Below, one piece after another: positions 1 to 35,881 of a stretch of 35,881 nucleotides of DNA. The translations under genes were made by a program, and so were the position numbers. The stretch's first letter is position 1, and the number at the start of each line of letters is the position of its first letter. The stretch comes from Malaciobacter halophilus (GTDB lineage: Bacteria > Campylobacterota > Campylobacteria > Campylobacterales > Arcobacteraceae): assembly GCF_002837275.1 (NCBI RefSeq), contig NZ_NXIF01000045.1, positions 1 through 35,881 on the forward strand, written 5' to 3'. Under the pieces are notes generated by a model that searched no databases, had not been told where the DNA came from, and saw only the letters and a program-made list of their open reading frames with translations.

Positions 1-35
1 AATTAAAATATGAAAAATTAGTGGAGTTATAAAGT

Positions 36-965
36 ATGAAAAAAGCAATATTACTTCTTAATATGGGTGGACCAAATAATTTAGATGAAGTAAAACTATT
101 TTTAAAAAATATGTTTAATGACAAAAGAATAATTGGCGCACCAAAATTAATAAGAAAATTAATAGCATTTATTATTATAAAAAGTAGGCTAAAAGAGGCT
201 ACAAATAATTATAGACAATTAGGTGGCAAGTCACCAATTATAGCTTATACTGAAAAGTTAGTAGAGCTTTTAAATATACAATTAGATGCAGATGTATTTT
301 ATGTAATGAGATATACACCACCTTTTGCAAAGGATGTTCTACCAAGCTTAAAAGATTATGATAAGATTTTTGCAATTCCTTTATATCCTCATTACTCTAC
401 AACTACAACAGCTTCATCTTATGATGATTTATTTTTAGAAGCAAAAAAATTAAATTTAGAGAATAGAATTCAAACTATTCATAAATATTATTCAAATAAA
501 AACTATAATGAAGCAATTGTTCAAAGAATTAAAGAGGCATTAGGTACAAAAAATCCAAAAGAGTATGAGCTTGTATTTTCTGCACATGGTTTAACACAAA
601 AAATTATAGATAGTGGAGATGTTTACCAAAAACATATAAAACAAAATGTTTATTATGCAAGAAAAGAGTTAGCAAAGCAAGGAATCAATTTTCATAAAAC
701 TCACTTAGCTTATCAATCAAGAGTAGGACCCATGCAATGGATTAAACCATATTTAGAAGATAAACTTGCTTCTTTAGAGTTAAAAAAAGTGATTATTTAT
801 CCAATTGCATTTACTATTGATAATTCTGAAACTGAATTTGAACTTGATGTTGAGTATAAAGAGTTAGCGCAAGAGCTAGGCTTTGAAGAGTATATTGTTG
901 CTAAATCTTTAAATACACTAATGGGTAATGTAATAAAAGATTTATATAAACAAATGGGAACATAA
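36..965 (+). CDS. hemH: Ferrochelatase
   Basis: Cytoplasmic or membrane-associated enzyme that inserts Fe2+ into protoporphyrin IX, the last step of protoheme synthesis. The 309-residue length is normal for bacterial HemH. The N-terminus shows the family start (LLNMGGPNNLDEV), the catalytic histidine lies in FSAHGL near residue 185, and the C-terminal acidic stretch (DNSETEFELDVEY, about residues 262-275) matches the metal-site region. The ATG is preceded by a GGAG at about 21-24. It is the first complete gene of a run with hardly any spacing: the next gene starts one base after its stop. Whether more genes of the operon lie upstream cannot be seen. Confidence 0.95.
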   Translation: MKKAILLLNMGGPNNLDEVKLFLKNMFNDKRIIGAPKLIRKLIAFIIIKSRLKEATNNYRQLGGKSPIIAYTEKLVELLNIQLDADVFYVMRYTPPFAKDVLPSLKDYDKIFAIPLYPHYSTTTTASSYDDLFLEAKKLNLENRIQTIHKYYSNKNYNEAIVQRIKEALGTKNPKEYELVFSAHGLTQKIIDSGDVYQKHIKQNVYYARKELAKQGINFHKTHLAYQSRVGPMQWIKPYLEDKLASLELKKVIIYPIAFTIDNSETEFELDVEYKELAQELGFEEYIVAKSLNTLMGNVIKDLYKQMGT

Positions 966-966
966 A

Positions 967-2373
967 ATGAAAGATTTTGCAATAATAGGAGCAGGTATTG
1001 GTGGAACAGCTTCTGCTTTGGCACTAAGTAAGAAGTTTGACATAACACTATTTGAAAAAGAGCCTTATTTAGGAGGTTGTTCTTCTACTTATAAAAGAGG
1101 GAAATATTTTTACAACTCAGGAGCTACAACTTTTGCTGGATACCAAGATGGTACTTTTTTATATGAATTTTTTAAAAAACATAAAGTAGAGTTTAATAAA
1201 CAACTTTTAGACTCTTCTTTAACAGTATTAATCAATGATAAGAAAATAAGAAGATTAAGAGATTTAGAAGCTTTTGTTGATGAGATTAATGGAGTGTTTT
1301 ACCATGAAAAGAATAAAGAGTTTTATGAGTTGATATTTTCAATTACTAATAGATTTTTTCAGATTGATGATTACTATTATTCAAATAAAGATTTATTATC
1401 AAAAGCAAAATCTTTGTACTCTTTTAAAAATCTATTTTTTGAATTCTCTTCTTTACTTTTTGTTAAAGCAGATAAGTTTATACATAAGTTTTTTAATGGG
1501 GTTTCAAAAGAGTATTTAGATTATATAGATAATCAAGTATTAATAGTATCTCAAGCAAGAACAAATGAGATAAATTTTTTAACATGTGCTTTAGCTCTTG
1601 GATATCAGTTTATGAGTAATTATTATGTTTATGGAGGTATGGGAACTTTATTTGATTCAATGGCAGAAAAAATAGATGATGTAAGAACAAATGAGTTTAT
1701 ACAAAACATAGAAAAAAAAGATGATAGTTTTGTAGTTCATACAAAAAATAATAGTTCACTAAATACAAAAAATATAGTACTAAATAGTTCTTTATTTGAT
1801 AGTGCACATCTATTTGAAGATAAAAAAATAAAAGAGTATATAAATAGATATAAAAAGTTTGATTTTGGTTTATCTGCTTTTATGGTTTATATGAAATTAG
1901 ATACAAATAAAACTTTTGACCATCACTATCAAATTATTTTGCCAAATAGATTAAAACATACTGTATCTAACTCTATGTTTGTATCTTTTTCTAGTAGTGA
2001 TGATGAAAAAATGAAAGGAAGTGTTACTATTTCTATACATACAAATAGTGCATTTTTTAAAGATGGAACAAAAGAGAAAAAACAAGAGTTACTAGCTATA
2101 ATAAAAAAGATTGTATGTGAAAAACTAAATATTCACGAGAATGAGATTATTAAATGTTTTGCAGCAACTCCACAGACTTTTAAAAGATACATTAATAGAA
2201 CAAGTTTAGGTGGAATTGCAGTAAGATATGAAAATTTAATTTATAAACTTCCTTCAAATGATACTCCCATAAAAGGTTTATATAATGTAGGAGATACTAC
2301 ATTTGCAGCTCAAGGTTGGCCTGGAGTTATGCTTGGAGTTAGAAATTTACAAAGGTTAATATGCAAAATATAG
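967..2373 (+). CDS. FAD-dependent oxidoreductase, phytoene desaturase/CrtISO-like
   Basis: Flavoprotein of the amine-oxidase/CrtI superfamily, 468 residues. The N-terminus has the Rossmann dinucleotide motif (IIGAGIGGTASALAL, residues 5-19) followed by the FEKEPYLGG continuation. The C-terminus has the typical FAD-closing segment (GLYNVGDTTFAAQGWPGV, about residues 437-454). Substrate cannot be read from the sequence: carotenoid or other polyene desaturation/isomerisation fits the family, and the one-base spacing after hemH also allows a role connected to porphyrins, which is inference only. The next gene overlaps its 3' end by 13 bases, so the two are probably translationally coupled. Confidence 0.8.
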   Translation: MKDFAIIGAGIGGTASALALSKKFDITLFEKEPYLGGCSSTYKRGKYFYNSGATTFAGYQDGTFLYEFFKKHKVEFNKQLLDSSLTVLINDKKIRRLRDLEAFVDEINGVFYHEKNKEFYELIFSITNRFFQIDDYYYSNKDLLSKAKSLYSFKNLFFEFSSLLFVKADKFIHKFFNGVSKEYLDYIDNQVLIVSQARTNEINFLTCALALGYQFMSNYYVYGGMGTLFDSMAEKIDDVRTNEFIQNIEKKDDSFVVHTKNNSSLNTKNIVLNSSLFDSAHLFEDKKIKEYINRYKKFDFGLSAFMVYMKLDTNKTFDHHYQIILPNRLKHTVSNSMFVSFSSSDDEKMKGSVTISIHTNSAFFKDGTKEKKQELLAIIKKIVCEKLNIHENEIIKCFAATPQTFKRYINRTSLGGIAVRYENLIYKLPSNDTPIKGLYNVGDTTFAAQGWPGVMLGVRNLQRLICKI

Positions 2374-3383
2374 AGTTACAAATAAGATTAAAAGATTGGT
2401 TTTTTATCTTTTTAATTGCGTTACTTTTTTCAATTATTTTATCTGTATACAGTTATTATTTGATTGATGAAGAGCTTAAAAATGCAATAATTTTTGGTAG
2501 CTTATTAGGTATTGATATTTTTATCTTTTCTATGTGTTTTATTACATATTTAAATAACTATATTTTACCAAAACTTTCAAAAAAATATTGGTTAGTTTTA
2601 GCTATTGTATTCTCCTTTTTATCAGGGTTTTTAGGAACTTTAGTAACATACTATTTATGTAAGATTTTTAATATATATTTACTTGAAAAGTTTGAAAATA
2701 ATTATATGATATTTGCTTTTTTTATTGGCTTTTTAACATATTTTGTTGCAGCACTTTTATATCAATTTGTAAAAATGAGTAATAAAAAAGAGTATAGTGA
2801 AAGATTATTATTAGAAAGTAGGTTAAAATCACTTCAAAGACAATTAAATCCACATTTTTTATTTAATTCTTTAAACTCTTTAGTTGAGCTTATTCATGAA
2901 GATATAAATAAAGCAGAAGATAATCTTATGCAACTTTCAAAATTCTTAAGGCAAAGTATGAAAGAGAGTGCTTTAAATAGTTTAAATGATGAATTAGATA
3001 ATCTTAAAAGATATGTTGCATTGGAAAATGTAAGATTTTCAAATAAAATAGTTTTAAATATAGATATAAAAAAAGAGTTTTTAGAAAAATTAGTTCCTAA
3101 GTTTTCTATACAATTACTTGTAGAAAATGCAATAAAACATGGTTTTGATAAATCAAATAAAGAACTAATAATTGATATTTATGTAAAGCAAAATGAAGAT
3201 TTTGAGATATATGTGAAAAACAATGGAAAACCTGTACAAAAACATAAATTTGGAATAGGGCTTACAAATTTAAAAGAGAGACTACAAATTTTATGTAAAG
3301 GAAGAATTAGTTTAGAAGATAAGCAAATACCAACTTATAAAATCACAATAGGAAGATGCAATGAAAATATTAGTAATGGATGA
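2361..3383 (+). CDS. LytS/YehU-type membrane sensor histidine kinase
   Basis: Sensor kinase of 340 residues. Four hydrophobic segments fill the first half (about residues 13-34, 42-65, 77-100 and 115-137) with little extracytoplasmic sequence, so the sensed signal is probably membrane-borne or intracellular. The cytoplasmic part holds the His_kinase (PF06580-type) box with the phosphoacceptor H165 in LNPHFLFNSLNSL, the N box VENAIKHGF (N256) and the G box FGIGLTNLKERL (about residues 297-308). It overlaps the oxidoreductase by 13 bases and the response regulator by 23, so kinase and regulator are almost certainly a cognate pair. Confidence 0.9.
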   Translation: MQNIELQIRLKDWFFIFLIALLFSIILSVYSYYLIDEELKNAIIFGSLLGIDIFIFSMCFITYLNNYILPKLSKKYWLVLAIVFSFLSGFLGTLVTYYLCKIFNIYLLEKFENNYMIFAFFIGFLTYFVAALLYQFVKMSNKKEYSERLLLESRLKSLQRQLNPHFLFNSLNSLVELIHEDINKAEDNLMQLSKFLRQSMKESALNSLNDELDNLKRYVALENVRFSNKIVLNIDIKKEFLEKLVPKFSIQLLVENAIKHGFDKSNKELIIDIYVKQNEDFEIYVKNNGKPVQKHKFGIGLTNLKERLQILCKGRISLEDKQIPTYKITIGRCNENISNG

Positions 3384-4053
3384 TGAAGAGTTAGCAATTA
3401 AAAGATTAGTTAGATTACTTGATGAACTTAAGTATGATTATGAAGTAGCAAATAATAAAGAACAATTTGATTCTTTAGATAAAGAAAATAGTTTTGATAT
3501 TTATATTTTAGATATTAATATGCCTGAAATAACAGGTTTACAACTTGCACAAGATATATTTGCTACAAATAATGAAGCTTTTGTTATTTTTCAAACAGCT
3601 TATGAAGAACATGCTTTAAAAGCTTTTGAAATTGGTGCAATTGATTATTTATTAAAGCCTTTTACAAAAGAGGAGTTGCAAAAAAGTATAAATAGAGCAA
3701 TCTCTTATAAAAAAGAGGAAAAAGGTGTTAAGTTTCTTACAAAAAATGGTGACGAAGCATACTTAATTAAACCAGAAGAGATAATTTATATTCAAGCAGA
3801 CTTAAATGAAGTGATTTTTAGAACAAAAGATGGGTTCTCTTATTATGCTAAAAAGATTTCTGATATGGAAAATTTGCTAAAATCATCAAACTTTTTTAGA
3901 GTACATCGTTCTTATATTATTAATTTAGATTATGTAAAAAGTATGAAAACACAAGAACAAAGTAAAATTGAGTTTTTCTTTACTAATATAAAAGATAGTA
4001 TTACTTCAAGTAAAGATGGAGCTAAAAAGTTTAGAGAGTTTATAGAAAAGTAA
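3361..4053 (+). CDS. LytTR-family response regulator
   Basis: Two-domain regulator of 230 residues. The receiver domain has the acidic pair D7/D8, phosphoacceptor D51 (YILDINMP), T79 and K99 (LLKPF). The C-terminal LytTR DNA-binding domain begins near residue 122 (FLTKNGDEAYLI) and includes the family signature FFRVHRSYIINLDYV. AGGAAG lies five bases before the ATG, inside the kinase gene. LytTR regulators usually bind direct repeats near target promoters; which genes it controls is not evident here, although its operon position makes autoregulation or control of the flanking oxidoreductase plausible. Confidence 0.92.
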   Translation: MKILVMDDEELAIKRLVRLLDELKYDYEVANNKEQFDSLDKENSFDIYILDINMPEITGLQLAQDIFATNNEAFVIFQTAYEEHALKAFEIGAIDYLLKPFTKEELQKSINRAISYKKEEKGVKFLTKNGDEAYLIKPEEIIYIQADLNEVIFRTKDGFSYYAKKISDMENLLKSSNFFRVHRSYIINLDYVKSMKTQEQSKIEFFFTNIKDSITSSKDGAKKFREFIEK

Positions 4054-4062
4054 GGAGCAAGA

Positions 4063-4827
4063 ATGCAAAGTGTTTTAACAATTGCTGGTTCAGATTCATG
4101 CGGTGGAGCAGGAATTCAAGCAGACATAAAAACATTTGAAGCTTTCAAAGTATATTCAGCATCAGTAATTACTGTTTTAACTGCGCAAAATACTACGGGA
4201 GTAAAAGATATTTATGAAGTAGATGCAAAGTTTGTTAAAGCGCAAATAGATTCAGTTTTAGAAGATTTTGATATTAAAGTTATTAAAGTTGGAATGCTTT
4301 TTAATAAAAAGATTATTAAAATTGTAAAAGATACAATTAAAGATTTAAAAATACCAATTGTTTTAGACCCTGTATTTGTTTCAAAAGCAGGCTCACCTTT
4401 GTTAGAAACAGAAGCAATTAAAGAGCTAAAAGATTTTTGTAAATATGCAACAGTTATAACACCAAATCTTTATGAAGCAAAACAGCTTTTTGATTATAAT
4501 GAGAATGATGAGCATGATTTAAATAAAATTAGAGAGTATAAAACTAATGTTTTAGTAAAAAAACATAAAAAAGAGATAAATAATGTTTGGTATAGTATAG
4601 ATTACTTATATACAAAAAATGATATTAAATCTTTTCATACACCATATATAAGAACCAAAAACCTTCATGGTACAGGTTGTACTTTATCTTCTGCAATTGC
4701 TGCAAATTTAGCTTTGGGTAAAAGTTTAGAAGAGTCAATTAGAGTATCTAAAGAGTATGTTTATGAAGCTATTTTAAAAGCTCCTAATTTAGGTAGTGGT
4801 TCTGGGGTTATAAACCACAAAGTATAA
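4063..4827 (+). CDS. thiD: Hydroxymethylpyrimidine/phosphomethylpyrimidine kinase
   Basis: Cytoplasmic kinase that phosphorylates HMP and HMP-P on the pyrimidine branch of thiamine synthesis. The 254 residues show the ribokinase-fold ThiD start (TIAGSDSCGGAGIQADIKTF), the conserved KVGML and LDPVFVSKAG segments, and the C-terminal anion-hole/catalytic motif HGTGCTLSSAIA near residues 204-215. AAGGAG precedes the ATG. It follows the response regulator by nine bases and is the last gene of the run. No TPP riboswitch is visible before it, in keeping with its internal operon position. Confidence 0.93.
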   Translation: MQSVLTIAGSDSCGGAGIQADIKTFEAFKVYSASVITVLTAQNTTGVKDIYEVDAKFVKAQIDSVLEDFDIKVIKVGMLFNKKIIKIVKDTIKDLKIPIVLDPVFVSKAGSPLLETEAIKELKDFCKYATVITPNLYEAKQLFDYNENDEHDLNKIREYKTNVLVKKHKKEINNVWYSIDYLYTKNDIKSFHTPYIRTKNLHGTGCTLSSAIAANLALGKSLEESIRVSKEYVYEAILKAPNLGSGSGVINHKV

Positions 4828-4858
4828 TTCAAAGAGGAAATCCTCTTTGAATAATTTT
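4827..4858. terminator. Bidirectional intrinsic terminator between thiD and actP
   Basis: An 11-bp inverted repeat (ATTCAAAGAGG, loop AAAT, CCTCTTTGAAT; 4827-4852) sits between two convergent genes and touches the thiD stop codon. A T-rich run follows on the + strand; the T-run is weaker on the - strand, so termination is more certain for thiD. Confidence 0.75.
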
Positions 4859-6506
4859 AATGCTCAACCGCTCCTACTGCACCAAAACCAGTATTAGCTC
4901 TTATATTTTGAGCTCTAAATCTCTCTTTTTCTTCTTTTGCTTTTTGTGAATTATCAATTGTTGAAAAGAACCATATTGAAATAAATGCAACTGTTACTGA
5001 AAATAAAGCAGGGTGTTTATAAGGAAAAAGTGCTTCTTCATTTCCAAGTATTTGAACCCAAACAATTGGACCTATTACAACTAGTGTAACAGCAGTGATT
5101 AAACCAATAAATCCTCCAATAAAAGCGCCTTTAGTTGTAAGTCCTCTCCAATAAATTGATAAAAATAGAATTGGAAAGTTTGCAGATGCAGCAATACCAA
5201 ATGCAAGACCTACCATATATGCAATATTTTGTTGTTCAAAAGCAATTCCCAAAATAACTCCTACAATACCAACTATAATTACAGTAATTCTTGAAATTTT
5301 AACAACTTTTTCATCACTTGCATTAGGATTAATTACATTTGCATAAATATCATGAGATATTGCTGATGCACCAGCTAATGTAAGCCCAGATACAACCGCT
5401 AAAATTGTAGCAAATGCAACAGCTGAAATAAAACCTAAAAATGCATTTCCACCTAGCATATGTGATAGATGAATTGATGCCATATTATTTCCACCAAATA
5501 GTTTTCCATCAATAAAATATTGAGCACCATCTGCTGAATTTAAAAAAGCAATTGCTCCAAATCCAACAATAGTTATTATTATCCAAAAGTAACCAACAAA
5601 GCCAGTTGCATAAACAACAGACTTTCTAGCTTCTTTTGCATTACCAACAGTAAAAAACCTCATAAGTACATGGGGAAGTCCAGCAGTTCCTAGCATAAGT
5701 GCCATACCAAGCGAAATAGCTGATATAGGATCTGAAATAAATCCACCTGGTGCTAAAATTGATTCTCCTGCTTCATGGTTTTGTACTGCACTTACAGCTA
5801 AACTTTCAAAATTAAAATCAAAATGGTACAAAACCATTATAGCCATAAATGAAACACCTGATAGTAATAAACATGCTTTAATTATTTGAACCCAAGTAGT
5901 TGCAAGCATACCACCAAATGTAACATAAATTATCATCATTACACCAACTAGAATTACTGCAAATTCATACTCCATTCCAAAAAGAACTTGAATAAGTTTT
6001 CCAGCACCTACCATTTGAGCAATAAGATATAAAACTACAACTGAAAGTGAACCAAAAGCAGCTAATGTTCTAATCTCTTTTTGTGAAAGTCTATAAGCAG
6101 CAATATCTGCAAAAGTAAATTTACCTAAGTTTCTTAGTTTTTCAGCCATAAAAAATAGAATAATTGGCCATCCAACTAAAAATGATACAGCATAAATCAC
6201 TCCATCATAACCTTTTAAGTAAATAAGTCCAGATACACCTAAAAAAGCTGCTGCAGACATATAATCACCTGCAATTGCTAAACCATTTTGAAAACCACTA
6301 ATTCCTCCACCAGCTGTATAAAAGTCACTTGCTGATTTTGTCCTTTTTGCTGCCCAATATGTAATTCCTAATGTTCCAACAATAAAAATAAAGAACATTA
6401 TAATTGCAGGAATATTTAACTCTCTTTTAGTTGCTTCAAATGTTGCATCTCCCGCTGCAAAAAGTGAAACACATAAAATTGAAAATATTGCTATTAGTTT
6501 AAACAT
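4857..6506 (-). CDS. actP: Cation/acetate symporter (sodium:solute symporter family)
   Basis: Inner-membrane SSF permease of 549 residues, most like ActP, which takes up acetate with a cation. It starts with a hydrophobic leader (to about residue 18), then shows the SSF landmarks [18 protein letters not shown] and [16 protein letters not shown] (about residues 50-92), and about 13 membrane segments. The start codon overlaps the stop of the upstream DUF485 gene in a TAATG arrangement, the usual ActP partner order. Other short-chain monocarboxylates are possible substrates; the family assignment is firm, the substrate less so. Confidence 0.88.
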
Positions 6507-6820
6507 TATAACTCATCCTTTACGTCTTTTTTTACTTCATTGATTAAGTTTTCGAACTCACCATTAGCTCTTCTTACGTAAATTATAGTTGTTATAAAAC
6601 TAATTACTAAAATCGCTAGTGCAATAGGAAATGCAACTGTTGTTAATCCATCTGCAATTTTAGTAGCCAAAACCTCTTTGTTAAATGCAATAGTTAATAT
6701 ATATGCATAAAACATTACTAATACGAAAACTCCTAGTGAAATACTAAAGCTTCTTCTTTTTTGAATTAGCTCTTGGTATTTTGGGTGATTTTCGATTTTT
6801 TGTACCAATTCTTCGTTCAT
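6506..6820 (-). CDS. DUF485 membrane protein, ActP partner
   Basis: Small inner-membrane protein of 104 residues from the chosen start ([18 protein letters not shown]), with two hydrophobic segments (about residues 24-46 and 57-80) and charged ends. This is the DUF485 (YjcH-like) pattern, a family routinely encoded just before acetate symporters; its role is unknown. The reading frame is open to 6868, but the purine-rich AGGAGAGG directly before the ATG at 6820 favours that start. The stop overlaps the actP start by one base, pointing to coupled translation. Confidence 0.85.
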
Positions 6821-7164
6821 CCTCTCTCCTCTCTTCATATTTACACACACTTCATAAAAATGTTTCAAAATGAAACTAAAAATTATGTATAAAATGTGTA
6901 AAAATATAAGAAGTCAAAATTCTACACATTAAAATTATCTAATAAACTTATACTAATTAATTAATAAATATTATTAAGGTATATAAAATAAAATTACTTA
7001 TATTGTGTTACATATAGTATCAAATATGTAATATATTAATAATAGTTATATAAAATATAACCTATATAAATATAAAAAAGTTGTCATCAATGAACAAAAA
7101 TTGTGTATTAAAGAACAATAATTGATGATATAATTAAATAATGAAATTAAATTGAGGAAATTGT
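6821..7164. other. AT-rich divergent intergenic region
   Basis: No convincing gene is visible in this 344-base stretch between divergent transcripts. It should carry both promoters. It contains three inverted repeats: AATGTGTA/TACACATT (6893-6900 and 6923-6930), TTACATA/TATGTAA (7008-7014 and 7025-7031) and TCATCAAT/ATTGATGA (7084-7091 and 7121-7128). A TATAAT at 7129-7134 is a likely -10 for the + strand gene; a TTGACT read on the - strand at 6917-6912 may belong to the actP promoter. GAGGAAATT just before 7165 is the ribosome binding site of the next gene. Confidence 0.55.
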
Positions 7165-8109
7165 ATGTTATTAGCTGTATCAAGTTGCTTGTTAGGGAAT
7201 AATGTTCGTTATGATGGCTCAAATCAAATGAATAAATTTGTATTAAAAACACTTTCAAAGTATGCAGAATTTGTACATTTCTGTCCAGAGCATTTAGCAA
7301 TGGGAACACCACGAGAAACAATTAGAATAATCAATGATAAAAATAAATTAGAACTTAAAACAGTTTTTTCAAAAGAAGATGTTACTTCAAAAGTCATACA
7401 ATCTTCTAAAGATGAGATACAAAAACTTAAACAAGAACCAATTTGTGGAATAATACTTAAATCTAAATCTCCAAGTTGTGGTTTAGGAAGTACGAAATAT
7501 TATGAAAATGGTATGCCTCAAGGAAAAAAGGATGGAGTTTTTGCAGCTATGTGTAAAGAGCAGTTTCCCTATCTTCCCATTGAAGAAGAGGCTAGATTAA
7601 ATGACGCTTGGTTAAGAGAAAATTTTATTATGCAAATTTTTGCTTATAGTGAGATACAAAACTTAAGTAATAACATTAGTAAATTTAAGCATTTAGTTGA
7701 CTTTCACACTTCATATAAATATTTATTGCATTCAAAAAATGAAGTATTATATAGAGATTTGGGAAATATAGTAGCAAATCATGATAAAAAAAGTTTAAAA
7801 GAAGTGATGGCTGAGTATAAAGAGTTATTTATTAAAACTATTGCTACAAAAAGTAAAATTAGTAAAACTGTAAATGTATTAGAGCATATGGCAGGTTTTT
7901 TCAAAAAAGAGTTAACTTCTAAAGAAAAATTGGAACTAAAAGAGTTAATTAGTCAATACAAAGAAAAAATTATACCTTTAATCACTGTTATTGCATTAAT
8001 AAAACTACTTAGTGTAAAGTATGATAAAGAGTTTTTACTTAAACAGAAATTTTTGCAGCCTTATCCTGATGAATTAGCATTAAGAAGTGATATTAAAAGT
8101 GGAAAATAA
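7165..8109 (+). CDS. DUF523 plus DUF1722 protein (YbgA-like)
   Basis: Cytoplasmic protein of 314 residues with two domains. The N-terminal DUF523 part (about residues 1-140) has conserved cysteines in AVSSCLLGNNVRYDG, HFCPEHLAMGTPRE and KSPSCGLGSTKYY, which suggest metal or thiol chemistry. The C-terminal DUF1722 part (about residues 190-310) is helical and includes HSKNEVLYRDLGNIVA. The biochemical role of the family is not established. In E. coli the DUF1722 protein YbgA is encoded beside the photolyase gene phrB, and here too a photolyase gene follows, overlapping by 11 bases. GAGGAAATT precedes the ATG. Confidence 0.85.
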   Translation: MLLAVSSCLLGNNVRYDGSNQMNKFVLKTLSKYAEFVHFCPEHLAMGTPRETIRIINDKNKLELKTVFSKEDVTSKVIQSSKDEIQKLKQEPICGIILKSKSPSCGLGSTKYYENGMPQGKKDGVFAAMCKEQFPYLPIEEEARLNDAWLRENFIMQIFAYSEIQNLSNNISKFKHLVDFHTSYKYLLHSKNEVLYRDLGNIVANHDKKSLKEVMAEYKELFIKTIATKSKISKTVNVLEHMAGFFKKELTSKEKLELKELISQYKEKIIPLITVIALIKLLSVKYDKEFLLKQKFLQPYPDELALRSDIKSGK

Positions 8110-9478
8110 AAAAACAATACTTTGGTTTAGAAGAGATTTAAGAGTTGAAGACTCTATGCTTTTATCAATAAAAGCAAAAGAGGTTTTACCTATATTTATT
8201 TTTGATAAAACTATATTAGATGAACTAAATTGTGATGATAAAAGAGTAGATTATATTTTTAAAAAAGTGTTAGAATTAAAAAAAGAGTTAAAAAAATATG
8301 ATTTAGATTTAGCTATTTTTTATGCAGAGGTCATTGATGTTTTTACTTTTTTGAAACAGAAAGGATTTAGCTGTGTTTATGCAAGTGTTGATTATGATAA
8401 TTATGCAAGAAATAGGGATAATGAGATTGGAAAGCTTGTAGAATTTAATGCTTTATTTGATTGCTATATTTATGAACCAAAAGAGATTTTAAAAAAAGAT
8501 GGTTCTTGTTACGTAGTATTTGCACCATTTTTTAAAGAAGCAAAACAGCAATATACTAAAGAACATGCTTTAAAGTATGAAATTGAAAAAAATATATTAA
8601 GTGATTTTGATTATTTTGATTATATAAATGAGTTTAAAGAAAATAGTTTTATACAAAAAAGCCTTGACATAAAAAGTATAGGTTTTGTAAGTAATAGTAT
8701 AAAATATGAACCTGCAATAAAAAAGTTAAAAAGTTTAAAAACAAAAATTCAAACATATGAAGAAAAAAGAGATTATTTAAATGAAGATGCAACTTCAAAC
8801 TTAAGTTTGGACTTAAGATTTGGAGCTATAAGTATAAGAAGAGTATTACGAGAGTTAATATCTTTAAAAAAACAAGGCTTTCAAACAGAGGCTTTTTTTA
8901 GACAACTTGTATTTAGAGATTTTTATGCTTCTTTATTGTATCACTTCCCAAAACTACATACACAAGATTTTAGAAGTTATGCTCCATATATGTATAATAA
9001 AGAGTATTATGAGAGATTTATTACAGCAAATACAGGTGTTCCAATAGTTGATGCAGGAGTTACTCAACTTCTTACAACAGGTTATATGCACAATAGAGTA
9101 AGAATGATTGTAGCATCATTTTTTTGTAAACACTTAATGCTTCCATGGCAGAAAGGAGAAGCTTTTTTTGCCAAATATCTAATGGATTATGATGCAGCTT
9201 CAAATATTTTATCTTGGCAGTGGAGCTCTAGTACAGGAATTGATGCACAACCATACTTTAGAGTTTTTAATCCATATTTGCAAGCAAAAAAGTTTGATAA
9301 AGATGCTTTATATATTAAAAAGTATTTAAAACCATTAAAAGGCTTAGAAGCAAAAAAAATACATGATGAAGAGTTCCTATTTTCAAATAGTATAAAAGGT
9401 TATACAAAGCCAATTGTAAAGCATAAACAAGCAAGAGAATATTTTTTAGAAGAAGCAAAAAGCTTTATAAATAATTAA
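8099..9478 (+). CDS. phrB: Deoxyribodipyrimidine photolyase (class I)
   Basis: Light-driven flavoenzyme that splits cyclobutane pyrimidine dimers. The N-terminal antenna domain begins ILWFRRDLRVEDS; the FAD-binding helical domain has LSLDLRFGAISIRRVL, FRQLVFRDFYASLL, MHNRVRMIVASFF and WQWSSSTGIDAQPYFRVFNP. Length (459 residues) is typical. No ATG is available. GTG at 8099 (MENKKTILWF) has AAGAAG upstream and is preferred to the in-frame GTG at 8087, which has no ribosome binding site. Residues around the flavin pocket read ASNILSWQW where E. coli PhrB has an NNGGW stretch, a local difference. A cryptochrome-like role is possible but less likely. Confidence 0.92.
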   Translation: MENKKTILWFRRDLRVEDSMLLSIKAKEVLPIFIFDKTILDELNCDDKRVDYIFKKVLELKKELKKYDLDLAIFYAEVIDVFTFLKQKGFSCVYASVDYDNYARNRDNEIGKLVEFNALFDCYIYEPKEILKKDGSCYVVFAPFFKEAKQQYTKEHALKYEIEKNILSDFDYFDYINEFKENSFIQKSLDIKSIGFVSNSIKYEPAIKKLKSLKTKIQTYEEKRDYLNEDATSNLSLDLRFGAISIRRVLRELISLKKQGFQTEAFFRQLVFRDFYASLLYHFPKLHTQDFRSYAPYMYNKEYYERFITANTGVPIVDAGVTQLLTTGYMHNRVRMIVASFFCKHLMLPWQKGEAFFAKYLMDYDAASNILSWQWSSSTGIDAQPYFRVFNPYLQAKKFDKDALYIKKYLKPLKGLEAKKIHDEEFLFSNSIKGYTKPIVKHKQAREYFLEEAKSFINN

Positions 9479-9507
9479 TTTTATTATTTTTATGCTAAAC
9501 TTTCTTT

Positions 9508-10335
9508 ATGGAAAAGTTTAGCCTTTTAAATAGCCAATTTATAATTTTATTTGTAAAAGTAACAGAAGAGATAAAAAGCAAGCATTTAAAAAGTTTTATC
9601 TCTTCACAACTTCAATTAAAAAATATTGCTTATAAAAATAAAAAAGTCTATTTTAGTTTTATTAAGCAACTTAGTGCTTATCAGATTATCGTTTTTGAAA
9701 ATAATAAGTTTGACTTTCTTTTTTTTGATAATTTAAAAACAAATAGTAAATATATTGTGGTGGTTATAGAGTTTTATATACTTGTATTAAAGAATAAACA
9801 ACTCTATTATCTTTTGCCAATTAATTACTCTTTAGATAAAAATCAAATAACTCAATTAATTATTAATAAACTTCAATTAAAGAGTTTTGAAATTATGCTT
9901 TTATCAAAAGAGGAGATTAAAATAGCTATTAAAAATACTAAAAAAAATAGTTCTAATCTTATTCACTACTCATCTTTTTTAACTTTAGATATCTTTTTAT
10001 TTATATGCTTTTTTTGTATTGCATCTTTTTTTATTTATATAAATAAATCGGATAAAAATCAAAATAATATTAAATATAAAAAAGCTCCTATTTTGAATAA
10101 AAAAACAGTTTTATCAAAAAAATTGCTAAATATTTATAAAGAACTTGATTTAAATAAAATTCATTTAAAACAAGGAGATTTTTCTACTAATAAATATAGT
10201 TTAATAGTTTTATCAAACTCCTTACCTAAAGTAGAATCTTTTTCCAAACAATTAGCTTTTGAAATTGAGTATATAAAGTTTGACCAAAAAGAAGATAAGT
10301 ATGAAGTTAGCTTATTTAAGACAACAACTAAATGA
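9508..10335 (+). CDS. Unrecognised bitopic membrane protein of a secretion/competence-type cluster
   Basis: I do not recognise the family. The 275-residue protein has an N-terminal soluble half (about residues 1-155), one membrane segment (SFLTLDIFLFICFFCIASFFIYI, about 155-178, written here only to show the hydrophobic run in pieces) and a lysine-rich C-terminal part expected in the periplasm. This layout resembles GspL or a PilM-PilN combination. It is the first of four genes overlapping by 35, 14 and 11 bases that end in E-type ATPase and F-type platform genes, so an assembly-platform role is inferred from context only. The ribosome binding site is weak, and no sequence signature supports a specific name. 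Confidence 0.6.
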   Translation: MEKFSLLNSQFIILFVKVTEEIKSKHLKSFISSQLQLKNIAYKNKKVYFSFIKQLSAYQIIVFENNKFDFLFFDNLKTNSKYIVVVIEFYILVLKNKQLYYLLPINYSLDKNQITQLIINKLQLKSFEIMLLSKEEIKIAIKNTKKNSSNLIHYSSFLTLDIFLFICFFCIASFFIYINKSDKNQNNIKYKKAPILNKKTVLSKKLLNIYKELDLNKIHLKQGDFSTNKYSLIVLSNSLPKVESFSKQLAFEIEYIKFDQKEDKYEVSLFKTTTK

Positions 10336-10888
10336 AAAGTTTGTAAAGCTTAAGTTTTTACAAAAAATTGAACTTTTTTTACTGCCGTTTTTTCTATTGG
10401 TACTTTTTGTATTTTTACATGAAAATATAAAAAAAGAACAGAGTATTAAAGTTTCAAAAGAGATTATAAAGCCTAAGTTAAGCTTGCAAATAATTGACAA
10501 AAATCTATTCACTTCTTCTTTCACAAATTTTTGTAAATCAAATAATATAACAATAATTTCGTTAAATAAGCTTCAAAAAAAAGTCAGATTACAAATATTT
10601 ACTAATATGAAAAAAATTATTAAAAGTTTAAATTTCATAGAAAACCTAAGCTCTAATAGTTTTATTGAAGAGTTAAATATAAAAAATAAAGAAGAGTTCT
10701 TTACTGCCACTATTTTAGTTGATTTATCAAAAAATTATAGATTTAAAAAAAGAGTATTAAAAGATAATAGTTTTAATTTTTTAGTTGAAAAAAAAGTTAA
10801 AGAGCTTGAAAAAATAGAAGCAGTAATTTTTGATTATGAGTATAAACAAAATAAATGGCATAAAAAGGAAGAAGATGAAGGATATTAA
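10301..10888 (+). CDS. Single-pass membrane protein, PilO/GspM-like by layout
   Basis: Protein of 195 residues. A short basic N-terminus (MKLAYLRQQLNEKFVKL) leads into one membrane segment at about residues 22-41 (LFLLPFFLLVLFVFL), followed by a periplasmic part rich in Lys, Asn and Ser. This matches PilN/PilO or GspM architecture, but sequence identity is not recognisable. The ATG at 10301 is chosen because the upstream alternative at 10280 has a non-ATG start deep in the preceding gene. In Campylobacter jejuni the gene directly before the competence ATPase gene ctsE encodes membrane protein CtsX; an equivalent role is possible by position only. Confidence 0.6.
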   Translation: MKLAYLRQQLNEKFVKLKFLQKIELFLLPFFLLVLFVFLHENIKKEQSIKVSKEIIKPKLSLQIIDKNLFTSSFTNFCKSNNITIISLNKLQKKVRLQIFTNMKKIIKSLNFIENLSSNSFIEELNIKNKEEFFTATILVDLSKNYRFKKRVLKDNSFNFLVEKKVKELEKIEAVIFDYEYKQNKWHKKEEDEGY

Positions 10889-12254
10889 AGAGTATGTAAT
10901 TAATTATGATTTTATAAAAAGGTTTGATATTGAAGCTTTAAAAAAAAGTCTTATTTTGCCTCTTTATGAAGATGAAATATATTCGTATTGTGCAGTATGT
11001 AAAAGTAGTGATATTAAGTTTGCAAAAAGTTGTTTTTTTAATCTACCAAGTTTTATAAACATAAAACAAGATGAAATACTTTTTTATTTAAGTGATTTAG
11101 AGAAAAGATATAAATTATATAATTTATACAAAAGTAGCTTACAAAGTAGTGAACAAAACAATAAAAATTTTATTGAAGAGTTTTTTTATACTCTTTTAAA
11201 ATTTAGTATTGAAAAAAGAGCAAGTGATATTCATATTGAAACAGATGAAAAACTTCTTATATTTAGGTTTAGAATTGATGGAAGATTAAAACATATAATT
11301 AGTTTTAGTATAGATTTTTTTAAAATAATAAGTTCATATATAAAACTAAGAGCTAAGCTTGATATAACACAATATAGAAAAGCATTAGATGGAAGAATAC
11401 ATGAAAAAATTGATGAGATTAGTTATGATTTTAGAGTCTCTTTTATGCCAACAATTTCAGGTGAGTCTATAGTTTTAAGAATACTTGATAATAAAACTGT
11501 AAAAAAAGATTTGAATTTATTAGAGTTTTCAAAACCTATATATGAAGGTTTAAAATCAATTAGTAGTTTAACACAAGGCTTAGTTTTAGTTTGTGGCCCA
11601 ACAGGAAGTGGAAAAACTACAACACTTTACTCCATTTTAAAAAGTTTTGATATAAGTAGTAAAAAGATTATTACAGTAGAAGACCCAGTTGAGTATAAAC
11701 TAAGTGGAATAACGCAAATAAATGTAAATGATAAATTGGATGTAAGTTTCTCTTCTGTTTTAAAAAATATACTAAGGCAAGACCCTGATATTATTTTTAT
11801 AGGAGAAATAAGAGATAAGTTATCTTTACAAATTGCTATTCAAGCTTCTTTAACTGGACACTTAGTTTTATCTACAATACATTCAAATAGTGCATTAAAT
11901 TCAATTAGCAGATTGCTTGATTTGAACTCTCAAAGCTTTTTACTTTCATCAACTTTAAAATCAATTTTTTATCAAAGACTTGTTCTTAGAGTCTGTCCTT
12001 ATTGTGCTTTTAAAGGTTGTGAAAAGTGCAATTATACAAAATATTTAGGAAGAACAGCAATATGTGAACATTTAAGAATTGATGATAAATTAAGCTCTTT
12101 AATTGCCAAAAATAGTTCACTAGATGAATATAAAAGTTATTTAAAAAAAATAGATTATGAAGATATATATAGTGATGCAAAGATAAAAGTAAAAAAAGCA
12201 TTAACTACACTTGATGAAGTTTATAAAGTATTAGGTTTTGAAGATGAAGTATAA
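10875..12254 (+). CDS. GspE/PilB/CtsE-type secretion ATPase
   Basis: Cytoplasmic hexameric ATPase that powers pseudopilus, pilus or DNA-uptake assembly. It shows RASDIHIE and the RIDGRL turn (about residues 116-140), Walker A GPTGSGKTTT (about 240-249), the Asp box VEDPVEYK, Walker B DPDIIFIGEIRD, the His box TGHLVLSTIHSNSA and a four-cysteine zinc motif (CPYC and CEKC) near residue 375. It has 459 residues, short of many PilB proteins because the N-terminal domain is reduced. The start at 10875 has AAGGAAG just before it; an earlier in-frame ATG at 10830 lacks a site. CtsE of the Campylobacter transformation system is the nearest concept, but pilus or type II secretion use is not excluded. 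Confidence 0.88.
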   Translation: MKDIKEYVINYDFIKRFDIEALKKSLILPLYEDEIYSYCAVCKSSDIKFAKSCFFNLPSFINIKQDEILFYLSDLEKRYKLYNLYKSSLQSSEQNNKNFIEEFFYTLLKFSIEKRASDIHIETDEKLLIFRFRIDGRLKHIISFSIDFFKIISSYIKLRAKLDITQYRKALDGRIHEKIDEISYDFRVSFMPTISGESIVLRILDNKTVKKDLNLLEFSKPIYEGLKSISSLTQGLVLVCGPTGSGKTTTLYSILKSFDISSKKIITVEDPVEYKLSGITQINVNDKLDVSFSSVLKNILRQDPDIIFIGEIRDKLSLQIAIQASLTGHLVLSTIHSNSALNSISRLLDLNSQSFLLSSTLKSIFYQRLVLRVCPYCAFKGCEKCNYTKYLGRTAICEHLRIDDKLSSLIAKNSSLDEYKSYLKKIDYEDIYSDAKIKVKKALTTLDEVYKVLGFEDEV

Positions 12255-13422
12255 AATATATTATCAAGAAGACTCAAAAGTTTATAAGAAAATAGTAGAG
12301 TGTGAAGATATAAATAGTTTAAAACTTCCTACTAATGTATTAAAAATAAAAAAGCAAGACAAACTGTTTGAAAATAGAAGGCAGACCTTTAGATTAAAAG
12401 AGATTTATCAGATTTTTTATGAATTAAATATGATGTTAGATTCAAATTTAGATCTTATCACCTCTTTAGAGATTTTAAAAAATAGTAGAAAAAATAAAAA
12501 GAGTAAAGATTTTTTGCAAGAGTTATTAAATAGTGTAAAAAAAGCAAAAGGTTTAGATTTTGATGATAAAAAATTTAAGCTAGATTCAGTTGTAAAAAGT
12601 TTTCTTATAATTGTGAATAAAAGAGGTAATTTAGTAGTTTCAATAAAAGCTCTAAGTAAACTTTTGAATTATCAATTGCAAGTAAAAAATAGTTTAAAAA
12701 AAGCATTTTCATATCCACTTGTTTTAGTAGCTACTCTTTTTATTTCATTGGTATCAATTTTCTATTTTGTTTTACCCTCATTTGAATCTTTAATAAAAAG
12801 TAATGCTATACAAACAAATAATGCCACTATACTTTTATATATGATTAAAGATTTTTTTGAAAAATATTTTTTCTTTTTTTTCTCTTTTTTAATATTTTTC
12901 TTTTTAATAGTTGTTTTTTTATATAAATTAAATAGTAAATTTAGATATATATATGAAAAGATTTTACTTACTAAAATTCCTTTTTTAAGTAAAATATTAC
13001 TCTACTTTGAACTGTATAAAGTTTTTATTATTTTAAATATATTACAAAAAGAGAATTATGAGTTTTTTGATACATTAAGTAGTCTTAACTATTTAATAAA
13101 AAACAAATATCTTTTAGATAAAATAGCGCTCATTGAAACTTTGATAAAAAGTGGTAAAAGTATAACCTATGCTTTTGAAGCAACAAAATTGTTTGATGAT
13201 TTTGTATTAAATTTAATACAAACAGGCGAAAAATCGAACTCATTAATGCTTGTAACTTTTGAAATAGAAAAAGTTTATAAAATAGGTTTTGAAAATAGAG
13301 TAAAATTACTCTCATATTGGGTTCAGCCTATTGTCTTTTTGATGATAATGGGATTGATACTTTGGATTATATATGCCATATTTGTTCCAATGTGGAGTAT
13401 GAGTGATATGATAAAGTTTTAA
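12244..13422 (+). CDS. GspF/PilC/CtsF-type inner-membrane platform protein
   Basis: Integral membrane partner of the E-type ATPase. The 392 residues contain two T2SF-type helical domains (first about residues 50-155, second about 240-345), each starting with the [16 protein letters not shown] and [16 protein letters not shown] type of segment, and three membrane segments (about 157-180, 208-231 and 361-385). ATG at 12244 is preferred to the in-frame TTG two codons upstream; either overlaps the ATPase gene. It closes the four-gene set: no secretin, pseudopilin or prepilin peptidase gene follows, and folE begins ten bases later, presumably on the same transcript. Confidence 0.85.
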
Positions 13423-13432
13423 AAGGAAAAAT

Positions 13433-14005
13433 ATGAGTAAAGAACAAGAGTTTGAAGACTCAATAAGAAATATCTTAGAGTATATTGGTGAAGATGTAAA
13501 TAGAGAAGGGTTAGAAAAGACTCCAAGTAGGGTTAGAAAAGCTTTTGAGTTTATTTGTGGTGGATATAAAGAGAACCCAGAAGAGATATTAAATTCAGCT
13601 CTTTTTACAAGTTCAAATGATGAAATGGTAGTGATAAAAGATATTGAGTTTTATAGTCAATGTGAACATCATATGTTACCAATAATAGGAAAAGCACATG
13701 TTGCTTATATTCCAAATGGTAAAGTAGTAGGGCTTAGTAAAATACCAAGAGTTGTAAATGTATTTGCAAGAAGATTACAAATTCAAGAGCAGATGACTGA
13801 ACAAATTTGTGATGCACTAAATGATGCTTTAAAACCTAAAGGTGTTGCTGTAATGATTGATGCTAGACATATGTGTATGGAGATGAGAGGGGTTGAAAAA
13901 ATTTGTTCAACTACTGTAACTTCAGCATTAAGAGGACTATTTAAGCAAAATAAAAAAACTAAAGATGAGTTTTTAACTATTGTTTCTTCTTCTTTACAAA
14001 AGTAA
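13433..14005 (+). CDS. folE: GTP cyclohydrolase I
   Basis: Converts GTP to dihydroneopterin triphosphate, the first step of folate (and 7-deazaguanine) synthesis, in the cytoplasm. The 190 residues carry the signature set: [16 protein letters not shown], the zinc-binding [18 protein letters not shown] (about residues 75-92), [21 protein letters not shown], and [11 protein letters not shown] with the third zinc cysteine. AAAAGGAAAA precedes the ATG. It follows the F-type gene by ten bases, so it may be cotranscribed with the secretion-type cluster although the functions are unrelated. Confidence 0.96.
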
Positions 14006-14030
14006 AAGTAGTATAAACTACTTTTACTTT
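13999..14030. terminator. Bidirectional intrinsic terminator between folE and the BCCT gene
   Basis: A 14-bp stem (AAAGTAAAAGTAGT, loop ATAA, ACTACTTTTACTTT) lies between the convergent folE and BCCT genes and includes the folE stop codon. Stem-flanking A and T runs suit both directions. Confidence 0.8.
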
Positions 14031-14039
14031 AAGTAATTT

Positions 14040-15617
14040 CTATTTTTTTTCTTCTTGTTGTTGTAAATGTTTTAATTCGCCATTTAATCCTTTATAAAGA
14101 CTAAAACACATTACTAATAAGATTAGTGTAAATGGTAAGGCTGTAGTAATAGAACCAGCTTGTAATGCATTTAAAGCTTGTTTACCACCTATATAAAGAA
14201 GTGAAATAGCAACACCACCTTCAACTACTGCCCAAAATACTCTTTGTGCTGTTGGTGCATCTAGTTTTCCACCTGCTGTAATACTATCAATTACTAATGA
14301 ACCTGAATCTGATGAAGTTACAAAAAAAACAATAACTAAAAAGATTGCTAAAGATGAAGTAATTGAAGATAAAGGAAGGTTTTCAAACATTTGAAACATT
14401 GCTAATGATTTATCAGTAATACCATTTGCTAGTTCTCCTGTGTTATTTATAACTTGTTCTAATCCTGTTGTACCAAATGCACTCATCCAAATAGCAGTAA
14501 TTAGCGTAGGAATTAATAAAACTGCAATAATAAACTCTCTTACAGTTCTTCCTTTTGAAACTCTTGCTATAAACATTCCAACAAATGGTGACCAAGCAAT
14601 CCACCATGCCCAATAAAAGATTGTCCATCCATGAAACCACTCTTTATCATCTCTTTGTGTAAAACTACCTAAATCAAACATATTTGTAGCATAAGCAGAT
14701 ACAGTATTTCCAAAACCTTTAAAGATATCCAATGTTGGCCCTACAAATAATAAAAATGAGATTAGTACAAAAGCTAAGATAATATTTAAATTACTTAAAA
14801 TTTTTACTCCACCTTCTAATCCTCTAACAACAGATATAACCGCTATTGAAGTAATAGCAACAATAATCCAAATTTGTGTATTAATTCCTTTAGAAATATC
14901 AAATAAAAAGTTTAATCCTGCTGCAACTTGTTGTGCTCCAAGACCTAAAGATGTAGCAAGACCAAAAATTGTTGCAAAAACTGCTAAAATATCAATCAAG
15001 TGTCCTGGCCATCCCCAAACTTTTTCTCCTAAAATAGGATAAAATGCAGATCTCATTGTTAAAGGTAGTTTTTTACTATATGAGAAAAATGCTAAAGATA
15101 AACCAACAATTGCATAAATTGCCCAAGGGTGTAATCCCCAGTGAAACATTGTTGCACCCATTGCTAACTCTTTTGCTTGAGGCGTATTTGCTTCAACATT
15201 TAAAGGTGTGTGCCACCATGCAGTATAGTATGCAACAGGTTCAGCTACTGACCAAAACATTAGTCCAATACCCATACCAGCTGCAAAAAGCATTGCAAAC
15301 CAAGAGATATTTGAAAACTCTGGCTTTGCATCTCTACCTCCAATTCTAATTTTACTTACAGGTAAGAAAATTAGAACAATACAAAATATTACAAAAATAT
15401 TACTTGAAGACATAAATAACCAATCAAAGTTATTAATTGCCCACCATTTAGCTCCATCTAGTGTTTCATTTGCACTTGCTGGATAAATTAAAGTAACTAT
15501 AACAAATGCTAAAATTATTAAAGCACTTATTATAAATACAGGATTGTGTATATCTAATCCAAATTTTTGAAGATTATCTTGACCAATTTCATAATCGGTT
15601 ACATATTTTTTACTCAT
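14040..15617 (-). CDS. BCCT-family transporter (betaine/choline/carnitine type)
   Basis: Inner-membrane secondary transporter of 525 residues with about 12 membrane segments, expected to import glycine betaine or a related quaternary amine for osmoprotection or catabolism. Family markers are AAGMGIGLMFWSVAEPVAYY (the GMGIG stretch seen in sodium-coupled members), FHWGLHPWAIYAIVGL, and the signature region FYWAWWIAWSPFVGMFIARVS-like around residues 330-352, followed by SDSGSLVIDSITAGG. AGGAGC precedes the ATG. The gene stands alone between two terminators, with tandem palindromic repeats 17-60 bases upstream that probably control it. Exact substrate is not readable. Confidence 0.9.
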   Translation of the reverse strand: MSKKYVTDYEIGQDNLQKFGLDIHNPVFIISALIILAFVIVTLIYPASANETLDGAKWWAINNFDWLFMSSSNIFVIFCIVLIFLPVSKIRIGGRDAKPEFSNISWFAMLFAAGMGIGLMFWSVAEPVAYYTAWWHTPLNVEANTPQAKELAMGATMFHWGLHPWAIYAIVGLSLAFFSYSKKLPLTMRSAFYPILGEKVWGWPGHLIDILAVFATIFGLATSLGLGAQQVAAGLNFLFDISKGINTQIWIIVAITSIAVISVVRGLEGGVKILSNLNIILAFVLISFLLFVGPTLDIFKGFGNTVSAYATNMFDLGSFTQRDDKEWFHGWTIFYWAWWIAWSPFVGMFIARVSKGRTVREFIIAVLLIPTLITAIWMSAFGTTGLEQVINNTGELANGITDKSLAMFQMFENLPLSSITSSLAIFLVIVFFVTSSDSGSLVIDSITAGGKLDAPTAQRVFWAVVEGGVAISLLYIGGKQALNALQAGSITTALPFTLILLVMCFSLYKGLNGELKHLQQQEEKK

Positions 15618-15633
15618 GTTGCTCCTATTAAAA

Positions 15634-15677
15634 TTACATATTTTATGTAATAAAAAAACATATTTTATGTAATAAAA
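15634..15677. repeat. Tandem operator-like repeat upstream of the BCCT gene
   Basis: The 20-base sequence ACATATTTTATGTAATAAAA occurs exactly twice, at 15636-15655 and 15658-15677, a 22-base period or about two helical turns. Each copy contains an inverted repeat: TTACATA-TTT-TATGTAA at 15634-15650 and ACATA-TTT-TATGT at 15658-15670. It sits 17-60 bases before the BCCT start codon, where a promoter or leader should be. Regulator unknown; the MerR-type gene just upstream is one candidate, without direct evidence. Confidence 0.65.
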
Positions 15678-15738
15678 TTACATTTAGGCACACAAAATAT
15701 ACAAAATTTGCTTAAAAACTAATAATTCATAGGAGCTA

Positions 15739-15777
15739 AAAAAAAAGGTAAGACTTATTAAGTCTTACCTTTTTTAT
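15739..15777. terminator. Bidirectional intrinsic terminator after the MerR-type gene
   Basis: A 10-bp stem GGTAAGACTT, loop ATT, AAGTCTTACC (15747-15769) is flanked by an A run on the left and a T run on the right, so it reads as a terminator on both strands. It closes the leftward mgtE-MerR transcript (the - strand sees TTTTTTTT after the stem). Confidence 0.85.
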
Positions 15778-15795
15778 GTTATTTTAGTGTTATAT

Positions 15796-16140
15796 TTATT
15801 TAAAGTTATCAATATCTTCTACATCATTTGTAGAGATTTTTTCTAGTTTCCCTTCAACTATATCTAAAAATTCATTTCTATTTTTTTCATCCATATTTGT
15901 ATGAAGCATCTCTAATATATATTTAATACCATTTGCATTTATCTTTTTTACACTTGCTAGATAGTGAACAAATGCGATAAATCTAACATCATTAATTGAG
16001 TATAGTTTTTTTGTTTGGTTTTGTCTTCTTGGTAATAAACCCTTTTCTTCATACATCTTTAAAGTTCTTGCTTTAGTACTTAAAAGTTCAGCAATACTAC
16101 TTAAAGGCAAAACACACTTTTCATTGTCTAATAAAGCCAT
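15796..16140 (-). CDS. MerR-family (HspR-like) transcriptional regulator
   Basis: DNA-binding protein of 114 residues from the ATG at 16140 (MALLDNEK); an in-frame ATG at 16149 is only two bases from the AGGA and is less likely. The winged helix-turn-helix reads PLSSIAELLSTKARTLKMYEEKGLLPRR in pieces (about residues 11-38), followed by the second-helix motif LYSINDVRFIAFVHYL. The C-terminal part is short and has no metal-binding cysteine cluster, so it is not a MerR/CueR-type metal sensor; layout is nearer to HspR. It follows mgtE by about 40 bases, probably on the same transcript. Targets unknown. Confidence 0.8.
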   Translation of the reverse strand: MALLDNEKCVLPLSSIAELLSTKARTLKMYEEKGLLPRRQNQTKKLYSINDVRFIAFVHYLASVKKINANGIKYILEMLHTNMDEKNRNEFLDIVEGKLEKISTNDVEDIDNFK

Positions 16141-16180
16141 TCGTAACATTGTCCTTTAGAATAAGATATTTAAACGAATT

Positions 16181-17533
16181 CTATAAAAGTATTACTTTAG
16201 CAAGCATTAAGAAGCTAAAGAAGCCCACAATATCCGTTACTGTGGTAAGTAATACTGTACTACCAACAGCTGGGTCAATGTTGAATTTTTTTAAAACTAA
16301 AGGAATTGAAGCTCCAAAAAAACCTGCACTAAATAAGTTGACAACCATAGAAAGAGCAATAACTAAACCAAGAAGTTTTTCATCAAACCAAATCCATGCA
16401 ATAATACCCATAATAATTGCAAATAATAAACCATTTACAAGTGAAATAAATACCTCTTTTTTTACTGCATCTTTTGCATTTTCTAACTCAATATCACCTA
16501 ATGCTAACTGTCTTACCATAACTGCTAAAGTTTGTGTTCCAGCATTTCCACCCATAGAAGCAACTATTGGCATTAGAATTGCTAATGCGACATATGCTTG
16601 TATTGTTTGGTCAAATAATCCAATTACAAGTGAAGCTAAAATAGCAGTACCAAGATTTAAAAAGAGCCATATTGCTCTTTTTTTAGCAGTTGTAATAAGA
16701 TTGTCTTCATGTTCAAAACCTTCATTAACCCCTGCTAATTGATACATTTGTTCTGTTGCATTTTGTTCAATAACATCTAAAATATCATCACTTGTAATCC
16801 TACCCATTAGCATATCTTGATAACCAACAACTGCTACAACATTTAAGTCATACTGTTCAACTTGTTTTGCAACTTCATCAATATGAGTATTATCACTAAC
16901 TTTAAATGGTTTATATTTAAATTCATCTGCTTGATTTAATATCTCTTCATATGTCTTATCAAAATCAAAAATAATTAAATCTTCAAGAGAAATAGAGGCA
17001 ATAAGAGACTTTTCTTCATTTACAACAAATACTTGATGAATATTTATAAGTTCATCATTTGCTTTAGCAGTTTTAAGTCTTTGAATTGATTCTCCAACTG
17101 TTTCATTGAGTTTTGCAGAGAATAACTCTGTTTGCATATATGCACCAGCTTCATCCTCTTCATATCTTTTAAGCCACTCAATATCTTTTTTATCTTCTTC
17201 TTCTAATCCGTCATATATCTCTTTTGCTTTTTCAATATCTATTTCTTCAATCTCTTGAATAATATCTGTTGCATCATCTGACTCAAGCAAATCAACTGCA
17301 TCAGTAAGTCTTTGAATTGATAGTTCCGTATATGCGGCTTCTCTTAAGTTATCAGGAAGTTCAAGAAGAACCTCTCCTAATAGTTCATCAGGAATAGTTT
17401 TAAGAACATAAAAAAAGTCATCTACACTTTCATTTTCGATTTTTCTCAATGAGTAAGCAATATCTGAGGGGTGCAGATTTTCTAACTTTTCTAAAAGCTC
17501 ATTTGCATCTTTTATTGGTTCTTCATTTTGCAT
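16181..17533 (-). CDS. mgtE: Magnesium transporter MgtE
   Basis: Mg2+-gated channel-type importer in the inner membrane, 450 residues. The N-terminal helical superfold with LHPSDIAYSLRKIE and LLESDDATDIIQE repeats (about residues 1-130) is followed by two CBS domains (about 137-260, including GYQDMLMGRITSDDILDVIE) and five membrane segments. The pore signature PIVASMGGNAGTQTLAVMVRQ is at about residues 320-340. It begins 16 bases after the M23 peptidase stop on the - strand, so the two are likely cotranscribed. No separate magnesium riboswitch is visible in that short gap; control is probably by the protein's own CBS sensing. Confidence 0.95.
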   Translation of the reverse strand: MQNEEPIKDANELLEKLENLHPSDIAYSLRKIENESVDDFFYVLKTIPDELLGEVLLELPDNLREAAYTELSIQRLTDAVDLLESDDATDIIQEIEEIDIEKAKEIYDGLEEEDKKDIEWLKRYEEDEAGAYMQTELFSAKLNETVGESIQRLKTAKANDELINIHQVFVVNEEKSLIASISLEDLIIFDFDKTYEEILNQADEFKYKPFKVSDNTHIDEVAKQVEQYDLNVVAVVGYQDMLMGRITSDDILDVIEQNATEQMYQLAGVNEGFEHEDNLITTAKKRAIWLFLNLGTAILASLVIGLFDQTIQAYVALAILMPIVASMGGNAGTQTLAVMVRQLALGDIELENAKDAVKKEVFISLVNGLLFAIIMGIIAWIWFDEKLLGLVIALSMVVNLFSAGFFGASIPLVLKKFNIDPAVGSTVLLTTVTDIVGFFSFLMLAKVILL

Positions 17534-17549
17534 TTAAACTCCTTGAGTT

Positions 17550-18731
17550 TTATTGTTGTAATATTGTATAACTCTCTTTTCTTGCTAATTTAGTAGGTAA
17601 CTTTCTGTTTTCATTACTAACTACTAGTTCAAGCTCCTTTACAAACTCTTTAGTATTGGCTAAAAATGTTGCTTTTTGTTTTCCAGATAGTTTTACTTCC
17701 TTTCCTCTTCTAATAACTTTTAGTGGGTTAATAGCTCTTCCATTTTTGTATAAACCAAGGTGTAAGTGTGGTCCTGAGCTAAGTCCTGTACTCCCTACAT
17801 ATCCAATATGAGTACCTTTTCTTACATAGCTTCCAACTCTAAGACCACTTTTAAATCTACTTTGATGAGCATATAATGTTCTATAACCATTAGCATGTCT
17901 AATAATTATAGTATTTCCATATCCACCTCTTCTTCCTCTGAAGATAATCTTTCCATCACCAGCTGCATAAATTTTTCTACCTCTTGGTGCTGCAAAGTCA
18001 GTTCCTAAGTGTGCTCTATAACGTTTAAGAACTGGATGCCATCTTCTTCTTGTAAAGTGACTAGAAATTCTTTTATATGTCAATGGAATCTTAAAAAAAT
18101 AAGTTTTTGAAAAACCTTTTCCTCTTTCATCATAGTATTTATCATTGTGCCTATTTTTTAGCCTATAATGTCTTGTTCCATTTACTTCAACCATAGCTGC
18201 AATAAGATCTGGATTTCCAAAGTATTTTCCCATTCTAACTTTTTGCTTATATTTAAGTGCTACAAAATCACCTTTTTGGATACCTCTAAAATTAATACTT
18301 CTTCCATATACTCTCATAACTTCATTTGCTAAAGCTAAGTTTTCTGTTGCATCAAAAATATCTTTAAATGGTGACCTTTTGATTTCAATAGCAATAGTTT
18401 CACTTATCTCTTCATAAGCAATAGGTATTGCTTCAAACTCATATTTGCCTTTTTTTGTTTCATAAATATGAAGTTGCATCTCTTCAGAAACTGGTATTAA
18501 TACTTGTTTTAAACTACCATCATCATTTAATAGTAAGTTATATTCAATCCCTGCAACAATCTCTGAACAAAGCTCTTTATCCTCTTTTTCTAAACTAAAG
18601 TATAGTTTTTGAGAAATATTATACTTATCTAAGAAAGTTAAAAAACTTTCACCTTTAGGCCAAGTTAACTCCTGCACTTGTAAGCCAAAAACTGATGTTA
18701 AAAATATGATTAGTGTAAATATGATTTTCAT
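17550..18731 (-). CDS. M23 peptidoglycan endopeptidase, Csd3/Pgp3-like
   Basis: Exported LytM-type zinc peptidase of 393 residues. A signal peptide or anchor covers residues 1-17 (KIIFTLIIFLTSVFG). A middle region precedes the catalytic domain (about residues 230-345), which has the zinc motifs HLGTDF and PHLHLGLY and the YGNTIIIRH and GSTGLSSG strands. Length and layout match Helicobacter pylori Csd3/HdpA and Campylobacter Pgp3, D,D-endopeptidase/carboxypeptidases that trim crosslinks and set helical shape, in which an N-terminal domain covers the active site. It is divergent from the Csd6/Pgp2-like gene at 18809, so a cell-shape role is well supported, though not proven. Confidence 0.87.
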   Translation of the reverse strand: MKIIFTLIIFLTSVFGLQVQELTWPKGESFLTFLDKYNISQKLYFSLEKEDKELCSEIVAGIEYNLLLNDDGSLKQVLIPVSEEMQLHIYETKKGKYEFEAIPIAYEEISETIAIEIKRSPFKDIFDATENLALANEVMRVYGRSINFRGIQKGDFVALKYKQKVRMGKYFGNPDLIAAMVEVNGTRHYRLKNRHNDKYYDERGKGFSKTYFFKIPLTYKRISSHFTRRRWHPVLKRYRAHLGTDFAAPRGRKIYAAGDGKIIFRGRRGGYGNTIIIRHANGYRTLYAHQSRFKSGLRVGSYVRKGTHIGYVGSTGLSSGPHLHLGLYKNGRAINPLKVIRRGKEVKLSGKQKATFLANTKEFVKELELVVSNENRKLPTKLARKESYTILQQ

Positions 18732-18808
18732 TAGACTACTTTTATATAAAAATTAGGGGTATTATTATACAATTGCAAAACTTAAAAAAATATATTTGGA
18801 GTGTATGG

Positions 18809-19765
18809 ATGCGTATTATAGGACTTTTAGTCTTTAGTGTTGCTTTTTTATTTGCAGACTTAATAGATGTTTATAGAACACAAGGAATTGAGGCAGTAAA
18901 AGAGAAATTGGAACAACAATTACAAGAGAAAAGTTATTGGGATAAATTCCTAGAAAAAAAAGATATAAAATATGGATATTATGAATCTACAAAGTTTTTA
19001 ATTTTAGTAGATAAAAAGACTAAAGAGTTAAAAGTATATAAAAAAATAGATAATAAATTTTCTAAAATTGCACAAGATAGTGTAATAGTTGGTGAAAAAC
19101 CAGGTGATAAACAAGTTGAAGGAGATTTAAAAACTCCTGAAGGAGTATATGAATTAACATCAAAACTAACAAAACTAGATCCATTTTATGGTCCTTTGGC
19201 TCTTGTAACTTCATATCCAAACACTTTTGATAAGGCACAAAAGAAAAATGGTCATGGAATTTGGATACACGGAATGCCTTTAAATGAAAAAAGAGAAGAG
19301 TTTACTCAAGGATGTATTGCTTTAGATAATCCAAATTTACAAAATTTAGATAAACATATTGATATAAATGAATCATTGGTTTTAATCTCAAAAGAGACTA
19401 TTACAGAAGTGAATAAAGAGGATATTAGTTCCATTTTATCTTTTATTTATAAGTGGAAGGATGCATGGAGAAAATCAGATATAAAAAAGTATTTGTCTTT
19501 TTATTCAAAGGATTTTAAAAGATTTGATGGTCTAGGTTTAGAAGGTTTTGCAAAATATAAAGAAAGAATTTTTTCAAGAAAAGAGAATAAGACTATTATT
19601 TTTTCTAATATAAATATAGTTCCTTATCCAAACTCTTTAAATAAAAAGATGTTTAAAGTTTTAATGGATGAAAAGTATAGAACTAAAAACTATAAGTTTG
19701 ATGGTAAAAAGGAGCTATTTATAGAACTAAAAAATGACAGAATAGAGATTCTAACTGAGGGGTAA
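18809..19765 (+). CDS. YkuD-domain L,D-carboxypeptidase/transpeptidase, Csd6/Pgp2-like
   Basis: Exported peptidoglycan-modifying enzyme, 318 residues from ATG 18809. This start gives a clean signal peptide (MRIIGLLVFSVAFLFA) and has GGAG eight bases upstream; a TTG at 18773 would add 12 residues and lies next to a TATTATAC promoter-like box. The YkuD domain (about residues 55-200) contains the catalytic HGIWIHGMP and the cysteine in TQGCIALDN. The C-terminal 110 residues look like the NTF2-like domain found in H. pylori Csd6 and C. jejuni Pgp2, which act as L,D-carboxypeptidases trimming tetrapeptides to tripeptides. L,D-transpeptidase activity cannot be excluded. Confidence 0.88.
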   Translation: MRIIGLLVFSVAFLFADLIDVYRTQGIEAVKEKLEQQLQEKSYWDKFLEKKDIKYGYYESTKFLILVDKKTKELKVYKKIDNKFSKIAQDSVIVGEKPGDKQVEGDLKTPEGVYELTSKLTKLDPFYGPLALVTSYPNTFDKAQKKNGHGIWIHGMPLNEKREEFTQGCIALDNPNLQNLDKHIDINESLVLISKETITEVNKEDISSILSFIYKWKDAWRKSDIKKYLSFYSKDFKRFDGLGLEGFAKYKERIFSRKENKTIIFSNINIVPYPNSLNKKMFKVLMDEKYRTKNYKFDGKKELFIELKNDRIEILTEG

Positions 19766-19786
19766 AACTTTCTTTAACCCCTTTTT
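19758..19786 (+). terminator. Intrinsic terminator after the YkuD gene
   Basis: AGGGGT (19758-19763) pairs with ACCCCT (19777-19782), with additional AAA/TTT pairing inside, and is followed by TTTT. It includes the stop codon of the YkuD gene and lies immediately before the purL promoter. Confidence 0.6.
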
Positions 19787-19796
19787 AGATATAATC
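19786..19796 (+). promoter_or_regulatory. Likely purL promoter -10 box
   Basis: TATAAT at 19790-19795, preceded by TAGA, is a consensus sigma70 -10 box 37 bases before the purL ATG and directly after the preceding terminator. No clear -35 is visible, which is common in Campylobacterota promoters. Confidence 0.6.
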
Positions 19797-19831
19797 GCAT
19801 CTTAACTATGAAATAACTTTTAAGGTAACAG

Positions 19832-22045
19832 ATGCAACAAAAAGAGATGAATATTGAAGAGATAGCTTTAGCGCACTCTTTAACACTTGAGGAATTAGGT
19901 CAAATAAGAGATATTTTAAGAAGAGAACCAAACCATGTAGAGATTGGTATCTTCTCTGCTATGTGGAGTGAGCACTGCTCATATAAATCAAGTAAAAAAT
20001 ATTTAAATGGTTTTCCTACAAAAGCTCCATGGGTTATTCAAGGACCAGGTGAAAATGCTGGTGTTATTGATATTGGAGATGGATACGCTGCTGTATTTAA
20101 AATGGAATCACATAATCACCCTTCATTTATTGAACCATATCAAGGTGCTGCTACTGGTGTTGGTGGTATCTTAAGAGATGTATTTACAATGGGAGCAAGA
20201 CCAGTTGCTAATATGAACTCTATTAGGTTTGCTGGAATTGAAGGTAATAGTGAAACTGCACAAAAACATAGATATTTATTAAGAGGTGTTGTTGCTGGAA
20301 TTGGTGGATATGGTAACTGCATGGGAGTTCCTACAATAGGTGGTGAAACAACTTTTGAAGAGTGTTATGCAGGTAATAATCTTGTAAATGCATTTACTTT
20401 AGGTCTTGCAAAAGCCGATGAAATATTCTTAGGAATTGCAGAAGGAGTTGGAAATCCTGTTATGTATGTGGGAAGTAAAACAGGAAGGGATGGACTTGGT
20501 GGAGCTGTTATGTCAAGTGCATCATTTGATGAAGATAGTGAATCAAAAAGACCAACTGTTCAAGTTGGTGACCCTTTTACTGAAAAACTACTTTTGGAAG
20601 CTTGCTTAGAGTTATTTAAAGAAGATTTAATTATTGGTATTCAAGATATGGGTGCAGCTGGATTAACTTCATCTTCATTTGAGATGGCAGGAAGAAGTAA
20701 TAGCGGTATGATTATGCATCTTGATAAAGTGCCAGCAAGAGAAGAAGGAATGACTCCTTATGATTTTATGCTTAGTGAATCTCAAGAAAGAATGCTTATT
20801 TGTGCTAAAAAAGGTTGTGAGCAAAAAATTATAGATATTTTTGAAAAGTGGGAACTTGATGTTGCAGTTATTGGAGAAGTGACAAATACTGGAAATATGG
20901 AACTATTTTGGCATGGAGAAAAATGTGCGGAAGTTCCTGTTCAACCAGTAAGTGAGCAAGCTCCTGTTTTAAATAGACCTATAAAAGAACCAGAATATTT
21001 AAAAAATATAGAAGATATAACAATAAATAAAGATATTTCAAATCAAGAAGCATTTGATGTAATGTTTAGTGATATGGAAGTAGTAGATAAATCTTGGGTA
21101 TATGACCAATATGACTCAATGGTTCAAACAAATACTGTAAAAGGACCAGGAAAATTAGATGGTTCTTCAATTAGAGTAAAAGAGACTGGGAAAGCTCTTG
21201 CTATGAGTGCTGATTGTAATACTAGGTTTTGTTATATAAATCCAAAATTAGGTGCTAGTGCAGCAGTTATGGAATCTGGAAGAAATGTAGCAATGACTGG
21301 TGCTATGCCAAAAGCAATTACTGATTGTTTAAATTTTGGTAATCCTGAAAATCCAGAAGTTATGTGGCAGTTTGCACAAGCTTGTGAAGGTATCAAAGAT
21401 GCTTGTAGAGAGCTAATTACTCCAGTAGTTGGTGGAAATGTTTCACTTTATAATGAAACAAATGGTGTTGGAGTTTTCCCAACTCCTTCAATTGCAATGG
21501 TTGGTGTAAATGAAGATGCAAATAAAGTGTTACCTTCAAATTTACAAAAAGATGGAAGTCTTATTTATTTATTAGGTGAAACAAAAGCTGAATTTGGTGG
21601 AAGCTTATACCTGAAAAAAATGTATGATAAAGTTGCTGGAGTTCATCCAGAAGTTGACTTTGAAAAAGAGTTGAAACTTTGGAATACAGTTATTGAAGCT
21701 AATAAACAATCTCTTTTATTATCAGCAAAAGATGTAAATGTGGGTGGTATTGCTATTTCATTAGCAAAAATGGCTGTTGTTGGAAATAGAGGTGTTGAAG
21801 TTGATGTTAAACTTAATGATTCAAAAGAGATTTTTTCTGAATCTTTAAGTAGAGCACTAGTTGAAGTATCTGCTTCAAATAAAGATGCTTTTGAAGCTGT
21901 TGCAAAAGAGAATGGAATCTCATATGAACAAATTGGTGTAGTAAAAGGTGACAGCATAAGTATAAATGATATAAAAGTTGAATTATCAAAAGCTAGTGAT
22001 ATTTATTTTAATAAGTTTAAACAAGTTATTGAACAAGACTTATAA
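19832..22045 (+). CDS. purL: Phosphoribosylformylglycinamidine synthase, PurL subunit
   Basis: ATP-dependent synthetic subunit that converts FGAR to FGAM in purine biosynthesis. The 737 residues are the small form of PurL, which in related bacteria works with separate PurQ and PurS subunits; neither is in this window. Signatures include [17 protein letters not shown] (about residues 45-61), [20 protein letters not shown] (about 94-113), [17 protein letters not shown] and the second-half [19 protein letters not shown] precedes the ATG. It has its own promoter and terminator, so it is transcribed separately from purH, which follows. Confidence 0.97.
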
Positions 22046-22063
22046 TAACTAAAGTCTTAATCT

Positions 22064-22100
22064 AAGCCAAACTCATATGTGAGTTTGGCTTTTTTATTTT
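22064..22100 (+). terminator. Intrinsic terminator after purL
   Basis: A 12-bp stem AAGCCAAACTCA, loop TATG, TGAGTTTGGCTT (22064-22091) runs into TTTTTATTTT. It is among the strongest terminators in the window and sits between purL and purH, so purH probably has its own promoter or depends on readthrough. Confidence 0.9.
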
Positions 22101-22128
22101 CTAAAATTTTACAGGGAGAAACATTTTA

Positions 22129-23661
22129 ATGAGAGCTTTAATTAGTGTTAGTGATAAAAGTGGTGTTGAAAATTTTGCACGAGAGTTAGTATCTTTAGGT
22201 TATGAGATTATTTCTACAGGTGGTACTTATAAAAAGCTTCAAGATGCAGGAATAAAAGTAATAGAAGCAGATGAAGTTACAAAATTTCCTGAGTGTTTTG
22301 AAGGAAGAGTTAAAACTTTAAATCCATATATTCATGGTGGAATTTTATATAGAAGAGATAAAGAATCACACAAAACACAAGCAAAAGAGCTTGGTGTTGA
22401 AGGCATTGATTTAGTGTGTGTAAACTTATATCCTTTTAAAGAAACTATTGAAAAAACAGATGATTTTGAACAAATTATTGAAAACATTGATATTGGTGGA
22501 CCAGCGATGGTTAGAAGTGCTGCAAAGAACTTTGATAGTGTTATAATTGTAACTGATGTGGCTGATTATGATACTGTATTAAATAATCTTAAAAATGATA
22601 CAAATACAGTAGAATTTAGAAGAGATATGATGATTAAAGCATATGAGCATACAGCTGCCTATGACTCTATGATTGCAAACTATATGAATAAAAGATTTAA
22701 CAATGGAATGGGTGCAAAACAGTTTATTGTAGGGAATAAAGTATTTGATACAAGATACGGTGAAAATCCACATCAAAAAGGTGCTTTATATGAGTTTGAT
22801 AAACACCTATCAAATAAATTTATCACATTAAAAGGTGAAGCTAGTTTCAATAACATGGGAGATATTTCAGGTGCTGCTAAAATAGCAAGTGCATTCGGTG
22901 ATGAAAATGCAGTATGTATTGTAAAACATGGAAATCCATGTGGTTTTGCTATTAAAGATACACTACTAGAATCATATACACAAGCACTAAAATGTGACCC
23001 AATCTCTGCATTTGGTGGAGTTGTTGCAGTAAATGGAATAGTTGATTTAGACCTTGCAGTTAAAATGAATGAAATCTTTTTAGAAGTAGTTTTTGCAGCT
23101 GATTTTACACCTGAGGCTGAACAAGAACTAAATAAAAAGAAAAGAATCAAACTATTTAAACAAGGTACAAAAAAATTAGAGCTTTCAAATGATGATTTTA
23201 ACTTTAAAATTGTTGATGGTGGTTTTGTATATCAAGATGCTGATAAAGTAGAAGATGATGAAGTTAAAAATAGTGAACTAAAATCAAAAAGAGAAGCAAC
23301 ACAACAAGAGATAAAAGATATGGAAATAGCATATAAAATAGCAAGTTTGACAAAATCAAATTGCGTAGTATATGTGAAAAACTCTGCAATGGTAGCTGTT
23401 GGTATGGGTATGACAAGTAGAGTAGATGCAGCAAAAGCAGCTTTAAGAAAAGCAGAAGATTTAGGACTTGATGTAAGTGGTTCAGTACTAGCAAGTGAAG
23501 CATTTTTCCCATTTAGAGATAGTATTGATGCAGCCCAAGAAGCAGGTGTAAAATGTGTAATCGAACCAGGTGGAAGTATAAGAGATGATGAGATTATACA
23601 AGCAGCCAATGAGTTTGGAATGGCACTTTATTTTTCAGGAAAAAGACACTTCTTGCACTAA
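22129..23661 (+). CDS. purH: Bifunctional AICAR formyltransferase/IMP cyclohydrolase
   Basis: Catalyses the last two steps to IMP. The 510 residues begin with the MGS-like IMP cyclohydrolase domain (about 1-190: [49 protein letters not shown]), followed by the AICAR transformylase domain with [25 protein letters not shown] (catalytic Lys-His) and the C-terminal [16 protein letters not shown] and [13 protein letters not shown] ending typical of the family. GGGAGAAAC lies upstream of the ATG. Only the terminator of purL separates it from that gene, which makes a local purine cluster. Confidence 0.97.
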
Positions 23662-23668
23662 AAAGATT

Positions 23669-23700
23669 GAAAGATTGTTTTTAAAAACAATCTTTCTTTT
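23669..23700 (+). terminator. Intrinsic terminator after purH
   Basis: Perfect 14-bp inverted repeat GAAAGATTGTTTTT/AAAAACAATCTTTC (23669-23696), in practice with a small A/T loop, followed by TTTTAT. It begins eight bases after the purH stop. Confidence 0.85.
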
Positions 23701-23837
23701 ATAATATTATTCTTAAAATAGTTTATCTTTGAAACTAATATACAATTAATAAAATAATATTTATTGTCTTATTGATATTACTAATCTAAGATTCTTTTAT
23801 ATAAAACGTAGTATTAAATAGTTATACTAGAAAGGAA

Positions 23838-23887
23838 AATAGATTTACAACCCAAAAGAAGGGTTGATTTTATAACTACTTATAGTT
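23838..23887. terminator. Possible terminator hairpins after the lipoprotein gene
   Basis: Two small inverted repeats lie just past the lipoprotein stop on the - strand: ATAACTA/TAGTTAT (about 23872-23889) and CAACCC/GGGTTG (about 23850-23868). Neither has a strong T run on the - strand. The rest of 23701-23889 is AT-rich sequence in which I see no gene. Confidence 0.35.
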
Positions 23888-23889
23888 AT

Positions 23890-24999
23890 TTATTTTAAAT
23901 CTTTTTCTTTATATCTAGTTCCTTTACCAAAATTCTTTGATTCATCCTCTAAAAATAGAATTAATGCTCTTCTATAACTTCTTATTGTACTAATATAAAA
24001 ACCCTTAAACTCAAGTGTTTTAAATTGTTTTGAAATATTTGTTATTTTTTTCTCTTTTTTATCAATTATATTTAAATAAGTGAAAGTTAAATTACTTTTT
24101 CCACCAAAAAATACATCAAATAAAATAGAAACTCCAATAAAAGCTAAACCAGCTTGAGCTGAATGTAAAGAAGAGTGTCCTGATAACTTTGTTAAGTTCA
24201 TAGATATGCTACCTAAGTTATCTGCATTTGTAATTCTACTTACATCTGTAAAAAGCTTAATATCTTTATTGGCATCTAATTCATCACCTGTAAAAGTACC
24301 AGAAGTTTGAAATAAAACAACTTTATCTGCATCATCTGGATTATCTACAAGAGTAAAACCATAAGTACTTAATTGTTCTTTTAAGATTGGACCTGGATTA
24401 ATACCTTTTCTTAGTACAGTTATTCCAAGCTTTTTTTCTTTGAAAGCTTTTTCATCTAAAACTAACCTGAATGAAGTTTGGAATTTACTTGTAAACTTAG
24501 GATCATTTTTATATGTATCTAGCATTAATAAAGAAATTCCAAACATATCACTTAATATCTCATTGTAAGTATCATATTTCTTAGTAGATACTAATACTCC
24601 TGATTCTAAATTAAACTTCATATTAAAAGGTTTATTGATTTTTTTTGAAGTAGTTTTACTTAATGTTTTATAATCAAGTTCTTCACCTTCATAATAAAAT
24701 AAAGGTATATTTTTGTTGTATCCATCAAATACTTTTTCTTTACTAGGCATATGAACAATACCTTCTGGAAATTTTATTTCATATGAAACTTTACTTTTTT
24801 CAATAAAATCTTTGATATTTAAAAGAACTTCTTTTGTTTTTATAGGAGTCAAATCTTCAAAATAAACTTTAAGCTTTTTATGTTCCATTAAATCTTCTTT
24901 TGAAGATGGAATATATAAACCTTGAGCATTTTGAGATAAACAACCACTAAATGTAATTGTAAGTAGTATTGTTGTTAAAATAAACAATAATTTTTTCAT
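23890..24999 (-). CDS. Unrecognised lipoprotein
   Basis: Secreted lipoprotein of 369 residues by its signal: KKLLFILTTILLTITFSGC, with the lipobox cysteine at about residue 20 (TFSGC). No family is recognised. The mature part is lysine-rich with mixed alpha/beta character. A short hydrophobic Gly/Ala-containing stretch (AQAGLAFIGVSILFDVFFGG, about residues 278-297) may be a membrane-interacting or amphipathic segment. AAGGAAAATC lies before the ATG. The gene is alone, converging on purH and divergent from the thioesterase gene, so context gives no function. Serine after the lipobox cysteine at +2 is not present (it is Leu), which neither fixes nor excludes outer-membrane location. Confidence 0.75.
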   Translation of the reverse strand: MKKLLFILTTILLTITFSGCLSQNAQGLYIPSSKEDLMEHKKLKVYFEDLTPIKTKEVLLNIKDFIEKSKVSYEIKFPEGIVHMPSKEKVFDGYNKNIPLFYYEGEELDYKTLSKTTSKKINKPFNMKFNLESGVLVSTKKYDTYNEILSDMFGISLLMLDTYKNDPKFTSKFQTSFRLVLDEKAFKEKKLGITVLRKGINPGPILKEQLSTYGFTLVDNPDDADKVVLFQTSGTFTGDELDANKDIKLFTDVSRITNADNLGSISMNLTKLSGHSSLHSAQAGLAFIGVSILFDVFFGGKSNLTFTYLNIIDKKEKKITNISKQFKTLEFKGFYISTIRSYRRALILFLEDESKNFGKGTRYKEKDLK

Positions 25000-25201
25000 T
25001 TTGATTTTCCTTGTGTGTTACTTTATTTTTGAAAGTAGAATTATATAAAAATAAAGTTTGAATATAATTAATTATCATATTCTAGTTTAATAAAAAAGAA
25101 TAATTGTTAATAACTGCTAAAATAATTTTTTATCATTTGTGAATTGCCATTAATTTTTGATGGTATAATAATGATTAATCTATATATTAGTATTCTCACT
25201 C

Positions 25202-25230
25202 TTGACAATATGGATTAAATTGCATATATT
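25202..25230 (+). promoter_or_regulatory. Sigma70 promoter of the thioesterase gene
   Basis: TTGACA at 25202-25207 and TATATT at 25225-25230 are separated by exactly 17 bases and lie 22 bases before the GTG start at 25252. This is a near-consensus promoter, unusual in this window for having a clear -35 box. The remaining bases of 25000-25201 are AT-rich with no visible gene and should hold the lipoprotein promoter on the other strand. Confidence 0.75.
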
Positions 25231-25251
25231 CTAATTACTAAAGGAGTTTTT

Positions 25252-26004
25252 GTGGAAAACTATTTTGATAAAGAGTTTGAATTAAGATTTTTTGAGATGA
25301 ATAGATTAGGGGAGGCTTCTCCTATTGCTATTTTGACTTTGCTTCAAGAAGCTGCTGCTGAGCATTGTCATTATGCTGGGCATAATCTTTTGTCTTTGAT
25401 GTCAGAAAATCTTGGATGGGTATTGTTATCTGGCGTGATGCAAATGCAACGCTATCCTTTGTATAAAGAGAAAATTATTATTAGAACTTGGATATCAAAA
25501 TATCATGCTATTAGAGGAGTTCGTGAAAATATTATCTATGATGAAAACTACAATATTATAGGAAGAGCTAGGGGTTTATGGCTTTTTTATGATATAAAAA
25601 GAAGAAGACCAAGAAAAATACATCCAGACTTTTTAAAAAGATGGTCATCTTATGATTTGATTTCTTTAAATCACACTATAACAGATAAAATTGAACCACT
25701 TGATTCTTTTGAATATAGAAAAGAGTTTAAAGTAAATATGTACGATACTGATACAAATAAGCATGTAAATAATCTTAGATATTTACAATGGCTAATTGAA
25801 TCAATACCTGATGAGGTACTAAATAATTACTATTTGTATTTTATTGATGGGCGTTTTATATCAGAAGCCCAGTATGGTGATATAATTTTATCTTCTACAA
25901 AAAAAGATGTAACTGATAACTCTTTTATTCATACAATTCAAATAAAAGGAACAAATAAAGTTTGTGCCACTGGAAAAACCATATGGAAAAAAATAGAAAA
26001 ATAG
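25252..26004 (+). CDS. Acyl-ACP thioesterase (FatA/FatB-like family)
   Basis: Double hot-dog thioesterase of 250 residues that releases fatty acids from acyl-ACP or acyl-CoA. The second half carries the catalytic motif MYDTDTNKHVNNLRYLQW (about residues 163-180), matching the Asn-x-His region of plant-type FAT enzymes; the first half has GEASPIAILTLLQEAAAEHC and the RTWISKYHAIRG strand. The GTG start is set by AAGGAG nine bases upstream, and no ATG lies nearby. It stands alone: no fatty-acid genes are adjacent, so its substrate chain length and purpose are open. It ends seven bases from the oppositely oriented diiron-protein gene. Confidence 0.87.
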   Translation: MENYFDKEFELRFFEMNRLGEASPIAILTLLQEAAAEHCHYAGHNLLSLMSENLGWVLLSGVMQMQRYPLYKEKIIIRTWISKYHAIRGVRENIIYDENYNIIGRARGLWLFYDIKRRRPRKIHPDFLKRWSSYDLISLNHTITDKIEPLDSFEYRKEFKVNMYDTDTNKHVNNLRYLQWLIESIPDEVLNNYYLYFIDGRFISEAQYGDIILSSTKKDVTDNSFIHTIQIKGTNKVCATGKTIWKKIEK

Positions 26005-26011
26005 TTTTTAT

Positions 26012-26479
26012 TTAAAACTCTGCACTTTGTACCCAATTATTTGGTTCTTGTATAAAATGAACAATCTCTTCTAATATAGCTTTATGTTTTAACTCTTCTT
26101 TTGCTATATCTATAAAAGCAGTTTTTTCTTCTTCATCTTCAAGTTCATTAGCTTTATCAATATAAAATTGGTAAGAGTCTTCTTCTCTTTTTATTGCATC
26201 TTCATAAAATTTAACTTGCTCTGCATCAAAAGTTACACTATCTCTTTGTTCATTTAATGTTTCAAATATTGTTTTTGTATCTGTTGAAATATCAATAGAT
26301 TTAAAATCTGAACCATCTTTATCTCTCATGCTTTTAAAAACATTATAGTGTTGTACTTCAGCTTCAGCTAAAATATCAAATACTTTTTTTAAGCCATTAT
26401 TAGGTGCTTTTGAAGCTAAATAATTGTAGTAAGCTTCTCCATCTTTTTCAACTTTCATAGCATAATCATAAACATTCAT
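26012..26479 (-). CDS. Rubrerythrin-like ferritin-fold diiron protein
   Basis: Four-helix-bundle protein of 155 residues with the pattern of a diiron site: Glu in KVEKDGEAYYNYLA (helix 1), ExxH in AEAEVQHYNVF (helix 2), Glu in AIKREEDSYQFY (helix 3) and ExxH in IAKEELKHKAILEE (helix 4). No rubredoxin domain follows, so it is a ferritin-like/rubrerythrin-core protein rather than full rubrerythrin. Family members handle peroxide, oxygen or iron in the cytoplasm; the exact reaction is not readable. GGGAG precedes the ATG. Its promoter is overlapped by an 18-base perfect palindrome, pointing to repressor control, plausibly redox- or metal-responsive. Confidence 0.87.
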   Translation of the reverse strand: MNVYDYAMKVEKDGEAYYNYLASKAPNNGLKKVFDILAEAEVQHYNVFKSMRDKDGSDFKSIDISTDTKTIFETLNEQRDSVTFDAEQVKFYEDAIKREEDSYQFYIDKANELEDEEEKTAFIDIAKEELKHKAILEEIVHFIQEPNNWVQSAEF

Positions 26480-26502
26480 AGTAACTCCCTTTTATGTTCT
26501 TT

Positions 26503-26533
26503 TAATCTTAGCTAAGATTAATTATGTTGTCAA
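26503..26533 (-). promoter_or_regulatory. Promoter with overlapping palindromic operator of the diiron-protein gene
   Basis: On the - strand TTGACA (26533-26528) and TAAGAT (26510-26505) are 17 bases apart. The perfect 18-base palindrome TAATCTTAGCTAAGATTA (26503-26520) includes the -10 box, so a dimeric protein bound there would block RNA polymerase. The palindrome is 24 bases before the ATG. No other copy was noticed in the window; the binding protein is unknown. Confidence 0.7.
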
Positions 26534-26623
26534 TATCTATGAGTAAAAGAGTAGTAGTTTAATAAATTAGTTAGTAAAAGTTTGTTATTAGTATCATATA
26601 TATAATATACTAAAAGGTCTAAT

Positions 26624-27064
26624 TTGAAAATAGATTTACAAAATAAAACATATATTACAAAAGCAGTTATTAATACATATTTTTTTGAAAATAGAAATAT
26701 AGCACTAGAAAAAAAACTTTTTCATAAAATTACACTTTTTTTAAAAGATTTTGATTCAGGCTTAGAGTATGAAGAAAATCCTGTTTATACCCAAATTATA
26801 TTGGATTGGTATAATTTGAAGTTGCCAAATCCATCAGAACTTCACGGTTTAGATTTAAGTCACAAAAACTATTGTAATGCAGAGGGGTCAATTTATCTTG
26901 GTTATGCTTATAATTGGTGTGATGTTGAATATCTAAGATTTTCAAAAAAGAGTGAAAACTCTTTTTTTATTGATGGTAAAATTAATATAGAGTTTGAAAA
27001 TGAGCAAATTGCTCAAAATGAAGAGTTTATTTTTAAAACAGTTTGTGTTTATGAAAATAACTAA
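26624..27064 (+). CDS. Hypothetical protein
   Basis: No family recognised. The 146-residue protein has no signal peptide or membrane segment and is rich in Asn, Glu and aromatic residues (for example YLGYAYNWCDVEYLRF, about residues 90-105), giving an impression of a mainly beta, cytoplasmic protein. There is no ATG in the N-terminal half; the TTG at 26624 is chosen because AAGG lies eight bases upstream. A GNAT gene begins 18 bases after its stop and is probably cotranscribed. An immunity or antitoxin role is not supported by anything visible. Confidence 0.65.
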   Translation: MKIDLQNKTYITKAVINTYFFENRNIALEKKLFHKITLFLKDFDSGLEYEENPVYTQIILDWYNLKLPNPSELHGLDLSHKNYCNAEGSIYLGYAYNWCDVEYLRFSKKSENSFFIDGKINIEFENEQIAQNEEFIFKTVCVYENN

Positions 27065-27082
27065 AATTATTAAAGTAAAAAA

Positions 27083-27565
27083 ATGACTATTACAACAGCG
27101 AAATTAGATGATGCTAAAAATATTGCAAAAATAATTACAAAAACATGGGAAACTGCATTTGAAGATATTGTGTCTTCTAAAGATAGTAAAAAAGATGAAA
27201 CTTTTCTTACAACTATTATGAAAAATAACATTTCAAAAAATTTAGAAAAAATTTTTATATTAAAAGATAAAAATAGAGTAGTTGGATTTATTTCTGGAGT
27301 TGAAACTAAGTGCTTAAGTACATATGAAATCAAAGGTTTATATATACTACCTAAGTACCAAGGACTAGGATATGGGAAAGTACTTCTTGATACAATAATA
27401 GAATATGCAAAACAGTTTTCTTATAAAAAGATTTATCTTCAAACCTTAAAAGGTGCAAAAAACAATATTTTTTATGAAAGATATGGATTTAAAATAGAAG
27501 ATGAATTTATGTTAAAACTTGGTAATAATAGTTATAAAGGTATTAGTTTTATTAAAAATATTTAA
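27083..27565 (+). CDS. GNAT-family N-acetyltransferase
   Basis: Acetyl-CoA-dependent transferase of 160 residues. The acetyl-CoA-binding motif A reads GLYILPKYQGLGYGKVLLD (about residues 89-107) with the QGLGYG loop, and motif B is YERYGFKIED (about 131-140). The N-terminal TAKLDDAKNIAKIIT is the usual GNAT first strand and helix. Substrate (small molecule, peptide or protein N-terminus) cannot be inferred. It is 18 bases downstream of the hypothetical gene at 26624. The ribosome binding site is weak (TTAAAGTAAAAAA), which would fit translational coupling. Confidence 0.85.
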   Translation: MTITTAKLDDAKNIAKIITKTWETAFEDIVSSKDSKKDETFLTTIMKNNISKNLEKIFILKDKNRVVGFISGVETKCLSTYEIKGLYILPKYQGLGYGKVLLDTIIEYAKQFSYKKIYLQTLKGAKNNIFYERYGFKIEDEFMLKLGNNSYKGISFIKNI

Positions 27566-27635
27566 TTTAGTAGTTTTAAAAGCTATTATCTAATTATTAA
27601 ATAATTTTTATTTAGGTAAACTTTTTAAAATTTAT

Positions 27636-27768
27636 TTCTCAGGGCAAGGTGAAATTCCTTACTGGTGGTAACTATAATGATATAGAAGTCCACGAGCGCT
27701 TTATTTATAAAGGTCAGCAGATTTGGTGAGAATCCAAAACCAACAGTTAAAGTCTGGATGGAAGAGAA
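27636..27768 (+). ncRNA. FMN riboswitch (RFN element)
   Basis: The conserved RFN segments appear in order: TTCTCAGGGCAAGGTGAAAT at the 5' end, ACTGGTGGTA, the AGTCCACGAGCG block, a variable stem, GGTCAGCAGATTTGGTGAGA, CCAAAACCAACAGT, and AGTCTGGATGGAAGAGAA at the 3' end. P1 pairs TTCTC (27636-27640) with GAGAA (27764-27768). In this element class FMN binding lowers expression of riboflavin synthesis or transport genes. It is about 100 bases upstream of the truncated ribB, and no other gene lies between. All recognisable aptamer blocks look intact. Confidence 0.95.
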
Positions 27769-27824
27769 AATAGTATTTATCTTTTTATTGTTAAATTATT
27801 AGGATAATATTGCTTTTTGCATTA

Positions 27825-27861
27825 GCCCTGATTCAATAAGTTTTACTTTAAAATAAAGGTA
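27825..27861 (+). promoter_or_regulatory. Expression platform of the FMN riboswitch
   Basis: GCCCTGA at 27825-27831 is the exact complement of TCAGGGC at 27639-27645 in the aptamer 5' strand, so it can pair with it when FMN is absent. Downstream, TACTTTA/TAAAGGTA (about 27844-27861) forms a small hairpin that covers the AAAGG ribosome binding site (27855-27859). No T-run terminator is present. This points to translational control; the alternative pairing is inference from complementarity. Confidence 0.6.
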
Positions 27862-27869
27862 TTACTAAA

Positions 27870-28328
27870 ATGAATCAATCTCTTATGAAAAATGATTTTA
27901 AGTTAAAAGTTCAAGAGCTTAATTTAACTATGATGACCAAGGATAATAATTCAAAATTTCAAACACCATTTACTATTTCAATTGAAGCAAAAGATAATAT
28001 AACAACAGGTGTTAGTGCAAAAGATAGAGTTACTACTATAAAAGCAGCAATTTCACAAAATGGAAAATCAAAAATAATCTCTCCTGGGCATATTTTTCCT
28101 TTAAGAGCAAATGAAAAAGGTGTATTAGGCAGACAAGGACATACTGAAGCTAGTATTGACTTGATGAAATTGTCTAAACTTGAGCCTTGTGCTGTTTTAT
28201 GTGAGATTACAAATCCAGACGGAACAATGGCAAAAGGTAATCAAATAAAAGAGTTCTCAAAAAAATACAGTATGCCAGTAATTAGTGTTGATGATATTAT
28301 AAGATATTTGAAATATTATAGTATCTAA
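27870..28328 (+). CDS. ribB: Truncated 3,4-dihydroxy-2-butanone 4-phosphate synthase (RibB) lacking the N-terminal catalytic loop
   Basis: RibB normally converts ribulose 5-phosphate to the four-carbon riboflavin precursor. This 152-residue protein starts MNQSL like proteobacterial RibB and then joins directly to the middle of the enzyme (LNLTMMTKDNN, residues about 20-30). About 65 residues are missing, including the DDEDRENEGD acidic loop that supplies catalytic and metal-binding residues. The rest is well kept: ITTGVSAKDRVTTIKAA, PGHIFPLRA, GHTEASIDL (metal His) and AVLCEITNPDGTMAKG. An in-frame stop at 27849 rules out a longer frame from upstream, and no DDEDRENEG-like code occurs in any frame between 27566 and 27870. 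AAAGG precedes the ATG. Either a decayed copy or a repurposed protein. Confidence 0.8.
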   Translation: MNQSLMKNDFKLKVQELNLTMMTKDNNSKFQTPFTISIEAKDNITTGVSAKDRVTTIKAAISQNGKSKIISPGHIFPLRANEKGVLGRQGHTEASIDLMKLSKLEPCAVLCEITNPDGTMAKGNQIKEFSKKYSMPVISVDDIIRYLKYYSI

Positions 28329-28483
28329 AGAGCCCTTTTTTTCATGTATCACTTAAAAAATTATATTTAAAAGTTTAATAAAAAATTTATTTACTTTAAA
28401 CTTTTTTTTATGATATAATTTTTTTTTTATAAGTTTATTATAAATTAGTTATTATTTTTTTGCATTATTCACAAGGAGATTTA

Positions 28484-29824
28484 ATGTTAGTGTTTATTTT
28501 GTTGATTGCAATTGCCTTTATTGTTTTTGCTACGAGTAAGCTAAAGTTACATCCATTTATAGCATTACTTATTGCAGCATATGGAATTGCAGTAAGTGTA
28601 GGTATGGGGTACACTGAAATAGCTACTACTATAACAAAAGGTTTTGGTGGTATTCTTGCATACATAGGTATAGTAATAGTATTAGGTACAATAATTGGAG
28701 TAATACTTGAGAAAAGTGGTGCTGCTATTAAAATGGCAGATGTAATACTTAAAATTGTTGGAAAAAAGCGACCTGTTCTTGCAATGTCAATAATAGGATA
28801 TATTGTTTCTGTTCCTGTTTTCTGTGATAGTGGATTTGTTATTTTAAATGCACTAAAACGTTCAATGGTTAGACAATTAAAAGTTTCAGGTGTTGCCATG
28901 AGTGTTGCTTTAGCAACTGGTCTTTTTGCGACACATACTTTAGTTCCACCAACTCCAGGGCCAATTGCTGCAGCTGGAAACTTGATGGTAGATAACTTAG
29001 GTCTTGTGATTATTTTTGGTATCTTAATATCAATTATTACTATGTTAGCAGGTTATTTTTGGGCTGTACGCTCTGGTAAAATTTATACAAATGGTGAAGA
29101 TTCACTTGTGGATTTAGAAAAAGATAGTGAAGTTTTAGAAAAGTATGGAGAGTTACCAAGTACTTTTAAAGCTTTTGCTCCTATTTTTATACCAATTTTA
29201 CTTATGGCAGTTGCAAGTATTGTAAAGCTTCTATTTGCAGATATGAGCGATACTATTTTATATAAACTGTTTATCTTTTTAGGTAATCCTACAAATGCAC
29301 TATTTATTGGACTTTTGTTTGCTACAATGCTTTTACCAAAATTTGATGAAGAGAGATTATCTGGTTGGGTTGGAGAAGGTATTAAAAATGCAGGTGAAAT
29401 ATTAATTATTACTGGTTCAGGTGGTGCTTTAGGTGCTGTATTAAAAGCTAGTGGAATTGGTACATATTTAGGTGATGCTTTGCAAACCTTAAGTCTTGGT
29501 ATTCTTGTACCTTTTATAATTTCTGCTGCATTAAAATCAGCTCAAGGTTCTTCTACAACTGCATTGGTAGTTACATCAACTATAATTTATCCTTTACTTG
29601 CAAACTTAGGATTAGATAGTGAGATGGGAAAAGTTTTAACTGTTATGGCTATTGGAGCAGGAGCTATGACTGTTAGTCATGCAAATGATAGTTTCTTCTG
29701 GGTTGTTTCTAGATTTAGTCAAATGGACGTAGCAACTGCTTATAAATCTTATACAATGGCTACTTTAGTTCAAGGTTTAGTAACAATTGCAATTGTTTAT
29801 ATTTTAGCAGGTATTTTACTTTAA
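28484..29824 (+). CDS. GntP-family gluconate/organic-acid permease
   Basis: Inner-membrane proton symporter of 446 residues with about 12-14 hydrophobic segments. Family marks are KLHPFIALLIAAYGIAVSVGMG near the start (shown for its conserved HPF), LGTIIGVILEKSGAA, VPVFCDSGFVIL, the THTLVPPTPGPIAAA loop, and the C-terminal AGAMTVSHANDSFFWVVS. The ATG at 28484 is preferred to an in-frame TTG at 28460 because AAGGAG lies at 28473-28478. Gluconate, glycerate or another sugar acid are possible substrates; no kinase or dehydratase gene is next to it to decide. It is followed by a strong terminator. Confidence 0.9.
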   Translation: MLVFILLIAIAFIVFATSKLKLHPFIALLIAAYGIAVSVGMGYTEIATTITKGFGGILAYIGIVIVLGTIIGVILEKSGAAIKMADVILKIVGKKRPVLAMSIIGYIVSVPVFCDSGFVILNALKRSMVRQLKVSGVAMSVALATGLFATHTLVPPTPGPIAAAGNLMVDNLGLVIIFGILISIITMLAGYFWAVRSGKIYTNGEDSLVDLEKDSEVLEKYGELPSTFKAFAPIFIPILLMAVASIVKLLFADMSDTILYKLFIFLGNPTNALFIGLLFATMLLPKFDEERLSGWVGEGIKNAGEILIITGSGGALGAVLKASGIGTYLGDALQTLSLGILVPFIISAALKSAQGSSTTALVVTSTIIYPLLANLGLDSEMGKVLTVMAIGAGAMTVSHANDSFFWVVSRFSQMDVATAYKSYTMATLVQGLVTIAIVYILAGILL

Positions 29825-29828
29825 TATT

Positions 29829-29860
29829 AAAAGTGCTAGTAAAATTACTAGCACTTTTAA
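29829..29860. terminator. Bidirectional intrinsic terminator after the GntP gene
   Basis: A 13-bp stem AAAAGTGCTAGTA, loop AAAT, TACTAGCACTTTT (29829-29858) lies between the convergent permease gene and a small - strand gene, whose stop codon it reaches. Confidence 0.85.
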
Positions 29861-30069
29861 ATATTTAGCAATGATTTGATATTTATAACCAAACCTTTGC
29901 TTTTAAATTTTGGTAAAAGATTTATTAAAGACTCTTCTCCATGTAATGAAATGTGTTCTTTTATTAGTTCTGTTTTTGTATCTGAGTTTAATATCAACTC
30001 TTCTACTTTTAAAGCATCATTAGATTTTACAGCTTGTAAAAGTTGTAAAGATAGAGGAATAAAAGTCAT
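29857..30069 (-). CDS. Small hypothetical protein
   Basis: A 70-residue soluble protein (MTFIPLSLQLLQAVKSND...), mainly helical, rich in Leu and Lys, with no recognised family. It is called real because AAAAGGAC sits before the ATG, the reading frame runs exactly into a shared terminator, and its composition is protein-like, with amphipathic Leu spacing. An overlapping open frame on the + strand (29876-30103) has no ribosome binding site and is taken as its shadow. Context does not suggest a role. Confidence 0.6.
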   Translation of the reverse strand: MTFIPLSLQLLQAVKSNDALKVEELILNSDTKTELIKEHISLHGEESLINLLPKFKSKGLVINIKSLLNI

Positions 30070-30171
30070 TTTTGTCCTTTTTTATATTTTATTGATGGAA
30101 TAATGACTATTTATTACTTAATATTTATTTATTTTATTGTTACCAAATTGTAATCAAAATTTATTGTAGTT

Positions 30172-30208
30172 TTATAAAAAAGGTTAAAGTACTTTTTGTA
30201 CATTAACC
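30172..30208 (-). terminator. Intrinsic terminator overlapping the end of a small gene
   Basis: GGTTAAtGTAC and GTACtTTAACC pair (30182-30208, one mismatch, loop of five) and the - strand continues into TTTTTT (30181-30174). The stem includes the stop codon of the small gene at 30203. Confidence 0.75.
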
Positions 30209-30478
30209 CTCGACTTTTTCAATAATTTTTTCAATATTTTCAATAGTATATTGGTGACCTTCAATTGCTTTATCATATGCAATATATCTTTTAGTATATA
30301 CAGGTTCATGATAAAGTATTTTATTGTCTTCTTTTTTAAATACCATAGTTTCATATACATATACATTTTCATGTTGATTAAGCCATGCATGTCTTACATG
30401 CATTTTTATTGTAGATATAAAATATCTTTTGTTTTTTACTGTTGAAATGTGTTTTAATTCTAAATCGTGAAATTTCAT
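30203..30478 (-). CDS. Small hypothetical protein
   Basis: A 91-residue protein without signal peptide or membrane segment, starting MKFHDLELKHISTVKNKRYF. It is rich in His, Lys and Tyr (for example KMHVRHAWLNQHENVYVYE, about residues 25-43), and shows no family I recognise. AGGAG seven bases before the ATG and a terminator hairpin overlapping the stop codon support it as a real, separately ended gene. It is oriented away from bioA, whose promoter region shares the 137-base gap. Frames on the other strand and in the other - frame here are shadows. Confidence 0.75.
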   Translation of the reverse strand: MKFHDLELKHISTVKNKRYFISTIKMHVRHAWLNQHENVYVYETMVFKKEDNKILYHEPVYTKRYIAYDKAIEGHQYTIENIEKIIEKVEG

Positions 30479-30574
30479 TTTAATCTCCTAAGATTCGCAT
30501 TATACTATTTTATTTTTATAATAAAATGATATTATACTTTCATTTGCATTAATTCAAAAAGTTGTTACAAACTA

Positions 30575-30610
30575 AATTTACGATAAAATCGATAAAAAAG
30601 CAGAAAGGAT
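30575..30610 (+). promoter_or_regulatory. Likely bioA promoter and ribosome binding site
   Basis: TACGATAAAAT at about 30579-30589 resembles the -10 of Campylobacterota sigma70 promoters; no clear -35 is visible. GAAAGGA at 30603-30609 lies seven bases before the TTG at 30616 and decides that unusual start. No BirA-type operator palindrome was recognised. Confidence 0.5.
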
Positions 30611-30615
30611 AATAT

Positions 30616-31881
30616 TTGAACTGGTTAGATATAGATAAACAACATGTTTGGCACCCTTATAACTCTTTACCTTCTACTACTGAGATTTTGCCTGTAAAAA
30701 GAACTGATAAAACATCAATTTTTTTAGAGGATGATACAGAGCTAATAGATGGTATGAGTTCATGGTGGAGTGCGATTCATGGTTATAATCATCCAAAATT
30801 AAATGAAGCAATTAAAAAACAAGTAGAGATTATGCCTCATATTATGTTTGGTGGGATGACCCATGAAAATGCAGCAACTTTGTCAAAACTCTTAGTTGAT
30901 TTAACTGGCTTAAATAGTGTGTTTTTATGTGATAGTGGTTCAGTATCTGTTGAAGTTGCTTTAAAAACTGCTATTCAATACCAAGAAGCAAAAGGATTAA
31001 AAAAATATAAATTTATAGCTTGTGAAAATGCATATCATGGAGATACTCTTGCAGCAATGAGTGTATGTGACCCAAATAATTCTATGCATAGTATTTATGG
31101 TTCTTATTTACCAAAACATATATTTACAAAAGCTCCAGATATAGGTTTTTATACAGATTGTAGTGAGGCTATTAGTGAATTAGAAAAAACATTTCAAAAT
31201 CATCATCATGAGGTTGCAGGATTTATAATTGAACCAATTGTTCAAGGAGCAGGAGGTATGAGAGTTTATAATCCAGAGTTTTTAATAAAAGCAAAAGAGC
31301 TTTGTGAAAAATATGATATTTTATTAATTACTGATGAAATTGCAACAGGTTTTGGACATACTGGAAAAATGTTTGCTGTTGAGCATGCAAATATAAAACC
31401 AGATATTATGACAGTAGGTAAAGGACTTACAGGTGGTTATATGACAATGGCTGCGATGATTACTTCTAAAAAAGTAAGTGATACTATTTCAAACTCTTCT
31501 CTTGGTATTTTAATGCATGGACCAACTTTTATGGGAAATCCTTTAGCTTGTTCTGTGGCTATTGAAAGTATAAAACTTCTATTAGAATCGCCTTGGCAAG
31601 AAAGAGTAAAAAATATTGAGAATATCTTTTTTGAAGAATTAAAAGAAGCAAAAGAGTTAAAACTTGTAAAAAATACAAGAAATATAGGTGCTATTGGAGT
31701 AATAGAACTTCATGACAGCTCTTATGCACAAGCTATACAAGACTATTGTGTTGAGCATGGCGTATGGATAAGACCTTTTGGAAAGCTAATCTATTCAATT
31801 GTTGCTTATACTATTAAAGATGAAGATTTAAGAAAAATTGTAAGAGTTATGATAGAGGCAATTAAATCTATAAAGAGTTAA
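30616..31881 (+). CDS. bioA: Adenosylmethionine-8-amino-7-oxononanoate aminotransferase
   Basis: PLP enzyme that transfers the amino group of S-adenosylmethionine to KAPA, giving DAPA in biotin synthesis. The 421 residues open with the BioA signature HVWHPYNSL, then DGMSSWWSAIHGYNHP (about residues 50-65), SGSVSVEVALKTAIQY, the PLP-binding DEIATGFGHTG and the catalytic Lys in TVGKGLTGGYM (about residues 268-278). The start is TTG, supported by GAAAGGA and by the family start position; there is no ATG at the right place. No bioB, bioD or bioF is in the window. A NUDIX gene follows after one base, so the two are coupled. Confidence 0.95.
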   Translation: MNWLDIDKQHVWHPYNSLPSTTEILPVKRTDKTSIFLEDDTELIDGMSSWWSAIHGYNHPKLNEAIKKQVEIMPHIMFGGMTHENAATLSKLLVDLTGLNSVFLCDSGSVSVEVALKTAIQYQEAKGLKKYKFIACENAYHGDTLAAMSVCDPNNSMHSIYGSYLPKHIFTKAPDIGFYTDCSEAISELEKTFQNHHHEVAGFIIEPIVQGAGGMRVYNPEFLIKAKELCEKYDILLITDEIATGFGHTGKMFAVEHANIKPDIMTVGKGLTGGYMTMAAMITSKKVSDTISNSSLGILMHGPTFMGNPLACSVAIESIKLLLESPWQERVKNIENIFFEELKEAKELKLVKNTRNIGAIGVIELHDSSYAQAIQDYCVEHGVWIRPFGKLIYSIVAYTIKDEDLRKIVRVMIEAIKSIKS

Positions 31882-31882
31882 T

Positions 31883-32539
31883 ATGAAGAAAAAAGATTTA
31901 AAGAAAATGCTTAAGAATCTTCCTAAATATCCTGGGGTTTTAGGAAGAGATAGGTTTTTTAATTCTGCTGTTTTGATACCTTTAGTTAAAAAAAATGGTC
32001 AGTATCATATTCTTTTTCAAAAAAGAGCAGCAAATATTAGACAAGGTGGAGATATATGTTTTCCTGGTGGAGGCTTTGAAAAAGATTTAGATAAAGATTT
32101 TAAAGATACTGCATTAAGAGAGACAAAAGAAGAGCTTGGAATAGGCAAAAAAGATATTAAAATCTTAGGTCAACTTGATACTATGGTAGCTCCCATGGGT
32201 GCTGTTGTTGAGATTTTTGTAGCAGTAGTAAAAAAAAGAGCTTTAAAAACTATGAAAATCGACAAAAACGAAGTAGAAAAAGCTTTTTTGATTCCATTGT
32301 CTTTTTTTAAGAAAAATAAACCAAAAGAGTACACTTTAAGAAGTGAAGTAAAACCTTTTCATATAAATGAAGATGGAGAAAAAGAGGTTTATTTTCCAGT
32401 AGAAGAGCTAAATCTTCCAAAATTTTATAGAAAACCTTGGGGAAATAAAAGACATAAAGTTTGGGTATATAAATATAAAGGTGAAGTTATTTGGGGAATG
32501 ACTTCTGTGATATTAATAGATTTTTTAAATAAATATTAA
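31883..32539 (+). CDS. NUDIX hydrolase, CoA pyrophosphatase type
   Basis: Predicted CoA/acyl-CoA diphosphatase, 218 residues. The segment LFQKRAANIRQGGDICFPGG (about residues 36-55) matches the CoA-specific UPF0035 signature that precedes the Nudix box, and the box continues to TALRETKEELGI (about residues 67-78) with the catalytic REx2-3EE. A longer insertion between the Gly-Gly and the Arg-Glu is usual for this subgroup. It is one base after bioA and nine bases before the FAH-family gene. It would recycle CoA or NADH in the cytoplasm; a different nucleotide substrate is possible. Confidence 0.82.
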   Translation: MKKKDLKKMLKNLPKYPGVLGRDRFFNSAVLIPLVKKNGQYHILFQKRAANIRQGGDICFPGGGFEKDLDKDFKDTALRETKEELGIGKKDIKILGQLDTMVAPMGAVVEIFVAVVKKRALKTMKIDKNEVEKAFLIPLSFFKKNKPKEYTLRSEVKPFHINEDGEKEVYFPVEELNLPKFYRKPWGNKRHKVWVYKYKGEVIWGMTSVILIDFLNKY

Positions 32540-32548
32540 AGTAGATAA

Positions 32549-33166
32549 ATGAATAGTATAATATTAGATAATAATACAAAAATAGTACCATCAAAAGTTG
32601 TTTGTATAGGTAGAAATTATAGTGAGCATATTAAAGAATTAAACAATGAAGTACCTGAAGAGATGGTATTTTTTATAAAACCAAACTCATCAATTTCAAA
32701 TAGTTTAGTTTTCCCTCGTGGTAATAGTTCATGCCATTATGAAGCAGAAATCTCATTTTTGATTGAAGAAAATAAAATAAGTGCAGTTGGTTTTGGATTG
32801 GATTTAACTTTAAGACAAACTCAAACAAAACTTAAAAAAGCAGGTCTTCCTTGGGAAAGAGCAAAAGCTTTTAGAAACTCAGCTGTTTTTTCAAAATTTA
32901 TATCTTTTAGTGAAGATATAAACAGCTTAGAGATTGAACTTTATATAAATAATGAACTAAGACAAAAAGGTGATGTATCCATGATGATACATAAACCAAA
33001 TGAGATTATAAAAGAAGTAAATAATTTTTTAGATTTTGAGGATGGGGATATTTTAATGACAGGAACACCTAAAGGTGTTGGAGAGTTTAAAGTAGGGGAT
33101 AAATTTACAGGAAAAATTTTATATAAAAGTAAGCTTTTAATAGAAATTTCACTAGAAGTTAGTTGA
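32549..33166 (+). CDS. Fumarylacetoacetate hydrolase family protein
   Basis: Metal-dependent hydrolase/isomerase/decarboxylase of the FAH fold, 205 residues, close to the YcgM/FAHD1 type. Marks are KVVCIGRNYSEHIKELNNEV (about residues 14-33), MVFFIKPNSSI, the metal ligands in YEAEISFLIEE (Glu pair), and the ending DILMTGTPKGVGEFKVGD. Short members of this family act on oxaloacetate-like or acylpyruvate compounds; the substrate here is unknown. The ribosome binding site is weak, so translation may depend on coupling to the NUDIX gene nine bases upstream. A promoterless position suggests a bioA-nudix-FAH transcript. Confidence 0.85.
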   Translation: MNSIILDNNTKIVPSKVVCIGRNYSEHIKELNNEVPEEMVFFIKPNSSISNSLVFPRGNSSCHYEAEISFLIEENKISAVGFGLDLTLRQTQTKLKKAGLPWERAKAFRNSAVFSKFISFSEDINSLEIELYINNELRQKGDVSMMIHKPNEIIKEVNNFLDFEDGDILMTGTPKGVGEFKVGDKFTGKILYKSKLLIEISLEVS

Positions 33167-33268
33167 AAATTTAAAATAGATTAAAAGTACAAGTTATTTT
33201 AATTATTAATTCTATTTGTTGTTTTATTTGATATGATTCGAATAATTATGTTATCGAAGGTAAAATAG

Positions 33269-34126
33269 ATGAACTACAATGAATTAACAGAAGATGAAAA
33301 GTACGTAATAGAACAAAAAGGTACTGAAAAACCATTTTCTGGAAGATATAATGATTTTTATGAAGAGGGTATTTATAAATGTAAAAAATGTGGAAAACCT
33401 CTTTATAAATCAAAAGATAAATTCTCTTCTGGTTGTGGATGGCCAAGCTTTGATGATGAAATTAAAGAAGCAGTAAAAAAAGTACCTGATAGAGATGGAA
33501 GAAGAATGGAGATTGTTTGTGCAAATTGTGATGCACACTTAGGACATGTTTTTGAAGGTGAAGGTTTTACTCCTAAAAATACTAGGCATTGTGTAAACTC
33601 AATCTCTTTAGTTTTTGATAGCAAGCAAAAATGTTGTGAAAATCATAGTATTGCTTATTTTGCAGCTGGATGTTTTTGGGGAGTAGAGCATTACTTTAAA
33701 AAGCTTGATGGTGTTTATAGTGTTGTTTCTGGATATATGGGTGGAGATGATTCTAGTACTCCTACTTATGAAAGTGTTTGTAGTGGCATGACTGGACATT
33801 TAGAAGCTGTAAAAGTTGAGTATGATTGTTGTGAGATAACTTATGAAGAGTTAGTTAAGTATTTTTTTGAAATTCATGATTTTACTCAAACAAATGGACA
33901 AGGTCCAGATATAGGAAACCAATACTTATCAGCAATATTTTATATAGATGATAAACAAAGAAAAACAGCTATGAAAGTTATTGATATTTTAAGTGAAAAG
34001 GGCTATTTAGTAGCTACAACACTATATGATGCTTCTAAGTTTTATGAAGCAGAAGATTATCATCAAAACTATTATGAAAGAACGGGGAAAATCCCTTATT
34101 GTCACTCTTTTAAAAAGATATTTTAA
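33269..34126 (+). CDS. msrBA: Peptide methionine sulfoxide reductase, MsrB-MsrA fusion
   Basis: Bifunctional repair enzyme of 285 residues for oxidised methionine. The N-terminal MsrB domain (about residues 1-115) has zinc cysteines CKKC and CANC, GCGWPSFDD, and the catalytic cysteine in RHCVNSISL. The C-terminal MsrA domain (about residues 125-285) has the catalytic GCFWGVEHYF, then GYMGGDDSSTPTYE, GHLEAVKVEYD and the DYHQNYYERT ending. Both active sites look complete. The order B then A is the reverse of the better-known MsrA-MsrB fusions. No signal peptide is present, so it should act in the cytoplasm. It has its own 102-base upstream gap. Confidence 0.94.
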   Translation: MNYNELTEDEKYVIEQKGTEKPFSGRYNDFYEEGIYKCKKCGKPLYKSKDKFSSGCGWPSFDDEIKEAVKKVPDRDGRRMEIVCANCDAHLGHVFEGEGFTPKNTRHCVNSISLVFDSKQKCCENHSIAYFAAGCFWGVEHYFKKLDGVYSVVSGYMGGDDSSTPTYESVCSGMTGHLEAVKVEYDCCEITYEELVKYFFEIHDFTQTNGQGPDIGNQYLSAIFYIDDKQRKTAMKVIDILSEKGYLVATTLYDASKFYEAEDYHQNYYERTGKIPYCHSFKKIF

Positions 34127-34156
34127 AATAGAGAGGAAGTCTCTCTATTTTATTTT
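34124..34156. terminator. Bidirectional intrinsic terminator after msrBA
   Basis: TTTT-AAAATAGAGAG, loop GAAGT, CTCTCTATTTTA (stem 34124-34152) lies between convergent genes and reaches the stop codons on both sides, with T-rich sequence following in both directions. Confidence 0.8.
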
Positions 34157-34488
34157 GTTCCTAAGATATAGTAAACTTCTTTACCATCTAGTTTTTTTAA
34201 GTCAATATTATATTTATTTGCCCAATGTTGAACTTCCTGATGGAACTCTTCTAAAATCTCTTCTGCATCATTTTCATCGCATTTGATTTTTAGAAATTCC
34301 GATGAGTTAGATAATGCAACATATGCATTCATCTTTTTTAGATGGTCATTTAAACTAATGATATGTTTGGCAAACTTATCAAACTCTTTTGTTGTAGCTA
34401 TCATTTTTTCTGCTTGTTTTAATGAACTTTCATTTTTTGTATAACCTAATTGTGATAGAACTACTTCAGCAGTCATTTCAATCTGCAT
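34150..34488 (-). CDS. Hypothetical protein, helical
   Basis: Soluble protein of 112 residues with no recognised family. It reads as mostly alpha-helical, with heptad-like stretches (SLKQAEKMIATTKEFDKF and ILEEFHQEVQHWANKY), and an acidic region NDAEEILEEF. The ATG at 34488 (MQIEMTAEVV) is preferred to an in-frame GTG three codons upstream, since AAGGAG is eight bases before the ATG. It is 73 bases downstream of the EAL gene on the same strand, and may be cotranscribed with it; no function follows from that. Confidence 0.75.
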   Translation of the reverse strand: MQIEMTAEVVLSQLGYTKNESSLKQAEKMIATTKEFDKFAKHIISLNDHLKKMNAYVALSNSSEFLKIKCDENDAEEILEEFHQEVQHWANKYNIDLKKLDGKEVYYILGTK

Positions 34489-34561
34489 TATGCACACTCC
34501 TTAAAAATATTGTAAAAATAATATAACAAATTTAGTGTAAATAAACTATTAAAAACTGCAA

Positions 34562-35881
34562 CTATTGTGGTATATTTTCTATATTGCTAACAGGCTTACT
34601 TATATGGTAACCTTGTGAGTAGTTTATACCCATAGAATCAACAAACTTAAGTGTTTCTTCATCTTCAACAAACTCTGCAATAGTTCTAATACTTAAACTA
34701 TCGCATAAAAATTTTATAACCCCAACTAAAAGCTGAGATTTTCTATCTTTATGAATATTTTTTATTAAAGAACCATCAAATTTAATATAATCAATATATT
34801 GACTAAGGCTAATAATATGTTGAAAATTTGCGTAACCACTTCCAAAATCATCGATTGCAATTTTGCAACCTAATTCTTTCATAGTAGTTATAAATCTTTT
34901 TATCTCTTTATAGTTTGAGATACTTTCAGATTCAACTATTTCTATTACAAGTTTTTTTGCTACATCATAATCTTTGATTTTCTCTTCTAAATATTTAGTA
35001 AATCCTTTTTCTACAATATCTAAAAAACTTAGATTGATTGAAAACTCATAATCTTTGTCTTGAAAATATCTAAAAGACTTATCAATCATTGCATATGTTA
35101 ATTTATTATATTTTTTAGAGTCTTTTGCAATATCCATAAAAGAGTTTGGGTATAAAATCTCATTTTTGCTATTTTTTATTCTCATAAGTGTTTCAAATTT
35201 TTCAATTTTTTGAGTTCTATTATTATAAATTGGTTGGTAGTGTAAAACTACATTATCTTTATCAATTGCTGTTTTTATAGATTTTAAAATCTTTAAGTTT
35301 AAACTATTTATATCTTCTGATTTTATATTTGGGTCATATACTAAAATATCAATTCTTTTCTCAATTGCATAATCAAGTGCCATTTGTGCTTCATGAAGTT
35401 TTTGTTTACCTTTTATATTTTTAGGATTACTAATTCCTAGTGTCAAGTCAAGATAAATAGAACTATTTTTATCTATTAAAATCTCCATTTTTTCCAAATC
35501 TGCAAAAAGAAGTTGAGTAAACTTTACTAGATTATTTTCACTTGTATATTTATATTTTATAGCAAATATATTACTCTCTAATGAGTATATATCTTCAAAG
35601 TTATTATCAATTTGTTTGTAACTACTTATGAGTCTTGCAGCCTCTTTTAAAATCTTATTTAATGCACTATATCCATATACACTTTGTAGTTTTTTACAAT
35701 TATTTATATAGATTAATATTATTAAAGATTTTTCAAAACTATTGCTATTTTTTTCAAGTTCTCTTTCTAAATAAATAGAGTTTTTTAAACCAGTAATATT
35801 ATGAGTAATAAGCTTTGATTCATACTCTTTTAGTACTCTATCTGGAAGATTTGCAAAATATATAGCAAGAGGAATTAATAT
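34562..35881 (-). CDS. Degenerate GGDEF plus EAL domain protein, 5' end outside window
   Basis: The open frame runs through 35497 and continues to the window edge, giving at least 439 residues without a start. The visible order is a hydrophobic segment at the edge (ILIPLAIYFA), a degenerate GGDEF domain (HNITGLKNSIYLE, then INNCKKLQSVYGYSALNKIL, with SLESNIFAI where GG[DE]EF should be) and an EAL domain (from about HYQPIYNN). EAL catalytic residues look kept: FETLMR (E of ExL), NLS, EIVESES, DDFGSGYANF, YIKFDGSL and AEFVEDEETL. The likely activity is c-di-GMP phosphodiesterase, with the GGDEF part inactive or a GTP sensor. Location in the membrane is inferred from the edge segment. Confidence 0.85.
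   Translation of the reverse strand: MLIPLAIYFANLPDRVLKEYESKLITHNITGLKNSIYLERELEKNSNSFEKSLIILIYINNCKKLQSVYGYSALNKILKEAARLISSYKQIDNNFEDIYSLESNIFAIKYKYTSENNLVKFTQLLFADLEKMEILIDKNSSIYLDLTLGISNPKNIKGKQKLHEAQMALDYAIEKRIDILVYDPNIKSEDINSLNLKILKSIKTAIDKDNVVLHYQPIYNNRTQKIEKFETLMRIKNSKNEILYPNSFMDIAKDSKKYNKLTYAMIDKSFRYFQDKDYEFSINLSFLDIVEKGFTKYLEEKIKDYDVAKKLVIEIVESESISNYKEIKRFITTMKELGCKIAIDDFGSGYANFQHIISLSQYIDYIKFDGSLIKNIHKDRKSQLLVGVIKFLCDSLSIRTIAEFVEDEETLKFVDSMGINYSQGYHISKPVSNIENIPQ

Follow-up and report, generated by a model that had tools for sequence, protein, structure and literature searches.

The active site of DHBP synthase (RibB) is assembled from two chains. For the V. cholerae enzyme, the available part of PMC5228156 assigns loop 1 (34-41), loop 2 (82-98) and loop 3 (175-185) to one chain and loops 4 and 5 (103-111, 132-138) to the other; Glu-39 and Glu-41 touch the substrate via a water, and in simulations Asp-43 bonds the substrate after ion entry. 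The stand-alone ribB of V. cholerae is described, in the portion of PMC5312566 accessible to us, as the only riboflavin supply unit, among those studied, that is repressed by riboflavin. According to the accessible sections of PMC10012899, A. salmonicida carries a two-domain protein with RibB activity only (RibBX) beside an FMN-riboswitch ribB.

Here we describe a locus of Malaciobacter halophilus in which an FMN riboswitch precedes a ribB that lacks an internal block (Table 1). The window, by which we mean the whole 35,881-nt stretch that was analysed, corresponds to contig C65 in a draft genome (G000) of 2.75 Mb and 111 contigs; G001-G119 denote other genomes, and L and C stand for locus and contig. 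Our best explanation, which we hold with considerable confidence, is that a recent internal deletion, 177 nt long and in frame, inactivated an accessory ribB under FMN-riboswitch control.

Table 1. Features of the riboswitch-ribB locus in the window and of the second damaged locus found in the family.
Feature	Position	Strand	Basis or remark
FMN riboswitch aptamer (RFN element), intact	27631..27773	+	Rfam RF00050, full model
Presumed expression platform	27774..27869	+	GCCCTGATTC inside; conserved among relatives
Putative ribosome binding site AAAGG	27855..27859	+	Sequence and leader alignment; same in several relatives
ribB with in-frame 59-codon internal deletion	27870..28328	+	ORF, PF00926, alignment with full-length relatives
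Deletion junction AAAGTTCAA, codons 13-15	27906..27914	+	Fits either flank of the missing block
Intact FMN aptamer before broken ribB	L149 (G108:C6:374500-377000), aptamer 1180-1324	-	Second decay case in the family

From its ATG at 27870, the window ribB encodes 152 aa, compared with about 211 aa in full-length relatives. Alignment to the 211-aa protein of the congener G003 resolves the difference into a single in-frame gap of 59 codons (177 nt); the start, its putative ribosome binding site and roughly the first twelve residues are kept, and the frame has no stop or frameshift. An earlier sequence-only reading of this DNA had reported an open RibB frame with a good ribosome binding site, which agrees with the 152-aa ORF and the putative AAAGG. 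It had also proposed an in-frame loss, and this holds, but its estimate of about 65 residues (195 bases) was a little too large, and the junction lies between MNQSLMKNDFKLKVQ and ELNLTMM rather than right after MNQSL, where the gap to LNLTMM had been placed. The shortened protein matches PF00926 (DHBP synthase, RibB) with 169 bits (cut-off 26.4) over profile positions 58-191 of 191 only. Against the equivalog domain TIGR00506 it scores 145.2 bits, below the cut-off of 177.45, whereas the full-length G003 protein reaches 237.6. Over the 137 retained codons, amino-acid identity to 24 relatives is 63-77%.

The part that is gone includes active-site loop 1. The motif RE[ND]EAD is present in all 24 other aligned ribB copies and absent from the window copy. 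In a wider contig scan (the best 80 of 110 loci), the acidic-loop motif stands in the same open frame at 79 of the 80 loci, and the remaining one, L060, has the variant DDESRENEVD as judged by eye. By alignment, the numbering of G003 runs three residues behind that of a solved DHBP synthase (residue 11 corresponds to residue 14); this offset puts the RENEAD of G003 at 38-43, in agreement with the available part of PMC5228156, so that the window protein lacks loop 1 and Asp-43. As the sequence-only reading had claimed, the acidic loop (residues 31-40 of G003) falls inside the deleted block, while GHTEA and CEIT are both present in the window protein; by alignment it also keeps the loop 2 to 5 regions, along with the GHTEA histidine. 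Compared with intact orthologues, the gene thus carries a likely disabling lesion, a 59-codon deletion that takes loop 1. With this loop and about 28% of the chain gone, the short product should not make 3,4-dihydroxy-2-butanone 4-phosphate, and we infer that it is without enzyme activity.

The ends of the missing block offer a possible route for its loss. We compared the two flanks as 12-mers in 14 of the 24 relatives, taking the best of a few neighbouring registers: 9-10 of the 12 positions match in four relatives, 8 in five and 5-7 in the other five. The best matches are found in G003 (9), G004 (9), G005 (10) and G099 (10), and that of G099 is the best of 447 registers. The junction and this flank similarity are compatible with a deletion between short direct repeats, although the support is uneven among relatives. 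Slippage or recombination between short AAAGTT-like direct repeats at the block ends would perhaps have removed the 177 nt.

The leader looks untouched. A covariance-model search scored the aptamer at 121.5 bits (RF00050 gathering score 66.2) over model positions 1-138 of 138, and the window aptamer breaks none of the 92 columns that are invariant among 24 other leaders, in line with the intact riboswitch blocks reported before. It is also the sole match found in a genome-wide RF00050 search of G000. Downstream, GCCCTGATTC (27825-27834) is kept in 25 of 25 aligned leaders. The aptamer's 5' strand contains the complement of the first seven bases of this element, TCAGGGC (27639-27645), and five of these seven are paired in the minimum-energy fold of the leader (27641-27645 with 27825-27829), a fold that as a whole is just 1.49 standard deviations better than shuffles. 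Conservation suggests that the riboswitch, now a still intact regulatory relic of ribB, probably continues to repress the transcript at high FMN; by analogy, the riboflavin repression of V. cholerae ribB may be comparable. The expression platform is 87-90% identical to those of G003, G117 and G119, and the coding part 76-77% to the same genomes. We considered separate histories of leader and coding part and drew no conclusion, because G018 and G087 show a similar gap (95.5% vs 83.5%) and there is no rate acceleration.

The gene order around ribB differs between the window and G003. In the G003 locus (L033), a thioesterase is followed by riboswitch-ribB and then by a rubrerythrin. In the window (25252-28328), the thioesterase is followed directly by the rubrerythrin, after which come an ORF without a Pfam match (26624-27064), a GNAT acetyltransferase (27083-27565) and the riboswitch, a difference indicating that the ribB locus moved or was rebuilt. 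Directly downstream of ribB lies a GntP-family permease (28484-29824) with its own AAGGAG ribosome binding site; we know of no riboflavin link for it.

The genome encodes a complete second RibB-domain protein, so the full-length ribB or ribBA that the sequence-only reading had proposed to look for is indeed there. This two-domain protein of 343 aa on contig C46 scores 547.6 bits against PRK09314 (NCBIfam; cut-off 432), and the GTP cyclohydrolase II match of its C-terminal part is confined to profile positions 115-164 of 165. The protein is presumably active and would be the source of DHBP synthase in G000, supplying the cell in place of the short product, which without loop 1 would make no 3,4-dihydroxy-2-butanone 4-phosphate. 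Three further GTP cyclohydrolase II (RibA) matches occur in the genome (C64:27726-28202, C55:39861-40337 and C82:6125-6574), in open frames of 193-213 aa.

To place the window gene among its relatives, we searched 104 Arcobacteraceae genomes, one per species and with that of the window included. The FMN aptamer occurs in 23 of them, once in each, under stricter filters that can lose weak matches. It stands before a full-length stand-alone ribB in 21 genomes, the two lying together on one short stretch; the other two cases are the window's short gene and a wreck in G108. A PF00926 search of the same genomes scored 22 stand-alone copies, 21 of full length and the window's as the sole short one, and none of the other 103 genomes yielded a form that is 59 codons short. 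Five of the 104 genomes have no PF00926 match at all, and neither stand-alone ribB nor aptamer was found in the congener G001. Stand-alone ribB with its aptamer is therefore distributed patchily in Arcobacteraceae. The PF00926 search also returned two small fragments. One belongs to the G108 wreck. The other, in G081 (profile positions 160-191), was not counted as a decayed gene, because it runs right up to the edge of its contig (G081:C96:16865-16960 of 16960).

The G108 locus is a second decay case. Its aptamer, at 117.5 bits, runs straight into mid-gene ribB sequence. What should lie between, namely expression platform, start and almost all of the gene's first half, is missing; a second block is gone after SPGH, and stops follow. 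The retained 102-nt ribB block is nevertheless 96% identical to that of G119 (98 of 102). In Arcobacteraceae, then, an FMN aptamer can outlast a ribB broken by internal deletions, and the leftover pieces can remain free of further damage for some time; finding an intact aptamer does not prove that the gene works. The sequence-only reading had argued that a pseudogene would usually lose its leader, and this locus defeats the argument. Among the listed titles of the riboswitch, pseudogene, gene-loss and riboflavin literature, we found no description of ribB loss in Arcobacteraceae.

We also used substitution patterns to ask how the retained codons have evolved. The codon model covered the 137 retained codons in 24 sequences, with a base fit that stopped at the iteration limit; G055 was left out because its place differed between two ribB trees. 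In two-ratio fits, with background branch lengths scaled only together, omega is 0.036 on the window branch vs 0.041 in the background (likelihood ratio 0.05), so no relaxation was detected, and the data reject omega = 1 for the window branch (likelihood ratio 20.5). The window omega is rough, since synonymous change on that branch is near saturation (t about 6). The branch model bounds a neutral tail on the window branch to about 0.06-0.1 neutral substitutions per codon, with the log-likelihood dropping by 1.23 at 0.06, 1.70 at 0.08 and 2.19 at 0.10 when kappa, omega and the other branch lengths are held fixed. Relative-rate tests found the window copy significantly faster in none of 25 comparisons (lowest p 0.052, where L055 is the faster). 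At the 57 columns invariant in the 24 other copies, the window differs once (V to T at T23, just after the junction), within the 0-3 differences that other copies show in leave-one-out counts.

Nine residues are private to the window copy, compared with 0 to 20 in the other 24 copies, only G055 (20) lying above nine; this may just reflect the lack of a close relative. Three of the nine (T20, T23 and D25) sit just after the junction; the number is small, but it hints at an end that has stopped fitting the old fold. Support for where the window copy falls in the ribB trees is weak (53-65 around the window copy; 61 and 71 in the codon-model set). In the same trees, ribB of Sulfurospirillum arcachonense (L055) and of a Sulfurospirillum MAG (L054) cluster with that of Arcobacteraceae G003, with node support of 46 by protein and 75 and 66 by DNA, a grouping that may represent transfer between families.

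These patterns have two readings. The deletion may have happened very recently, or the short protein may remain under constraint, and the data do not fully separate the two. The comparison of substitution patterns that the sequence-only reading had proposed shows no relaxation; a young deletion explains this, and so would continued constraint. The clean retained part fits a deletion too young for further damage. It is on this reading that we infer the youth of the deletion.

Because the genome has a complete second copy and G108 offers a parallel wreck, we favour a recent deletion with loss of function; the gene looks like an ordinary one that has begun to decay while the other copy covers for it. 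Three origins had been offered from the letters alone: a recent deletion, an enzyme half complementing a full RibB or RibBA as a mixed dimer, and a non-catalytic protein under FMN control. The first is favoured by the full-length C46 copy, the 21 full-length genes among 22 stand-alone copies and the G108 locus, and the comparison with relatives, likewise proposed at the time, found the short form in the window copy only; the other two origins rank lower, although the lack of relaxation in the retained region leaves them some room.

An assembly error, in which the genome holds a full-length gene and the contig dropped 177 nt, is improbable. A draft in this many contigs invites the suspicion. 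However, the similar flank stretches in relatives span about 6-12 nt, far below the usual word lengths of assembly, the junction lies well inside the 35.9-kb contig, and the genome has no third PF00926 match and hence no separate N-terminal piece.

We consider it very improbable that the short protein pairs with a full-length RibB-domain protein and gives it loops 4 and 5 in trans, as a mixed dimer or an FMN-controlled modulator. Such pairing would draw on an active site lined by loops 4 and 5 of the other chain (available part of PMC5228156), and in the alignments loop 1 is lost, with the loop 2 to 5 regions and the GHTEA histidine kept, in a region without relaxed constraint. Nothing in the data speaks specifically for such a dimer. 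Against it stand the missing 28% or so of the chain, the absence of the short form from the other 103 family genomes searched, and the retained part's identity of 42% to the C46 protein. AlphaFold2 also gives the short protein no confident fold (mean pLDDT 36.0 alone and 45.7 with 9 sequences), to which we attach little weight as there is no full-length control. The more specific proposal, that selection maintains the short RibB under FMN control as a partner chain which lacks its own loop 1 and tunes riboflavin synthesis within a mixed dimer, strikes us as more doubtful still. Least credible of all is that the short protein has acquired a new non-catalytic role, FMN-controlled and unconnected with RibB dimers: the open frame, ribosome binding site, intact riboswitch and low omega would suit it, but the constraint pattern is, contrary to its prediction, still the ancestral enzyme's (one change in the 57 invariant columns), and the short form occurs in one of 104 family genomes searched.

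In summary, and returning to the recent inactivating deletion, the window locus probably shows a redundant gene under riboswitch control in the first stages of decay, and as found it matters little. Its wider meaning lies in annotation. That an aptamer can stay intact after its gene breaks is shown by G108 and suggested by the window gene, so a riboswitch before a gene, even a perfect one, should not count as evidence that the gene works, and naming the window locus ribB would overcount DHBP synthases. Should the short form turn out to be fixed and under selection, it would be a half-enzyme of an unusual kind.

Among comparable systems, the G108 remnant resembles the window locus in having an intact aptamer before a deletion-damaged ribB, with other full-length RibB-domain genes in the genome; it differs in its two large deletions, its stops and the loss of platform and start, whereas the window gene has one in-frame deletion. 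Two-domain RibBA and RibBX proteins, represented here by the C46 protein (PRK09314), have the RibB domain in common with the window gene but, unlike it, C46 combines a full-length RibB domain with a C-terminal part. A further close system is the stand-alone FMN-riboswitch RibB of V. cholerae, A. salmonicida and the Arcobacteraceae relatives. The window leader carries the same aptamer and GCCCTGATTC element as those of its relatives in the family, and the locus shares with that of A. salmonicida, as far as the accessible sections of PMC10012899 describe it, a stand-alone ribB alongside a second RibB-domain protein. Unlike a full-length stand-alone RibB, however, the window gene is missing 59 codons, active-site loop 1 among them.
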